Positions 1 to 64,000 of a stretch of 64,000 bases of DNA are shown one piece after another. The position numbers and the translations under genes are program-made. Numbering within the stretch: the first letter of the stretch is position 1; every line of letters begins with the position of its first letter. This stretch comes from Pseudomonas argentinensis (GTDB taxonomy: Bacteria > Pseudomonadota > Gammaproteobacteria > Pseudomonadales > Pseudomonadaceae). The notes below the pieces were generated by a model that was given only the letters and a program-made list of their open reading frames with translations, was not told the DNA's origin and made no database searches. The DNA is taken from assembly GCF_001839655.2 (NCBI RefSeq), contig NZ_CP056087.1, positions 4,526,001 through 4,590,000 on the forward strand. Direction: 5' to 3'.

Positions 1-4
1 AAAG

Positions 5-104
5 TCGCAAGCCACAAGTGACAAGCTGCAAGTAAAAGCAAAATCCCGGAGACCTAGCTCTCTTGCGGTTTGCGGTTTGCAGCCTGCGGCTTGCAACTGC
101 TTTT
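5..104. repeat. Short AGCTGCAAG/TTGCAGCCTG-type repeats beyond the ffh stop
   Basis: The sequence is built of short units such as CAAGCTGCAAG on one side and TTGCGGTTTGCGG and GCGGCTTGCAACTGC on the other. The two halves are partly complementary, so the transcript could fold into a hairpin directly after the ffh stop codon. Similar repeats recur at 4040-4150 and 33722-33801, also at gene 3' ends. A role in transcription termination or mRNA 3'-end protection is inferred. Confidence 0.6.
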
Positions 105-1481
<1,377 letters not shown>

Positions 1482-1587
1482 GCGCGTTCCTTTCGGGCCG
1501 TCGGGCCGGGATGGGCTGGCAGCAAACGGCGGATTATAACGAAGACTGGCCGGCTTTCGAGGCTTGTTTGTCGCCCCCCTGCGACCC

Positions 1588-1779
1588 AGGGTCTGTTGAC
1601 GTTTCAACGCGAGCCGCGTTGCCGCGAGAAATCTCGCCAGGCCGGGCGGCGATCCGCTAGGCGGAGGACGCAGGGAATGGCGCTCCCTTTTCAAGTCCTC
1701 CAACGACGCATGGCGAGATTTCTCGCGCAACCTAGGCGGCCCCACCCGAAGGGCCGTGGGTGAAACGTCAACAGGCCCT
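1588..1779. repeat. 192-bp nested palindromic (MITE-like) element
   Basis: The ends are 19-bp inverted repeats with one mismatch: AGGGTCTGTTGACGTTTCA at 1588-1606 and TGAAACGTCAACAGGCCCT at 1761-1779. Inside lies a second pair: GCGAGAAATCTCGCCA (ending 1639) and TGGCGAGATTTCTCGC (from 1711). A third is GGAGGAC (1663-1669) with GTCCTCC (1695-1701), and a fourth is AGGGA (1672-1676) with TCCCT (1684-1688). The whole element can fold as one long hairpin. It encodes no protein and fills the ffh/ccsA-like intergenic space. A non-autonomous mobile element or a large structured RNA is inferred from architecture alone. Confidence 0.7.
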
Positions 1780-1865
1780 AGTGAGAGCGGATAGCGCCTG
1801 CAGTCTTTTTGCGACAACCGTTGTGTGCCACACTCAGCGCCTTTGAGCCCGCGTATCCAGGATCT

Positions 1866-2666
1866 ATGCACCCTCTGTTGCCCAGCCTCGCCGCCGCCAT
1901 CCTCTATTTTGGCGCCGCCAGCTATCAAGGCCTGCATCTGGCCCGCCGCAGCACGCCCAGCCAACCGGTATTGCTGCTGGCAGGCCTCATCGCCCTGCTG
2001 TTTCACGGCGGTAGCCTGTTCATGCAGATGCACTACACCGCAGGGCTGAACCTGGACTTCTTCAACGCCGCCAGCCTGATCGCCTTCACGGTGATCGTGC
2101 TGATCCTGCTGGCCTGCCTGCGCATGCCGGTGCACAACCTGCTGCTGTTTCTCTTTCCGCTCGGCGGGCTGACGGTGCTCTGCGCGCAGTTCATGCCCAG
2201 CGGCACCAGCCAGCCGATAGAGGAAGGCCCCGGCATCCTCGCCCATATCCTGCTGTCGATCGTGGCCTACGGCCTGCTGACCATCGCCATGTTCCAGTCG
2301 CTACTGCTGCTGGTGCAGGATCACCAGCTCAAGCACAAGCATCCATCCGGGCTGATCCGCAACTTTCCGCCGCTGCAGACCATGGAAAGCCTGCTGTTCG
2401 GCTTTCTGTGGGGCGGCTGGGCACTGCTGTCGCTGTCGCTGCTCTCCGGCGCGGTGTTCATCGACAACCTGTTCACCCAGCACCTGGTGCACAAGACCAT
2501 CCTGTCGTGCTTCGCCTGGGTGGTGTTCGCCGTGTTGCTGTGGGGCCGCCATCAGCTCGGCTGGCGTGGCCACAAGGCGATCCGCTGGACCCTGGCCGGC
2601 TTCTGCCTGCTGATGCTGGCCTTTTTCGGCAGCAAGCTGGTTCGTGAATTCATCCTCCATATCTGA
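1866..2666 (+). CDS. Cytochrome c assembly (CcsA/CcmC-like, YpjD) membrane protein
   Basis: This 266-residue protein is almost entirely hydrophobic, with about eight predicted membrane helices. Near residue 180 it has LWGGWALLSLSLLSG, reminiscent of the WG-W heme-handling signature of the CcmC/CcsA family (cytochrome c assembly domain). Homologues beside ffh are usually annotated YpjD or CcsA-like; a heme-handling role is family-based. The ATG at 1866 has an AGGA about 7 bases upstream and gives the expected N-terminus, unlike the longer frame from 1809. The next gene starts 3 bases after its stop, so the two are probably co-transcribed. Confidence 0.85.
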   Translation: MHPLLPSLAAAILYFGAASYQGLHLARRSTPSQPVLLLAGLIALLFHGGSLFMQMHYTAGLNLDFFNAASLIAFTVIVLILLACLRMPVHNLLLFLFPLGGLTVLCAQFMPSGTSQPIEEGPGILAHILLSIVAYGLLTIAMFQSLLLLVQDHQLKHKHPSGLIRNFPPLQTMESLLFGFLWGGWALLSLSLLSGAVFIDNLFTQHLVHKTILSCFAWVVFAVLLWGRHQLGWRGHKAIRWTLAGFCLLMLAFFGSKLVREFILHI

Positions 2667-2669
2667 GCC

Positions 2670-3923
2670 GTGAACATACCCTCCCCGCTGTTCCAGCTGG
2701 CCGTGCTGCTGATCCTGCTGGGCTGTGCGAGCTTTTTCATCTGCGCGCGCACCGTGCTGTTCGGCCTCAACCGCTATCGGCTGCGCTACCGGGCGCGCCA
2801 GGGTCATCGTGCGGCCGCCCGGCTGATCGCCCTGCTCGACCAGCCCCAACGGCTGTCGGCCACCCTGCGCATCGGCACCATCTGCAGCACCATGGCCGCC
2901 TCGGTCGCTGCCACCCTGCTGGCCTTGCGCCACGACGCGTCCGGCGCCCTGGCACCGTCCCCCTTCATTCTGACCCTGGCCGTGCTGATGCTCGCCCACC
3001 CCTTCGGCCGCCTGCTGGCCACCCTGCCGCCACCGCTATTCGCCTACCCGGCAAGTGCCCCGCTGACCCTGGTCAGCCTGGCCTTGTCACCGCTGACCCG
3101 CCTGCTGATGACCATCGGCCAGGGCCTGAGCCGGCGCATCGGCAAGGCCGATCCGGGCACCGAGCCCGATGATGCGCCGAGCCTCACCGAGCTGCGTGAC
3201 GCGCTGCAGGCCGACGACCTGCCGCTGCCCGCCGAGCGGCGCACCATGCTGCTCGGCGTGCTGGAGCTGGACAAGGTCAGCGTCGAGGACGTGATGATTC
3301 CGCGCCACGAAATCAACGGCATCGACCTGTCGGGCAGCACGCCGCTGCTCGAGCAGGTCCGCGCCGCCTCGCACACCCGCCTGCCGGTATACCGCAACAG
3401 CCTCAACCAGACCGAAGGCATCCTGCACATGCGCCGTCTGGCCGGGCTCAGCGAGCTGGACGAAGCGGCCATGTTGCAGGCCTGCGACGCGGCGTACTTC
3501 GTGCCGGAAGGCACCACGCTGGCGAACCAGCTGGTGAGCTTCCAGCAGCACAGGTACCGCACCGCCGTGGTGGTCGACGAGTACGGCGAAGCCATGGGCA
3601 TCGTCACCCTGGAAGACATCCTTGAAGAGATCGTCGGCGACCTGAGTTCGGTGGAAACCGCCCATCCTCGTGAGTTTCACGCATTGGGTGACGGCACCTG
3701 GTCGATCCAGGGCAGCGCCTACCTGCGTGAAGTGAACCGGGCACTGGGCTGGCAACTGCCGGTGGACGGGCCGAAGACGGTCAATGGCCTGGTCACCGAA
3801 GTGCTGGAGAACATCCCGGACTGCGCGGTGTGCCTGCAGGTGGGCCGCTACCGGCTGGAGATCGTCCAGGCCAGCGGCAGTCGGGTGCTGGAAGTGCGGG
3901 CCTGGGAGGCCCAGCAGCACTGA
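2670..3923 (+). CDS. CNNM/CorC-HlyC family transporter with paired CBS domains
   Basis: The 417-residue product starts at a GTG three bases after the preceding stop. It has an N-terminal DUF21/CNNM membrane region (about residues 1-150), then two CBS modules with recognisable stretches VEDVMIPRHEI and TAVVVDEYGEAMGIVTLEDI, and a C-terminal CorC-HlyC domain (GSAYLREVNRALGW). Family members are linked to magnesium or cobalt export and ion homeostasis; the substrate cannot be read from the sequence. Position and spacing argue for translational coupling with the upstream assembly-type gene. Confidence 0.88.
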   Translation: MNIPSPLFQLAVLLILLGCASFFICARTVLFGLNRYRLRYRARQGHRAAARLIALLDQPQRLSATLRIGTICSTMAASVAATLLALRHDASGALAPSPFILTLAVLMLAHPFGRLLATLPPPLFAYPASAPLTLVSLALSPLTRLLMTIGQGLSRRIGKADPGTEPDDAPSLTELRDALQADDLPLPAERRTMLLGVLELDKVSVEDVMIPRHEINGIDLSGSTPLLEQVRAASHTRLPVYRNSLNQTEGILHMRRLAGLSELDEAAMLQACDAAYFVPEGTTLANQLVSFQQHRYRTAVVVDEYGEAMGIVTLEDILEEIVGDLSSVETAHPREFHALGDGTWSIQGSAYLREVNRALGWQLPVDGPKTVNGLVTEVLENIPDCAVCLQVGRYRLEIVQASGSRVLEVRAWEAQQH

Positions 3924-4039
3924 AGCTGGGTAGCCCGCGGCACGACGCCGCTGGCACTGAGAAGCTGCTCTAGAGCACCCGTAACTGAGAGCTCGCCTTA
4001 TTCACGGGCGACGGGAAGAAGGCAGAAGCGGACATTGAG

Positions 4040-4150
4040 CTTCAAGCCGCAAGCCTCAAGCTGCAAGAACAAGCTAGAGCACTGCGGACTGCTTTTAACC
4101 TGTAGCTTGGAGCTTGCAGCTTGCGGCCGCTTGCGCCACTTTGCGGCCGT
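4040..4150. repeat. Heptad repeats at convergent gene ends
   Basis: Units such as AGCTTCAAGCCGCAAG, CTCAAGCTGCAAG, TGTAGCTTGGAGCTTG and CAGCTTGCGG occur in inverted arrangement between the 3' ends of the CNNM gene and purT. The left half can pair with the right half around a central AT-rich loop. Lying between two convergent genes, it probably works as a bidirectional terminator. The rest of 3924-4179 shows no gene. Confidence 0.65.
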
Positions 4151-4179
4151 TGCGCTAGCTAGCGAAAAAGGTTCGAGCG

Positions 4180-5361
4180 TTACAGCTCGACCTTGACCGC
4201 CTGTGCCGAGCGCAGCGCCTTGGCGCGGGCCGCGTCCAGCGACTCGTCACGGGCAAGAGCAACACCCATGCGGCGCTGGCCGCTGACTTCCGGCTTGCCG
4301 AACAGGCGCAGGGCGGTATCCGGTTCGGTGAGCGCGGCGCCCAGGCTGCCGAAGCTGACCTGGGTGGATTCACCTTCGACCAGGATCACCGCCGAGGCGG
4401 ACGGCCCGAACTGGCGGATCGCCGGGATCGGCAGGCCGAGGATGGCGCGGGCATGCAGGGCGAATTCGGACAGGTCCTGGGAGATCAGGGTCACCAGGCC
4501 GGTGTCGTGGGGGCGCGGCGAGATCTCGCAGAACCATACCTGATCGCCCTTGACGAACAGCTCGACGCCGAACAGACCACGACCACCGAGCGAGCCGGTA
4601 ACGGCCAGGGCGATGCGCTCGGCCTCGGCACGGGCGGCCTCGCTCATCGCCTGGGGCTGCCAGGACTCCTGGTAGTCGCCCTTCTCCTGGCGATGGCCGA
4701 CCGGTGCGCAGAAGGTGGTGCCGCCGACGTGACGCACGGTCAACAGGGTGATTTCGTAATCGAAGTCGATAAAGCCCTCGACGATCACCCGGCCCTTGCC
4801 GGCACGACCGCCAGCCTGGGCATAATCCCAGGCCTTCTGCACGTCGTCGGCGCCCTTGAGCACCGACTGGCCCTTGCCCGAGGAACTCATGATGGGCTTG
4901 ACCACGCACGGAAAGCCGATGGCGCCGACTGCCGCCTGGAACTCCTCGAAGGAGTCGGCGAACTGGTAGGGCGAGGTCGGCAGGCCGAGCTCTTCGGCGG
5001 CCAGACGACGAATGCCTTCGCGGTTCATGGTCAGCTGCGCGGCGCGGGCACTGGGGATCACGGTGTAGCCTTGGTTTTCCAGCTCGACCAGGGTGGCGGT
5101 GGCGATCGCCTCGATTTCCGGCACGATGTAGTGCGGCTTCTCCTGCTCGATCACCGCACGCAGTGCGGCGCCGTCGAGCATGTTGATCACGTGGCTGCGA
5201 TGCGCCACCTGCATGGCCGGGGCATTGGCGTAGCGATCGACGGCGATCACTTCCACGCCGAGGCGCTGCAGTTCGATGACCAATTCCTTGCCGAGCTCGC
5301 CCGAGCCACACAGCAACACACGGGTCGCGCTGGGCGACAGGGGGGTTCCGATACGGGGCAT
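4180..5361 (-). CDS. purT: Formate-dependent phosphoribosylglycinamide formyltransferase PurT
   Basis: PurT uses ATP and formate to formylate GAR in purine synthesis, as an alternative to folate-dependent PurN. The 393-residue protein has the family length, an N-terminal pre-ATP-grasp fold starting [20 protein letters not shown], and the ATP-grasp loop [12 protein letters not shown]. The metal-binding region reads [22 protein letters not shown] and is followed by HDTGLVT. The ATG at 5361 gives the canonical start. The gene is monocistronic and converges on the CNNM gene. purU, which releases the formate PurT needs, lies at the other end of the window. Confidence 0.97.
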
Positions 5362-5553
5362 AACAGGATCCTTGGGTAGCAGGAGAATTCAGGCGGCGAT
5401 TTTAATCGCGCCCGGCCGCGACCGCGAACAAAATCGCCGGACATGCTTTTTATCGCAGCCTGGCCGGTTGCCAAGGCAGTGCATTATTGATCCCGCGAAT
5501 TGCCCTCGATCAGCGCCACCGCCCGCCCCCTCGACTACGCTCAAGGTGTAGGC

Positions 5554-5585
5554 CGCCGCTGCCTCGGCATGCCGAGGCAGCGGCG
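5554..5585. repeat. 32-bp perfect palindrome upstream of a small membrane protein
   Basis: The half-site CGCCGCTGCCTCGGCA is followed immediately by its exact reverse complement. The centre is GCATGC. It ends 36 bases before the ATG at 5622 and has no following T-run, so it is not a typical intrinsic terminator. It could be a 5' UTR hairpin, a protein-binding site or a cruciform. Confidence 0.75.
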
Positions 5586-5621
5586 CAGCTCCTGGCACGC
5601 GACTTCCGAGGAGGCTTGGCC

Positions 5622-5786
5622 ATGGACGCTTTCCACATCATGATCGTGCTATTGATCAGTGGCTTTCTGCTGCTGGGCATCGGTTTCAACAACCGCGAAC
5701 GGGAATGGGGCATCTGGCTGACGGGGCTGGGCGCGCTATCGATGTTCGCCCCGCTGTTCTTCAAGGTATTTATCGAATTCGGCTGA
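5622..5786 (+). CDS. Small two-helix membrane protein, 54 aa
   Basis: The product begins MDAFHIMIVLLISGFLLLGI, then has a short polar stretch NNREREWG and a second hydrophobic segment ending in FKVFIEFG. This suggests a two-pass inner-membrane protein. A strong Shine-Dalgarno GAGGAGG lies about 6-12 bases before the ATG, which supports translation and sets the start; the longer frame from 5487 runs through the upstream palindrome and is not credible. No function is known to me. It converges on moaE, with 7 bases between stop codons. Confidence 0.75.
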   Translation: MDAFHIMIVLLISGFLLLGIGFNNREREWGIWLTGLGALSMFAPLFFKVFIEFG

Positions 5787-5793
5787 GCCACTT

Positions 5794-6252
5794 TCAGCTG
5801 TCGGCCTGCCAACGCCTGGCGGATGCCTGATCGCTGTCACGGCCCTCGACCCAGCGCGGGCCGTTGGGGGTGTCTTCCTTTTTCCAGAACGGCGCGCGGG
5901 TCTTCAGGTAATCCATGAAGAATTCGCAGGCCTCGAAGGCTGCCTGGCGGTGGGCGCTGGCCACGCCGACGAAGACGATCGGCTCGCCGGGCTCCAGCCG
6001 CCCGACCCGGTGAATCACCTCGACACCTCGCAGCGGCCAGCGCTCGCGGGCCTGGGCCTCGATGCCCGCCAGGGCCTTTTCGGTCATGCCCGGGAAATGC
6101 TCGAGAAACATCCCCGTCACCTCCTGGCCATCATTGAAGTCGCGCACGTAGCCGACGAAGCTCGCCACGGCGCCTACGCCGTTATTGGCGGCGTGCACGG
6201 CGTTGGTCTCGTGCCCCGGATCGAAGACGGCCTGCTGGACGCGAATACCCAT
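5794..6252 (-). CDS. moaE: Molybdopterin synthase catalytic subunit MoaE
   Basis: MoaE, with thiocarboxylated MoaD, converts cyclic pyranopterin monophosphate to molybdopterin. The 152-residue protein shows the family core VASFVGYVRDFNDG, then LEHFPGMTEKAL, HRVGRLEPGEPIVFV and the active-site lysine region YLKTRAPFWKKE. Its ATG immediately follows the moaD stop codon, so it is the last gene of a tightly coupled moaC-moaD-moaE unit. Confidence 0.97.
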   Translation of the reverse strand: MGIRVQQAVFDPGHETNAVHAANNGVGAVASFVGYVRDFNDGQEVTGMFLEHFPGMTEKALAGIEAQARERWPLRGVEVIHRVGRLEPGEPIVFVGVASAHRQAAFEACEFFMDYLKTRAPFWKKEDTPNGPRWVEGRDSDQASARRWQADS

Positions 6253-6495
6253 TCAGCCTCCGGTAACCGTGGGGAAGAACGCCACCGCGTCGCCATCGGC
6301 CAGCGGCTCGCTCAACGTGCAGAGCACTTCGTTGCGGGCACACATCAGGCCGCGCTCGGCGAGCACCTCCCAGGCGCCGCCGCGGGCCAGCAGGTGCAGG
6401 CGCAGCTCGTCGAGGGTGGCGAAACTGCCCGGCAGCTCCTCGGCATCGAGACCCAGGGCTTCACGGTAGCGAGCGAAGTACTGCACACGGATCAT
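6253..6495 (-). CDS. moaD: Molybdopterin synthase sulfur carrier subunit MoaD
   Basis: This 80-residue ubiquitin-fold protein begins [15 protein letters not shown] and ends FPTVTGG. The terminal Gly-Gly is adenylated and converted to the thiocarboxylate that donates sulfur to MoaE. The ATG at 6495 overlaps the moaC stop codon in an ATGA arrangement, which fixes the start; the longer frame from 6594 runs inside moaC. Confidence 0.96.
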
Positions 6496-6971
6496 CGCTC
6501 GCCCTCGCCCGCCAGGAAATGGCCGCTCTTGCCGCCGAGCTTTTCCAGCAGGCGCACCTGCTCGATGGCCATGCCGCGATCCACCGCCTTGCACATGTCG
6601 TAAATGGTCAGCGCCGCGACACTGGCGGCGGTCAGCGCCTCCATCTCCACGCCGGTCTGGCCGGTGAGCTTGCAGCGCGCACGAATCAGCACCGCGTCTT
6701 CACCATCGGCCTGCAGCTCGACCTTGACGCTGGTGAGCATCAGCGGATGACACAGCGGAATCAGATCGGCGGTCTTTTTCGCGGCCTGGATGCCGGCGAT
6801 ACGCGCCACGGCGAACACGTCGCCCTTGGGGTGTTCGCCGTCGACGATCATCTGCAGGGTGGTGGGCAGCATGCGCACCCGGGCCTCGGCCACGGCTTCG
6901 CGCACGGTCTGCGCCTTGTCGCTGACGTCGACCATATTGGCGCGCCCCTGGGAGTCGAGATGGGTCAGCAC
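6492..6971 (-). CDS. moaC: Cyclic pyranopterin monophosphate synthase MoaC
   Basis: MoaC rearranges the MoaA product into cPMP, the first stable molybdenum cofactor intermediate. The 159-residue frame contains [14 protein letters not shown], the signature [12 protein letters not shown], and [20 protein letters not shown] with the catalytic region [13 protein letters not shown] at 6971 preceded by TTGGAG is the best start and gives the familiar [16 protein letters not shown]-terminus. It leads the moaC-moaD-moaE operon, and moaA is not in the window. Confidence 0.96.
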
Positions 6972-7082
6972 GGGCAATCTCCAAATAGAAAACCTGGCGA
7001 TTGTAGGCCCCGCACCGCCCCCTGCAAACCATAGGCGCCGCAATAGAGGCCCGGAGCCGCCAGGCGGCTCCGGGCCGAGGGA

Positions 7083-8474
7083 TTACATGTGGCTTTCGGC
7101 GTACTCGGCGAGGATCGAACGCGGCACACCCTGCAGGGTGATGTGCACGCCATGCTCGAAGCCCTTGAAGCGCTCGGTGAGGTAGGTCAGGCCCGAGCTG
7201 GGCGCCGACAGATACGGGGTGTCGATCTGCGCCAGGTTGCCCAGGCAGATCACCTTGGAGCCGGCGCCGGCACGGGTGATGATGGTCTTCATCTGGTGCG
7301 GGGTGAGGTTCTGGCACTCGTCGATGAGGATCAGGCTCTGCTGGAAGCTGCGCCCGCGGATGTAGTTCAGGGATTTGAACTGCAGGGGCACCTTCTGCAG
7401 GATGTAGTCGACGCTGCCGTGGGTGTTTTCGTCATCCATGTGCAGGGCTTCGAGGTTGTCGGTGATGGCACCCAGCCAGGGCTCCATCTTCTCCGCTTCG
7501 GTGCCGGGCAGAAAGCCGATTTCCTGGTCCAGCCCCTGCACCGAGCGGGTGGCGATGATGCGCCGGTAGCGCTTGCTGACCATGGTCTGCTCGATGGCCG
7601 CGGCCAGCGCCAGGATGGTCTTGCCCGAGCCGGCGGCGCCGGTCAGGTTGACCAGGTGGATGTCCGGGTCGAGCAGCGCATAGAGCGCCAGGGCCTGGTG
7701 GATGTCCCGCGGTTTGAGCCCCCAGGCTTCCTGGTGCAGCAGCGGTTCCTGGTGCAGGTCGAGAATCAGCAGCTCGTTACCCTCCACCTCCTTGACCCAG
7801 CCGACGAAGCCCTGCTCGTCGATGATGAATTCGTTGACGTTGACCGCCGGCAGGTCTTCGCTGAGCTGGACGCGGTGCCAGGTGCGCCCGTGGCCCTGAC
7901 GGGTATCGACCTTGGCCACGCGATCCCAGAAGGCGCCGTCGACGTTGTGGTACCCCTTGGACAGCAGCGAGACGTCGTCGACCAGCTGGTCGGTGTGGTA
8001 ATCCTCGGAATCCAGCCCGCAGCCACGCGCCTTCAGGCGCATGTTGATGTCCTTGGTCACCAGCACCACGGACATCCCCGGGCGACGTGCCTTGAGCTCC
8101 ACCAGCTGGTTGATGATCTTGTTGTCGTTGAGGTCTTCGGGCAGCCAGGTGACCGGCGCCGCGCTCTTGCTCATGAGAATCGACAGAAAGCCGCAGGGGC
8201 CGCTCTTTTCCCGCTGGATCGGCACGCCATGCTCGACATCCTCGGGGGTGGCGCCATCGAGAATCTTGTCGATCAGGCGGATAGCCTGCCGGCATTCGGC
8301 GGCGACGCCCTGCTTGCCGGTTTTCAGCTTGTCGAGTTCCTCCAGCACCGTCATCGGGATGGCGACGTGGTGTTCCTGGAAATTGAGCAGTGCGTTGGGA
8401 TCGTGAATCAGGACATTGGTGTCGAGGGCGTACAAGGTTGGGGCGGTGGGCTTGATGCGTCCGTGGTCATCCAT
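7083..8474 (-). CDS. PIN-domain PhoH family ATPase (PhoH2-type)
   Basis: The 463-residue protein fuses an N-terminal PIN nuclease domain to a C-terminal PhoH P-loop ATPase. The PIN part starts near residue 16 with ALDTNVLIHDP and has further acidic residues EELDKL and VTKDINMRLKA. The Walker A motif GAAGSGKT is at residues 279-286, with LILIDECQNLTPHQ as Walker B. PhoH2-type proteins are reported as RNA helicase/RNase enzymes, often toxin-like. The ATG at 8474 has AGAGGTGA upstream. It is unlinked to phosphate genes here and sits upstream of moaC on the same strand. Confidence 0.93.
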   Translation of the reverse strand: MDDHGRIKPTAPTLYALDTNVLIHDPNALLNFQEHHVAIPMTVLEELDKLKTGKQGVAAECRQAIRLIDKILDGATPEDVEHGVPIQREKSGPCGFLSILMSKSAAPVTWLPEDLNDNKIINQLVELKARRPGMSVVLVTKDINMRLKARGCGLDSEDYHTDQLVDDVSLLSKGYHNVDGAFWDRVAKVDTRQGHGRTWHRVQLSEDLPAVNVNEFIIDEQGFVGWVKEVEGNELLILDLHQEPLLHQEAWGLKPRDIHQALALYALLDPDIHLVNLTGAAGSGKTILALAAAIEQTMVSKRYRRIIATRSVQGLDQEIGFLPGTEAEKMEPWLGAITDNLEALHMDDENTHGSVDYILQKVPLQFKSLNYIRGRSFQQSLILIDECQNLTPHQMKTIITRAGAGSKVICLGNLAQIDTPYLSAPSSGLTYLTERFKGFEHGVHITLQGVPRSILAEYAESHM

Positions 8475-8860
8475 ACTCGTCACCTCTTGTCGGATCCAGC
8501 GACGGAATGCCAGGACGGCGCTCCGCCACACAGGACCACCGACTCCCGATCAGGAGCGCCGCAAACGGACGAGGGCCGAGGGCCGCCACCTGTCTGCAGG
8601 GTTCGGCGGTCTTTCAAGGCGTGGTCTGCACGGGCCGATCGTCATGCCCGACTCGCCGCAAACCACAGTTCGTTGATACTCCAAAAAATGTGACAGGCAA
8701 ATGATCTTTTCAGTTTTTTTATTTTTATTTGTCGGTTGGACGAATGACCTTGGCAGCGGCGCTAGTCGGGCACTAGAGTCATGAGTCCGGCACCCTTGCC
8801 AGCCGCCCGCTGGCGCTGCCGAATCGGCTAGAATCGCCGCTCCGCCGAAGGAGACGACTC
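8475..8860. other. Divergent promoter region of the PhoH-type gene and yaaA
   Basis: These 386 bases separate two divergently transcribed genes and contain no credible ORF. An AT-rich patch at about 8695-8740 (CAGTTTTTTTATTTTTATTT) stands out from the GC-rich surroundings and probably holds promoter elements. I do not recognise a specific operator. Confidence 0.4.
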
Positions 8861-9640
8861 ATGCTGATGGTGATCTCACCCGCCAAGACCCTGGACTACG
8901 ACAGCGCACCGGTGACCTCGCGCTTCACCCAGCCAGAATTTCTCGACCACGCCCAGGAGCTGGTCGCCCAGTTGCGCGACTTCTCGCCCGTGCAGATCGC
9001 CGAACTGATGCACCTCTCCGACAAGCTCGCCGGCCTCAACGCCGCGCGCTTCGGCAGCTGGACACCCGAGTTCACTACAGAAAACGCCAAGCAGGCGCTG
9101 CTGGCCTTCAAGGGCGACGTGTACACCGGCCTGGACGCGGAAAGCTTCACTGAAGCCGATTTCGATTTCGCCCAGCAGCACCTGCGCATGCTCTCCGGCC
9201 TGTATGGCCTGCTGCGCCCCCTGGACCTGATGATGCCCTACCGCCTGGAGATGGGCACCAAGCTGGCCAATGCCCGCGGCAAGGACCTCTACGCGTTCTG
9301 GGGCGAGCACATCAGCGCATGGCTGAACGGGGCGCTGGCAGCCCAGGGCGACGATGTGCTGCTCAACCTGGCGTCCAACGAGTACTTCGGGGCGGTCAAG
9401 CGCAAGGTGCTCGAGGCGCGGGTCATCGACACCGAGTTCAGGGACCTGAAGAACGGCCAGTACAAGATCATCAGCTTCTACGCCAAGAAGGCCCGCGGCC
9501 TGATGGCCCGCCATGTGATCAAGGAACGCGTGACGGACCCGAAGCACCTCAAGGATTTCGACGACCAGGGCTACCGCTTCTCGGCAAAGGACTCGAGCGC
9601 CGACAAGCTGGTGTTCCTGCGCGACCACACCCCGGAGTGA
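8861..9640 (+). CDS. yaaA: Peroxide stress protein YaaA (DUF328)
   Basis: The 259-residue protein begins [15 protein letters not shown], the classic YaaA N-terminus. It carries the conserved stretches FTGLDA-like [31 protein letters not shown] and [15 protein letters not shown]. In E. coli YaaA limits intracellular iron during hydrogen peroxide stress and has a DNA-binding fold. Length and motifs fit the family. A GAAGGAGA sequence precedes the ATG. It appears to be a single-gene unit. Confidence 0.95.
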
Positions 9641-9781
9641 GCCTAGGGTTTGATCCATCTCAGCGCGGCCGTGCGTGAAGCGGAAAAGTCCCTAGTGGAA
9701 ACATCCATCAACCCCTGGGCGCGTGCCGAGCCCATCGGCCTTGTGTAGGATTGGTGGACACTCGACATTCAAGGTCCAGTC

Positions 9782-10246
9782 ATGATCTTCGGCGCGATTC
9801 TGGTACTCAGCTGGTTCATTCTGCTGATCCGCTACCCGGCCAAGGCCCTGCCCATTTCCCTGGCGGCACTGGCGGGCCTGGGCCTGGTGGCGAGCTGGGT
9901 GCTGTGGCAGGAAAGTCGCGAGAACCGCAACCTGGCCCACCTCGAGCTGCGCTTGAGCTACGCCCCGGAAAGCTGCCCGGCAGATCGCCCACTGGAACTG
10001 CACCTGCACAACGGCAGCGAGGCTGCCCTGCAGGAACTGCGCTGGCAGATCACCGCCTACCGGCCGGGGGACAGCGTCAACCTGGCGCAGCGCCTGTTCG
10101 AGGCGCCACGCTATAGCGGTCCCGGTGAACTGTTGCCCGGCGCCGACTGGCAAACCTGCCTGCCGCTGCCTACCCTGCGTAGCGGCTATCGCGCCAGCAC
10201 CCTGGAATTCCGCGCCGAGCAGTTGCAGGGCAGCTTCAGTCGCTAG
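9782..10246 (+). CDS. Conserved membrane-anchored protein, 154 aa
   Basis: Two N-terminal hydrophobic segments (MIFGAILVLSWFILLI and SLAALAGLGLVASWVL) are followed by a soluble domain of about 110 residues. That domain includes LELRLSYAPESCPADRPLELHL and ELRWQITAYRPGDSVN, which looks like a beta-rich extracytoplasmic fold. Similar Pseudomonas proteins have been labelled multidrug transporter without support; I would call it unknown. The Shine-Dalgarno is weak (AAGG). The SDR gene follows after 44 bases. Confidence 0.75.
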   Translation: MIFGAILVLSWFILLIRYPAKALPISLAALAGLGLVASWVLWQESRENRNLAHLELRLSYAPESCPADRPLELHLHNGSEAALQELRWQITAYRPGDSVNLAQRLFEAPRYSGPGELLPGADWQTCLPLPTLRSGYRASTLEFRAEQLQGSFSR

Positions 10247-10290
10247 GTACAGCCTCGAAATCCACACAACAACAATCACCAGGATTCCCC

Positions 10291-11121
10291 ATGAGCCAAC
10301 CGACGGTTCTGATCACCGGCTGCTCCAGTGGCATTGGCCGGGCACTGGCCGATACCTTCGCCCAGCAGGGCTATGAGGTCTGGGCAAGCGCCCGCAAGAG
10401 CGAAGACGTGGCGCGCCTCAGCGAAGCCGGTTTCCATGCCGTGCAACTGGACGTCAACGACGCCGCCGCGGTCGAACAGCTGGCCAGCACGCTCAAGGCA
10501 CGCAACGGCGGGCTCGACGTGCTGATCAACAATGCCGGCTATGGCGCCATGGGCCCGCTGCTCGACGGCGGCGCCACGGCATTGCGCAAGCAGTTCGAGA
10601 CCAACGTGTTCTCCCTGGTCAACCTGACCCGCGCATTGTTCCCGCTGCTGCGCCAGAACAAGGGCCTGGTGATCAATATCGGCAGCGTTTCCGCCGTACT
10701 GGTGACCCCCTTCGCAGGCGCCTACTGCGCCTCCAAGGCCGCGGTGCATGCCATCAGCGACGCCCTGCGGCTGGAGCTCGCACCATTCGGGGTGGGGGTG
10801 ATGGAGGTGCAGCCGGGCGCCATCGAATCCAGCTTCGGTACCCATGCCAGCCGCCAGGCCGAGCAGTTGATCGGCGAGCACTCGCCCTGGTGGCCGATGC
10901 GCGACGGCATCCGCGCCCGCGCCATCGCCTCCCAGGACGACCCGACGCCGGCCAGCCACGTGGCGCGCAACGTGTACGCCGCCGTGGCCAGCGCCAAGCG
11001 CCCGCGGGTGCTGCGCCTGGGCAATGGCAGCCGCGCCCTGCCGCTGCTTGCCGCGCTGTTGCCCGGCACCTTGCTCGACCGCGTGCTGGGCCGCCGCTTC
11101 GGCCTGGATCGCCGCTTGTAG
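10291..11121 (+). CDS. Short-chain dehydrogenase/reductase
   Basis: A classical SDR of 276 residues. The NAD(P)-binding motif TGCSSGIG lies at about residues 8-15, NNAG in the middle, and the active-site YCASK follows an S in NIGSVSAV. The stretch ASARKSEDVARL after the second strand resembles NADP-preferring enzymes. The C-terminal extension (about residues 190-276) is typical of the retinol/steroid-dehydrogenase-like group, but the substrate is unknown. An A-rich AACAACAAT just upstream of the start region resembles an Hfq/Crc target motif. Confidence 0.88.
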   Translation: MSQPTVLITGCSSGIGRALADTFAQQGYEVWASARKSEDVARLSEAGFHAVQLDVNDAAAVEQLASTLKARNGGLDVLINNAGYGAMGPLLDGGATALRKQFETNVFSLVNLTRALFPLLRQNKGLVINIGSVSAVLVTPFAGAYCASKAAVHAISDALRLELAPFGVGVMEVQPGAIESSFGTHASRQAEQLIGEHSPWWPMRDGIRARAIASQDDPTPASHVARNVYAAVASAKRPRVLRLGNGSRALPLLAALLPGTLLDRVLGRRFGLDRRL

Positions 11122-11178
11122 AACCTGGCGGCACGGGCGAGACTCCAAGCTTCATCGCCACCGCCGAGCCCTGTTGCC

Positions 11179-11565
11179 ATGCCGCCGTCCCATCAGCCCG
11201 TCGCCATGCTGCGCTACGCCCTTGTCGGCGTGGTGGCAGCCGTAGTGCTCAACGTGCTGCTGCGCAGCTTCGTCAAACTCGGCGGCGTGCTGGCCACCCT
11301 GGTGATCGCCGCCAGCATCGCGGCGCTGATGGCGCTGCTGTTCGCCTGGCAGCAGCGGCGCCCGCCCACCCGTGGCGAGCGGCGCCGCCTGGTATGGTTG
11401 TACGGCGGCCTGCTCGCGCTGCTGTACGCGGGGCTGCTGACCATGATGACCCTGCAGGACGAGCCCAGCCCCATGGGCGTGCTGATCTTTATCCTGCATT
11501 ACCTCGCTTACCCATTGCTTGCGCAACTGCTGTTCTCGGAACGTATCTTCAAGCGCACGCCCTGA
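11179..11565 (+). CDS. Small four-helix membrane protein, 128 aa
   Basis: The product is mostly hydrophobic, with predicted helices at about 10-30, 38-57, 73-93 and 100-118, separated by an arginine-rich loop QQRRPPTRGERRRL that should face the cytoplasm. No motif identifies a function. An alternative start at the ATG at 11206 (MLRYALVGVV) would remove a nine-residue polar N-terminus and may be the real one. It sits between an SDR and a diguanylate cyclase on the same strand. Confidence 0.65.
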   Translation: MPPSHQPVAMLRYALVGVVAAVVLNVLLRSFVKLGGVLATLVIAASIAALMALLFAWQQRRPPTRGERRRLVWLYGGLLALLYAGLLTMMTLQDEPSPMGVLIFILHYLAYPLLAQLLFSERIFKRTP

Positions 11566-11630
11566 TCAGGCGGCACTTGCCGGCCAAACGCTGCTCTACA
11601 CTCGATAACAGCAAACCGTTTGGAACCTCG

Positions 11631-13043
11631 ATGAGAAGCAGCCGGCACATCAAGACCCAGGAGCGACGCATCATCGTGGTGCTGCTCGTCGCGCTGCTGA
11701 CCGTGCAGGTGGTCATCTACCTGTTCAGCACCCGTACCAACCGCAGCATCGTCGCGGAAACCATCAGCAGCAGCCTGCAGACCACCACCCAGGTGGTCGA
11801 CGAGCTGCTGGAGTTGCGCCAGCGGCAATTGGCCCAGGGCGCCGCGGTACTGGCCGCCGATTACGGCCTCAAGGAGGCCATCGCCACGGGCGAGCGCTCC
11901 ACCATCGAGTCCATGCTGGGCAACCACGGCGAGCGGCTGAAGGCCGACATCGCCCTGCTCAACACCCTCGACCGCCAGTTGATCGCCAGCGTGCCCAGGG
12001 AGCTGCCACAGGCCGATATCGCGCCACTGCTCAAAGCGGCTGCCCAGTCCGCGAGCCCCGACGCGCAACCGGTCAGCCTGCTGCGCAGCCAGAGCGGCGT
12101 GCTCTACCAGCTCATCCACAGTGTGGTGAGGATGCCCACACCCCAGGCCGAGCTGACCCTGGGCTTCGCCATCGACGATGAACTGGCGCAAGCCCTCAAA
12201 AAGGTCACCGATACCGACTTCGTGTTTCTGTCCCGGGGGCAGAACGGCGCCTGGCAGCTGCACGGCAATACCCTGAACAGCAGCTTCGAGCGCTTGCTGG
12301 GCAACCCGGCGGCGCTGGTCGACGGCGCCGAGTGGACGCTGCAGGATGAGCGTGACGAATACCTGATGCGCTCGGTGACGCTAGACAACTTCACTGCCCA
12401 ACAGGCCAGCGAAGTGTTGCTGATCGCCGGCAAGTCGCTGAGCCAGAACATGGCCGCCTACGAGCGTATCGAGGGTTTCCAGCGCTATCTGCTGTTGGCC
12501 AGCCTGGCGCTATCGGCACTGGTGGTGGTCCTGATCGGCCGGCACCTGCTGCGCCCCCTCAACACCCTGGCGCACCAGGACCCGCTGACCGAGCTGCCGA
12601 ACCGCCGGGTGTTCGATCACAGCGTCGCCAGCGCCCTGGCCAATGGCCGCTCGGCATCCTGCGCGCTGATGATGATCGACCTGGACCACTTCAAGCAGAT
12701 CAACGATCGCTACGGTCACGCTGCAGGCGACGAGGTGCTCCGGGTCAGTGCCAGCCGCCTGCGTGGCCTGCTGCGCAGCATCGACATGCCGGCGCGCCTG
12801 GGCGGTGACGAATTCGCCGTGCTGCTGCCGGGTCTCGACAGGGCCGCGGCCATTCGCCTCGGGCAACGCATCGAGGACGAGCTGGGTGACCCTATCGTCT
12901 TCAACGGGCAGAGTTTGCAGGTGGGCATCAGCATCGGTATCGCCATCGCGCCGCAGGACGGCACCAGCGCCAGCGACCTGCTGCGCATGGCCGACGCCGA
13001 GATGTATGCCGACAAGGCGCAGCGAGAGAACGCCCCGGTTTGA
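11631..13043 (+). CDS. Membrane-bound diguanylate cyclase (GGDEF)
   Basis: The 470-residue protein has an N-terminal membrane helix (about 14-32), a periplasmic sensor region of about 250 residues, a second helix (about 285-308) and a cytoplasmic GGDEF domain starting DPLTELPNRRVFD. The active site GGDEF is intact at about residues 391-395, and an RxxD inhibitory site (RSID) lies five residues before it. It should therefore make cyclic-di-GMP with product inhibition. No EAL domain is present. The ATG at 11631 is chosen because the longer frame overlaps the previous genes. The sensor ligand is unknown. Confidence 0.92.
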   Translation: MRSSRHIKTQERRIIVVLLVALLTVQVVIYLFSTRTNRSIVAETISSSLQTTTQVVDELLELRQRQLAQGAAVLAADYGLKEAIATGERSTIESMLGNHGERLKADIALLNTLDRQLIASVPRELPQADIAPLLKAAAQSASPDAQPVSLLRSQSGVLYQLIHSVVRMPTPQAELTLGFAIDDELAQALKKVTDTDFVFLSRGQNGAWQLHGNTLNSSFERLLGNPAALVDGAEWTLQDERDEYLMRSVTLDNFTAQQASEVLLIAGKSLSQNMAAYERIEGFQRYLLLASLALSALVVVLIGRHLLRPLNTLAHQDPLTELPNRRVFDHSVASALANGRSASCALMMIDLDHFKQINDRYGHAAGDEVLRVSASRLRGLLRSIDMPARLGGDEFAVLLPGLDRAAAIRLGQRIEDELGDPIVFNGQSLQVGISIGIAIAPQDGTSASDLLRMADAEMYADKAQRENAPV

Positions 13044-13107
13044 AAGATCGAACGCAGGCGGCACTGCGTCGGTCGCTAATAGGTCACCTGTCGTTTCTGG
13101 ATGCCTT

Positions 13108-13353
13108 ATGGAATACCTCGACTGGCTGCAATGGCCAGCCATGCTGATCACCGTCATCGCCGCCTGGCTGGTCGCCTCCAAGCAGCGTCGCCGCCGTAAC
13201 CTGGGCTTCTGGGTGTTCATGGCCAGCAACCTGCTGTGGATCGTCTGGGGTCTATACAGCCACGCCTATGCGCTGATCGTGCTGCAACTGTGCCTGGGCG
13301 CGATGAACATTCGCGGCGCCATCAAGACCGAAGCGCCAGCCGAGCGCACCTGA
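13108..13353 (+). CDS. Small membrane protein, 81 aa
   Basis: The sequence MEYLDWLQWPAMLITVIAAW is followed by SKQRRRRNLGFWVFMASNLLWIV and a third hydrophobic stretch, giving about three membrane helices with a basic cytoplasmic loop. Similar small Pseudomonas proteins are conserved but uncharacterised; the LLWIVWG section loosely resembles PQ-loop or SWEET-type half repeats. The start follows the diguanylate cyclase stop by 64 bases. The function is unknown. Confidence 0.65.
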   Translation: MEYLDWLQWPAMLITVIAAWLVASKQRRRRNLGFWVFMASNLLWIVWGLYSHAYALIVLQLCLGAMNIRGAIKTEAPAERT

Positions 13354-13457
13354 GCCGCAGTGCTGCATTCCCGGGCGAGCTGTGAGACCATCGGCGGCTT
13401 GCCATCGTTTTTCCACTGCCATGCCAAACCTCGCCCTGACGCCAGAGAGCCCGCCCA

Positions 13458-16091
13458 ATGCCTGACATCCTGCACCTGCAGCAGGCCGACTGGCGCGGCG
13501 ACTTCGATGAAGGCGCGCTGCGCCGCGGCCAGGACTACGCCACGCGCGGCCTGAGCCGCCTGCTCAGCCTCAAGGACCACAGCCTGCTCGCCAGTTGCCT
13601 GGGCAGCGGCGAGCGCCCCTACCAGCAGCGCATCACCCTGCACGCCTACGGCAAGGGCTGGGGCGTCACCGGCCATTGCAGCTGCCCGGTGGGGTTCAAC
13701 TGCAAGCACGTGGCGGCCGCGCTACTCACCCTGGAGGCGCGGCAGCGCGCCGGCGATGATCTCGGCACCCTGATCGTCACCGAAAAGCCGGTGGACGAAA
13801 CCGTGCTGGACGACCTGCAGCCACAACCGATCCTGACCCTGGGCAGCCACGTGCGCGTGCATTTCGATGCGCGCAAGGGCCGCATGCTGGAACAGACCCA
13901 GCACCGCGCCGCCCTGGCCTTCGACTACCAGGGCCATACCGCGGTGGGTAAAACGGCCAAGGACCTGCTGGTGCGTCTGGGGTCCAATCGTCAGTTGCGC
14001 ATCACCCGCAACGCCCCGCGTGAGGCCGAGCTGCGCCGTCGCCTGGAAGACGGCGGCCTGCGCATCGCCCTGCGGCAGAGCGAAGCCCTGGCCCAGCACC
14101 CGGGCGAGCATTTCGAACTGCAGGGCGATGCCGCCTGGTTGAGTTTCATGCAGCAGCAGGTGCCGGCGCTGCGCGCCGAAGGCTGGCGGGTCGAGATCCA
14201 GCCCGACTTCCAGTACAACCTGGCCGAGATCGACGACTGGTACGCCGATGTCGACGAGGTGCCCGAGCAGGGCTGGTTCGACCTGGAGCTGGGCATCGAG
14301 GTCGAGGGCCAGCGCATCAGCCTGCTGCCGGTATTGCTGCAGGCCATCCGCCGCTCGCCCTGGCTGCTCTCCGGCGACGCCCTGGCCCAGCGCCAGGACG
14401 AGGAGCTGCTGCTGGTCAGCCTGCCCCATAGCCAGCGCCGCGTGGCCCTGCCCTATGCGCGGCTCAAGCCACTGCTGGCGGCGCTCGGCGAATTGTTCAT
14501 CGGCGAGGCCGAAGAAATCGGCACCCGGGTACGCCTGGCACGCGCCGATGCCGCCCGCCTCAACACCCTGCAGCAGGGGCCGGCGCTGAACTGGCAGGGC
14601 GGCATCGAGCTGCGCGAGTTCGCCCGACGCCTGCAGCACACCACGCAACAAGCGGTGAGCGCCCCCGACGAGCTGGCCGCACAGCTGCGCCCTTACCAGC
14701 TCCAGGGGCTGGGCTGGATGCAGGCGCTGGGCGAACTGGAAGTCGGCGGTGTGCTGGCCGACGACATGGGCCTTGGCAAGACCCTGCAGACCCTGGCGCA
14801 CATCCTGCTGGAGAAGCAGAACGGTCGCCTCCAGCAGCCGGCGCTGATCGTCATGCCCACCAGCCTGATTCCCAACTGGCAGGACGAGGCCGCACGTTTC
14901 GCGCCGACCCTCAAGGTGCTGGCCCTGCATGGCAGCAAGCGGCGCAGCGGGTTCAAGCTGATCGCCGAGCACGATATCGTGCTCACCACCTATGCCCTGC
15001 TGCCACGCGACCTCAAGGCGCTGACCGCGCAGCGCTTCCACCTGCTGATTCTCGACGAGGCGCAGAGCATCAAGAATCCGCGCAGCAAGGCGGCCCTGGC
15101 CGCCGGCCAGATCAACGCCCGCCAGCGCCTGTGCCTGAGCGGCACGCCCCTGGAAAACAACCTGGGCGAGCTGTGGTCGCTGTTCAACTTCCTGATGCCG
15201 GGCTGGCTCGGCGACGCCAAGCGCTTCACCCGCGACTACCGCACGCCCATCGAAAAGCACGGCAGCGAGCAGCGCCTGGCGCACCTGCGTGGGCGGATCA
15301 AGCCCTTCGTGCTGCGCCGCAAGAAGGAACAGGTAGCCCGCGAATTGCCGCCCAAGACCGAAATCACCCAGTGGGTGGAACTGACACCCGCCCAGCGCGA
15401 CCGCTACGAAATCCTGCGCCTGGCCATGGACCACAAGGTGCGCGAGGAAATCACCCGCCAGGGCCTGGCGCGCAGCCAGATCGTCATCCTCGAGGCGTTG
15501 CTGCGCCTGCGTCAGGTGTGCTGCGACCTGCGCCTGCTCGACGAGGCGCCGGCCGAGCTCACCAGCCACGACTCCGGCAAGCTCAGTAGCCTGCTGGACA
15601 TGCTCGAAGCGCTGATCGGCGAAGGCCGGCGCGTGCTGTTGTTCTCCCAGTTCACCTCGATGCTGGCACTGATCGAAGGCGAGCTGCAGGCGCGCCGCAT
15701 CGGCTACGCCAAACTGACCGGCAGCACCCGTGACCGGCGCACCCCCGTGGAGCAGTTCCAGGCCGGTCAATTCCCGGTCTTCCTGATCAGCCTCAAGGCC
15801 GGCGGCGCTGGCCTGAACCTGACCGCTGCCGACACCGTGATCCACTTCGACCCCTGGTGGAACCCGGCGGCCGAGGCCCAGGCCAGCGACCGCGCCTACC
15901 GCATCGGCCAGGACAAGCCGGTATTCGTCTACAAGCTGATCGCCCGCGGCAGCGTGGAAGAAAAGATCCAGCAGTTGCAGCAGGCCAAGGCCAACCTGGC
16001 CCACGGCCTGCTCGAGGAAGGCGGCAGCCAGAGCACCTGGCAGCTCAGCGAGGACGACCTGCAGGCGCTGTTCGCCCCCCTGGCCGACTAG
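13458..16091 (+). CDS. SWIM zinc-finger SNF2/DEAD-family helicase
   Basis: The 877-residue protein begins with a SWIM zinc finger: CSCPVGFNCKH, with C74, C76, C82 and H84 as ligands. Its SNF2 motor has ADDMGLGKTLQTLA (motif I, near residue 435), DEAQSIKNP (motif II), LSGTPLENNLGELWSLFNFL (motif III), and in the second lobe LFSQFTSML, GGAGLNLTAADTVIHFDPWWNPA and DRAYRIGQ. Such proteins are double-stranded-DNA translocases or remodellers. A housekeeping transcription or repair role is more likely than defence, since no other defence gene is nearby. Confidence 0.93.
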   Translation: MPDILHLQQADWRGDFDEGALRRGQDYATRGLSRLLSLKDHSLLASCLGSGERPYQQRITLHAYGKGWGVTGHCSCPVGFNCKHVAAALLTLEARQRAGDDLGTLIVTEKPVDETVLDDLQPQPILTLGSHVRVHFDARKGRMLEQTQHRAALAFDYQGHTAVGKTAKDLLVRLGSNRQLRITRNAPREAELRRRLEDGGLRIALRQSEALAQHPGEHFELQGDAAWLSFMQQQVPALRAEGWRVEIQPDFQYNLAEIDDWYADVDEVPEQGWFDLELGIEVEGQRISLLPVLLQAIRRSPWLLSGDALAQRQDEELLLVSLPHSQRRVALPYARLKPLLAALGELFIGEAEEIGTRVRLARADAARLNTLQQGPALNWQGGIELREFARRLQHTTQQAVSAPDELAAQLRPYQLQGLGWMQALGELEVGGVLADDMGLGKTLQTLAHILLEKQNGRLQQPALIVMPTSLIPNWQDEAARFAPTLKVLALHGSKRRSGFKLIAEHDIVLTTYALLPRDLKALTAQRFHLLILDEAQSIKNPRSKAALAAGQINARQRLCLSGTPLENNLGELWSLFNFLMPGWLGDAKRFTRDYRTPIEKHGSEQRLAHLRGRIKPFVLRRKKEQVARELPPKTEITQWVELTPAQRDRYEILRLAMDHKVREEITRQGLARSQIVILEALLRLRQVCCDLRLLDEAPAELTSHDSGKLSSLLDMLEALIGEGRRVLLFSQFTSMLALIEGELQARRIGYAKLTGSTRDRRTPVEQFQAGQFPVFLISLKAGGAGLNLTAADTVIHFDPWWNPAAEAQASDRAYRIGQDKPVFVYKLIARGSVEEKIQQLQQAKANLAHGLLEEGGSQSTWQLSEDDLQALFAPLAD

Positions 16092-16108
16092 GGCCTGTTA
16101 ACAGGCCC
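16091..16108. repeat. 18-bp perfect palindrome at convergent ends
   Basis: GGGCCTGTTAACAGGCCC begins on the last base of the SNF2 stop codon, and the psiE stop lies 9 bases further. Its arms match the outer ten bases of the terminal repeats of the 192-bp element at 1588-1779 (AGGGCCTGTT). It may simply be a terminator stem, or a remnant end-to-end junction of such an element. Confidence 0.6.
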
Positions 16109-16117
16109 CAGACGCCG

Positions 16118-16591
16118 TCAGCGCTCGCTGTAGTTGTCGCCCACCACTTCGCCGGTGGAGTCGATGGCCTTGCTGGACGGGAACCTGTACGACGCGAAAC
16201 GCACCGCCAGTACCGACAGCGCCAGGAAGAAGATGCCGCCGCACAGGTACAACAGGCCGATGTCCGGCGCCTTGTGATGGGACACGTCGCCGATCAGGTA
16301 GCGGGTCAGCGCGGTGATGGCGATGTACAGCAAAAAGCGGATCGGCAAATGGTTGGTCTTGAAGTAGATGCCGACCATCGCCCCCAGCTCCAGGTAGATG
16401 AACAGCAGCAGGATGTCGTCCACGCTGGCACTGCCCTTGTCCACCATGCCGATGAACGCGGCGACCGACGCCCAGGCGGTCGCCGCACCGATGGCGAACA
16501 GCCCCAGGTAATGAAAGCCTTCGACGAACAGATTACCGATCGAATTCGCGCCTTCGTGCATCCGCTTGCGGCTATTGTCCACCCACTTCAT
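16118..16591 (-). CDS. psiE: PsiE family membrane protein
   Basis: The 157-residue protein has four predicted membrane helices. It matches the phosphate-starvation-inducible PsiE family in features such as FVEGFHYLGLF, LLLFIYLELGAMVGIYFKTNHLPIRFLLYIAITALTRY (split across two helices) and YLCGGIFFLALSVLAVRF. The biochemical function of PsiE is not established. The ATG at 16591 is preceded by AAAGGGGA at good spacing. A short frame overlaps its start from upstream but lacks independent support. Confidence 0.88.
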   Translation of the reverse strand: MKWVDNSRKRMHEGANSIGNLFVEGFHYLGLFAIGAATAWASVAAFIGMVDKGSASVDDILLLFIYLELGAMVGIYFKTNHLPIRFLLYIAITALTRYLIGDVSHHKAPDIGLLYLCGGIFFLALSVLAVRFASYRFPSSKAIDSTGEVVGDNYSER

Positions 16592-16821
16592 GGCATTCCC
16601 CTTTCCAAATGATGCTGCCTGGCGCCCTGATCATGACGCGCCCGCATGACATTGCCATGCAGGAACAAGACCAGCGAACCGGCTGCGATGGCACACAGAT
16701 GCGCAGCGGCACGGCAAAGGCACATGCAATCAGCGCCCAGGCCCGTGGCAGGATGTCGCGGATGATCGCCAGCTCGGTTTACGCTGTTCAAACGCAGGCC
16801 AGTTGATTATGCTTGCCGCCA

Positions 16822-16837
16822 CTGTATGCATGAACAG
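16822..16837. promoter_or_regulatory. LexA (SOS) box upstream of yebG
   Basis: CTGTATGCATGAACAG matches the LexA consensus CTGT-N8-ACAG exactly and lies 36 bases before the yebG ATG. Given that yebG is an SOS gene in other gamma-proteobacteria, DNA-damage induction through LexA is a strong prediction. Confidence 0.88.
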
Positions 16838-16873
16838 TATTATTAATTATCAGCGAAGGCGTAGAGGTGATGA

Positions 16874-17137
16874 ATGGCCGTCGAAGTGGTGTACCGCAGC
16901 AGTCGCGACCCGGAGCGCTTGTTTATGGATAAGGCCGAAGCAGATCGTCATGACAGGATGCTGGAGCTGGCCGAGCTGCTCAGCGAGGTGCTGCAGAAGG
17001 CCGTGCCGTCGCTCAGCGAGGACCAGGGCGAGGAGCTGGGTATCTACATGGCCAGAAATCGCGATGTGTTCGCCAAAGCGTTCAAGAACCAGCCCGATGC
17101 CCTCGGCGAACTGGGCAGCCAGCCGGACGCGGAGTGA
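16874..17137 (+). CDS. yebG: YebG family SOS-regulated protein
   Basis: The 87-residue product begins MAVEVVYRSSRDPERLFMDK and continues with KAEADRHDRMLELAELLSEVL, which matches YebG, a small DNA-damage-inducible protein of unknown biochemistry. Length fits the family. The exact LexA box just upstream supports the identification. A GTAGAGGTGATGA sequence precedes the ATG and provides the ribosome binding site. Confidence 0.93.
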   Translation: MAVEVVYRSSRDPERLFMDKAEADRHDRMLELAELLSEVLQKAVPSLSEDQGEELGIYMARNRDVFAKAFKNQPDALGELGSQPDAE

Positions 17138-17231
17138 GCACCCGGCACCCCGGTTAACATCTCTTCGCTTTTGCGGGCTGGACGGCCGGCGCGCGCGCAG
17201 CTAAAACAGGCTCATCCCCCGGGAGGTGACC

Positions 17232-18035
17232 ATGAGCGCGCGCGATCACTGCCTTGCCTGTCTGAATGCCGAACAGCCGGCGCTGTTCGAAGCCGCACTC
17301 TGGATCGCCGCCGAGCACGATCCGGCAGTGCAGCCCCGACAGCTCATGGGCGAGCTGGAGAATCTCAAGCAGCAAGTCGGCGCCGGCCTGCCCAACTTCC
17401 CGCCCCAGGAATTGGCGCAACCCCTGTTGCGACGCCTCAGCGACCTGCATTTTTATGAGGATGACGACAGCCCGGTACGCCCCCAGGCCGCGCTGCTGCA
17501 CAAGGTGCTGCAACGGCGTCGCGGCCAGCCGCTGAGCATCGCGCTGATCGCCCTGGAGCTGGCGCGGCGGCTGCAGATACCGTTGCAGGGCGTGAGCTTT
17601 CCCGGCTACTTTCTGTTGCGCGTGCCCGGCGCCGATCACCTGCTCGACCCCTGTGGCGGGCGACGTCTGTACACTCGGGATTGCCGGGAATTGCTGCTGC
17701 GCTACCTCGGCCCCCATGCCCAGCTGAGCGCCGAGCACATGCTGGGCTGCGATGCGCTCAGCATGATCGTGCGCCTGTCGCGCAACCTGCGCCATCTGCA
17801 CGCCCAGGCCGAGGATTACCTCAGTGCCCTGAAGGACGCCGAACGGGTGCTGCAGTTGGCGCCCCCCAACGTCAACGACCACCTGGCCAGGGCCGATCTG
17901 TATCACCACCTGGATTGCTCCCATGCCGAGCGCTTCGACGTACAGCGCGCCCTACTCTTGTGCGAAGACCCGACTCTGCGCCTGAAACTCGGTGATCGGC
18001 TGCGCCAGTCCAGTGGGCAGCCCGCGCTCCATTGA
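17232..18035 (+). CDS. SirB1-type transglutaminase-like / TPR protein
   Basis: The 267-residue protein has an N-terminal transglutaminase-like fold of the SirB1 family, seen in LLHKVLQRRRGQPLSIALI and LQGVSFPGYFLLRVPG followed by a DPCGGRRLY block. A C-terminal tetratricopeptide segment of about 80 residues follows (DYLSALKDAERVLQLAP). The biochemical role of this family is uncertain. The ATG at 17232 is preferred over an in-frame GTG six bases upstream because GGGAGG sits five bases before it. Confidence 0.88.
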   Translation: MSARDHCLACLNAEQPALFEAALWIAAEHDPAVQPRQLMGELENLKQQVGAGLPNFPPQELAQPLLRRLSDLHFYEDDDSPVRPQAALLHKVLQRRRGQPLSIALIALELARRLQIPLQGVSFPGYFLLRVPGADHLLDPCGGRRLYTRDCRELLLRYLGPHAQLSAEHMLGCDALSMIVRLSRNLRHLHAQAEDYLSALKDAERVLQLAPPNVNDHLARADLYHHLDCSHAERFDVQRALLLCEDPTLRLKLGDRLRQSSGQPALH

Positions 18036-18169
18036 TACTCCCTGGGCGGGCGCCAACCAGCCCCATGCCTGCGTACTGGTTTCAATACAGCGTATCCAAT
18101 ACGACACACAGATAACCATGGGCGACATCCGTGGGCTCCGCAAGGCTTTCCGCCTTGGCAGGCGCCATC

Positions 18170-18187
18170 TGTATCGAAACCGATACA
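18170..18187. promoter_or_regulatory. Palindromic enhancer-type site upstream of gcvH
   Basis: TGTATCGaaacCGATACA is a perfect inverted repeat of 7-bp arms around 4 bases, centred about 84 bases upstream of the -12 element of the sigma-54 promoter. Two weaker copies of the same layout lie at 18072-18089 and 18086-18103. The arrangement resembles the tandem sites reported for GcsR, a TyrR-like activator of the P. aeruginosa gcv operon (TGTAACG-N4-CGTTCCG as I recall). The regulator gene is not in the window. Confidence 0.65.
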
Positions 18188-18248
18188 TCGCTGCCAAACA
18201 TCAATCTTTAAAATATCTAACTCATTGATTTTTAATGATTATTCTATA

Positions 18249-18264
18249 TGGCATCGACCTTGCT
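18249..18264 (+). promoter_or_regulatory. Sigma-54 (-24/-12) promoter of the gcv operon
   Basis: TGGCATcgaccTTGCTT has the invariant GG and GC dinucleotides exactly 10 bases apart, which is the hallmark of an RpoN promoter. It lies 60 bases before the gcvH ATG, downstream of palindromic enhancer-type sites. Glycine-responsive, activator-dependent transcription of gcvH-gcvP-gcvT is inferred. Confidence 0.85.
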
Positions 18265-18323
18265 TATTCGTTTCCCATAAACCGCGCCCACTCAGATGGG
18301 CAAAGATCAACAAGGGAGCCCCC

Positions 18324-18707
18324 ATGAGCGAATTGCGTTTCACCGTCGAACACGAATGGCTGCGTCAGGAGGCCGATGGCCTGGTCACCGTAGGGATCAC
18401 CGCCTACGCTCAAGACGCGCTGGGCGACGTGGTGTTCGTGCAGTTGCCCGAGCTGCAGGCCTACGCCGCCGGCGACGAGGTGGCGGTGCTGGAATCCGTG
18501 AAAGCCGCCAGCAACATCGGCATGCCACTCGACGGTGAGGTGGTCGAAGTGAACCCGGACCTCGAAGCCAGCCCCGAGCTGGTCAATGCCGAGCCCCTGG
18601 GCCAGGGCTGGTTCTTCCGCTTCCGCCCAGCCGATGCCGGCGCCCTGGCCGGCCTGCTCGATCAGGACGCCTACGAGCGCCTGCTCAACGCCAAAGCCGA
18701 TGCTTGA
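18324..18707 (+). CDS. gcvH: Glycine cleavage system H protein
   Basis: GcvH is the lipoyl carrier that shuttles the aminomethyl group between GcvP and GcvT. The 127-residue product begins MSELRFTVEHEWLRQEADG and carries the lipoylation motif ESVKAAS with Lys60. The ATG at 18324 has AAGGGAG upstream and gives the standard length; the frame from 18225 overlaps the promoter. gcvP begins 9 bases after its stop, so it is the first gene of the operon. Confidence 0.97.
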   Translation: MSELRFTVEHEWLRQEADGLVTVGITAYAQDALGDVVFVQLPELQAYAAGDEVAVLESVKAASNIGMPLDGEVVEVNPDLEASPELVNAEPLGQGWFFRFRPADAGALAGLLDQDAYERLLNAKADA

Positions 18708-18716
18708 GAGAACGCC

Positions 18717-21569
<2,853 letters not shown>

Positions 21570-21577
21570 TCGCGCCT

Positions 21578-21633
21578 GGGCTGCCGAACGCGTCGGCAGC
21601 CCCTCCCTCTATAGCCCGCACGCTGTTGCGGGC
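21578..21633. other. Two tandem hairpins between gcvP and gcvT
   Basis: The first is a perfect 10-bp stem GGGCTGCCGA (21578-21587) with TCGGCAGCCC (21593-21602) around ACGCG, followed by TCCCTCT rather than a T-run. The second pairs GCCCGCA (21614-21620) with TGCGGGC (21627-21633). They may attenuate or process the transcript and lower gcvT relative to gcvP, but neither is a full intrinsic terminator. Confidence 0.65.
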
Positions 21634-21660
21634 CGCTCACGACCTATACAGGAGAGCGCA

Positions 21661-22782
21661 ATGAGCTCTGAAATACTGGCGAAAACGCCCCTTCATGCCC
21701 TGCACCTGGAACTCGGTGCACGCATGGTGCCGTTCGCCGGCTACGAAATGCCGGTGCAGTACCCGCTCGGCGTGATGAAGGAACACCTGCATACCCGTGA
21801 AGCCGCGGGCCTGTTCGATGTCTCTCACATGGGCCAGATCGTCCTGCGTGGCGCCGGCGCCGCCACGGCGCTGGAAAGCCTGGTGCCGGTGGATATCGTC
21901 GACCTGCCGGTGGGTATGCAGCGCTATGCCATGTTCACCGATGAGAATGGCGGCATTCTCGATGACCTGATGGTCGCCAACCTGGGCGATGACACGCTGT
22001 TCCTGGTGGTCAACGCCGCCTGCAAGCATCAGGACCTGATGCACCTGCAGCAACGCATCGCCAATCAGTGCCAGATCGAATCGCGCTTCGAGCGTGCCCT
22101 GCTCGCCCTGCAGGGCCCCAGGGCGGTCGAGGTGCTGACTCGCCTGGCGCCGGAAGTCGCCAAGATGACCTTCATGCAGTTTCGCGCCGTGCGCCTGCTC
22201 GGCGTCGACTGCTACGTGAGCCGCTCCGGCTATACGGGCGAGGACGGCTTCGAGATCTCGGTACCCGCCAGCCAGGCCGAAGCGCTGGCGCGCAGCCTGC
22301 TGGCCGAGCCGGAAGTGCAGCCCATCGGCCTGGGCGCCCGCGATTCCCTACGCCTGGAGGCCGGCCTGTGCCTGTACGGCCATGACATGAGCACCGCTAC
22401 CACGCCCATCGAAGCCAGCCTGCTGTGGGCCATCTCCAAGGCACGCCGCGCCGACGGTGCCCGCCAGGGCGGCTTTCCGGGCGCCGAGCGGATCTTCGCC
22501 CAGCAACGCGATGGCGTCGCCCGCAAACGTGTTGGTTTGCTGCCCCAGGAGCGCACGCCGGTGCGCGAAGGTGCCGAGCTGGTCAACGCCGAGGGCGAAG
22601 TCATCGGCCAGGTCTGCAGTGGCGGCTTCGGCCCCAGCCTGGGCGCGCCGCTGGCCATGGGCTACGTGCAGAGCAGCCATACGGCCGTGGATAGCGAAGT
22701 GTGGGCCCTGGTGCGCGGCAAGCGCGTGGCCATGAAGGTCGCCAAGGCGCCCTTCGTGGCGCAGCGCTACTACCGCGGTTAA
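21661..22782 (+). CDS. gcvT: Glycine cleavage system aminomethyltransferase GcvT
   Basis: GcvT transfers the aminomethyl carbon to tetrahydrofolate, forming 5,10-methylene-THF and ammonia. The 373-residue protein has the family N-terminus TPLHALHLELGARMVPFAGYEMPVQY, the block AGLFDVSHMGQI, and GYTGEDGFEIS with GLGARDSLRLEAGLCLYGHDM. CAGGAGAG precedes the ATG. It is the last gene of the operon and converges on the isomerase gene 35 bases away. Confidence 0.97.
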   Translation: MSSEILAKTPLHALHLELGARMVPFAGYEMPVQYPLGVMKEHLHTREAAGLFDVSHMGQIVLRGAGAATALESLVPVDIVDLPVGMQRYAMFTDENGGILDDLMVANLGDDTLFLVVNAACKHQDLMHLQQRIANQCQIESRFERALLALQGPRAVEVLTRLAPEVAKMTFMQFRAVRLLGVDCYVSRSGYTGEDGFEISVPASQAEALARSLLAEPEVQPIGLGARDSLRLEAGLCLYGHDMSTATTPIEASLLWAISKARRADGARQGGFPGAERIFAQQRDGVARKRVGLLPQERTPVREGAELVNAEGEVIGQVCSGGFGPSLGAPLAMGYVQSSHTAVDSEVWALVRGKRVAMKVAKAPFVAQRYYRG

Positions 22783-22816
22783 GCCTTTGGGGCGGCATCC
22801 CAATCGCCCCTCGTTC

Positions 22817-23173
22817 TCAGCCGGCGTCCAGGCAACTGCGCCGGTTGCTGAATGCCTCGCGGCGTATATCACGCACGTCCACCGAAAGACTCTGAACCGC
22901 CGGCAGGCGCTCCAGCAGCGCACGCACGATGGCCATGGACAGCGCCTTCTTCTGCTCGTCGCTGCGACCGGCCAGCAGGTAGAAGATCACATGAACGAAA
23001 TCTTCCTCGCTGCCACCGACCGTGAAGTGCTCGTAGAGGCTTAGCCGCACCTTCACCTCGCCTTCCTTGAACAATCCGCTGCCCATGGCGGCCGCGTGTA
23101 CCCTCGTCACCAATTGGCTACCGTCCACGGTTTGCAGCAGGGAGCGGGAACCTTCGATCAGGCAATGTGGCAT
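22817..23173 (-). CDS. 5-carboxymethyl-2-hydroxymuconate delta-isomerase family protein
   Basis: The 118-residue protein starts MPHCLIEGSRSLLQTV, the CHMI (HpaF/HpcD) N-terminus with the catalytic Pro1 after methionine removal, and contains DFVHVIFYLLAGRSDEQKKALS. CHMI acts in the homoprotocatechuate meta pathway, but no other gene of that pathway is here. It may therefore be a stand-alone tautomerase with another substrate. It converges on gcvT. Confidence 0.9.
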   Translation of the reverse strand: MPHCLIEGSRSLLQTVDGSQLVTRVHAAAMGSGLFKEGEVKVRLSLYEHFTVGGSEEDFVHVIFYLLAGRSDEQKKALSMAIVRALLERLPAVQSLSVDVRDIRREAFSNRRSCLDAG

Positions 23174-23386
23174 GGGGCTTCTCTTGTTTTTGAGTTGTCA
23201 TCCGTTATCGCACAACATTCATCCAGTGGCGAGAGCCCATCGATTCCCTGCCCGCGATACCCTCCAGAAACCCTCTCAAGCGTGAAGCGATAAGCTGAAG
23301 GCCTCTATTTGCAAGGCATTGGCCATAGGCTGCAAGTATCGACAGGGCGTCCTAGAAACTTCAGTTGATCTTTTCATCGGCTTGCG

Positions 23387-23416
23387 TTGACAAGCCGATT
23401 GTGAGCTGTCGATAAT
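23387..23416 (+). promoter_or_regulatory. Sigma-70 promoter of the OprD porin
   Basis: TTGACA at 23387-23392 and GATAAT at 23411-23416 are 18 bases apart. The same -35 and -10 hexamers with the same spacing occur upstream of udh (50829-50858), and in both cases a FadR-type operator begins 7-10 bases after the -10. The shared layout indicates co-regulation. The rest of 23174-23704 is a long leader of about 280 bases with one possible small ORF. Confidence 0.75.
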
Positions 23417-23426
23417 CGCCGCAAGT

Positions 23427-23439
23427 GTTGTATGACAAC
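23427..23439. promoter_or_regulatory. FadR/GntR-type operator at the OprD porin
   Basis: GTTGTATGACAAC contains TTGT-N3-ACAA, fitting the FadR-family pattern TNGTnnnACNA. It lies just downstream of the predicted transcription start, a repressor position. It is the most symmetrical copy of the motif also found at 48854, 49082, 50613, 50866 and 57554 in the hexuronate region. Confidence 0.7.
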
Positions 23440-23470
23440 AAAGCCTTATAAAAACAAAAAAGGTTCCATC

Positions 23471-23575
23471 ATGAAGCCAGTCTTCACGTCACCCGTATAC
23501 CGTCTTCCGGGCACCCGCGCCCGATCCGCCGCATTCATCTCGATACCTGCGCGCCACTTATTCGCCGATGGCTAG
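23471..23575 (+). CDS. Possible 34-residue leader ORF upstream of the porin
   Basis: An ATG at 23471, preceded by AAAAAAGGTT, opens a 34-codon frame starting MKPVFTSPVYRLPG and ending LFADG before TAG. It lies between the operator and the porin within the predicted transcript, so it could be a translated leader. Nothing beyond the Shine-Dalgarno and the position supports it, and it may be a chance frame. Confidence 0.3.
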   Translation: MKPVFTSPVYRLPGTRARSAAFISIPARHLFADG

Positions 23576-23697
23576 GGCCTGAGGCATGTCCTGCGTAATC
23601 GCGCAGGTCTGCGCCCTGTAAAGGGCATTCCATACCGCCCTCACGGCATGCCGATCAGCGATCGACAGAGGACGGGCTGTTCAAAAATCGGGAGCAC

Positions 23698-23705
23698 AAC
23701 AACAA
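23698..23705 (+). promoter_or_regulatory. Possible Hfq/Crc A-rich target at the porin start
   Basis: AACAACAA fits the AAN-repeat pattern bound by Hfq with Crc in Pseudomonas catabolite repression. It sits between the Shine-Dalgarno GGGAG and the ATG. Comparable motifs precede the lactonase, DctP and garD genes. Confidence 0.4.
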
Positions 23706-24973
23706 TGACCGCACGCAAAATCATCTCGCTGGGCCTGATCGGGGCCGGAACCATGGCCCTGGCCGTGCCGTTCGCCGCCCATGCCGAAGGCTTCGTAGAC
23801 GATGCCAAGGTGTCGCTGAACCTGCGCAACTACTACTTCAACCGTAACTACCTCAACGGCACCGACCCGGTCATCAATGGCGAGCGCCAGGGCCAGGCAG
23901 AGGGCTGGACCCAGAGCTTCATTCTCGATGCGCGCTCCGGCTACACCGCAGGCACCGTAGGCTTCGGCATCGACGTGCTGGGCCTGTACTCGGTCAAGCT
24001 GGATGGCAATGCCAACACCAGCAACAGCGGCCTGCTGCCAGAGCACGGCCCGGCGGCCAATCGCAACATTCCCGACGACTTCGGGCGTACCGCCGTGGCC
24101 GCCAAGGCCAAGATCTCGAAGACCGAACTGAAGGTCGGCGAGTGGTTCGCCGTGCTGCCGATCCTGCGTGCCGACGACGGCCGTTCGCTGCCCCAGACCT
24201 TCCAGGGCGCGCAGATCACCTCTGCGGAAATCGACGGCCTGACCCTGTTCGGCGGTCAGTTCTGGAAGAACAGCCAGCGCAACGACGCCAGCCGTGAAGA
24301 CATGTCCTACAGCGGCATTTCCGGTGGCGATTTCAACTTCGGCGGTGGCGAGTTCAAGTTCAACGGCAACAACACCCTAGTCGGCCTGTGGCACGCCCGC
24401 CTGGAAGACATCTACCAGCAGAGCTACCTGCAACTGACCCACAGCCAGCCGGTCGGCGACTGGGTACTGGGCGCCAACCTCGGCTACGTCACCGGCAAGG
24501 ATGAAGGCTCGGCCAAGGCCGGCGACCTGGACAACAAGGTCTACCAGGGCGCCCTGTCCGCCAAGCGTGGCAACAACACCTTCCTGGTGGGCTACCAGCG
24601 CATGGGCGGCGACACCAAGTTCATGCGCGTCGACGGCGCCAGCGGCGGCACCCTGGTCAACGACGGTTTCACCACCAGCTTCGACAGCCCTGAAGAACGT
24701 TCCTGGCAGGTACGCCACGACTACAACTTCGCTGGCCTGGGCGTCCCCGGCCTGGTGTTGATGAACCGCTACATGAGCGGCTCGAACATTCGTGTGGCCG
24801 GTGGCGGCGAAGCCGAGGAATGGGCACGCGAATCCGAGCTGGCCTATACCGTGCAGGACGGCACCTTCAAGAACCTGAGCATCCGCTGGCGCAACTCCAG
24901 CGTCCGCCGCGACGTCGGCCAGGACGCCAGTGAAAACCGCCTGATCTTCAACTACCCGTTGTCGATCCTGTAA
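23705..24973 (+). CDS. OprD family outer-membrane porin
   Basis: The 422-residue precursor starts MTARKIISLGLIGAGTMALA and has a signal peptide ending at about AAHA before EGFVDDAKVSLNLRNYYFNR, the standard OprD N-terminal strand. The sequence ends in ENRLIFNYPLSIL, typical of the family's last beta strand. OprD porins admit amino acids, peptides or organic acids. The operator and promoter it shares with udh suggest uronate or aldarate uptake, but that is inferred. GGGAG and an A-rich AACAACAA (possible Hfq/Crc site) overlap the start. Confidence 0.93.
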   Translation: MTARKIISLGLIGAGTMALAVPFAAHAEGFVDDAKVSLNLRNYYFNRNYLNGTDPVINGERQGQAEGWTQSFILDARSGYTAGTVGFGIDVLGLYSVKLDGNANTSNSGLLPEHGPAANRNIPDDFGRTAVAAKAKISKTELKVGEWFAVLPILRADDGRSLPQTFQGAQITSAEIDGLTLFGGQFWKNSQRNDASREDMSYSGISGGDFNFGGGEFKFNGNNTLVGLWHARLEDIYQQSYLQLTHSQPVGDWVLGANLGYVTGKDEGSAKAGDLDNKVYQGALSAKRGNNTFLVGYQRMGGDTKFMRVDGASGGTLVNDGFTTSFDSPEERSWQVRHDYNFAGLGVPGLVLMNRYMSGSNIRVAGGGEAEEWARESELAYTVQDGTFKNLSIRWRNSSVRRDVGQDASENRLIFNYPLSIL

Positions 24974-25010
24974 CACGCCCATCCCATCGCTGACTCCAGT
25001 GGCACAGTTG

Positions 25011-25035
25011 GCCCGTCCTCGTGACGGGCTTTTTT
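25011..25035 (+). terminator. Intrinsic terminator of the OprD porin
   Basis: GCCCGTC (25011-25017) pairs with GACGGGC (25023-25029) around CTCGT, followed by six T residues. It lies 38 bases after the porin stop. Confidence 0.88.
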
Positions 25036-25111
25036 ATGCGCCGCCCGGCCACCCTCCCCCCGATGAGCTGGTTTAAACTGCCGCGCCCCGCCGACCGATC
25101 ACGCCCTCCCC

Positions 25112-26050
25112 ATGAATGCCGCCCATCTTGCCCTGCTACACCGACACCTGAACGATGCGCTGAACGCCAGGCCGGCCGAAACGCGTCGCCTGTTCCATGG
25201 CCGTGGGCGTTGCTGGGAGGGGCTCGAACACATCGCGGTCGACTGGCTGCAGGGCATCGTGCTGGTATGCCTGTTTCGCGAACCCCAGGCCGATCAGTTG
25301 CAAGCCCTGCAGGTCATGCTGCAGCAACTGAGCGAGTCGGATCAATGGCGAGCCAGCGGCGCCCACAGCCTGCTGCTGCAGCAGCGCTACCTGCCCGACA
25401 GCCCGATGCACTGCCTGGTCGGCGAGCTGCCCGAGGAGTGGGTCATTGAGGAAGACGGCCTGCGCTTTCTGCTCGACCTGGGCCGCAAGCAGAACACCGG
25501 CCTGTTTCTCGACATGCGCCTGGGGCGGCGCTGGGTGCGCGAGCATGTCGGCGGCCAGCGGGTGCTCAACCTGTTCGCCTACACCTGTGGCTTCTCGGTC
25601 GCCGCACTGGCCGGCGGTGCCGAGCATGTGGTCAACCTGGACATGGCCAAGGCCGCGCTGAGCCGCGGCCGCGACAACCACCGCCTCAACGAGCACGACC
25701 TGAGCCGGGTGAGTTTCCTTGGCCACGAGCTGTTCAAGTCCTGGGGCAAGGTCAAGCGTCATGGCCCGTACGACCTGATCATCATCGACCCGCCCTCCTT
25801 CCAGAAAGGCAGCTTCGCGCTGACTCGCGACTACGGCAAGATCCTGCGCAGACTCCCCGAGCTGCTTGCGCCTGCAGGCTGCGTGCTGGCCTGCGTCAAC
25901 GACCCGGATGTCGGCAGCGACTTCCTGATCGCCGGCATGGCCAGTGAAGCTCCCGAGCTGCGCTTCGAACGACGCCTGGACAATCCGCCGGAGTTTCCCG
26001 ACGTGAGCCCCGAGGGCGGGCTCAAGGTCCTGCTGTTCAAACGCGGTTGA
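25112..26050 (+). CDS. Class I SAM-dependent methyltransferase, RlmI/RlmK-like
   Basis: The 312-residue protein has a SAM-binding Rossmann core with VLNLFAYTCGFSVAALAGGAEHV (motif I and post-I) and IIIDPPSFQKGSFA (motif IV) in the second half, after LDLGRKQNTGLFLDMRLGR. This arrangement matches the COG1092 group of rRNA cytosine or guanine methyltransferases. It lacks an N-terminal PUA domain, so the substrate is uncertain. Its stop codon overlaps the end of the opposing gene by 14 bases. Confidence 0.86.
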   Translation: MNAAHLALLHRHLNDALNARPAETRRLFHGRGRCWEGLEHIAVDWLQGIVLVCLFREPQADQLQALQVMLQQLSESDQWRASGAHSLLLQQRYLPDSPMHCLVGELPEEWVIEEDGLRFLLDLGRKQNTGLFLDMRLGRRWVREHVGGQRVLNLFAYTCGFSVAALAGGAEHVVNLDMAKAALSRGRDNHRLNEHDLSRVSFLGHELFKSWGKVKRHGPYDLIIIDPPSFQKGSFALTRDYGKILRRLPELLAPAGCVLACVNDPDVGSDFLIAGMASEAPELRFERRLDNPPEFPDVSPEGGLKVLLFKRG

Positions 26051-26429
26051 ACCAGTCCCACAGCCCCAGGGAGAAGCCGGAAAACAGGTTGATGCCCAGC
26101 GCCGACTTGATCAGGTAGAGGAACAGCAGGCCGATCGCCAGGCAAATCATCAGGAACAGGCTGACGCCCAGCGCCTTGGCGGTCAGCGACAATTCCTGCT
26201 GGGCGCGGCTGAGATCACGTTTGTTGCGCCCGGCCAGGAACACGAAATAGTAGCGCCAGTGCCACAGCTTGAGGGTGCCGCGCAAATCCACCGGGTGGCG
26301 CCCCCACTGCCGTGCGCCGAAGGCCACCTTCAGCGCGGCGAGCTGCTCGGCGGTGAAGGAATCCTTGAGATCCTCGGGCAGGCGATCCCTGAGGCCGGTG
26401 ATAAAGGCGTCTTGTTCGTTCACGGTCAT
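26037..26429 (-). CDS. Conserved membrane protein, 130 aa
   Basis: A soluble N-terminal part of about 80 residues (MTVNEQDAFITGLRDRLPED, then a basic RQWGRHPVDLRGTLKLWHWRYYF stretch split by a turn) precedes one or two C-terminal helices (LFLMICLAIGLLFLYLI). The ATG at 26429 has TTGGAGAT directly upstream, deciding the start. I do not recognise the family. It lies downstream of the cyo operon on the same strand but is separated from it by a strong terminator. Confidence 0.72.
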   Translation of the reverse strand: MTVNEQDAFITGLRDRLPEDLKDSFTAEQLAALKVAFGARQWGRHPVDLRGTLKLWHWRYYFVFLAGRNKRDLSRAQQELSLTAKALGVSLFLMICLAIGLLFLYLIKSALGINLFSGFSLGLWDWFNRV

Positions 26430-26471
26430 ATCTCCAAATCGCTGAAAGCCTAACAGCCCCCACAACGAAAA

Positions 26472-26502
26472 CGGGCCCCGTCATCGCTGATGACGGGGCC
26501 CG
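26472..26502 (-). terminator. Intrinsic terminator of the cyo operon
   Basis: A perfect 14-bp stem, CGGGCCCCGTCATC with GATGACGGGGCCCG around GCT, lies 20 bases beyond the cyoE stop. On the minus strand it is followed by TTTTCGTT. It separates cyoABCDE from the small membrane-protein gene. Confidence 0.9.
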
Positions 26503-26522
26503 CTCGATTCGCTCGTCAAGAC

Positions 26523-27464
26523 TCAGCGCGAGGCAAATGCCGCACAGAAGCCACTGACGTTGTCGACGCCGCAGATGTGATTGACCGAGGTCATCAGCAT
26601 CTGGCTCGGCGTGGCCTGGAAGTCCACCGACATCATCACGCTCAGGGCGGTGATGGTGACGATGGAGAACACGAACAGCTTGCGTGCCCAGACCTTGTCA
26701 TCGACGGCCTTGTAACCCGACACCCCCATCCACAACCAGTAGGCGCCGCTGACTGCCGCTACCACGAAGTAGCTGTAGCCCGCGTAACCACTGATGGTGA
26801 GCATCAGGGTGGCGACCAGGAACGCGGCGATGTACAGGACGATGCTGCGCTTGGCAGCGGGAACGCCCTTGATCACCGGCAACACCGGAATGTTGGCGGC
26901 CTGGTAGTCATTGAAACGAAAGATGGCGATAGCGTACGAGTGGGGCATCTGCCAGAGGCTGAAGATCAGCAGCAGAATCGCTGCCCCCATGTCGAACTCG
27001 TTGCTTACAGCGCAATAGCCCACAACAGGCGGAGCGGCGCCCGACAGACTGCCAACCAGGGTTCCATAAACCGAATTACGCTTGAGATACAGGCTGTACA
27101 GCCCGACGTAGACGACGAAGCCCATCAGGACCAAGGCGACTGCAAGCAGATTCGTGGCTTTATAGAGCAAGGCAACGCCTGCGATCCCGAGGACGCAGGC
27201 GTAAACGATGGCATGAGTCGGCGGAACCAGGCCTTTTACCAGCACCCTGTTCTTGGTCCGCTCCATCTTTTCATCGATGTCCCTATCGATGTAGTTGTTG
27301 AACACGCAACCGGAAGCAATCACCAGAGCGACGCCGAGTGCTGTTGCCAGGAACAGCATCAGGTCGATATCCCCCTTCGAAGCCAGGAAGAAGCCACCGG
27401 CCACGGAAATCATGTTCCCGAAGACGATGCCCGGCTTGGTCAGGAGCAGGTATTGCTTGAACAT
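26523..27464 (-). CDS. cyoE: Protoheme IX farnesyltransferase CyoE
   Basis: CyoE attaches a farnesyl group to heme b to make heme O for the bo3 oxidase. The 313-residue protein starts [20 protein letters not shown] and has the UbiA-type aspartate motifs [12 protein letters not shown] and [19 protein letters not shown] residues, with about nine membrane helices. A C-terminal tail of about 18 residues ([19 protein letters not shown]) extends past the usual end. It is the last gene of cyoABCDE, 14 bases after cyoD. Confidence 0.96.
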
Positions 27465-27478
27465 CAGGCTGCTCTCTT

Positions 27479-27811
27479 TTAGTTGGCCATCATGTAGTAG
27501 TGCATGCTCCAGATGATCCAGATAGAGAGCGCTACGACAATGATGGTGATCAGGATGGTGAACACGAAGGCAACCGTGTTCCAACGCTGCTCGGACGAAG
27601 TGTTCATGTGCAGGAAGTACACCAGGTGCACGTAGATCTGCACGACCGCGAACGCGACGATGGTGAACAGCGTGGCCGCTTTCGACATGACGGGGTTCAT
27701 CACGATCGCGAACGGGATCACGGTGAGGATCACCGACAGCACGAAGCCGACGACGTAATCCTTGGTGCTGCCGTGGCTCGCGCCAGCAACAGAGTGGTGA
27801 TCATGAGCCAT
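27479..27811 (-). CDS. cyoD: Cytochrome bo3 ubiquinol oxidase subunit IV
   Basis: The 110-residue protein has three membrane helices and the family core [33 protein letters not shown], here spanning two helices. CyoD assists assembly of the CuB site. The ATG at 27811 overlaps the cyoC stop in a TAATG junction, which fixes the start and indicates translational coupling. Confidence 0.96.
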
Positions 27812-28434
27812 TACAGAGCCCCCATCAGGTAAACAACGGTAAACACGCAGATCCAGACCACGTCGAGGAAGTGCCAGAACAGGCTCAGACAACTCAGGCG
27901 AGTCTGGGTGGCCGGAGTCAGGCCACGGCTGGCGACCTGGTGCATCATCACGGCCATCCACACCAGGCCGGCACTGACGTGCAGACCGTGGGTGCCGACC
28001 AGGGTGAAGAACGCGGACCAGTAGGCGCTGACCTGCGGTGCGGCACCTTCGTGGATCAGGTGGTGGAACTCGTACAGCTCGATCGAGATGAACACCAGGC
28101 CGAACAGGAAGGTGGCGGCAAGCCAGGACAGCACTTTGCCCTTGTCGCCGCGGTACATGGCCAGCATGGCCATGCCGTAGGTGATACTGGAGAACAGCAG
28201 GGCGAACGTCTCGACCAGAACCAGCTTCAGGTCGATCAGATCCTTCGGAGTAGGACCGCCGGCGTACGCGGTGCTGAGCACCGCGTAGCCTGCGAAGATA
28301 CTCGCGAACAGGATGCAGTCGGTCATCAGGTAAATCCAGAACCCGAAGACCTTCATTTCACCCGCGTCGTGGTGATGCTCGTGCTCATGATCATCGTCAT
28401 GAGCGGCGTGGTTGCTCAAAACTTCACTGGACAT
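27811..28434 (-). CDS. cyoC: Cytochrome bo3 ubiquinol oxidase subunit III
   Basis: The 207-residue protein has an N-terminal histidine-rich stretch ([18 protein letters not shown]) and five membrane helices with the typical [18 protein letters not shown] and [18 protein letters not shown]. CyoC belongs to the heme-copper oxidase subunit III family. It lies 3 bases after cyoB. Confidence 0.97.
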
Positions 28435-28437
28435 GGT

Positions 28438-30411
28438 TTACGCCTGATTAGCCTTTGCTTGAATGTGTGCCTTTTCGATGCGCTCGATCTCGTCGGGCTG
28501 CACGTAGTAGTCGACATCCGTGTTGTAGCTGTTACGGATCAGAACCACGAACGTACCGACGAAGCTCACCGCAGCCAGCCACCAGATGTGCCAGACCAGG
28601 GCGAAACCGAAGGCCAGAGCGCCAACGGACATGATCAGGCCAACACCGGTGTTCTTCGGCATGTGAATCGGCGCGTACTTGGTTGGCGCCGGCTTGAGGC
28701 CGTCACGCTTCTGCTCGTGGAACTCGTCGATGCGATCAGCATGCGGAGTAACCGCGAAGTTGTAGAACGGCGGTGGCGAGGAGGTCGACCATTCCAGGGT
28801 GCGAGCATCCCATGGGTCGCCGGTCACGTCGGCCAGTTCCTTGCGCTTGATGATCGATACCGCGAACTGGATCAGGGTGCACAGGATCCCCAGACCGATC
28901 AGCGCCGCACCGCACACCGCAACGTAGGTCCATGGCACCCATTCCGGGTTGGTGACCTGGTTGAGACGACGGGTCATGCCCATGAAGCCCAGGATGTACA
29001 GCGGCATGAACGCCAGGTAGAAGCCGATGATCCAGAACCAGAAGGACGCCTTGCCCCAACCTTCGTGCAGGCGGAAGCCGAAGGCTTTCGGGAACCAGTA
29101 GGTGATACCGGCCATGTAGCCGAATACCGCACCGCCGATGATCACGTTGTGGAAGTGGGCGATCAGGAACAGGCTGTTGTGCAGCAGGAAGTCAGCACCC
29201 GGAACGGCCAGCAGTACGCCGGTCATGCCACCGATGGAGAAGGTGATGATGAAGCCCAGGGTCCACAGGATCGGCGACGTGAACTCCAGACGACCGCGGT
29301 ACATGGTGAACAGCCAGGTGAAGATCTTCACACCGGTCGGAATGGCGATGATCATCGTCGCGATACCGAAGAAGGCGTTGACGCTGGCGCCAGAGCCCAT
29401 GGTGAAGAAGTGGTGCAGCCAGACCACGAACGACAGTACGGTGATCGCCACGGTGGCCCAGACCATCGAGGCGTAACCGAACAGACGCTTGCGGGCGAAT
29501 ACCGCGGTGACTTCGGAGAACACACCGAAGGCCGGCAGGATCAGGATGTACACCTCAGGGTGGCCCCAGGCCCACAGGAGGTTGACGTACATCATCGGGT
29601 TGCCACCGGCTTCGTTGGTGAAGAAGTGGAAATCCAGGTAGCGGTCCAGGGTCAGCATGCCGAGCACGGCAGTCAGGATCGGGAACGCGCCGCAGATGAT
29701 CACGCTGGTGCACAGGATGGTCCAGGTGAAGATCGGCATTTTCATCAGGGTCATGCCAGGGGCACGCATCTTGATGATGGTCACGAAGAAGTTGACACCG
29801 GTGAGCAGCGTACCGATACCGGATATCTGCAGCGCCCATATGTAGTAGTCGACCCCGACCCCCGGACTGTATTCGATCCCCGACAAGGGCGGATACGCGA
29901 CCCAGCCGGTCATGGCGAACTCACCGACGAACAGCGACACGTTGGTCAGCAGTACGCCGACCACGAACAGCCAGAAGCTCAGCGAGTTGAGGAACGGGAA
30001 GGCAACGTCGCGCGCACCGATCTGCAGCGGCGTGACGATGTTCATCAGACCGACCACCAGCGGCATGGCCACGAAGAAGATCATGATCGTACCGTGAGCG
30101 GTGAAGATCTGATCGTAGTGGTGCGGCGGCAGGTAGCCCTCGGCACCGCCGTGGGCGAGTGCCTGCTGGGTACGCATCATGATGGCGTCAGCGAAGCCAC
30201 GCAGCAGCATGACCAGGGCGACGAGAATGTACATCACGCCGATTTTCTTGTGATCGACCGAGGTCAGCCACTCGGTCCACAGGTAGCCCCACTTCTTGAA
30301 ATAGGTCAGGGCGGCGACCAGCCCGATACCACCCAGAGCCACCGCGATCATGGTGACTACAAGGATGGGCTCGTGCAGGGGTATTGCATCTAGTGTCAGC
30401 TTTCCGAACAT
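28438..30411 (-). CDS. cyoB: Cytochrome bo3 ubiquinol oxidase subunit I
   Basis: CyoB is the proton-pumping catalytic subunit with low-spin heme b, heme o3 and CuB. The 657-residue protein has [20 protein letters not shown], which contains the CuB histidine and the cross-linked tyrosine, then [10 protein letters not shown] with two further CuB histidines, and [16 protein letters not shown] with the heme ligands. Length and about 15 helices match the family. It lies 3 bases downstream of cyoA. Confidence 0.98.
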
Positions 30412-30414
30412 CGT

Positions 30415-31311
30415 TTATTCCTCCGCACCTGAAGCGTGCGCGGCTTCGCTCACAGGGTTGCTCTTGTAATCGATGTACTGGCCGAGGATCTGCCGGAACA
30501 GACCTGGCTGAGCATTGAAGTACTCGACTGGGTTGTTTTCACTCGCCTTGGCCAGCATCTGGTAGCTGCCATTGAAGTCCAGCGTGTTCGGCGATTGCTT
30601 GGCCTTGGCCACCCACTGCTCGAACTCTTCGTTGCTGGTGGCATGGACGGCGAATTTCATGCCGGTGAAACCGTGACCGCTGTAGTTGCCCGACAGGCCG
30701 AAGAACTCGCCCGGCTCGTTGGCAATCAGGTGCAGCTGGGTGCGCATGCCACCCATGGCGTAGACCATGCCGCCGAGCTGCGGGATGAAGAAGGTGTTCA
30801 TCACGGTCTGCGAAGTGATCTGGAAGCTGATCGGCGTATTGTCCGGAATGTACAGCTCATTGACCGAAGCGATGCCCTGCTCGGGATAGATGAACAGCCA
30901 TTTCCAGTCCAGGGAGACCACTTCGACGGTCAGCGGCTTGTTCTCGTGCTCGATGGGCCGGTAAGGATCGAGCGAGTGAGTGGTCTTCCAGGTGATCACC
31001 GCCAGCACGATGATGATCACGCACGGAACGCCCCAGACGATGGCCTCGATCTTGTGCGAGTGAGCCCACTCAGGCGCGTAGGTCGCGTCCTTGTTCGAAG
31101 CGCGATAGCGCCAGGCGAACAGAATGGTCATGAAAATGACGGGTACCACCACGATCAGCATCAGCAGAGTGGCGGTAATGATCAGGTTGCGCTGCTCGAT
31201 GCCGATTTGCCCTTTCGAATCGAAAAGAGCCCAGTCGCAGCCACTCAGGGAGACGGCCACGACAATCGTCAGAAGCGTGCGGAACAAGCGGTGGTACTTC
31301 TCTTCTCTCAT
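30415..31311 (-). CDS. cyoA: Cytochrome bo3 ubiquinol oxidase subunit II (lipoprotein)
   Basis: The 298-residue precursor has a lipoprotein signal ending VSLSGC with Cys25, two membrane helices, and a periplasmic cupredoxin domain (VEVVSLDWKWLFIYPEQGIASV, NYSGHGFTGMKF) that lacks CuA cysteines, as expected for a quinol oxidase. The ATG at 31311 (MREEKYHRLF) is preceded by GAAGG at good spacing and is preferred to the in-frame start at 31341. It is the first gene of cyoABCDE. Confidence 0.96.
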   Translation of the reverse strand: MREEKYHRLFRTLLTIVVAVSLSGCDWALFDSKGQIGIEQRNLIITATLLMLIVVVPVIFMTILFAWRYRASNKDATYAPEWAHSHKIEAIVWGVPCVIIIVLAVITWKTTHSLDPYRPIEHENKPLTVEVVSLDWKWLFIYPEQGIASVNELYIPDNTPISFQITSQTVMNTFFIPQLGGMVYAMGGMRTQLHLIANEPGEFFGLSGNYSGHGFTGMKFAVHATSNEEFEQWVAKAKQSPNTLDFNGSYQMLAKASENNPVEYFNAQPGLFRQILGQYIDYKSNPVSEAAHASGAEE

Positions 31312-31763
31312 TTCACGACCTTCAGCAAAGTGATATCCCACATAGCGTTCTGTTCAGCCTGACGCCCAATGCCACCGGGCATGCCAGGAAAACGATGCGC
31401 CGAGGCACCGAAATCGTTTCAGCTTCGAAACTACTAAACGGAGGGGGCGACATTTTCGGTTACGCAGCCAAAAAAACCAACCGCATAACGACGATGGGCC
31501 TACAAATAGTCGGGGTGTATTGCTCGCCCCGGCCTGCCCCGACCCTGCCAAACCAGCCGCTATCGGGCAGCTGGCAACAGCTCGCTTTACTCGCAAAGCC
31601 CCACATGACCGCACCTGTAGCGCGAGAGCGGAAGACCGCTCACGAACCAAGCACGCATCACCGGGAGAGTTGCAGCTCATAATAGTGGCTCATATCCGCG
31701 CAGTTGCGCGGCAATATGTCGCACAGCCACAACCACAAGGAACTCATGGGTTACCGCGGTAAA
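31312..31763. other. cyo promoter region, no gene seen
   Basis: About 450 bases lie between cyoA and the 3' end of the next minus-strand gene. Overlapping short frames exist, but none has a good ribosome binding site or recognisable product. A less GC-rich section at 31430-31510 is the likeliest promoter area. I find no clear ANR-type site. Confidence 0.4.
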
Positions 31764-32375
31764 TCAGGAACCCTCTTTCGCCTGCCAGTCGCAGTAGCAA
31801 CCCACCGCCATGGTATTGGCCGCCGAGACACTGCGATTGGCCGACAACGCGTCGAGAATCGGCTCGACGAAACTGTTCGAGGAGTTGCACACCAGCCCTT
31901 CGCTGTAGGGGCCGGCATAGGCCAGGTTACCCTGCTGATCCCAGATGGCGATGGCCGGGCTGGCGGGAATCGACTCCATGCCTTCGAGCGCTTCCAGAGG
32001 CGTCAGCTTGCCGCGCAAGAATGGCAGCATCTCGCCGGTGCTGCCCGGCTTCTGCACGCTGTAGAACTCGACCCCGGAGAACCGGTAGAGGCCGATCAGG
32101 TAATTGAGGTGGGCGTCGGTTTCCTTGTGGCATGGGCACTGCGGGTCCCAGAAATGCACCACGCGAATCTTGCCCGGCCCGGCCAGCTCGGCGGGCAGCT
32201 TGAGACCACCGCCCTGGAAGAACACCGCCTGCTGCTCCTGGTCACCGAAGGGGCGCAGGTACGACACCCCGAAGCGGCTCCACGCCCAGGCGGCCATGGC
32301 CACCACGATGACCAGCGCCAGCAGGCACAGGATCAGCAGAAAGCGCTTGGACGGCGCGGCCTGTTCCTGGCCCAT
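31764..32375 (-). CDS. Membrane-anchored thioredoxin-fold protein (DUF6436-like)
   Basis: The 203-residue protein has one N-terminal helix (FLLILCLLALVIVVAMAAWA) and a periplasmic thioredoxin-like domain. In place of CxxC it has WDPQCPCHKETDAHL, a C-P-C pair followed by His. Further cysteines occur near the C-terminus in GLVCNSS and GCYCDWQ. A redox or metal role is inferred. The ATG at 32375 overlaps the stop of the upstream gene (TGATG); a GTG one codon earlier is possible. Confidence 0.75.
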   Translation of the reverse strand: MGQEQAAPSKRFLLILCLLALVIVVAMAAWAWSRFGVSYLRPFGDQEQQAVFFQGGGLKLPAELAGPGKIRVVHFWDPQCPCHKETDAHLNYLIGLYRFSGVEFYSVQKPGSTGEMLPFLRGKLTPLEALEGMESIPASPAIAIWDQQGNLAYAGPYSEGLVCNSSNSFVEPILDALSANRSVSAANTMAVGCYCDWQAKEGS

Positions 32376-32677
32376 CACTGGGGATCCCGCCCGTACTTGA
32401 TGCGGAACTGCTTCTCCATCTCCTTGCAGCTGTCGGTGGCGAAGGCCCGCGAGGTGGGCGTGGCCGACGGGTCATTGGCCTTGACCCAGCAGGCCTGGAT
32501 GGCGCGCTGCTCGTTGGCCTGCACGTCGGCGGTCTGCTCACGGGTAATGGCATAGATGATGATGCCGAATACCAACACGATGAAGCCGAGCCCCAGCAGG
32601 GTCAGCCACAGGCAACCGCCGCGCTTGCCGCTGTCCGGCTGCTCGGGGGATCGATTACGTGCGTTGTCGTCGCTCAT
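32375..32677 (-). CDS. Small membrane-anchored protein, 100 aa
   Basis: After MSDDNARNRSPEQPDSGKRG comes a single helix (LWLTLLGLGFIVLVFGIIIY), then about 55 residues with two cysteines (QACWVKAN and TDSCKEMEKQ) that could form a disulfide outside the membrane. I do not recognise the family. It is translationally coupled to the thioredoxin-fold protein, so the two may work together. The ATG at 32677 is chosen because the longer frame runs into the GC-rich upstream region. Confidence 0.7.
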   Translation of the reverse strand: MSDDNARNRSPEQPDSGKRGGCLWLTLLGLGFIVLVFGIIIYAITREQTADVQANEQRAIQACWVKANDPSATPTSRAFATDSCKEMEKQFRIKYGRDPQ

Positions 32678-33110
32678 GTTCTGGCCCTGCCTGAGAGGGT
32701 GCGCAACATAGCACCTTTGCCCTGCCCAAGGCAGGGGCCAAAGAGCACACATAAAATATAGGGAAATACGCCCTCCCCTCCCCCTCCGGCCCGCCAAGCC
32801 CTGCGGCCGCTGGGCTTCGCGCGGCGTGGTACGGCGCCTTGCAGGGCCTGCTCGACATAACCGGTTACGAGCCGTTGCGGCTTGTGCCCGACCGCTGCGG
32901 CATCCCGTCAGCCGTGGCGTGCGACCGGGCATCCATGGCAATGGATCGGCTGCGCACGGCAGGGGTGGTGAATTTCTAGTCAAACCTATTGCGGTGAACT
33001 TCACTCATACCTGTGAGGGCTGAATTGAATGGCACCTGCCGCACAATCCAGGCTGATCAGCTCTCGGGTATCTCATGCCGGCACGATGCTGGAGTCAGAG
33101 GAGAAGAGTC
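32678..33110. other. Divergent intergenic region, no gene seen
   Basis: These 433 bases separate two divergent membrane-protein genes. An inverted repeat at about 32713-32741 (CTTTGCCCTGCC with GGCAGGGGCCAAAG) is the main structure and may be a hairpin in the minus-strand leader. Short frames here lack support. Confidence 0.4.
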
Positions 33111-33722
33111 ATGATCAATCACATTTGGGGACTGCTGGCCAATCCGGGCCGCGAGTGGCGCAACATCGACCGGGAAAAGGAAAGCATCACCCACCTTTAC
33201 GCCCGCCACGTGCTGCTGATGGCACTGATCCCCGTCGTCAGCGCATTCATCGGTACCACCCAGATCGGTTGGCACCTGGGCGGCGAAGCCTACAAGGTGG
33301 CGGTGCCCACGGCGGCGGCGCTGGGTATCGTCTTCTACATCCTGATGCTGATCGGCGTGGCGATCATGGGTAACGTCATCCACTGGATGTCCGACTCCTT
33401 CGCCAGCCGCCCGACCCGTCGCCGCTGCATCATCTTCGCAGGCTACGTGGCCACGCCGCTGTTTATCGCCGGTATCGCCCTGCTCTACCCGAAGGCCTGG
33501 TTGCTGCTGGCGGTCGGCATCGTTGCGCTGGCCTACAGCGCGCGTCTGCTCTACGTGGGCATGCCGGCGTTCCTGCGTATCCCGGTCAACGAGGGCCTGA
33601 CCATCTCCGGCGGCACCCTGGCCATCGGCGTGCTGGTGCTGGAGCTGCTGCTGGCCCTGACCGTGGCCCTGTGGGGCCTGGGGTTCAACGACTACGCGGT
33701 GAGCTGGTCGCTGTTCCGCTAG
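33111..33722 (+). CDS. Yip1 family inner-membrane protein
   Basis: The 203-residue protein starts MINHIWGLLANPGREWRNID, typical of bacterial Yip1/YIPF-domain proteins, and has five or six membrane helices including GIVFYILMLIGVAIMGNVIHW and TPLFIAGIALLYPKAWLLLA. The molecular role is unknown. AGAGGAGA precedes the ATG at 33111, which decides the start over 33075. Its stop lies at the edge of an inverted heptad repeat shared with the convergent glutamine-synthetase-like gene. Confidence 0.85.
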   Translation: MINHIWGLLANPGREWRNIDREKESITHLYARHVLLMALIPVVSAFIGTTQIGWHLGGEAYKVAVPTAAALGIVFYILMLIGVAIMGNVIHWMSDSFASRPTRRRCIIFAGYVATPLFIAGIALLYPKAWLLLAVGIVALAYSARLLYVGMPAFLRIPVNEGLTISGGTLAIGVLVLELLLALTVALWGLGFNDYAVSWSLFR

Positions 33723-33801
33723 AAGCAGCTACAAGCTGCAAGCCCCAAGCTGCAAGCAAGAGCGCCGCAGAGCGCTTCAAACTTGAGGCTTGCAGCTGCT
33801 T
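33722..33801. repeat. Inverted heptad repeat between convergent genes
   Basis: GAAGCAGCT, AAGCTGCAAGC and CCCAAGCTGCAAGC on the left face CTTGAGGCTTGCAGCTGC on the right, allowing a long hairpin with one extra heptad on the left arm. Its edges reach the stop codons of both flanking genes. This is the third such repeat in the window and again marks a gene end; a bidirectional terminator is likely. Confidence 0.7.
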
Positions 33802-35141
33802 CAAAGGAACCAGCGGTACTCACGGGCGTCGATATGGTCCATGAACGCCAGGTGATCCTGGCGCTTGTTTTCGCAGTAGACCATCACGAACTCTTCGCCC
33901 AACCCGGCATTGACCGCCGGGTGACGGCGCATCTGCGCCACCGCAGCGAGCATGTCCATGGGAAAGTCAATGCCACTCTGGCGATTCTCGTTCAGCGGCG
34001 CGATGGGTTCGGCGCGCTGCTCCAGACCGTGCTCCATGGCCGCCAGAATCGCCGCCAACACCAGGTAGGGGTTGGCATCGGCGCCGGCCAGGCGGTGTTC
34101 GATACGCAGGTTGCGCGCATCGGAGTCGGGAATCCGCACGCAGGCATCGCGATCCTCGAAGCCCCAACTGGCGCGGCTGGCGGCGTTTACCCGCGAGCCG
34201 TAGCGGCGATAGGCATTGTGATGCGGCGCGAAGATCGGCATACAGTGCGGCAGCCAGGCCAGGCAACCGGCCACCGCGTGGCGCAGCGGCCGGCCGTGGT
34301 CAGGCGCCAGCAGGTTGTTGCCCTGCCCGTCGTACAGGCTGACGTGTACATGCATGCCGCTGCCCGGCGCATCCAGGTACGGCTTGCTCATGAAACTGGC
34401 GCGATGACCGTGCTTGAGCGCTACGCCGCGGGTCAGCCGGGTGAACAGCGCCGCCCAGTCAGCGGCCTGCAATCCCTCTTCGCAGTGGCCGAAATTGATC
34501 TCGAACTGCCCGGGGCCGATCTCCGCGGTGATCACGTTGGCGTCGATGCCCTGCTCGTTGGCCACCTCGACGATCTCGTGCAGCACCGGGGAGAAGCGCG
34601 ACAGGCGCTCGATATGCAGGTTGGGCTGGTCGTCCTCATCGCCGCACAGCGGGTCACGCGGGTATTGCGGCATGCCCTCCTTCAAGGCCCGGTCGAACAG
34701 GTAGAACTCCAGTTCGAAGGCCACCACCGGATGCATGCCCTTGGCGGCCAGGCGCGCCAGCACCCGGGCCAGCACTTCCCGGGGCTCGAACTCGATGGGT
34801 GACTCGGTGCCATCGGAGCTGATGAGCATCTGCCCCAGCGGCTGCTGCTCCCAGCGCACCGGTTTCAGCGTACCGGGGATCAGCCGCCGCGTGGCGTCCG
34901 GGTCGCCATCATGGAAGCAGTAGTCGCCGATCTCGTGCAGGCCACCCTGGGCGCCGAGCAGCACGCAGTTCTGCGGCAACTTGAGCAGGCTGCCGGCGGC
35001 GACTTTTTCCAGCATGTCGATGGGGTAACGCTTGCCGTAGAAGTGCCCGGGAATGTCCAGACAGATCAGGTCGACATAACGCACCTCGGGGTGAGCGGCG
35101 CGAAAGGCGCGAACTTCGTCGGACAGGCTTGTGAAGGTCAT
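33801..35141 (-). CDS. Glutamine synthetase-like gamma-glutamylpolyamine ligase
   Basis: The 446-residue protein has the glutamine synthetase catalytic fold: VAFELEFYLFDR, ITAEIGPGQFEINFGH, GSGMHVHVSLYD and RIEHRLAGADANPYLVLAAIL. It lacks the adenylylation tyrosine region of GlnA. With the PuuB-like oxidase and XRE-cupin regulator upstream, it fits the PauA/PuuA group that gamma-glutamylates putrescine or other polyamines. The exact amine is not determined. ATG at 35141 (AGGAA upstream) begins the conserved N-terminus. Confidence 0.9.
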   Translation of the reverse strand: MTFTSLSDEVRAFRAAHPEVRYVDLICLDIPGHFYGKRYPIDMLEKVAAGSLLKLPQNCVLLGAQGGLHEIGDYCFHDGDPDATRRLIPGTLKPVRWEQQPLGQMLISSDGTESPIEFEPREVLARVLARLAAKGMHPVVAFELEFYLFDRALKEGMPQYPRDPLCGDEDDQPNLHIERLSRFSPVLHEIVEVANEQGIDANVITAEIGPGQFEINFGHCEEGLQAADWAALFTRLTRGVALKHGHRASFMSKPYLDAPGSGMHVHVSLYDGQGNNLLAPDHGRPLRHAVAGCLAWLPHCMPIFAPHHNAYRRYGSRVNAASRASWGFEDRDACVRIPDSDARNLRIEHRLAGADANPYLVLAAILAAMEHGLEQRAEPIAPLNENRQSGIDFPMDMLAAVAQMRRHPAVNAGLGEEFVMVYCENKRQDHLAFMDHIDAREYRWFL

Positions 35142-35160
35142 ATGCGATTCCTGTGCCCGC

Positions 35161-35718
35161 CTAGCGGAACACCCAGAGTACCCGTGCGGGCTGGTCGGTA
35201 AGGTTGGCGTAGCGAAACTGGCTGTGCGGCGGCAACTGGAAGCTGTCGTTGGGGCCAAGCGTCACCGGCTCCGGCTGGTCATCCAGCCAGATGCTCAGCT
35301 GGCCCTCGAGCACGAAGCCGCCCTGCTCGGAGCTGTCGTCCAGGTGCCCCTCGCCACTGGTCGCGCCGGGGGCCAGGTGGCTTTCCAGCATGGAGAAGCC
35401 GGCCGACATGGTCGGTGAGGCCAGCACATCGGTGATGCCGCCGGCGTAATAGAGGGTGCGACGTTCGCCCGGGCGGGTGACCCACGGCAAGGCCCGGGGC
35501 TTTTCCAGGCTGTAGAAATAGGTGGTCGACACGCCCAGGGTTTCGCTGATGGCGGTCAGGTCCGCGACGGTCGGCTTGGACAGGCCGCGCTCGACCTGGG
35601 ACAGGAAACCCACCGAACGGCCAATGCGCGCAGCCAGCTCGCCGAGCGTGAGACTCTTGTGCTTGCGCAGGTCGCGGATCAGGATCGCCAGGCCTTCGAT
35701 TTCTTCCTGCATGTCCAT
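35161..35718 (-). CDS. XRE-cupin transcriptional regulator (PuuR/PauR-like)
   Basis: An N-terminal helix-turn-helix (RDLRKHKSLTLGELAARIGR, then SVGFLSQVERGLSKPTVADL) is joined to a C-terminal cupin domain (EQGGFVLEGQLSIWLDDQPE). This architecture is common for repressors of polyamine catabolism. The ATG at 35718 has GAGGGA 10 bases upstream and is preferred; the in-frame ATG at 35736 overlaps the oxidase stop (ATGA) and is an alternative. The gene lies between the oxidase and ligase genes, so the regulator is co-transcribed with its likely targets. Confidence 0.9.
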   Translation of the reverse strand: MDMQEEIEGLAILIRDLRKHKSLTLGELAARIGRSVGFLSQVERGLSKPTVADLTAISETLGVSTTYFYSLEKPRALPWVTRPGERRTLYYAGGITDVLASPTMSAGFSMLESHLAPGATSGEGHLDDSSEQGGFVLEGQLSIWLDDQPEPVTLGPNDSFQLPPHSQFRYANLTDQPARVLWVFR

Positions 35719-35732
35719 GCCGGTGGAATCCC

Positions 35733-37022
35733 TCATAAATAGTCACGCAGCCGATACCAGGCCTTGCCCGCCGCCTCCAGCGGCGCCGCCAGCCAGGCGC
35801 CGCCCGGAAAACGCGGATTGCCGATGCGCTGATACAGCGCCAGCAGCTGTTCATCGCCGAGAATCGCGTCGGTCACTGCCCGCGCCGCGGCCAGGGTCGG
35901 CAGTACGCCGTGCCCGGAAAACCCCTGCAACCAGTAACGCTGCCCCTGACGACCGACATCCGGGGTGCGCTTCATGGTGACGTCGATATGCCCGCCCCAG
36001 CCGTAATCGATGGCGACGCCCTTGAGCTGGGGAAATACCCGCTCCAGATAGGGCCGTGTCGCCGCCGGCACGTCCTCGGGCAAACCGCCGAGATAGGTGC
36101 AGCCGCCACCGAACAGCAGGCGGTTGTCCGGGGTCAGGCGGAAATAGTCGGGCACGAACTGGTTGTCTATCACGCAACTGTCATGGGGCAGCAGCGAGCG
36201 CGCCAGCTGTGGGTCGAGCACCGCGGTGGCTATCTGGTAGGAGCCCACCGGCAGCACCCGTTGCGACAGTGATGGATCCAGCGTATCGAGGTAGGCATTG
36301 CAGGCCAGTATCAGCACGCCGGCGCGCACTTCGCCCCGGGGCGTGCGCACCCGATAGCCGTCCGGCAGGGTTTCGTAGGCCAGGGCGCGGGTCTGTTCGA
36401 AGATACGGCCGCCATGCTGCTCGACGGCTGCGGCCAGCCCCTGGGCCAGCTTGAGCGGATTCAGGTGGGCGCCGCGGGCATCATGCAGCGCCGCCTGGTA
36501 ACGCGGGCTGTCGATCCACGCGCGCAGCTCCGCGCCCTCCACCAGCCGCAGGTCGCGGTAGCCCCACCTGTGCAGCGCCTGGTGCTGCGCCTCGCGCAAC
36601 TGGGCGACGCGGCGCGGCAGCACCGCCGTCCACAAGCTGCCGACGCGGTAATCGACCTCGAAGCCATGGCGCGCCGGCAACTCGCGCAACTCGTCGGCGG
36701 CCCAGCACATGCTGTCCCAAAGCTGGCGGGCGCCCTGCAGGCCAAGGGCTTTTTCCAGTGGCGACATATCGCACGACCAGCCCAGCAGCGCCTGCCCGCC
36801 ATTGCGCCCCGAAGCCGCCCAGGCCACGCGGCTGGCCTCCAGCACCACCACACGCTTGCCGGCTCCGGCCAGGCGCAGCGCACAATGCAGGCCGCTGAAG
36901 CCGGCGCCGACGATCACCACATCGCAGTCGAGGTCATCATCCAGACAAGCACGCTCGGGGATGGGGCCTGGGTAGCAGCCTGCATAGTAGGTGGCGAGGT
37001 GCCCGGAGGCTTGCATGAACAT
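35733..37022 (-). CDS. FAD-dependent amine oxidoreductase (PuuB/PauB-like)
   Basis: The 429-residue DAO-family protein has the dinucleotide-binding motif VVIVGAGFSGLHCALRLAGAG near residue 35, then GRNGGQALLGWSCDM, and a C-terminal GFSGHGVLPTLAAARAV. PuuB/PauB enzymes oxidise gamma-glutamylated polyamines. It leads the operon oxidase-regulator-ligase. The start is uncertain between ATGs at 37022 and 37016; neither has a strong Shine-Dalgarno. Tandem inverted repeats lie just upstream. Confidence 0.88.
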   Translation of the reverse strand: MFMQASGHLATYYAGCYPGPIPERACLDDDLDCDVVIVGAGFSGLHCALRLAGAGKRVVVLEASRVAWAASGRNGGQALLGWSCDMSPLEKALGLQGARQLWDSMCWAADELRELPARHGFEVDYRVGSLWTAVLPRRVAQLREAQHQALHRWGYRDLRLVEGAELRAWIDSPRYQAALHDARGAHLNPLKLAQGLAAAVEQHGGRIFEQTRALAYETLPDGYRVRTPRGEVRAGVLILACNAYLDTLDPSLSQRVLPVGSYQIATAVLDPQLARSLLPHDSCVIDNQFVPDYFRLTPDNRLLFGGGCTYLGGLPEDVPAATRPYLERVFPQLKGVAIDYGWGGHIDVTMKRTPDVGRQGQRYWLQGFSGHGVLPTLAAARAVTDAILGDEQLLALYQRIGNPRFPGGAWLAAPLEAAGKAWYRLRDYL

Positions 37023-37025
37023 GCG

Positions 37026-37075
37026 ATGAAATTATCAGATGATTATTTCATGAAAAAATACACGAATATTTTCAT
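37026..37075. promoter_or_regulatory. Two tandem 26-bp inverted repeats at the polyamine-type operon
   Basis: Repeat one pairs ATGAAATTAT (37026-37035) with ATTATTTCAT (37042-37051), and repeat two pairs ATGAAAAAAT (37050-37059) with ATATTTTCAT (37066-37075). Both follow the pattern ATGAAAWWAT-N6-ATWWTTTCAT, sit 3-53 bases before the oxidase start and share two bases. They are good candidates for binding of the XRE-cupin regulator encoded in the operon. Confidence 0.65.
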
Positions 37076-37208
37076 CCCTCCAAGCAGGATCTGTTCGCCG
37101 TGGCGAACCGTTTGCCGGCAAGCCGGTCGAAGAGCGACAACAATCGAAGCCCTGACGGCTCCCTGACCGCTATCGGCCAGAAAGCGGGTCGTCTATCTGG
37201 AGCCCCAC

Positions 37209-37765
37209 ATGATCCAAGTGTCTGCCCTGACCACTCCCCTGCTGCTCGCCAGCTGCATCGTCCTGCTTGCAGGCTGCGCCAACCGCGAGCAAAGCAGGCC
37301 CCCGCGACCCCGGGCACGCCCGCCACCGTGTCACCCGAACGGCAGGCCGTCGACGGTGACATCCAGCGTCTGAGCGAGCTGGCGCAGCGTGGCGACCTGG
37401 ACAGTCAGTTCAAGCTGGGCAGCTTCTATTTCGTCGGCAAACCGCAGAAGGACCTCAAGCAGGCCGAGTACTGGTGGAAGCAGGCGGCCGATCGTGGCCA
37501 TGCCGAGGCGGCCGTCAGCCTGGCCTACCTCTACACCGGCCGTGACAACCCGGAATTCCGCAACCCACCAGCCATGCTCAAGTACCTGAACCAGTCGGCC
37601 AGTAGCGGCAACCCCATGGCTCAGCATATTCTCGGCAACCTCTACATGCGCGGCATCGATGGCGTCGAGCGCGACCCCAACCAGGCCCGCCGCCTGTTCC
37701 AGAGCGCCTGCCGGCAGAACTACGCGGCCAGCTGCAAGGCTCTGGACAGCGCACCGGGCGCCTGA
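37209..37765 (+). pseudogene. Sel1/TPR-repeat lipoprotein, frameshifted
   Basis: An ATG at 37209 opens a lipoprotein signal (MIQVSALTTPLLLASCIVLL then AGC), but this frame stops early. The mature protein lies in another frame: about 150 residues with two to three Sel1-type repeats (DSQFKLGSFYFVGKPQKDLK, AEAAVSLAYLYTG, AQHILGNLYMRGIDGVERD). Adding one A to the run at 37291-37293 joins the frames as CANREQKQAPATPG. This is either a true frameshift or a one-base sequencing error. A continuous frame from 37100 lacks any signal peptide. Function would be envelope scaffolding; partner unknown. Confidence 0.75.
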
Positions 37766-37811
37766 GCGAGACAACGCCCTGATGAGGCAGGGCCTGTTAT
37801 GAGCCGCGGCG

Positions 37812-39128
37812 TCACGCCAGGGCGAGCAAGGCTTCATCCAGCACGGCGATCAGCAGATCGGCATGCTCCCGCTCGAACGCCAGCAGGGGTCGAATCTTCA
37901 GGATGTTCTCCAGCGGCCCGGCGGCGCTGATCAGCACCCCGCGTTCGCGCATGCCGTTGACCACCCGCTTGGCCTGATCGGCCGCCGGCGCCTTGCTGAC
38001 CCGGTCGATTACCAGCTCGACACCGATAAACATCCCCGCCCCGCGTACATCGCCGATCAGTTCGTGGCGCTGCGCCAACTGGCGAATGCCGGCCAGCAAA
38101 TAGCCGCCGATCTGCGCCGAGCGCTGCTGCAGGCCTTCGTCGCGGATCACGTCCAGCACCGCCTGCGCCGCAGCGCAGGACACCGGGTTGCCGCCAAAGG
38201 TGTTGAAGTAGCGCAGGCTGCGGCCAAAGGGTTCGAGCACCTCGGGGCGCACCACCACCCCGGCGATCGGCTGGCCATTGCCCATGGGCTTGCCGAGGCT
38301 GACCAGGTCCGGCTGCACGCCATGGCGCTGGAAACCCCACAGGTGCGAGCCGGTGCGGGCGAAGCCACATTGCACCTCATCGGCGATATACAGCAGCCCT
38401 TCGGCCTGGGCTATGGCCACCGCTTCGGCGATGCAGCCTTCAGGATCGGCGAAGATACCATCGCTGGCGAAGATGCCATCGATCAGCAGCGCCGCCGGCT
38501 TGATGCCCTGGGCACGCAGATCGGCGATGGCAGCGCGCACGTCCTCGGCAAACAGCCTGCCGGCCTGAGGCCCCAGGCGATAGACATCCGGGGCCCGCAC
38601 GCTGCGGGCATGGGCGGGAAGCTGGATACCCGCACCCAATGACGGCGACAGCGCGGAAATATCGCCGGTCACCCCGTGATAGGCGAACCGGGTGATGATC
38701 ACACCGGAGCCGCCGGTGTAATGCCGGGCGATACGCAGGGCCAGGTCGTTGGCCTCGCTGCCGGTGCAGGTGAACATCACTTGGTCCAGGCCAGTCGGAA
38801 AGGTCGCCAGCAACTGCTCGGCATAATCGAGAATGCCTTCCTGCAGGTAGCGGGTGTGGGTGTTGAGCAGCGCCGCCTGCGCGGTGATCGCCTGCACCAC
38901 CCGCGGGTGGCAATGGCCGATGGACGCCACGTTGTTGTAGGCATCCAGATAGCGCCGGCCTGCGGCGTCGTACAGCCACACGCCCTCGCCGCGCACGGTA
39001 TGCAGCGGGCGTTCGTAGAACAGCCGGTAAGCCGGCCCGAGCAGCCGCTCACGGCGCTCGATCAGCCGGCGTTCCGTTTCACTCAGCCGTTCGGCATCCG
39101 CCGCATTGAAGCCGTTGATCATGCTCAT
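37812..39128 (-). CDS. Class III PLP enzyme, AGXT2L-type phospho-lyase candidate
   Basis: The 438-residue protein is a class III aminotransferase-fold enzyme with FTCTGSEANDLALRIAR, ALLIDGIFASDGIF, YIADEVQCGFARTG and the PLP-lysine block SLGKPMGNGQPIAG. Homologues AGXT2L1 and AGXT2L2 are not aminotransferases but phospho-lyases acting on phosphoethanolamine or 5-phosphohydroxylysine. Pairing with a kinase in an ATGA overlap supports a phospho-lyase here. The ATG at 39128 is chosen because of that overlap. Confidence 0.85.
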   Translation of the reverse strand: MSMINGFNAADAERLSETERRLIERRERLLGPAYRLFYERPLHTVRGEGVWLYDAAGRRYLDAYNNVASIGHCHPRVVQAITAQAALLNTHTRYLQEGILDYAEQLLATFPTGLDQVMFTCTGSEANDLALRIARHYTGGSGVIITRFAYHGVTGDISALSPSLGAGIQLPAHARSVRAPDVYRLGPQAGRLFAEDVRAAIADLRAQGIKPAALLIDGIFASDGIFADPEGCIAEAVAIAQAEGLLYIADEVQCGFARTGSHLWGFQRHGVQPDLVSLGKPMGNGQPIAGVVVRPEVLEPFGRSLRYFNTFGGNPVSCAAAQAVLDVIRDEGLQQRSAQIGGYLLAGIRQLAQRHELIGDVRGAGMFIGVELVIDRVSKAPAADQAKRVVNGMRERGVLISAAGPLENILKIRPLLAFEREHADLLIAVLDEALLALA

Positions 39129-40192
39129 GGCTGCAAGGCTCCCCGGCAAGCTTGCTGGATACGTTGACGCACCACCGCCGGCTCGATGGCCGCCAGCCCG
39201 CGCAGGCTGGCGCTGGCCTGGGGCACGTTGCGCAGGATGTAGTCGCGGTTCTGCGGATGCAAGCTGGCACGCCAGGCGGTGATGGCGATGGTCATCACCA
39301 GCCGCGTGGCGATCAACACGCCAAGGATCTCCAGTTCCTCCTCGTGCAGCGGGTTGCGCCGGTGGTAGGCGGCCATGAAGTCCAGGGCCGGCGCCAGCAC
39401 ATCGCCCCCGTGGCCCAGTTGGTAGGCCGCCGCCACGCCCACCTCGTTGATCAGCGGCGCCTCGACCATGTCGCCGAAATCGAGAATGTTCAGCACGCGC
39501 TCCGGCTGCCGAGGGTCGACGATGACGTTGTGGGGGTTGAGGTCGTTGTGGATCACCTGTCGGCGCAACCTCGGATAACGCGGCAAGGCCTGCGCCTCGA
39601 AGGCGTCCAGCGCTTCGCCGACTAGCGTCCTGAGCGCCTGGTCGGCAATATGCGTCAGCAGCGGCCGCAGCCGGGCGGCCTGCTGCATGTCCCAGAGCAG
39701 CTCGTGCCCCGATGCCGGATGCCGATAGTCGCCCAGCGCCCTGTCCAGCCGCGCCATGGCATCGCCCAGGTTATGGCGCAACGCGGCGCTGCGCCCGCCA
39801 ACCTGATGCAGCGGCCGCCCATCGATGAACGACAACAGCCGCACCAGCATGCTCTGGCCGTCGATATCGACCGCCGCCTGGTAGCGGCCGTCGCGCGTCG
39901 CGTACACCCGCTGTACCGGCAACTCGGGATCGGCGCGCTGGATCCGCAGCAGCGCCTGGTTCTGGAAATCCACCACCTGGGGGGTTTCCAGCGGGTGGGA
40001 AATCTTCAATAGATATGCAGAGCCATCGGCGCAGGTCAGCTGGAAATTCAGGTCACGCTCGCCGGCCAGGGGGCGAGCGCTACCCAGCACGCCAAAGTGC
40101 TCGCTGGCGATGATACCGGCGCGCACCGCGCTGACCTGCGCGGGCTGCGCCTGCAGCAAGGGGTCATGCACAACCTGGGTATTCAGTGACAT
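39125..40192 (-). CDS. APH-fold kinase, hydroxylysine-kinase-like
   Basis: The 355-residue protein belongs to the aminoglycoside phosphotransferase fold, with LNFQLTCADGSAYLLKIS (nucleotide-binding lysine), the catalytic loop VIHNDLNPHNVIVD and the metal-binding ILDFGDMVEAPLINEVGVA. Hydroxylysine kinase (HYKK/AGPHD1) has this architecture and phosphorylates 5-hydroxylysine for an AGXT2L2-type lyase. The lyase gene overlaps it by four bases. ATG at 40192 has GAGGT 8 bases upstream; a GTG two codons earlier is also possible. The substrate remains an inference. Confidence 0.85.
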   Translation of the reverse strand: MSLNTQVVHDPLLQAQPAQVSAVRAGIIASEHFGVLGSARPLAGERDLNFQLTCADGSAYLLKISHPLETPQVVDFQNQALLRIQRADPELPVQRVYATRDGRYQAAVDIDGQSMLVRLLSFIDGRPLHQVGGRSAALRHNLGDAMARLDRALGDYRHPASGHELLWDMQQAARLRPLLTHIADQALRTLVGEALDAFEAQALPRYPRLRRQVIHNDLNPHNVIVDPRQPERVLNILDFGDMVEAPLINEVGVAAAYQLGHGGDVLAPALDFMAAYHRRNPLHEEELEILGVLIATRLVMTIAITAWRASLHPQNRDYILRNVPQASASLRGLAAIEPAVVRQRIQQACRGALQP

Positions 40193-40330
40193 ATCCACCG
40201 ACCTCGCGAGGCCCGACGCCTGCCGCCATCGCCACGACCTCGTCGGCTCTGCTCTGGCAATGGAACCGACGACCTTCGACGGGCTATCTAATCTGTCTGC
40301 TAAGGCAAGCCATTAAAGCATCCTGAAAAA

Positions 40331-40344
40331 TATGATGCATCATA
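40331..40344. promoter_or_regulatory. 14-bp palindrome between the kinase and SDR genes
   Basis: TATGATGCATCATA is a perfect palindrome in the divergent region between the kinase/lyase operon and the SDR/gntR operon. Its position suggests a single operator controlling both directions, probably for the GntR-family regulator at 41193-41870. Confidence 0.6.
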
Positions 40345-40409
40345 ATTGCGGCTGCGCCATCATCCATCCGTTGCCACAGTCATTGCCCACCCCCATGCGG
40401 AGAACCGCC

Positions 40410-41144
40410 ATGAGCCACTCGAAAACCCTGTTGCTGACCGGTGCCAGTCGCGGTATCGGCCATGCCACGGTCAAGCATTTCAATGCGGCGGGCTGGCGCA
40501 TCTTCACCGCCTCGCGTCATGACTGGGTGGCCGAGTGCCCGTGGGCCGAAGGCAAGCTCAACCATATCCATCTGGATCTCGAGGACATCGAACACCTGCA
40601 GGAGAGCCTGCCGCTGATCCGCGAAAAACTTGGCGGGCGTCTGGATGCGCTGGTCAACAATGCCGGGATCTCGCCCAAGGGCGAGGATGGCCGGCGCCTT
40701 GGCGTGCTGGGCAGTGACTACGCGACCTGGACCAAGGTATTCAACGTCAACCTGTTCTCCACCGCCCTGCTCGCCCGTGGCCTGTTCGAAGAACTGAAAG
40801 CAGCCCAGGGCAGCATCATCAACGTCACCTCCATCGCCGGGTCTCGGGTGCACCCTTTCGCCGGCTCCGCCTACGCCGCCTCCAAGGCCGGGCTGGCGGC
40901 GCTGACCCGGGAGATGGCCCATGAATTCGGCTGTCACGGGGTGCGCGTCAACGCCATCGCACCGGGCGAGATCGACACCTCGATCCTCTCTTCGGGCACC
41001 GAGCAGATCGTCGAACGCGACATTCCCATGCACCGCCTGGGCAAGCCCGAGGAAGTGGCCTCGCTGGTGTACTTTCTCTGCACCTCTGGAGCGACTTACG
41101 TCAATGGCGCGGAAATCCACGTCAATGGCGGCCAGCACGTGTGA
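40410..41144 (+). CDS. Short-chain dehydrogenase/reductase (divergent from the kinase operon)
   Basis: A 244-residue classical SDR with TGASRGIG at about residues 10-17, NNAGISPKG, the catalytic SAYAASKAG and the C-terminal ATYVNGAEIHVNGGQHV. The aspartate that selects NAD is replaced by TASRHDW, suggesting NADP preference. GGAG lies about 10 bases before the ATG at 40410. The regulator follows after 48 bases. It may act on the hydroxy amino acid or semialdehyde of the neighbouring pathway, but this is only inferred. Confidence 0.88.
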   Translation: MSHSKTLLLTGASRGIGHATVKHFNAAGWRIFTASRHDWVAECPWAEGKLNHIHLDLEDIEHLQESLPLIREKLGGRLDALVNNAGISPKGEDGRRLGVLGSDYATWTKVFNVNLFSTALLARGLFEELKAAQGSIINVTSIAGSRVHPFAGSAYAASKAGLAALTREMAHEFGCHGVRVNAIAPGEIDTSILSSGTEQIVERDIPMHRLGKPEEVASLVYFLCTSGATYVNGAEIHVNGGQHV

Positions 41145-41192
41145 GGTGACGCAAGGTAGAATCGCCCGGCCCGCGCCCCGGAAGCCACCTCC

Positions 41193-41870
41193 ATGAAATA
41201 CCCCATCGACGGTCTCAGCCACACCTACCTGGGTAGTGGCGTCTACGCCCTGCTGCGCGAGGCACTGATCACCGGGCGCTTCCAGCCTGACGACCGCCTG
41301 CGCATCCGTGACCTGGCCGAGCAGTTGGGCACCAGCGTCACGCCGGTACGCGACGCCATCCTGCAACTGGCGAAGGAAAAGGCGCTGATCCTCAAGACCC
41401 CGCGCGACATTCGCGTGCCGGTGCTGACCCTGGAGCAGTACGCGGAAATCCGCAGCATTCGCCTGGCGCTCGAAGGCCTCGCGGCGCAAACCGCAGCCGG
41501 CAAGGTGACCGCCGAACAGCTGCAGATGCTCGAACGCACTATCGGCGACAACCTGGAGGCGGTGCACAGCGGCGACCTGATCGCGGCGTTGAAGCTCAAC
41601 CAGGCCTTCCACTTCGCCCTGGCCGATATCGCCGGCATGCCGTTGCTGCGCGATATGCTCGACAGCCTGTGGATGCGCACCGGACCGCTGATTGCCCGGG
41701 CCTATGGCGACTTCAACGAGCGCATGGCCATCGAGCACCATTGGGAAGTGTTTCATGCCCTGCAGAAGGGTGACGGCGCAGCGGCACGTCAGGCGATCTG
41801 CACCGACATTCTCGATGGCAACGGAAAGATGATGGAATTCATTGCGCGGCGCGAGGCCACGGTGGCCTAA
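41193..41870 (+). CDS. GntR family regulator, FCD subgroup
   Basis: The 225-residue protein has an N-terminal winged helix (LREALITGRFQPDDRLRIRD, LAEQLGTSVTPVRDAILQL) and a C-terminal all-helical FCD ligand domain (LAQTAAGK-region, LNQAFHFALADIAGMPLLRDM, EHHWEVFHALQKGDGAAARQ). It is encoded with the SDR and probably controls both divergent operons through the palindrome at 40331-40344. Confidence 0.93.
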   Translation: MKYPIDGLSHTYLGSGVYALLREALITGRFQPDDRLRIRDLAEQLGTSVTPVRDAILQLAKEKALILKTPRDIRVPVLTLEQYAEIRSIRLALEGLAAQTAAGKVTAEQLQMLERTIGDNLEAVHSGDLIAALKLNQAFHFALADIAGMPLLRDMLDSLWMRTGPLIARAYGDFNERMAIEHHWEVFHALQKGDGAAARQAICTDILDGNGKMMEFIARREATVA

Positions 41871-41926
41871 ACGTCGTTCGCCAGCCAGATGCTGTACGTT
41901 GGCAACGATGGCCAACGGGCAGAGCC

Positions 41927-41952
41927 TTGTGGGAGCGCGCCATGCGCGCGAC
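41927..41952. repeat. REP-like element
   Basis: CTTGTGGGAGCGCGCCATGC followed by GCGCGAC matches the short palindromic REP pattern common between Pseudomonas genes. The core GCGCGCCATGCGCGC is an imperfect stem. Related copies occur at 49245-49306 and 49454-49478. The rest of 41871-42106 holds no gene. Confidence 0.75.
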
Positions 41953-42106
41953 ATCTCCACGCGACAGGACGCTGCGAGGCCCTGAGCAGAGTCGAGGAGC
42001 CCGGTGCGCTTGTGGCGCACCGGGTGACGCTCAAGGGTAGAAACCGCGGTCGGGCTTGTGGCCCGGCGCGTATAAGCGAAGTCGCGGCAACGATTCGCCT
42101 ATTCGG

Positions 42107-43036
42107 TCAGAGCGGGGTGATCAGCTCGCCACGCTCTATAAAGGCGTCGAGATTATCGAACACCAGGTTCTCCATGGCCAGCCGGGTTTCCTCGGTGGCA
42201 CTGCCCACGTGGGGCAAGAGCACCACATTGGGCATGGCGAACAGTGCCTCGGGTACCCGCGGCTCGTCCTCGAATACGTCCAGCCCTGCGCCACCCAGCT
42301 TGCCGGCCTGCAGCGCCGCGACCAGCGCCTGCTCGTCCACCACGCTGCCGCGGGAGATGTTGACCAGAGTGCCCTCGGCGCCCAGGGCAGCGAGCACCTC
42401 GGCATCGATCAGGTGATGGGTGGACGCACCGCCCGGGCAAGCCAGCACCAGGAAATCGGCCCAGCCGGCCAGGGCCTTGAGATCGGCCTCGTAGATATGA
42501 TCGGTGCTCGGGTCAGGCCGGCGATTGTGGTAGCGGATATGCATGTCGAAACCGGCGGCACGCTTGGCGATCTCCTTGCCGATTCGGCCGAAGCCGACGA
42601 TACCGAGCTTCTTGCCGCTGACCTTGCGGGTCAAGGGGTACTGGCCCTTGAGCCATTTGCCTTGGCGCACGTGCTGATCGGAGGCGGAGAATTGCCGGGC
42701 GGTGTCGATGATCAGGCCGATGGCGGTGTCGGCCACGCACTCGTTGAGCACGTCCGGCGTGGTGCTGATCAGGATGCCGCGGGCCTTCGCCTCTTCGACG
42801 GCAATCGAGTCGTGACCAACGCCAAAACTGCAGATCGCCTTGAGGTTGGGCATCTGTGCCAGTTGCTCGGCCGAGCAACCGTAACGCGCCGAGGTGACGA
42901 CGATATCGACCTCGGCGCCGCGCTCGGTGAGGAAATCCTTCTGCTCCCACAGGCGGATCAGTTGATAGTCGCGCTGCAGGCGCTCATTGAAACGCGGCGG
43001 AAAACGGCCGACCTGAAGCACGGTTGGACGACTCAT
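42107..43036 (-). CDS. D-isomer-specific 2-hydroxyacid dehydrogenase (GhrB/hydroxypyruvate reductase-like)
   Basis: The 309-residue protein has the NAD(P) motif KLGIVGFGRIGKEIAKRAAG, the catalytic arginine in NISRGSVVDEQALV, a glutamate in DVFEDEPRVP and the histidine in LLPHVGSATEETR. Family members reduce glyoxylate, hydroxypyruvate or 2-ketogluconate. It is the last gene of the transporter-garD-dehydrogenase unit, so its substrate may be an aldarate breakdown product. ATG at 43036 (GAGAG upstream) is chosen. Confidence 0.88.
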   Translation of the reverse strand: MSRPTVLQVGRFPPRFNERLQRDYQLIRLWEQKDFLTERGAEVDIVVTSARYGCSAEQLAQMPNLKAICSFGVGHDSIAVEEAKARGILISTTPDVLNECVADTAIGLIIDTARQFSASDQHVRQGKWLKGQYPLTRKVSGKKLGIVGFGRIGKEIAKRAAGFDMHIRYHNRRPDPSTDHIYEADLKALAGWADFLVLACPGGASTHHLIDAEVLAALGAEGTLVNISRGSVVDEQALVAALQAGKLGGAGLDVFEDEPRVPEALFAMPNVVLLPHVGSATEETRLAMENLVFDNLDAFIERGELITPL

Positions 43037-43128
43037 GCAGCTCTCCTGTCGTGGATATCGAAGTGCGGATGATACCTGCCACGACGCAGGCAAGCGCGCC
43101 GCGGCAGGCATCTGTGTCCGGTTATCGA

Positions 43129-44685
43129 TCAGGTGACTGGAGCAGGATTGAACAGCACCAAGTCATTGTGCAGGCGATGCTTCTCCGCCCAGGTCTGTTT
43201 CTTGCCACTGGCGACATCCAGATAGAGCTGGAAGATGTGCCAGCCCATCTCATCCAGGGTCATGCGCCCCGAGGTGATCTGCCCGGCATCCACGTCGATC
43301 AGGTCCGGCCAGCGCTCGGCCAGCTGGGTGCGCGTGGCCACCTTGATCACCGGCACCATGGACAGGCCGTAGGGCGTACCGCGCCCGGTGGTGAAGATGT
43401 GCAGGTTCATGCCGGCGGCCAGTTGCAGGGTGCCGCAGATGAAGTCGCTGGCCGGCGTGGCGCAGAACCACAGGCCCTTGCCGCGGATCCGCTCGCCGGG
43501 CGAGACCACCCCGACGATTGGGCTGTTGCCGGACTTGGCGATGGAGCCCATGGCCTTCTCGACGATATTGTTCAAGCCGCCCTTCTTGTTGCCCGGCGTG
43601 GTGTTGGCGCTGCGATCGGCCATGCCCCGCTCCAGGTAGCGGTCGTACCAGTCCATCTCGCGGATCAGCGCATCGGCGACCTCGACGGTCGAGGCGCGCG
43701 GGGTCAGCAGATGGATGCCGTCACGGACCTCGGTGTTCTCGGAGAACATCACGGTGGCGCCGGCCCGCACCAGCAGGTCGGCCGCCACGCCCAGCGCCGG
43801 ATTGGCGGTGATGCCCGAGAAGGCGTCGCTGCCGCCACACTGCATGCCCACCACCAGTTCGCTGGCCGGTACGGTTTCGCGGCGGCGCTGGTCGAGCACC
43901 TTCAGGCGATCCTCGATCATGCCCATGATCTGCTCGATCATGCCGGCGAAGCCGGTGCCCGAATCCTGCAGGCGGAACAGCCATTCTTCCTCGCCCTGGC
44001 CACAGGTCAGAGCATCGCCGTCCATCAGCTGGTTGGCCTGCAACTTCTCGCAGCCCAGGCTGATCACCAGCGCCTGGCCGCCCAGGTTGGGGTTGCGGCT
44101 GATATTGTAGAGGGTGCGGATCGGCACCACCGCGTCCGGCGCATTGATCGCCACGCCGCAGCCGTAGCTGTGCGACAGTGGCACCACGTCGTCGACGTTC
44201 GGGTACTTGGGCAGGATTTCCTTGCGCACGCGCTCGACGCAGTAGTCGAGCACCCCGACCACGCACTGCACCGTGGTGGTCACGCCGAGGATGTTGCGCG
44301 TGCCAACGGTGCCGTCGGCATTGCGGAAGCCTTCGAAGGTATAGCCTTCCAGCGGCTCGGGCGTCGGCGCCTCGATGGTCGCCTTGGGCAGATTGTCCAG
44401 CACCGGCGGCTCCGGCATGCGCAACAGCGCTTCGGTCACCCAGGTACCTGCGGGAATGGGATCGAGGGCGTAGCCGATCACTTCCCCGTAGCGCACCACG
44501 TGGCCGCCTTCGGGAATCGCCACCAGCGACACCTTGTGGCTCTGGGGAATGCCTTCCAGCGCCTCCAGGCCATCGGCGAAACGGCCACCAGCCGCTACCC
44601 CCTGTTCGTTGACCACCACACCGACATTGTCGTCGGCATGCAGGCGGATGTAACGCGGGGAGTCCTGATGTTGAATGAGATCCAT
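43129..44685 (-). CDS. garD: Galactarate dehydratase GarD
   Basis: GarD dehydrates galactarate to 5-dehydro-4-deoxy-D-glucarate, the substrate of KdgD. The 518-residue length and the motifs [50 protein letters not shown] and MEPMAF-equivalent [15 protein letters not shown] match the altronate/galactarate dehydratase family, which uses iron. An A-rich AACAAGAAAAGGA overlaps the ribosome binding site and resembles an Hfq/Crc target. It lies between the transporter and the hydroxyacid dehydrogenase. Confidence 0.96.
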
Positions 44686-44696
44686 GGGGCTAATCC

Positions 44697-44706
44697 TTTT
44701 CTTGTT
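44697..44706 (-). promoter_or_regulatory. Possible Hfq/Crc A-rich target at garD
   Basis: On the minus strand the sequence reads AACAAGAAAA and runs into the AAGGA Shine-Dalgarno of garD. It fits the AAN-repeat motif of Pseudomonas catabolite repression control. Confidence 0.45.
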
Positions 44707-44745
44707 GTAGGGACAGGTTCACGGCCTCACGGCCGCGGGCGGCAG

Positions 44746-46096
44746 TCAGGTGACTGGCGAAGGCAAAGCCTGGTCGCGGATCGCCAGACCGTTTTCATCC
44801 TTGAGCACCACGCGCTGAATACGGCCGACGATGAACAGGTAGCTGAACACCGCGACCAGGGCGTTGGCGCCGACGTACACCAGTGCCCACTTGAACGAGC
44901 CGGTGGCGCTGATGATGTAGCCGATGACGATGGGCGTGGTGATCGAGGCGATATTGCCGAAGGTGTTGAACAGGCCGCCGGACAGCCCGGCGATCTGCTT
45001 GGGCGAGGTATCGGACACCACGGCCCAGCCGAGGGCGCCGAGCCCCTTGCCGAAGAAGGCCAGGGTCATGAAACCGACCACCATCCATTCGGCCGACACG
45101 TAGTTGCACAGCACCATGCTGGTCGACAGCATCAGGCCGCAGACGATGGGCAGCTTGCGCGCCAGGGTCAGGCTATGGCCACGACGCAGCAGCCAGTCGG
45201 AGACCACCCCGCCGAGCACACCGCCGACGAACCCCATGATTGCCGGCAGGGAGGCGATGAAGCCGGCCTTGAGGATGGTCATGCCGCGCTCCTGCACCAG
45301 GTACACCGGGAACCAGGTCAGGAAGAAGTAGGTGATGGCGTTGATGCAGTACTGGCCCAGGTACACGCCGACCATCATGCGGTTGGTCAGCAGTTGGGTG
45401 ATGTAGTGCCACTTCGGCCCGCCGCTGCCCTTGGACTGATCCATGTCGACCAGCCCGCCGTTGCTGGCGATGTGTTCGACCTCGGCAGCACTGATGCGCG
45501 GATGTTCCTTGGGGTTGTAGATGGTCTTCATCCAGATGCCGGCAAAGACGATGCCCAGCACGCCCATGACCACGAACACGTGCTCCCAGCCGAAGGCATA
45601 GACGATCCAGCCCATCAGGGGCGCGAACAGCGCGGTGGCGAAGTACTGCGCCGAGTTGAAGATCGCCGACGCGGTGCCGCGCTCTGCCGTCGGGAACCAG
45701 GCCGCGACGATACGGGCGTTACCCGGGAACGACGGTGCTTCGGCGAAGCCGACCATGAAACGCAGCACGAACAGGCTCACCACGGCCCAGGCCACCGGCA
45801 TCATGCCGACGAAGCCCTGCAGCAGGGTGAACAGCGACAGATGAAGATGCCGGCGGCATACCCGCGTTTGGAGCCGAAGCGGTCGAGCAGCCAGCCCCCG
45901 GGATCTGCCCGATCACGTAGGCCCAGCCGAAGGCGGAAAAGATATAGCCGAGGGTTACCGCATCGATGCCCAGGTCCTTCTGCATGCTGGAGCCAGCGAT
46001 GGAAATGGTGGCGCGGTCGGCGTAGTTGATGGTGGTTACCAGAAACAGCATCAGCAGTATCAGGTAACGGACGTGGGTTTTCTTTGTGTCTCCCAT
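44746..46096 (-). pseudogene. MFS glucarate/galactarate-type transporter with two frameshifts
   Basis: The N-terminal 70 residues (MGDTKKTHVRYLILLMLFLV, NYADRATISIAGSSMQKDLG, YIFSAFGWAYVIGQIPG) and the C-terminal 352 residues (FMVGFAEAPSFPGNARIVAAWFPTAERG onward) belong to one GudP/GarP-like permease. Between them two single bases are missing: one C in the C-run at 45895-45899 and one near 45838. Restoring both gives GGWLLDRFGSKRGYAAGIFI and SLFTLLQGFVG and a normal 450-residue protein. Either the gene is dead or these are sequence errors. It heads the operon with garD. Confidence 0.88.
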
Positions 46097-46378
46097 GGAG
46101 AGCTCACCTCGATGTTATTTTTATTGCTGACAGGCGCGTGCAGATGCGCCAGCCGCCCAAGGGCGGGGTCATGAAGCCTGAAAACGGAGCTGTATCTGGC
46201 CGGCTAGCGCGTGGCAGCAGCCGTCGCGACACCCAGGTAGGGCCTCGAGGCTTTGGACGCAGACAGGGACAAGCGAATATGGCCCCTGTTGGCATATGAA
46301 GAGGATGTGCGGATACTGTTTTTCACGGCTTTTTATCCTTATTGGCTGACGGCGCCTGGCTCGCTGAAAGGCAATCGA

Positions 46379-46392
46379 TGATTGCGCAATCA
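46379..46392. promoter_or_regulatory. LacI-type operator 1
   Basis: TGATTGCGCAATCA is a perfect 14-bp palindrome with a central CG, the hallmark of LacI-family operators. It lies upstream of the transporter-garD operon and 66 bases (centre to centre) from a second copy. Confidence 0.78.
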
Positions 46393-46442
46393 ACGTGACA
46401 CTGAATACGGCACCACGCAGTTCGCTACACAGCCGACTTTAC

Positions 46443-46460
46443 AATGATTGCGCAATCATT
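46443..46460. promoter_or_regulatory. LacI-type operator 2
   Basis: AATGATTGCGCAATCATT is a perfect 18-bp palindrome containing the same core as operator 1. The 66-base spacing would allow looping by a LacI-type repressor, whose gene ends 51 bases away. The remaining part of 46097-46511 shows no gene and would be a leader of nearly 300 bases for the transporter. Confidence 0.8.
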
Positions 46461-46511
46461 CAAGCGAATTCTTGTCATGTTATCAGTTGTCTGATGAGGA
46501 GCCGGGTTGGG

Positions 46512-47552
46512 TCAGGTGGTTTCGCGGTCGATCAGCGTGAAACCGCTGTCCAGGCGCACCGCTTGCTGCTCACTACCCCCGCGAAACCGCTGCAGCAGCG
46601 CGCTGGCAACCTCCTCGCCCATGCGCCGGCCATCGACGTTCACCGTGGAAAGCGCAGGGTGCAGATGGGCGGCGCTGGACAGGTCTCCGAAGCCCATGAC
46701 GGCCAATTGACCGGGCACTTCGATGCCCCTGCTCGCCGCCTCCGCCAGAATGCCCTGGGCCACGGTATCCGAACTGCACACGATCACTTGCGGTGCATGC
46801 CCCTCGGCCAACAGCTGGCGCAGCCCTTCCCTGCCGCTTTGCAGGGTAGCCGGCGCGGCGAGCACGGCCATGGGTACCTCGTCGATGCCCAGCGACTTTA
46901 GCTGATCGATCACGCTGCTGCCGCGTTTGAGCGCCCGGGAATCATCGACCGATACGATGGCGAAGCGCCGGTACCCCTTGCCGTGCAGGTGATCGGCAAT
47001 CGCCTGCCCGACCTTCTCGTGGGAGAAGCCCACCTGCATGTCGATGGGCGATGCGCCCAGGTCCCAGGCCTCGACCACTGGAATGCCCGCCGCCTGCAGG
47101 CGCAGCCGGCTTTGCTCGGTGTGCAGGGTGCCGGTCAGCACGATCCCATCGGGGCGCCGACCGAGCACCGCGCCGAGCAGGCGCTCTTCCTGCTCGGCCG
47201 AATAGCCGGTCAGGCCGATCATGGTCTGGTAGCCCGCGGTGGTCAGGTGATCCATCAGCGACTGCACGGTCTCGGCAAAGATCGAATGGGCGATGGTCGG
47301 CACGAATATCGCCACCAGTCGGCTCTTGTTCGAGGCCAGGCCGCCCGCCAGCATGTTCGGCACGTAACCGGTCACCCGCACCGCTTCGAGCACTTTCCTG
47401 CGGGCGCTTTCGCTGACCACCTCGGGCCGGTGCAGAGCACGGGAAACAGTGATCGGCGAAACGCCGGCCACCTTGGCCACATCGATCAGCGTCACGCTCG
47501 CGCCCTTGCTCGCGGGGGTGGAGGAAGATGATGCACGAGATTTCTTTGCCAT
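46512..47552 (-). CDS. LacI family transcriptional regulator (GntR-type)
   Basis: The 346-residue protein has an N-terminal helix-turn-helix SVTLIDVAKVAGVSPITVSR with the hinge region LAGGLASNKSRLVAIFVPT, and a periplasmic-binding-like sugar domain ending GFTLIDRETT. Its probable targets are the two CG-centred palindromes just beyond its 3' end, in front of the transporter-garD operon. The ligand is likely an aldarate or uronate. The start at 47552 (MAKKSRASSS) is typical, but no strong Shine-Dalgarno is visible; an ATG at 47585 is in frame. Confidence 0.9.
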   Translation of the reverse strand: MAKKSRASSSSTPASKGASVTLIDVAKVAGVSPITVSRALHRPEVVSESARRKVLEAVRVTGYVPNMLAGGLASNKSRLVAIFVPTIAHSIFAETVQSLMDHLTTAGYQTMIGLTGYSAEQEERLLGAVLGRRPDGIVLTGTLHTEQSRLRLQAAGIPVVEAWDLGASPIDMQVGFSHEKVGQAIADHLHGKGYRRFAIVSVDDSRALKRGSSVIDQLKSLGIDEVPMAVLAAPATLQSGREGLRQLLAEGHAPQVIVCSSDTVAQGILAEAASRGIEVPGQLAVMGFGDLSSAAHLHPALSTVNVDGRRMGEEVASALLQRFRGGSEQQAVRLDSGFTLIDRETT

Positions 47553-47652
47553 GAAGGGCCGCGGGCTGCGTGAAGGATCACGCATCTTAACCAGCCGGCC
47601 GGACGGTAACCAGAGAGCCTGCGGTAATCGGGTGTTGCCCGGCAGAACGAAA

Positions 47653-47676
47653 AAGCCGGGCACGAGGCCCGGGCTT
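47653..47676 (-). terminator. Intrinsic terminator downstream of kdgD copy 1
   Basis: AAGCCGGGC (47653-47661) pairs with GCCCGGGCTT (47667-47676) with one bulge. On the minus strand the stem is followed by TTTTTCG. It lies about 210 bases past the kdgD stop and before the LacI gene. The rest of 47553-47884 holds no credible gene. Confidence 0.72.
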
Positions 47677-47884
47677 GTGGAGCGGCAGAATCCATTCACG
47701 ATAGGGCGAGCTGGAGCCATGCAAGGCCTGGGCGGCCCCGCTAAACCAGGCGAGCAACGCAGCGCAGCCTAGTAACAGCCAACGGCTGGCCCCCAGGGTG
47801 AGCGCAGCGAATCAAGCGAGCAGGCTGGTGATCAGCTTGTTCTTGACGCCGCATGGCCGACGCGCAGCTCATCGTGGATAACGG

Positions 47885-48796
47885 TTATTGCGCGCCCTGG
47901 GCGTCGATCAGCGCCGCCAGCTTCTGGTATTCGTCTGGCAGCAGCTCGGTCAGCGGGGCGCGAACCGGGCCGGCGTCGAAACCGGCGATCTTGGCGCCCG
48001 CCTTGACGATGCTCACCGCATAACCGGATTTACGGTTACGGATATCCAGGTACGGCAGAAAGAAGTCGTCGATGATCTTGCCGACGGTGGCGTGATCTTC
48101 ACGGGCAATGGCATGGTAGAAGTCCATCGCGGTTTTCGGGATGAAGTTGAACACCGCCGAGGAATAGACCGGCACGCCCAGGGCCTTGTAGGCAGCAGCG
48201 TAGACTTCAGCGGTCGGCAGGCCGCCCAGGTAGGTCAGGCGCTCGCCCAGACGGCGACGGATCGACACCATCAGCTCGATATCGCCCAGGCCGTCCTTGT
48301 AGCCGATCAGGTTCGGGCAACGCTCGGCCAGTTGCTCCAGCAGTGGCGCGGTCAGGCGGCAGACGTTGCGGTTGTAGACCACCACACCGATCTTCACCGA
48401 TTTGCAGACCTGCTCGACGTGAGCGGCCACGCCCTCCTGGGAGGCTTCGGTCAGGTAGTGCGGCAGCAACAGCAGGCCCTTGGCGCCCAGGCGCTCGGCT
48501 TCCTGTGCGTACTGGATGGCCTGGCGGGTCGAGCCGCCGACGCCGGCGAGAATCGGTACGCTGCCCGCGCAGGTGTCGACGGCGGTCTTGATCACCGACG
48601 AGTACTCGTCAGCGGCCAGGGAGAAGAACTCACCGGTGCCGCCCGCGGCGAACAGTGCCGTGGCGCCGTAAGGGGCCAGCCACTCCAGGCGACGGACATA
48701 ACCGGCCGGGTTGAATTCACCCGCCGCATCGAAGTCGGTCAGCGGGAAGGACAGCAGGCCGGAGGAGAGGACGGTTTTTAGTTCTTGTGGAGTCAT
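47885..48796 (-). CDS. kdgD: 5-dehydro-4-deoxyglucarate dehydratase, copy 1
   Basis: KdgD decarboxylates and dehydrates 5-dehydro-4-deoxy-D-glucarate to 2-oxoglutarate semialdehyde. The 303-residue protein is a class I DHDPS/NAL-family TIM barrel with AGGTGEF (51-57), the tyrosine in VVVYNRN (Tyr141) and the Schiff-base lysine in GYKDG (Lys167). It differs from copy 2 at about 16 of 303 residues. The ATG at 48796 (AAGAAGA upstream) matches copy 2; the frame from 48841 adds 15 unrelated residues. Confidence 0.95.
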
Positions 48797-48853
48797 TCTT
48801 CTTACACCCTTGAATGAGGATATGGAGGCCGTTACCGGCAACTGAAGTCATAC

Positions 48854-48866
48854 GTTATCGTACAAC
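48854..48866. promoter_or_regulatory. FadR-type operator at kdgD copy 1
   Basis: GTTATCGTACAAC, 57 bases upstream of the kdgD start, is an inverted repeat variant of the GTTGTATGACAAC site. Read on the minus strand it contains GTACGATAACGTAT, a 14-base string repeated exactly at the promoter of kdgD copy 2. Confidence 0.7.
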
Positions 48867-49081
48867 TAAATAAATTCCAAGCCCCCGGAGGTATTTCGGC
48901 CCGTATCCGATGTGAGCAGAACAGAATCTGGCACCTAGATAAATTGTGCAAAAACCATCCAAATCGAGGATTTTTATTGCACAAAAAACGGAAACCTTAT
49001 TGGTTAATAATAATTTTAAGCCTTTTTTGGCTCCAGCCATTCGTATTTCAGGTGACATCGGCGTTCCTGTATCGGCCCTCA

Positions 49082-49094
49082 GTCATACGACAAC
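49082..49094. promoter_or_regulatory. Orphan FadR-type operator between the kdgD copies
   Basis: GTCATACGACAAC differs from the udh operator (CTCATACGACAAC) by one base but has no recognisable gene downstream. It is 228 bases from the kdgD copy 1 operator, close to the 253 bases separating the copy 2 and udh operators. It may be left from duplication of the divergent promoter region. The interval 48797-49600 is partly AT-rich, includes an inverted repeat TTGTGCAA/TTGCACAA at 48944-48984, and holds no supported gene. Confidence 0.55.
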
Positions 49095-49244
49095 ATCAAC
49101 CAAAATGGATTTTATAAAAGGGGTGCCCGCTGCAAAAGCATCCTCACCAGCCAGACCATTCACCTGCATCTGCCCCAACCGCTCCCCCTCTGCAGGAGAT
49201 AGAGAGACGGCAGGACAATGTAAGTGTCCAACTAGGGATCCGAG

Positions 49245-49306
49245 GCGGGAGCGCGCCATGGGCGCGAAAATCGCGGGCATGGGCTAGGCGCTCCCCCCTC
49301 CCACAA
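49245..49306. repeat. Inverted pair of REP-like elements
   Basis: CGGGAGCGCGCCATGGGCGC on the left faces an inverted copy on the right (GGGCTAGGCGCTCC followed by CTCCCACAA). This is the layout of a Pseudomonas REP doublet. It lies in the non-coding region between the kdgD copies. Confidence 0.7.
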
Positions 49307-49453
49307 AGGGGGTAGCCAGCTGGCTGCAGAATGGGCGAGTTATAGAGGCGCAACCCGGCCGATGGGTTGTGCAGGTGCCATGGCAGAAATCCGCTTAACC
49401 GCTTCAGGCGCGGCATGCCTATCTTGAGGCAGGGGGCGAACAGCGGTGAAACT

Positions 49454-49478
49454 CGTGGGAGCGCGCCATGCGCGCGAA
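49454..49478. repeat. REP-like element
   Basis: CGTGGGAGCGCGCCATGCGC followed by GCGA is nearly identical to the element at 41927-41952. It is the third REP unit between the two kdgD copies. Confidence 0.75.
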
Positions 49479-49600
49479 ATGGCTGGCACGACCCGCGCAC
49501 ATCTATGAACAGCCAGTCGGCCCGCCCTACCCTACGACCGCCTACCGCTGCCAGACCCAAGGGTCCAGCGATCAGCATACGCCACGGCCACAAAAGCAAA

Positions 49601-49625
49601 AAGCCCAGGCGCTAGGCCTGGGCTT
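49601..49625 (-). terminator. Intrinsic terminator of kdgD copy 2
   Basis: AAGCCCAGGC pairs perfectly with GCCTGGGCTT around GCTAG. On the minus strand it is followed by TTTGCTTTT. It lies 20 bases beyond the kdgD stop. Confidence 0.88.
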
Positions 49626-49644
49626 CTACTTTGCAGCGTTCGGC

Positions 49645-50556
49645 TTACTGGGCGCCTTGCGCCTTGATCAGTGCGGCCAGCTTCTCGTACTCGTCGGGCA
49701 GCAGATCGGTCAGCGGGGCGCGGACCGGGCCGGCATCGTAGCCGGAGATCTTGGCACCGGCCTTGACGATGCTCACCGCATAACCGGCCTTGCGGTTACG
49801 GATATCCAGGTACGGCAGGAAGAAGTCGTCGATGATCTTGCCAACGGTGGCGTGATCATCCTTGGCGATGGCGTGGTAGAAGTCCATTGCGGTTTTCGGG
49901 ATGAAGTTGAACACCGCCGAGGAATAGACCGGCACGCCCAGGGCCTTGTAGGCAGCAGCGTAGACTTCAGCGGTCGGCAGGCCGCCGAGGTAGCTGAAGC
50001 GATCGCCCAGGCGACGACGGATCGACACCATCAGCTCGATATCACCCAGGCCGTCCTTGTAGCCGATCAGGTTCGGGCAACGCTCGGCCAGTTGCTCGAG
50101 CAGCGGCGCGGTCAGGCGGCAAACGTTGCGGTTGTAGACCACCACACCGATCTTCACCGATTTGCAGACCTGCTCGACGTGGGCGGCGACGCCCTCCTGG
50201 GAGGCCTCGGTCAGGTAATGCGGCAGCAGCAGCAGGCCCTTGGCGCCCAGGCGCTCGGCTTCCTGCGCGTACTGGATGGCCTGGCGGGTGGAGCCACCCA
50301 CGCCAGCGAGAATCGGCACGCTGCCTGCGCAGGTGTCGACTGCAGTCTTGATGATCGAGCAATACTCGTCAGCCGCCAGGGAGAAGAATTCACCGGTACC
50401 GCCAGCGGCGAACAGCGCGGTGGCGCCGTAAGGGGCCAGCCACTCGAGGCGGCGCACGTAGCCTTCAGGATTGAATTCGCCTTGGGCATCGAAATCGGTC
50501 AGCGGGAAGGACAGCAGACCGGAGGAAAGGACGGATTTTAATTCTTGTGGGGTCAT
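49645..50556 (-). CDS. kdgD: 5-dehydro-4-deoxyglucarate dehydratase, copy 2
   Basis: This 303-residue enzyme has the same catalytic residues as copy 1 (AGGTGEF, Tyr141, Lys167), and residues 69-181 contain no substitutions. Differences cluster in the N-terminal 70 residues and in the last 120. Long tracts are also identical at the DNA level, for example about 95 bases around 49890-49985 against 48130-48225. It is divergent from udh and shares a control region with it, which suggests it is the original pathway copy. Confidence 0.95.
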
Positions 50557-50612
50557 TCTTCGAATACCTGTAGCACATGTGGAAAAAGAGCAGCCGCTGG
50601 CTGTAGAGATAC

Positions 50613-50625
50613 GTTATCGTACGAC
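50613..50625. promoter_or_regulatory. FadR-type operator at kdgD copy 2
   Basis: GTTATCGTACGAC, 56 bases upstream of the kdgD start, differs by one base from the site at kdgD copy 1 and occupies the same position. It lies in the 367-base divergent region with udh, which has no other recognisable gene. Confidence 0.7.
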
Positions 50626-50828
50626 AATAACTAAAACCATACCCTTCTCGACCTTTTGCACGTTCCTGCCTAAAAAAGGCGCTATACACAACCGCGCGCT
50701 TCACCAATGACGGTGACTGCGCGGTCATCTTTAGCGCGCCGGGCACCTGCCAACAGAAGGGTGAAACCCTCAGTCAACGGGGCGTCTGGCATACCGGATG
50801 GATAGTCGAGGTTTTTTTTGGCGTCGCG

Positions 50829-50878
50829 TTGACAGCGCAATCGGAGGCTGTTGATAATCCTCTCACTCATACGACAAC
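50829..50878 (+). promoter_or_regulatory. udh promoter with FadR-type operator
   Basis: TTGACA (50829-50834) and GATAAT (50853-50858) are spaced by 18 bases, and the operator CTCATACGACAAC follows at 50866-50878, near the transcription start. The same promoter hexamers, spacing and operator position occur at the OprD porin (23387-23439). Confidence 0.75.
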
Positions 50879-50923
50879 CGATAACAAGCTCTCCATAAAA
50901 ACAAACCAGAGACCGCTTACGCC

Positions 50924-51751
50924 ATGACTACCCCTTCCAATGCGCAACCGCCCTTCCATCGCCTGCTGCTCACTGGCGCGGCAGGCGGATTGGGCAAGGT
51001 GCTGCGCGAGCGCCTGCAGCCACTGACCGAGATTCTGCGTCTTTCCGACATCGCCGAAATGGCGCCGGCCGAAGGCCCGCACATCGAGGTGCAGATCTGC
51101 GATCTGGCCGACAAACAGGCCGTTCATCAGTTGGTCGAAGGCGTCGACGCCATCCTGCACTTTGGCGGGGTCTCGGTGGAGCGTCCGTTCGAGGAAATCC
51201 TCGGCCCGAACATCAGCGGCGTGTTCCATATCTATGAAGCGGCGCGTCGCCATGGCGTCAAACGCGTGATCTTTGCCAGCTCCAACCATGTCATCGGCTT
51301 CCACAAACAGACCGACACCATCGATGCCGACGCCCCGCGTCGCCCCGACGGTTACTACGGTCTGTCCAAGTCCTACGGCGAAGACATGGCCAGCTTCTAC
51401 TTCGATCGCTACGGCATCGAGACGGTCAGCATCCGCATCGGCTCCTCGTTCACCGAACCGCTGAACCGCCGCATGATGAGCACCTGGCTGAGCTATGACG
51501 ACCTGGTGCAACTGATCGAACGCGGCCTCACCACCCCGAACGTCGGCCATACCGTGGTCTACGGCGCCTCGGCGAACAAGACCGTCTGGTGGGACAACAG
51601 CAAGGCCGCCCACCTGGGCTTCCAGCCCAAGGACAGCTCGGAGGTCTTCCGCGACAAGGTCGAGGCCCAGCCGCCGGTGCCGGCAGACGACCCCAATGCG
51701 CTCTATCACGGCGGCGCCTTCACCGCCGCCGGCCCGTTCGGCGACAGCTGA
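50924..51751 (+). CDS. udh: Uronate dehydrogenase
   Basis: Udh oxidises D-galacturonate or D-glucuronate with NAD to the aldarolactone. The 275-residue extended-SDR protein has TGAAGGLG at residues 17-24, ILHFGGVSVERPFE, IFASSNHVIGFH and the catalytic YGLSK (Tyr145, Lys149). Length and motifs match characterised Pseudomonas Udh. The lactonase gene follows after 42 bases and the TRAP transporter after that, so this looks like a five-gene operon. Confidence 0.96.
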   Translation: MTTPSNAQPPFHRLLLTGAAGGLGKVLRERLQPLTEILRLSDIAEMAPAEGPHIEVQICDLADKQAVHQLVEGVDAILHFGGVSVERPFEEILGPNISGVFHIYEAARRHGVKRVIFASSNHVIGFHKQTDTIDADAPRRPDGYYGLSKSYGEDMASFYFDRYGIETVSIRIGSSFTEPLNRRMMSTWLSYDDLVQLIERGLTTPNVGHTVVYGASANKTVWWDNSKAAHLGFQPKDSSEVFRDKVEAQPPVPADDPNALYHGGAFTAAGPFGDS

Positions 51752-51772
51752 AACCGCGCCCTTCCCCCCGAT

Positions 51773-51783
51773 AACAATAACAA
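51773..51783 (+). promoter_or_regulatory. Possible Hfq/Crc A-rich target at the lactonase
   Basis: AACAATAACAA fits the AAN-repeat motif exactly and directly precedes the AGAGG Shine-Dalgarno of the SMP-30 gene. Confidence 0.5.
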
Positions 51784-51793
51784 GAGGTCGGAC

Positions 51794-52687
51794 ATGCCCA
51801 CGCAAGCCGAACTGATTCTCGATGCCCGCAACGCCGTGGGCGAAAGCCCGGTGTGGAGCCCGCGGGATCAGGCCCTGTACTGGGCCGACATCCCCAACAG
51901 GCGGCTGTATCGCTGGAACCTGGCGGATGCCAGCACGCAGAGCTGGGAAGCCGACGAAATGCTCGCCTGCATCGCCCAGCGCGCCGATGGCAGCTGGGTC
52001 GCCGGCATGCAGAGCGGCATCTTCCAGCTGACCGCGGGCAACGATGGCCGCCTGACCGGCGAGCGCCTGGTCGAGGTTGCCCACGCCCGGGAGCAGATGC
52101 GTTTCAACGACGGCCGTTGCGACCGCCAGGGCCGCTTCTGGGCCGGCAGCATGCTGATGGACATGGCCGCAGGTGCCAATGTCGGCGCGCTGTATCGCTA
52201 TGACGGCGCCGGCCAGGCCAGCCTGCCTGTGCTGCTGGACGAGCTGATCGTGCCCAACGGCCTGGGCTTCAGCCCGGACGGCCGCGTCATGTACCTCTCC
52301 GACTCGCATCCCTCGGTCCAGGCCATCTGGGCCTTCGATTACGACATCGACAGCGGCACCCCGCACAACCGCCGCCTGTTCGTCGACATGAACGACTATC
52401 CCGGCCGCCCCGACGGCGCCGCGGTGGATGCCGACGGCTGCTACTGGATCTGTGGCAACGATGCCGGCCTGGTTCACCGCTTCACCCCGGCCGGGCGCCT
52501 CGATCGCTCGCTGGAGGTGCCGGTGAAAAAGCCGACCATGTGCGCCTTCGGCGGCCCCGATCTGGACACCCTGTTCGTCACCTCGATTCGCCCGGGCGGC
52601 AACCTGGACGATCAACCACTGGCCGGCGGTGTATTCGCGCTGCGACCGGGCATCGGTGGCCTTGCAGAAACCCCGTTCGGACACTGA
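51794..52687 (+). CDS. SMP-30/gluconolactonase family lactonase
   Basis: The 297-residue six-bladed propeller has the SMP-30 signatures LGESPVW-like AVGESPVWSPRDQALYWADI, RFNDGRCDRQGRFWAGSM, PNGLGFSPDGRVMYLSDS and GRPDGAAVDADGCYW. The metal-binding glutamate, asparagine and aspartate of the family are present. Between udh and the transporter it should hydrolyse the aldarolactone made by Udh to galactarate or glucarate. It could instead act on a sugar lactone such as gluconolactone. Confidence 0.92.
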   Translation: MPTQAELILDARNAVGESPVWSPRDQALYWADIPNRRLYRWNLADASTQSWEADEMLACIAQRADGSWVAGMQSGIFQLTAGNDGRLTGERLVEVAHAREQMRFNDGRCDRQGRFWAGSMLMDMAAGANVGALYRYDGAGQASLPVLLDELIVPNGLGFSPDGRVMYLSDSHPSVQAIWAFDYDIDSGTPHNRRLFVDMNDYPGRPDGAAVDADGCYWICGNDAGLVHRFTPAGRLDRSLEVPVKKPTMCAFGGPDLDTLFVTSIRPGGNLDDQPLAGGVFALRPGIGGLAETPFGH

Positions 52688-52747
52688 TACCAACCCTGGC
52701 CCCGGCGACTCGCGGACGCCAGACGCTACACACTGCTGCAAACCCAC

Positions 52748-52757
52748 AACAACAAAA
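52748..52757 (+). promoter_or_regulatory. Possible Hfq/Crc A-rich target at dctP
   Basis: AACAACAAAA lies immediately before the CGGAG Shine-Dalgarno of the TRAP binding-protein gene and fits the catabolite-repression motif. Confidence 0.5.
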
Positions 52758-52768
52758 CGGAGCTTCAC

Positions 52769-53743
52769 ATGAACTTCAAGCGCAAGTTGCTCATCGCCGC
52801 ACTCCCGCTGGCATTCGGCTTGTCCAGCCTGGCACAGGCCGACGTCACCCTGAAGATCGCTGAAATCCACCCGGCCGGTTACCCGACCGTGGTGGCCATG
52901 GAAAACCTCGGCAAGAAACTCGATACCGCCACCAGCGGCGAGATCAAGTCGCGCATGTTCGCCGGTGGCGTACTGGGCTCCGAGAAGGAAGTGATCGAAC
53001 AGACCCAGATCGGCGCCGTGCAGCTGACCCGCGTCAGCCTGGGCTCGGTCGGTTCGGTAGTGCCGGCCACCAACGTCTTCAATATGCCGTTCGTGTTCCG
53101 CGACATCGACCACATGCGCAAGGTGGTGGACGGTGAAATCGGTCAGGAAATCCTCGACGCCATCACCAACTCCGACTTCAACATGGTCGGTCTGGCGTGG
53201 ATGGAAGCCGGCAGCCGCAGCCTCTACACCAAGAAGCCGGTGCGCAAGATCGAAGACCTCAAGGGCATGAAGATCCGCGTGATCGGCAACCCGCTGTTCA
53301 TCGACACCCTCAACGCCATGGGCGGCAACGGCATCGCCATGGACACCGGTGAAATCTTCAGCGCCCTGCAGAGCGGCGTGATCGACGGTGCCGAGAACAA
53401 CTCGCCGACCCTGCTCGAGCACAACCACTTCCGCGAAGCCAAGTACTACACCCAGACGCACCACCTGATCCTGCCCGAGCCGCTGCTGATGTCCAAGACC
53501 ACCTGGGAAAAGCTGACCCCCGAGCAGCAGACCCTAGTCAAGAAACTGGCCAAGGAAGCCCAGCTGGAAGAGCGTGATCTGTGGGTCGCCAAGGAAAACG
53601 CCTCCAACGAGAAGCTCAAGGCCGAAGGCGTCGAATTCATCGAAATCGACACCAAGCCGTTCTACGACGCGACCGCTCCGGTACGTGAGAAGTACGGCGC
53701 CCAATACGCCGACCTGATCAAGCGCATCGAAGCCGTCAAGTAA
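52769..53743 (+). CDS. TRAP transporter substrate-binding protein (DctP)
   Basis: The 324-residue precursor has a signal peptide MNFKRKLLIAALPLAFGLSS cleaved near AQA, then the DctP fold starting DVTLKIAEIHPAGYP. The block IRVIGNPLFIDTLNAMGGNG carries the conserved arginine that binds the substrate carboxylate, followed by GVIDGAENNSPTLLEHNHF. It delivers a carboxylated substrate, most likely galacturonate or glucuronate here, to the DctQM permease encoded next. Confidence 0.95.
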   Translation: MNFKRKLLIAALPLAFGLSSLAQADVTLKIAEIHPAGYPTVVAMENLGKKLDTATSGEIKSRMFAGGVLGSEKEVIEQTQIGAVQLTRVSLGSVGSVVPATNVFNMPFVFRDIDHMRKVVDGEIGQEILDAITNSDFNMVGLAWMEAGSRSLYTKKPVRKIEDLKGMKIRVIGNPLFIDTLNAMGGNGIAMDTGEIFSALQSGVIDGAENNSPTLLEHNHFREAKYYTQTHHLILPEPLLMSKTTWEKLTPEQQTLVKKLAKEAQLEERDLWVAKENASNEKLKAEGVEFIEIDTKPFYDATAPVREKYGAQYADLIKRIEAVK

Positions 53744-53805
53744 CCCCCTCGCGCAAGCGTACGGAGCCGGCGTTCTGCCGGCTCCACACCTTCCGGTGAA
53801 GTCAC

Positions 53806-54333
53806 ATGAAAAATCTGGTTCTAGGCGTCAATGACGCCATCTATCGTGCCTGCATCATCGTCACCAGCCTGGCGATCGTGATCATGGCCACGATCATCCC
53901 CTGGGGCGTCTTCAGCCGTTACGCGCTGGGGCAAGGATTGGGCTGGCCCGAGCCCATCTCCGTGATGCTGATGGTGGTGTTCACCTTTATCGGCGCGGCT
54001 GCCAGCTACCGTGCCGGGGCTCACATGGCCGTAACCTCACTGACCGATCGCCTGCCGACCGTCGCGCAGCCGCTGATCACTCTCTTCGTGCGCCTGGCCA
54101 TGGGGGCCATTGCACTGTTCATGCTGATCTGGGGCTACAAGCTGTGTGTGGCCACCTGGAACCAGTTCCTCAGCACCCTGCCAAGCGTGCGCGTTGGCAT
54201 CAGCTACATGCCGATTCCCGTGGGCGGCTTCATCACCCTGCTGTTCGTGATCGAGCAACTGCTCTACGGCGACCAGCATAAACGTCGCGTCGTCGATTTC
54301 GAAGCGGTCGAAGATTCCAAGGAGGCCGTGTAA
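53806..54333 (+). CDS. TRAP transporter small permease (DctQ)
   Basis: The 175-residue protein has four membrane helices and typical DctQ segments: VFSRYALGQGLGWPEPISVM and GAAASYRAGAHMAVT. It pairs with the large permease to form the membrane unit. Its TAA stop overlaps the start of the next gene (TAATG), indicating translational coupling. Confidence 0.94.
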   Translation: MKNLVLGVNDAIYRACIIVTSLAIVIMATIIPWGVFSRYALGQGLGWPEPISVMLMVVFTFIGAAASYRAGAHMAVTSLTDRLPTVAQPLITLFVRLAMGAIALFMLIWGYKLCVATWNQFLSTLPSVRVGISYMPIPVGGFITLLFVIEQLLYGDQHKRRVVDFEAVEDSKEAV

Positions 54334-55613
54334 TGGACGCCGCCATTCTCGTGGGCAGCTTCATCGTCCTCATCCTGCTGCGCGTGCCTGTCGCCTATGC
54401 GCTCGGCATGTCCGCCCTGATCGGCGCCTGGTGGATCGACATTCCGCTGCACGCGATCATGATCCAGATCGCCGGTGGGGTGAACAAGTTCTCCCTGTTG
54501 GCCATTCCGTTCTTCGTGCTGGCCGGTGCGATCATGGCCGAAGGTGGCATGGCACGTCGTCTGGTGGCCTTCGCCGGCGTACTGGTCGGCTTCGTGCGCG
54601 GCGGCCTGTCGCTGGTCAACATCACCGCCTCGACCTTCTTTGGCGCGATCTCCGGATCCTCCCTGGCCGATACCGCCTCGGTGGGCTCGGTGCTGATCCC
54701 GGAAATGGAGAAGAAGGGCTACCCCCGTGAGTTCGCCACCGCCGTGACCGTTTCCGGCTCGGTGCAGGCGCTGCTCACCCCGCCCAGCCACAACTCGGTG
54801 ATCTACTCCCTGGCCGCTGGCGGCACGGTGTCCATCGCCGCGCTGTTCATGGCCGGTATCGGCCCGGGCCTGCTGATGAGCGCCACCATGGCCGCGCTGT
54901 GCCTGTGGTTCGCCAAGAAACGCAACTACCCGAAAGGCGAAGTGATCCCGCTGCGCCAGGCCATCAAGATCTGCGTTGAAGCCCTGTGGGGCCTGATGAC
55001 CATGATCATCATCCTCGGCGGCATCCTCTCCGGCGTATTCACCGCCACCGAGTCGGCGGCCGTGGCGGTGATCTGGGCGTTCTTCGTGACCATGTTCATC
55101 TACCGCGACTACAAGTGGCGTGAACTGCCGAAGATGCTGCACCGTACCGTGCGCACCTTGTCGATCGTGATGATCCTCATCGCCTTCGCCGCCTCCTTCG
55201 GCTACATCATGACCCTGATGCAGATTCCATCGAAGATCACCACGGCGTTCCTGGCAATCTCCGACAATCGCTACGTGATTCTGATGTGCGTCAACTTCAT
55301 GCTGCTGGCCCTCGGCACGCTCATGGACATGGCGCCGCTGATCCTGATCCTGACCCCGATCCTGCTGCCGGTGGTGACCTCCTTCGGTGTCGACCCGGTA
55401 CACTTTGGCATGATCATGCTGGTCAACCTGGGCATCGGCCTGATCACCCCGCCAGTAGGCGCGGTGCTGTTCGTCGGCGCGGCCATCGGCAAGGTGACCA
55501 TCGAGAACACCGTCAAGGCACTGCTGCCCTTCTACGCGGCACTGTTCGCCGTGCTGATGCTGGTCACCTACGTGCCGGCTATCTCGCTGTGGCTGCCTAG
55601 CGTCGTACTCTGA
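54333..55613 (+). CDS. TRAP transporter large permease (DctM)
   Basis: The 426-residue protein has about 12 membrane helices with DctM signatures: FSLLAIPFFVLAGAIMAEGG, SAISGSS-like FGAISGSSLADTASVGSVLI and GLITPPVGAVLFV. It uses an ion gradient to drive high-affinity uptake with DctP. It is the last gene of the udh-lactonase-dctPQM operon, and a strong terminator follows. Confidence 0.96.
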   Translation: MDAAILVGSFIVLILLRVPVAYALGMSALIGAWWIDIPLHAIMIQIAGGVNKFSLLAIPFFVLAGAIMAEGGMARRLVAFAGVLVGFVRGGLSLVNITASTFFGAISGSSLADTASVGSVLIPEMEKKGYPREFATAVTVSGSVQALLTPPSHNSVIYSLAAGGTVSIAALFMAGIGPGLLMSATMAALCLWFAKKRNYPKGEVIPLRQAIKICVEALWGLMTMIIILGGILSGVFTATESAAVAVIWAFFVTMFIYRDYKWRELPKMLHRTVRTLSIVMILIAFAASFGYIMTLMQIPSKITTAFLAISDNRYVILMCVNFMLLALGTLMDMAPLILILTPILLPVVTSFGVDPVHFGMIMLVNLGIGLITPPVGAVLFVGAAIGKVTIENTVKALLPFYAALFAVLMLVTYVPAISLWLPSVVL

Positions 55614-55627
55614 TACCGCTCCACCCG

Positions 55628-55665
55628 CGGCGGGTCATGTCCTGGACATGACCCGCCGTTTTTTT
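55628..55665 (+). terminator. Intrinsic terminator of the udh-TRAP operon
   Basis: CGGCGGGTCATGTCC (55628-55642) pairs perfectly with GGACATGACCCGCCG (55644-55658), followed by seven T residues. It lies 14 bases after the dctM stop. Confidence 0.95.
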
Positions 55666-55730
55666 AGCGCAGCGAGAACGGTGATCAAACCGTCAGGCGC
55701 TCGAGGTTCAACACGATACGGAAATTGCTT

Positions 55731-56642
55731 ATGACTGCCCCTGCCCTGTTTCCCCGCCACATCGCCGTCATGCTCCTGGCGTTGCTGGCCTGCTCCTTTG
55801 CCGGCAACCATATTGCCGCGCGTATCGCCTTCGACAACGAAACCGGCCTGCTGCTGGCCATCCTCTGCCGCTCCGGCGTGACCATGCTGGTGCTGCTCGG
55901 CATCGTGCTGTGGCAACGCCAGGCCCTGCAGATGCCGCCCGGTGCCTGGCGCTGGCAACTGCTGCTGGGTTTGCTGATCGCTACCCAGAGCATCTGCCTG
56001 TACTCGGCCGTGGCGCGCATTCCCGTGGCCCTGGCGCTGCTGATCGGCAACACCTTTCCGATCCTGCTCGCCTTGCTCACCTGGGCGCTGGGTGGCTCGG
56101 CACCGACGCGGCGTACGGTGATGCTGATGGGACTGATCCTGCTCGGCCTGGTCTTCGCTCTGGATCTGCCGGCACGCCTGGGCGCCAGCGAACAGGTCGG
56201 TCCCGAGTGGATCGTCGGCGTCAGCGCCTCGTTCCTGGCCGCCTGCGTGTTCGCCTGCGCGCTGTGGATCACCGATCACAAGCTCTCCAGTCTGCGCGGC
56301 TCGGTGCGCAGCATGCTGACCCTGATGATCGTGTTCAGCAGCATGGCCCTGGCCGGTAGTGCCGACCTGATCCCTGGCGGTATGAACCTGCCGGCCAACG
56401 CCACCGGCTGGACCGCCCTGGGCGCCCTGGTGCTGCTCTATGGCATCGCCTTCTGCATGCTGTTCGTGACCGTGCCGCGCCTGAACATGGCCAAGAACGC
56501 CCCGGTGATGAACATGGAGCCCATCGCCACGCTGCTGTTCGGCTGGCTGCTGCTGGATCAGGTACTCAGTGGCATGCAGATGATCGGCGGCGCGATCGTG
56601 CTGGCGGGAATCGTATTGCTGACCTATCGCAAGGACACCTGA
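55731..56642 (+). CDS. EamA family (DMT) permease
   Basis: The 303-residue protein has ten predicted helices in two EamA repeats: SFAGNHIAARIAFDNETGLL in the first and ATGWTALGALVLLYGIAFCM in the second. EamA proteins export or import metabolites; the substrate is unknown. The ATG at 55731 is preferred to the TTG two codons upstream. A strong terminator precedes it, so it is probably transcribed separately from the TRAP operon, and it converges on the FadR-type gene. Confidence 0.88.
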   Translation: MTAPALFPRHIAVMLLALLACSFAGNHIAARIAFDNETGLLLAILCRSGVTMLVLLGIVLWQRQALQMPPGAWRWQLLLGLLIATQSICLYSAVARIPVALALLIGNTFPILLALLTWALGGSAPTRRTVMLMGLILLGLVFALDLPARLGASEQVGPEWIVGVSASFLAACVFACALWITDHKLSSLRGSVRSMLTLMIVFSSMALAGSADLIPGGMNLPANATGWTALGALVLLYGIAFCMLFVTVPRLNMAKNAPVMNMEPIATLLFGWLLLDQVLSGMQMIGGAIVLAGIVLLTYRKDT

Positions 56643-56684
56643 GCATCGTGTCACCACGGGCTGCGCGTCGATCCTGCAGCAATG

Positions 56685-56735
56685 AAAAGGGCCTGGGTGC
56701 TCATCCAGCAACGTAGATTCGGCACCCAAGCCCTT
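56685..56735 (-). terminator. Terminator of the FadR-type regulator gene
   Basis: AAAGGGCCTGGGTGC on the left pairs with GCACCCAAGCCCTT on the right with one mismatch and a long loop of about 21 bases. On the minus strand it is followed by TTTTCATT. It lies about 20 bases past the regulator stop. Confidence 0.7.
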
Positions 56736-56751
56736 CAGGGTCTCACGGGAC

Positions 56752-57507
56752 TCAGGCCTGCTTGGCCGCCACCTCGGCGGACTCGTGGGCCTGACGCAGG
56801 CGCTCGCGGCTGTTGGTCAGGTGCAGGCGCATGGCGGCACGCGCCGCATCGGAGTCCTGGCGAGCGATGGCCTCGAAGATCTGCTCATGCTCACGCTCCA
56901 GGCGCGCCATGTAGTGGGCATGGTCGTCATGGGCGATACGCGCCGAATTGAGCCGGGTGCGCGGGATGATACTGGTGCCCAGGTGGCTCATGATGTCGGT
57001 GAAGTAGCGGTTGCCCGTGGCATGGGCGATCTGCAGATGGAACTGGAAATCCGACGACACCGCATCGCTTTCGTGGGCGGCGCCCTCGTTCAGCGCATCC
57101 AGCGCCTGGCGCATGGACGCCAGTTGCTCGGGGGTGCGGCGCTGGGCAGCCAGACCGGCCGACTCCACTTCCAGGCTGATACGCAGCTCGAGCACGGCCA
57201 GCACTTCACGCAGGGTGACGATGGTCGCCGGGTCGATGCGGAAACCGCCGGGATTGGGTGTATCCAGCACGAAGGTGCCGATGCCGTGGCGGGTTTCCAC
57301 CAGACCGGACGCCTGCAGCCGTGACAACGCCTCACGCACCACGGTGCGGCTGACACCCTGCTCTTCCATGATCGCCGACTCGGTCGGCAACTTGTCACCA
57401 CGCTTGATCACCCCGTCGCGAATGCGTTGGGACAACTCCGCGACCAGTTCCTGTGCCAGGCTGCGATGCTTGCGGCGCGCGCGTGGCTGCGTGTTCTGAG
57501 TTTCCAT
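56752..57507 (-). CDS. FadR-type GntR regulator of hexuronate/aldarate genes (GguR-like)
   Basis: The 251-residue protein has a GntR winged helix (DKLPTESAIMEEQGVSRTVV, REALSRLQASGLVETRHGIG) and an FCD domain (VLAVLELRISLEVESAGLAA, SDFQFHLQIAHATGNRYFTD). It probably binds the TTGTnnnACAA-like sites in this region, including one in front of its own gene. Its ligand is likely an aldarate or pathway intermediate. The ATG at 57507 is chosen; no strong Shine-Dalgarno is seen. Confidence 0.88.
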   Translation of the reverse strand: METQNTQPRARRKHRSLAQELVAELSQRIRDGVIKRGDKLPTESAIMEEQGVSRTVVREALSRLQASGLVETRHGIGTFVLDTPNPGGFRIDPATIVTLREVLAVLELRISLEVESAGLAAQRRTPEQLASMRQALDALNEGAAHESDAVSSDFQFHLQIAHATGNRYFTDIMSHLGTSIIPRTRLNSARIAHDDHAHYMARLEREHEQIFEAIARQDSDAARAAMRLHLTNSRERLRQAHESAEVAAKQA

Positions 57508-57553
57508 AGAAATCGCTATCGTCCGGATGGCCAAAGCGCATCATATCTCAGAG

Positions 57554-57566
57554 AGTTGTATGATGA
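57554..57566. promoter_or_regulatory. FadR-type operator between the regulator and the mutarotase
   Basis: GTTGTATGATGAC has a perfect left half (GTTGTATGA) and a degenerate right half. It lies 47 bases upstream of the regulator start and 56 bases before the epimerase-like gene, so it could control both directions. Confidence 0.55.
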
Positions 57567-57621
57567 CACGTTCTTCGTTTATCTCCGCCTAACGGCTGGA
57601 TAACTGCACAGGTACTGCCCT

Positions 57622-58491
57622 ATGTCGTATGACACTCTACTCCTGCACGACGGTATTACCCAGCTTACCCTGGCACCGGGCATTGGCGGGGCCATCGCCA
57701 ACTGGACGGTGGTCGCCACCGGCCAGCCGCTGCTGCGCTCCGCCGACCAGCAGGCGCTCGAGGCCGGTACGCCGCGCCTGCTCGGCTGCTACCCGCTGGC
57801 GCCCTGGTCGAATCGTATCACCGAGGGCGGTTTCGACAACCCCGAAGGCTGGCTGGCCCTGACCGCCAACGCCGATAACTCGCCCCTGCCGATTCACGGC
57901 AGCGCCTGGCAACAAGCCTGGCAGGTGATCGAGCACAGCGAGCGCTCGGCATTGTTGCGCCTCGACAGCCAGACGCCCTTCGCCTACACCGCCGAGCAGC
58001 GAATCGAACTGAACGAAGGCCGTCTGTACATCCACCTGCAGGTTACCCACGGAGCAGAGGCGCCGATGTGGCACGGCCTGGGGCTGCATCCCTACTTCCC
58101 CCGTACCCCCCATACCCGCCTGCAGGCCCATGCTGGGCAGGTCTGGCACTGCGATGTGAACAGCCTGCCCACCGAGTTGGGCGCGCTGCCGCCCCATTGG
58201 GATTTCAGCCAGGAACAGGAATTGCCGTCGATCCACACCGACAACGCCTTTATCGGCTGGAACGGCCAGGCGCGAATCCTTCAGCCGGACGCCGGTTACA
58301 GCCTGGAGCTCGGCAGCGATCAACGCATCTACCTGCTGTTCTGCCCCGACGGCAAACCCTTCTTCTGTTTCGAGCCGGTCAGCCATCCGGTCAACGCCCA
58401 TCATCTGCCCGGCAAGCCCGGCCTGGTGCTGCTGCACCCGAATCAAAGCCATAGCCTGAGCCTCAGCCTGCGCTACCTCCCGCTGAGCTGA
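57622..58491 (+). CDS. Aldose 1-epimerase family mutarotase
   Basis: The 289-residue galactose-mutarotase-fold protein has LLGCYPLAPWSNRITEGGFD (conserved Asn-Arg), PIHGSAWQQAWQV with the first catalytic histidine, GLGLHPYFPR with the second, and the C-terminal CFEPVSHPVNAHH with the catalytic glutamate. Placed divergently from the FadR-type gene, it could equilibrate hexuronate anomers for Udh, which acts on one anomer. Some relatives act on glucose-6-phosphate or galactose instead. Confidence 0.9.
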   Translation: MSYDTLLLHDGITQLTLAPGIGGAIANWTVVATGQPLLRSADQQALEAGTPRLLGCYPLAPWSNRITEGGFDNPEGWLALTANADNSPLPIHGSAWQQAWQVIEHSERSALLRLDSQTPFAYTAEQRIELNEGRLYIHLQVTHGAEAPMWHGLGLHPYFPRTPHTRLQAHAGQVWHCDVNSLPTELGALPPHWDFSQEQELPSIHTDNAFIGWNGQARILQPDAGYSLELGSDQRIYLLFCPDGKPFFCFEPVSHPVNAHHLPGKPGLVLLHPNQSHSLSLSLRYLPLS

Positions 58492-58689
58492 GCCAATCAG
58501 TTCACGCCGCCGGGGCGCAGCGCTGGACTTTCCGCGCGGGTTGATGATAATCACCCGCCTGCCCCGTGTTCGGCCGCACGCGCGAATAACCTGAACCATA
58601 CAAGGGGCATAGGCTTCGAAAAGATGTGGCGACCGTATCAGTAAGACCGCCCGGTCTTACGTTGTTGCCCCATCCCCCTATTGGAAACC

Positions 58690-58920
58690 ATGGGTACTAT
58701 CGTGACGAAAGACGAACTGCGCGCCGAACTCGAGCGCCAGGCGCAGCGTTACAAGGATGTATACGGCGGTGAAGTGATCACCTACGCCGCTCAACCGGAT
58801 CCGGAACGCAAGCCTTGGCGCAAGAAGGCCAGCCTGCTCGACCAGGCCTTCGACAAAGAAATCGAGAAGATCGAAAAAGATCTGTCCAGCAAGGCCGAGG
58901 CCAGAGCCGAAAGCGCCTGA
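58690..58920 (+). CDS. Small conserved charged protein, 76 aa
   Basis: The product [20 protein letters not shown] continues with a tyrosine-rich [20 protein letters not shown] and ends in a lysine/glutamate-rich helix. No membrane segment is seen. It resembles small conserved Pseudomonas proteins of unknown function. The ATG at 58690 is chosen over the TTG at 58681. Confidence 0.75.
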
Positions 58921-58965
58921 TGGGCTGACGGCTTCCGGGCTGCGAGCAGCAGCCCCCGCCCAGGC

Positions 58966-60450
58966 TTAGCGTCGCTTGGAGCCGGACTTGCCCCCCAGCA
59001 ACGATCCCAACACACCCCGAACCAGTTGCCGGCCAAGCTGATTGGCGACCTGGCGCATGGCGCTTTTCACTGCCTGGCTGGCCAGCCCGCCGAGAAACTC
59101 GCCTGCCACGCTGGCGGTAGAGGGCGCCTGCTTGCCGGCCTGCACCTGTTCGCTCGCCTGGGTCGCGCGCGCGGTGAGAATCTCGTAAGCCGATTCGCGG
59201 TCGATGGGTTTGTCGTATTGCCCCGCCAGGGGCGATTGGCGAATCAGCGCAGCGCGCTCACTTGCGGACAGCGGCCCGATGCGTGATTGCGGCGGCGCGA
59301 TGGCGACACGCTGCGCCATGGCCGGCGTGCCCTTTTCCTCCAGCGTGCCCACCAGCGCCTCGCCGATCCCCAGTTCGGTGAGCACCGCCAGGCAATCGAA
59401 CGCCGGGTTGGGCCTGAAGCCGTCAGCCACCGCACGCAACGCTTTCTGCTCACGGGTGGTGAAGGCGCGCAGCCCATGCTGGATGCGCAAGCCGAGCTGG
59501 GCCAACACATCATCCGGCAGATCGCCCGGCGACTGGGTGACGAAATACACGCCCACGCCCTTGGAGCGAATCAACCGCACCACCTGTTCCAGGCGCGTCT
59601 GCAGCGCCTTCGGGGTATCGGCGAACAGCAGGTGCGCCTCATCGAAGAACAGCGCCAGTACCGGTTTGTCGGCATCGCCGCGTTCGGGCAGTTGCTCGAA
59701 CAGCTCGGCCAGCAGCCAGAGTAGAAAGGTCGCATAGACCTTGGGCGCCTCGTGCACCAGGCGGCTGGCGTCTAGCAGGTGAATGCGCCCGCGGCCATCG
59801 CCATCCGGCTGCAGGAGGTCTTCGAGCTGCAGCGCCGGCTCACCGAACAGCGCCTCGCCGCCCTGCTGCTCCAGGCTGGCCAGGCGCCTGAGCAGCGCCT
59901 GGGCCGAGGTACTGGTGAACAAGGCACTGTCGGCGCCCAACACCTCGGGCTGTTCCTTCAGATGGGTCAGTAGCGCTTGCAGATCCTTGAGGTCGAGCAG
60001 CAGCAAGCCTTCACGGTCGGCGACCTTGAACGCTGCATACAGCGCCGCCTGCTGGCTATCGGTGAGCTCCAGCAGGGCGCCGAGCAGCAGCGGCCCCATT
60101 TCGCTCAATGTGGTGCGCAGCGGATGGCCGCTCTGCCCGTGCACGTCCCACAGGCTGAGCGGATAGGCCGTCGGGCTGTGCGCCAGCCAGGGCATGCTGG
60201 CGATACGCTCGGCCACTTTGCCCTGTGGCGCGCCGGCGGCGCCGAGCCCGCTCAGATCGCCCTTCACGTCTGCCGCGAACACCGCCACGCCGGCCTCACT
60301 GAAATTCTCGATCAGGCGCTGCAGGGTGACCGTCTTGCCGGTGCCCGTGGCGCCGGCGATCAGGCCGTGGCGGTTGGCCAGACGCAGCGACTGGCTGATC
60401 ACGTCGCCCTCGCTGCCAGCGCCCAGAACGAATTGCTGATTCAACGCCAT
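58966..60450 (-). CDS. HerA-like DUF853 ATPase
   Basis: The 494-residue protein has Walker A GATGTGKT at residues 33-40, Walker B VLALFFDEAHLLFAD and a sensor region GVYFVTQSPGDLPDDVLAQL. The C-terminus is glycine- and lysine-rich (GSLLGGKSGSKRR). This is the DUF853/YjgR family of HerA-FtsK-type ATPases, whose role is unknown. No nuclease partner such as NurA is nearby, so a stand-alone housekeeping role is more likely than a defence role. Confidence 0.93.
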   Translation of the reverse strand: MALNQQFVLGAGSEGDVISQSLRLANRHGLIAGATGTGKTVTLQRLIENFSEAGVAVFAADVKGDLSGLGAAGAPQGKVAERIASMPWLAHSPTAYPLSLWDVHGQSGHPLRTTLSEMGPLLLGALLELTDSQQAALYAAFKVADREGLLLLDLKDLQALLTHLKEQPEVLGADSALFTSTSAQALLRRLASLEQQGGEALFGEPALQLEDLLQPDGDGRGRIHLLDASRLVHEAPKVYATFLLWLLAELFEQLPERGDADKPVLALFFDEAHLLFADTPKALQTRLEQVVRLIRSKGVGVYFVTQSPGDLPDDVLAQLGLRIQHGLRAFTTREQKALRAVADGFRPNPAFDCLAVLTELGIGEALVGTLEEKGTPAMAQRVAIAPPQSRIGPLSASERAALIRQSPLAGQYDKPIDRESAYEILTARATQASEQVQAGKQAPSTASVAGEFLGGLASQAVKSAMRQVANQLGRQLVRGVLGSLLGGKSGSKRR

Positions 60451-60602
60451 ACCACCGTCCTCTGGATTAAAGCTTTAGGGATCCGCTGCCGACATACCCG
60501 CCAGGTCGCGACCGATTCAGCCTCGGCTCGATCGTCTGCCCTGCCCCACTCGCCACCTGGCGACGCCCTACAAGACTGGTTCCAGTGACTACCGGACGCA
60601 AG

Positions 60603-62504
60603 ATGCCCATGACGAGAAACCTGCAGTTCAGCCACAAGATCCTGCTGGCCGCCACCCTGGTGGTTACGGTCGCCTTCGCCTTGTTCAGCCTCTATAACGA
60701 CAGCCGCCAGCGTAGCAGCATTCAGGCATCGCTCCAGAGCAACCTGAGCCAGGCCAGCAACGCCGCCGCTGGCAATATCGAAAGCTGGCTGTCCGGGCGT
60801 ATCCTGCTGGTCGAAAGCCTGGCCCAGAACCTGGAGTTGGCCATTGCCGGCGGCAACCTGCAGGAGGTCATTTCCCGGCCGGTCTACAAATCCGCCTTCC
60901 TTTCCACCTATATCGGCGTGCAAAGCGACGGCCGCTTCCTGTCCAGCCCGCCCACCCAGATGGCCGCCGGCTACGATCCGCGCACCCGCCCCTGGTACAA
61001 GGACACCGCCCAGGCAAATCGCACCATCCTTACCGCGCCCTACGTCGACCAGATCACCAACTCCCTGGTGATCTCGCCGATCGCCCCGGTACGCGGCCCG
61101 GACGGCCAGCCATTCGGCATGACCGGCGGTGACGTCAGCCTCGATACCCTGGTGCAGATCATCAATGCCATCGAGCTGGGCGATCTGGGCTATGCGTTCC
61201 TGGTCAGCAAGGACGGCACGGTGCTGGTCCACCCCCAGGGCGAGCTGGTGATGAAGAACCTGCGCGACCTCTACCCGAACACCCCCATCGGCCTGGACAG
61301 CAAACTCACCGAAGTCAGCCAGGGCGGCGAGGAACGCCTGCTGACCTTCGCGCCGGTCAAGGGCCTGCCGGACGTGCAGTGGTACGTGGGCCTGTCGATC
61401 GACAAGAACCTGGCCTACGCGGCGCTGGATGAATTCCGCCTGTCGGCCGCCATCGCCACCTTGATCGCCGTGGCGCTGATCATCGCCCTGCTCGGCGTGT
61501 TGATCCGCGTGCTGATGCAACCGCTGACCACCATGGGCAAGGCCATGGAAGACATCGCCCGCGGTGAGGGCGACCTGACCAAGCGCCTGGCCATTCAGTC
61601 CCAGGACGAGTTCGGCGCCCTGGCCAGCTCCTTCAACCGCTTCGTCGAGCGTATCCACGCCTCGATCCGCGAAGTGTCCTCGGCCACTGCCCAGGTCAAC
61701 GAGGTCGCCAAGCTGGTGGTCAACGCCTCCAACTCCTCGATCCTCAACTCCGACGAGCAGGCCAGCCGCACCAACAGCGTGGCGGCAGCGATCAACGAGC
61801 TGGGCGCCGCCGCCCAGGAAATCGCCCGCAACGCCGCGGACGCCTCCAGCCAGGCCTCCGACGCTCGCCAGCAGGCCGAGGACGGCGGCAAGGTGGTGCA
61901 GCAGGCGATCAACGCCATGACCGACCTGTCGGCCAAGGTCGTCGACGCCCGCGGCAAGATCGAGATGCTCGCGGGCAAGACCGCCGATATCGGCCAGATT
62001 CTCGAGGTGATCAAGAGCATTTCCCAGCAGACCAACCTGCTGGCGCTCAACGCGGCCATCGAGGCCGCCCGTGCCGGCGAGGCGGGGCGTGGTTTCGCAG
62101 TGGTCGCCGATGAAGTGCGCAACCTGGCCCATCGCACCCAGGAGTCGGCCCAGGAGATCGAGAAGATGATCGAGGAGCTGCAGGTCGGCTCCAGCGAATC
62201 GGTCACCACCATGACCGAAAGCCAGCTCTACAGCGAACAGAGCGTGCAGGTCGCCAACCAGGCCGGCGAACGCCTGGGCAGCGTGACCCTGCGCATCGGC
62301 GAGATCGACGGCATGAACCAATCGGTGGCCACCGCCACCGAAGAGCAGACCTCGGTGATCGAGGCGCTGAACATGGACATCACCGAGATCAACACCCTCA
62401 ACCAGGAAGGCGTAGAAAACCTGCAGGCCACCTTGCGCGCCTGCGCGGATCTGGAGCAGCAGGCCGCGCGCCTCAAGCACCTGGTCGACAGCTTCCGGAT
62501 CTGA
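60603..62504 (+). CDS. Methyl-accepting chemotaxis protein, PctA/B/C-like (dCache amino-acid sensor)
   Basis: The 633-residue protein has a membrane helix at about 14-32, a periplasmic dCache domain (about 40-270), a second helix (about 275-300), a HAMP domain and a signalling domain with the hairpin tip [20 protein letters not shown]. The stretch [12 protein letters not shown], then YVDQ and GGDVSL, matches the amino-acid binding motif known from PctA. It ends in LVDSFRI, with no CheR-binding pentapeptide. ATG at 60603 is chosen over the GTG at 60585; 60609 is also possible. Confidence 0.93.
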
Positions 62505-62514
62505 GTAACGAAAA

Positions 62515-62536
62515 GGGCGCCACTGGCGCCCTTTTT
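62515..62536. terminator. Bidirectional terminator after the chemoreceptor
   Basis: GGGCGCC (62515-62521) pairs with GGCGCCC (62525-62531), flanked by AAAA on the left and TTTTT on the right, so it can serve both the chemoreceptor and the opposing small gene. Confidence 0.88.
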
Positions 62537-62550
62537 CATGTAACGGAGCT

Positions 62551-62718
62551 CTATTTGTCGGAGCTCTGCTGCTCGCGCTGCCACAAGGCTTCGGCTCCCT
62601 CGAACTCGGTGCCGTCCTCGTCGCTCAACGCATCAGGGTCGTACCGTCGCACGCACCCTTCGCCGAGCGTGGGTGGCGGCTTGGCGGCGCCGGGTTGTGG
62701 CGTGTCGTCGTCATCCAT
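62551..62718 (-). CDS. Small acidic protein, 55 aa
   Basis: The frame begins MDDDDTPQPGAAKPPPTLGE and continues GCVRRYDPDALSDEDGTEFEG, ending REQQSSDK. It is strongly acidic and likely disordered. It lies 24 bases downstream of purU on the same strand and ends just before the shared terminator, which supports co-transcription. The ribosome binding site is weak (AAGGG). Similar short acidic ORFs are common beside purU-like genes in Pseudomonas as far as I recall; function unknown. Confidence 0.6.
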   Translation of the reverse strand: MDDDDTPQPGAAKPPPTLGEGCVRRYDPDALSDEDGTEFEGAEALWQREQQSSDK

Positions 62719-62742
62719 CGCAGAGCCCTTGTTCGGCCGGGG

Positions 62743-63594
62743 TCAGTCGAAGACCACCGTCTTGTTGTTGTGCACCAGCACCCGGTCTTCCAGGTGATAG
62801 CGCAGACCACGGGAAAGCACCATCTTTTCCACGTCCTTGCCCAGGCGCACCATCTCTTCGATGGATTCGCGATGGCTGACGCGCACCACGTCCTGCTCGA
62901 TGATCGGGCCGGCATCCAGCTCTTCGGTCACGTAGTGGGAGGTCGCGCCGATCAGCTTGACGCCGCGCAGCGAGGCCTGATGATAGGGCTTGGCGCCCAC
63001 GAACGAGGGCAGGAAGCTGTGGTGGATATTGATCACCCGCTGCGCATAGTCCTGACACAATTTGGGCGGCAGGATCTGCATGTAGCGCGCCAGTACGATG
63101 ACGTCCGCCTGGTGCTCTTCGACCAGGCGCGCGACTTCGTCGAACGCCGGCTGCTTGTTCTGCGCGTCCACCGGCACGTGAATGAACGGAATGCCATGCC
63201 ACTCGACCATGCTGCGCAGGTCGTCGTGGTTGGAGATCACGCAGGGAATGTCGCAGTCCAGCTCGTTGCTGTGCCAGCGGTGCAGCAGGTCGGCCAGGCA
63301 GTGAGATTCGCGGCTGGCCATCAGCACCACGCGTTTCTTCTGTGCCGAATCGGTGATGCGCCACTCCATGGAGAATTCCCGGGCGATCGGCGAGAACGCC
63401 TGGTTGAAACCGTCCAGGTCGAAGGGCAACGAATCGGCGCGGATTTCATGGCGCATGAAAAACCAGCCGCTCTGCGTGTCCGAATGGTGGCTCGCTTCGG
63501 TGATCCAGCCGTTGTAGGTCGCCAGGAAGTTACTGACCTTGGCGACGATGCCGGTACGATCAGGGCAGGCGATTACCAGCCGAAAAGTGCGCAT
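62743..63594 (-). CDS. purU: Formyltetrahydrofolate deformylase PurU
   Basis: PurU hydrolyses 10-formyl-THF to formate and THF, balancing one-carbon pools and supplying formate to PurT. The 283-residue protein has an N-terminal ACT domain (MRTFRLVIACPDRTGIVAKV) and a formyltransferase-fold domain with NIHHSFLPSFVGAKPYHQA and SHYVTEELDAGPII, containing the catalytic Asn, His and Asp. ATG at 63594 is preceded by TGGAG and gives the standard start. A longer frame to 63681 lacks support. Confidence 0.97.
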   Translation of the reverse strand: MRTFRLVIACPDRTGIVAKVSNFLATYNGWITEASHHSDTQSGWFFMRHEIRADSLPFDLDGFNQAFSPIAREFSMEWRITDSAQKKRVVLMASRESHCLADLLHRWHSNELDCDIPCVISNHDDLRSMVEWHGIPFIHVPVDAQNKQPAFDEVARLVEEHQADVIVLARYMQILPPKLCQDYAQRVINIHHSFLPSFVGAKPYHQASLRGVKLIGATSHYVTEELDAGPIIEQDVVRVSHRESIEEMVRLGKDVEKMVLSRGLRYHLEDRVLVHNNKTVVFD

Positions 63595-63941
63595 GAACAA
63601 CTCCAGAGAATTAGCGAAGGCGCGCATTTTAGCCAGACTAACGAAAAACTGCAGTATCTCGTGACGGCCGCCATCGACCATCCGGCGGGCGCGGCCCCGC
63701 GCCTGAAAAGCAAGGCACCGGCAGTTGGCTTAATAAATTCCTCCCTGGGTACCGTAACCGGTTAAATACCCATTTTTTAAGTAGTAATTAAATTAAACGC
63801 ACTGAATTGTTGCCGGCGGGGGTGTAACTTTCTTTGTTCAAATACGTCTGTTTACTACAAAACGGTTTACTTAAAACCGGCCGCTGTCTACTATAAGCAA
63901 CACTTGGTCACCCTCCCTCGCATTGCATTAAAGGTACACAT
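63595..63941. other. AT-rich divergent promoter region of purU and mvaT
   Basis: These 347 bases hold no gene. From 63730 to 63900 the sequence is clearly more AT-rich than its surroundings (for example CCCATTTTTTAAGTAGTAAT) and contains imperfect inverted pieces such as AACCGGTTAAAT and AAACGGTTTAC. AT-rich promoters are typical targets of MvaT itself, so autoregulation is plausible. Confidence 0.5.
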
Positions 63942-64000
63942 ATGTCGCTGATCACCGAATACCGCAGCCTCGAAGAAAACATCAAAGAACTGCAAGAGCG
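63942..64000 (+). CDS. mvaT: MvaT family H-NS-like xenogeneic silencer (5' end only)
   Basis: The first 19 codons read MSLITEYRSLEENIKELQE, the N-terminal oligomerisation coiled coil typical of MvaT/MvaU. AAAGG lies about 8 bases before the ATG. The gene is cut by the window edge, so the C-terminal AT-hook-like domain cannot be checked; MvaU is the alternative. Confidence 0.88.
   Translation, partial: MSLITEYRSLEENIKELQE

Follow-up and report, generated by a model that had tools for sequence, protein, structure and literature searches.

Many Gram-negative bacteria, including Pseudomonas aeruginosa, are reported to lack large-channel porins (PMC3260308), so that a carbon source may need a channel of its own. 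The question raised by the locus described here is whether an OprD-family porin gene of Pseudomonas argentinensis specifies such a channel for sugar acids, i.e. whether it belongs to the hexuronate regulon encoded some 25 kb away, as was proposed in an initial annotation made from the DNA alone. The window, by which we mean the whole stretch of 64,000 nucleotides analysed, corresponds to 4526001-4590000 in a 5.08-Mb genome that consists of one contig; its features are collected in Table 1. The reading that we favour, with a probability of roughly 0.86, is that the porin gene belongs to the predicted regulon of a FadR-type (GntR/FCD) repressor, whose gene lies at 56752-57507, and that the porin admits sugar acids.

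Table 1. Features of the window discussed in the text, in window coordinates; bit scores of operators are those of the 15-bp matrix.
Feature	Position	Strand	Comment
CHMI-family tautomerase, 118 aa, Pro next to Met1	22817..23173	-	PF02962
Operator (predicted) of the divergent CHMI-family gene	23203..23217	-	18.3 bits
Porin promoter	23387..23416	+	TTGACA 23387-23392, 18-base spacer, GATAAT 23411-23416
Porin operator (predicted) TGTTGTATGACAACA	23426..23440	+	23.9 bits; overlaps expected transcription start
Leader ORF, 34 codons, in the porin 5' leader	23471..23575	+	Placement kept in 22/22 long leaders
OprD-family (OccK-type) porin, 422 aa	23705..24973	+	PF03573, 461 bits
garD, galactarate dehydratase	43129..44685	-	TIGR03248, 898 bits
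kdgD1, 5-dehydro-4-deoxyglucarate dehydratase	47885..48796	-	TIGR03249 above cut-off (scan began at upstream start codon)
Operator (predicted) upstream of kdgD1	48853..48867	-	23.7 bits
Extra operator (predicted), kdgD1/kdgD2 spacer	49081..49095	+	17.9 bits
kdgD2, 5-dehydro-4-deoxyglucarate dehydratase	49645..50556	-	TIGR03249 above cut-off
Operator (predicted) upstream of kdgD2	50612..50626	-	19.8 bits
udh promoter, TTGACA-N18-GATAAT	50829..50858	+	Read in sequence
udh operator (predicted) ACTCATACGACAACC	50865..50879	+	11.4 bits
udh-lactonase-TRAP row	50924..55613	+	udh 50924-51751, lactonase-type 51794-52687, TRAP P, Q, M 52769-55613
FadR-type regulator, 251 aa, GntR + FCD domains	56752..57507	-	PF00392, PF07729
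Operator (predicted) upstream of the FadR-type gene	57554..57568	+	18.7 bits; autoregulation reading

The porin promoter, the udh promoter and the operator matrix

Positions 23387-23439 read TTGACAAGCCGATTGTGAGCTGTCGATAATCGCCGCAAGTGTTGTATGACAAC before the porin and positions 50829-50878 read TTGACAGCGCAATCGGAGGCTGTTGATAATCCTCTCACTCATACGACAAC before udh; in the former, TTGACA-N18-GATAAT is followed by GTTGTATGACAAC. The likeness for which the porin was singled out can be read directly: TTGACA and GATAAT are present in both promoters, the spacer is 18 bases long in both, and the distance from GATAAT to the operator core is 10 bases at the porin and 7 at udh, all as originally described. From the -35 through the -10 hexamer 21/30 bases are identical, and a search of both strands of the 64-kb window for TTGACA-N16-19-[TG]ATAAT finds no match other than these two promoters. 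The porin site TTGTATGACAA (23428-23438) fits TnGTnnnACnA, which we take to be the operator form of FadR-type GntR regulators, and the consensus among relatives is TTGTACGACRA; it is a candidate operator, whose binder is assigned on sequence grounds.

Taken alone, the operator pattern is weak evidence, with GTTGTAYGACRAC occurring once in the 5.08-Mb genome and the reversed pattern three times. The palindrome GTTGTNNNACAAC, considered as evidence in its own right, has two genome places without a mismatch among the matches listed; because with one mismatch allowed it is rarer than its reversed control, the argument from the palindrome alone was dropped for one from conservation. Sites were scored with a 15-bp matrix trained on the 54 udh-adjacent porin promoters of other genomes (15 distinct sites), with nothing taken from the window or from the window porin clade, the training sites being chosen by the consensus seen in an earlier matrix. 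The earlier matrix (18 distinct training sites) was replaced because at least four of its sites were mispicked ties; it too had placed the porin first, with a chance-looking position, 39823, in fifth place above the FadR-type gene site.

With the present matrix the six top scores in the window fall, in descending order, at the porin, kdgD1, kdgD2, the FadR-type gene, the CHMI-family gene and the kdgD1/kdgD2 spacer (Table 1), the seventh position reaching 14.2 bits, so that the recurrence of the motif at both kdgD genes and at the FadR-type gene, first noted by inspection, holds. Dinucleotide shuffling of the window never produced a score of 23.7 bits (maximum 18.8 in 200 shuffles); positions of at least ~17.9 bits number six in the window versus a mean of 0.015 per shuffle, and 3/200 shuffles contained any. 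The udh operator is a weaker variant, outscored by some chance-looking window positions. At that place GTCATACGACAAC precedes udh in all five relatives examined (G028, G041, G064, G098 and G008), and sites stand before the FadR-type gene at the matching place in G028, G041, G064 and G008. It is true that the reversed control occurs in the genome at least as often as the 13-mer pattern, as would be expected were the promoter likeness a chance meeting of a consensus promoter with a short AT-rich palindrome; however, the site keeps its position in dozens of genomes (see below), is absent at other porins and has a score that 0/200 shuffles attain, and the chance reading, which we consider highly improbable, is largely refuted.

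Some gene assignments in the window need qualification. The names udh and lactonase are provisional and follow synteny, and the NCBIfam search gave no fitting equivalog model for either; TRAP P and M scored above the NCBIfam cut-offs and Q was recognised weakly. Though a pathway gene, garD has no matrix match above 11.9 bits inside it or just before it. An MFS sugar-acid transporter gene (44746-46096) is apparently split into overlapping frames (44746-45804 and 45719-46096), which appears to be a frameshift or sequencing error. Identical palindromes, TGATTGCGCAATCA, occur at 46379 and 46445 (46379-46458), between the MFS gene and a LacI-type regulator gene; the pair suggests a separate LacI-type regulon for MFS/garD.

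Conservation of the operator among porin promoters

We scored 90 of at least 150 places at which porin loci were found (the first 79, ten lower ones selected for lying beside udh and one lower one not beside it), counting as beside udh those within 1 kb of it, as judged against 67 of the listed udh places. Porins beside udh made up 54/90, in 54 different genomes, always upstream and on the same strand (54/54); put differently, 82 sampled genomes have a udh match, and in 54 of them udh is directly preceded by an OccK-type porin. In front of 54/54 of these porins stands GTTGTACGACRAC or a variant differing by one base, the same promoters having trained the matrix. Among the 36 porins not beside udh, ten have a site of at least 21.1 bits and the other 26 score at most 13.8 bits. 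The ten are the window porin, five others of its clade, and porins of G028, G041, G042 and G082; those of G028, G041 and G042 lie 6-20 kb from udh, and in G082, where udh has no match above the cut-off, garD is 6 kb away. By comparison, ten other OprD-family loci of the window's own genome (one of them a partial match; a twelfth, partial locus was left out) score at most 7.1 bits upstream of the domain match.

The placement of the operator is as regular as its occurrence. In 64/64 site-bearing porin promoters the best-fitting -35/-10 pair, sought with spacers of 16-19 and 1-4 mismatches in all and without a shuffled control, has TTGACA or TTGACT and a spacer of 17 or 18, and the operator begins 7-11 nt past the end of the -10 hexamer. 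At this distance the operator would lie over the transcription start, as expected for the site of a repressor.

Named genomes were also scanned for close porin relatives, giving 39 loci, at least four of which fall on contigs already sampled as G001, G008 and G063, so that they are not fully independent. A site is present at 22/39, 21 with at least 21.3 bits and one a variant of 17.4 bits; 21 of the 22 adjoin gcvT and/or a CHMI-family gene, as in the window, and one adjoins udh. The 17 siteless loci score at most 6.5 bits, and among their neighbours none exceeds 45% identity to any of the other window proteins compared. The operator is, then, conserved before related porins in a uronate or gcvT/CHMI context and absent before other porins. 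Of the named records, Pseudomonas argentinensis and a further Pseudomonas sp. have porins 99% identical to that of the window, and P. straminea has one at 92% identity. Six paralogs of the window clade (L034, L035, L075, L076, L077 and L079), ~75-80% identical and located elsewhere, lack the operator; these are recent paralogs, presumably with another cargo, and because of them similarity alone does not fix the substrate.

Pseudomonas sp. R5(2019) links the window clade to udh directly. Its porin (L239), which groups inside the window porin clade with support of 100/100, lies on the strand of udh, ~75 bp ahead of it; lactonase and then a TRAP receptor follow udh, a kdgD gene is 5 kb upstream, and two FadR-type proteins encoded nearby are 51-54% identical to that of the window. 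The window clade is set off by a long branch from the udh-adjacent porins of most genomes, and in the window lineage the porin is ~26 kb from udh and shares the operator. The R5(2019) arrangement favours relocation out of the udh row with the operator kept over separate recruitment. Together with the matrix built from other genomes, the 64/64 promoter placement, the ten siteless OprD-family loci and the co-occurrence of motif and regulator described below, it upholds the original proposal that the porin belongs to the hexuronate regulon, and from these sequence comparisons its membership of a sugar-acid regulon appears close to settled.

The leaders between operator and porin, with length measured up to the first aligned porin residue, fall into two classes among the 64: short (46-115 nt, n=42) and long (229-337 nt, n=22). 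All 22 long leaders hold an ORF of at least 24 codons that starts 23-41 nt past the operator, versus 2.4 on average among shuffled leaders (maximum 9/22) and 0 or 1 at other offsets. Selection on the leader peptide was considered and rejected, amino-acid differences exceeding silent codon differences in 6/6 pairs: the presence and place of the leader ORF are kept and its peptide is not conserved. One short leader examined closely (L038) has a GTG in the porin frame at about the distance of the leader ORF. A search for RNA elements in 23150-23760 gave no Rfam match up to E 0.1. A-rich stretches were seen by eye before the leader ORF (TAAAAACAAAAAAGG, within 23440-23480) and at the porin start (ACAACAACAATG, 23690-23707), with a similar one before udh; they resemble Crc/Hfq catabolite-repression motifs.

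The FadR-type regulator, its paralog and the CHMI-family tautomerase

The predicted regulator has a GntR helix-turn-helix and an FCD domain, i.e. the make-up of a FadR-type protein, and its best NCBIfam models (NanR, LldR, ExuR and UxuR) all score below cut-off. At a threshold of E 1e-60 or better, which also admits paralogs, it is matched in 100/119 genomes. Exact GTTGTAYGACRAC is present in 86/100 genomes with the regulator and absent from the other 14, versus 3/19 of those without it (Fisher p 3.5e-9, with ancestry ignored); of the seven motif matches in the three regulator-less genomes, five are inside long ORFs and two are ambiguous. The reversed control pattern occurs in 99/100 and 19/19 genomes, respectively.

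A second FadR-type protein, encoded at G000:C1 ~1256954-1257700 in the window's genome, is 58% identical to the window regulator (tblastn), and the two have near-identical recognition-helix stretches with SRTVVR(E/D)ALSRLQ in common. It lies in a second sugar-acid cluster (5955-16700 of L152, G000:C1:1241001-1260000) with a KdgM porin confirmed by Pfam, an MR/MLE enzyme and a peptide-type ABC transporter. Sites of 17.1 and 17.0 bits stand before the MR/MLE, ABC transporter and KdgM genes; the L152 stretch has no detectable udh or lactonase relative, unlike several related genomes.

These features, with the common helix and further FadR-type paralogs in G083, G111 and G071 that have the motif before their own genes, are what would be expected if the paralog controlled the porin, either mainly or jointly, with the channel answering to oligogalacturonide breakdown instead of to the udh regulator of the window. 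We regard that as unlikely, since the operator occurs at the promoter of the window regulator itself, whose gene lies inside the udh cluster, whereas there is no match of 11 bits or more between the start of the paralog and the end of the stretch read, and G081, with an operator-bearing udh-adjacent porin, has a single regulator match at E 1e-60. The initial annotation's choice of the FadR-type protein near udh as regulator needs one qualification: the paralog elsewhere could also be the regulator.

Beyond the window, where members were sought in selected stretches of the genome, a divergent pair of sites separates a TctC/TctA transporter operon from an MFS + FAD-oxidase gene pair, at 8645 and 8793 of L151 (G000:C1:690001-709000), i.e. 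at G000:C1:698645 (16.0 bits) and 698793 (22.3 bits). The operon and the gene pair are predicted to be further regulon members, and so is the KdgM cluster near G000:C1:1246.9k. A site at G000:C1:2342178 (GTTGTCGCACAAC) was left out of the member count.

From the sites, their conservation, their specificity for certain porins and the synteny, we infer a simple scheme in which binding, repression, inducer and substrate are predicted steps. In the absence of inducer, the porin would be shut off by repressor bound to GTTGTATGACAAC, which spans ~+3 to +15 in a strong sigma-70 promoter, and the repressor would act likewise on its own gene, on udh and on both kdgD genes. Its release would be brought about by galacturonate, glucuronate or a derived aldarate; channel, TRAP transporter and oxidative enzymes would then be produced in concert, and the channel, being of the OccK type, could admit cyclic sugar acids present at low concentration.

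The operator of the CHMI-family gene, which is divergent from the porin, starts 30 bp upstream of the gene start. G008 has a 53% identical CHMI relative with a site of 15.7 bits 44 bp before its start and no porin relative in the 19 kb examined; G012 and G082 have the second site, and the stretches examined there showed no CHMI gene. CHMI relatives at 44-48% identity lie, in 10/11 cases, within ~13 kb of udh and FadR-type genes on the same contig. Five such clusters were read (G083, G111, G009, G071 and G101), their ABC, MR/MLE-like and KdgM-like genes being recognised by likeness of the first residues to family-searched genes, and GH28, a pectin-type hydrolase, was assigned in one, that of G083. 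None of these 11 relatives has an operator-like site above 6.3 bits in the 400 bp before the gene, and no link to udh or FadR-type genes was seen, in the coordinates examined, for seven weaker relatives, of which one contains a stop codon. A literature search found no paper on hydroxymuconate isomerase (tautomerase family) that mentions galacturonate. We tentatively suggest, as something with rather less than an even chance of being correct, that the same operator drives the CHMI-family tautomerase as a missing enzyme of uronate breakdown, one that would open or isomerise an unsaturated or lactone intermediate, and that the leader ORF is a second control on channel synthesis. The shared operator in any event brings a tautomerase family into the uronate question, and the operator at this gene and the fixed-place leader ORF look to be the newer side findings of this work.

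Cargo of the channel and relation to known systems

The porin is a full PF03573 barrel (profile 1-394 of 394) of the OprD/Occ family, with an N terminus that is signal-like as read by eye. Of 386 aligned residues, 234 are identical to the BenF-like structure 3jty and 225 to PDB 4fms; the nearest solved relatives include 3szd/4fms (482 bits) and OpdK (364 bits), versus 210-214 bits for Porin D. We take 3szd and 4fms to be OccK2 (OpdF) of P. aeruginosa, and on these scores the window porin is predicted to belong to the OccK rather than the OccD subfamily. It shares the OprD/Occ family with OccK2 and stands in a separate clade. The description of the porin as uncharacterised is correct for the protein itself; the OccK family, by contrast, has already been characterised.

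OccK2 is reported to have the highest glucuronate transport among the channels tested, and in competition tests with labelled glucuronate as substrate benzoate and pyroglutamate also competed, whereas gluconate, tartrate and adipate did not (PMC3260308). Galacturonate, glucarate and galactarate are absent from the text of that paper. Because of this competition pattern, cyclic hexuronates are favoured over open-chain aldarates as cargo. Were the porin to be in the regulon and yet to carry mainly another, benzoate-like cyclic carboxylate, with sugar acids secondary, then the BenF-like name of its closest solved structure, the passage of benzoate and pyroglutamate through OccK channels (PMC3260308) and the existence of near paralogs without the site would all be accounted for. 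We judge this to be quite unlikely given that the operator is common to 54/54 udh-adjacent relatives and that OccK2, with 225/386 residues identical, is the best glucuronate channel of those tested (PMC3260308). Our preferred reading, that the channel is likely an entry route for galacturonate/glucuronate-type sugar acids, agrees with what was first proposed and is well supported by analogy, via OccK-type kinship and the glucuronate transport of OccK2.

The literature searched, which left most subscription papers outside it, contained no published tie of this porin to uronates. An operator conserved across a genus allows cargo to be assigned to channels at little cost, and a few experiments could test the uptake step of pectin-derived acids. 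Porins of this kind may already be listed in a 2018 J. Bacteriol. paper on hexuronate regulons in proteobacteria. We presume the Halomonas transporter UxuPQM to be of the TRAP type.

In P. putida (PP_1171, PP_1170), the lactonase has an important role on both glucuronate and galacturonate, as does the dehydrogenase on glucuronate (PMC9007349). Both genes of this udh-lactonase cluster have counterparts in the window; the available passages of that report name no porin of the cluster, and the pathway tool GapMind leaves outer-membrane porins out (PMC9007349). The closest parallel is with GguR, a GntR-family regulator of galactarate/glucarate and hexuronate genes in Halomonas (PMC5507952), and because a GntR-family regulon over udh and aldarate genes was thereby already described, the novelty of the present regulon is modest. 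A point of difference is the porin, none being named for Halomonas in the available passages (PMC5507952). As to likeness, both systems have a GntR-family regulator; the GguR regulon has Udh and the hexuronate transporter UxuPQM in one operon and includes a TctABC transporter (PMC5507952), and the window's genome has a TctC/TctA operon with sites. With sites at kdgD, udh, the regulator gene and TctC/TctA, and with regulator and motif co-occurring among genomes, the regulon predicted here resembles that of GguR in its composition.
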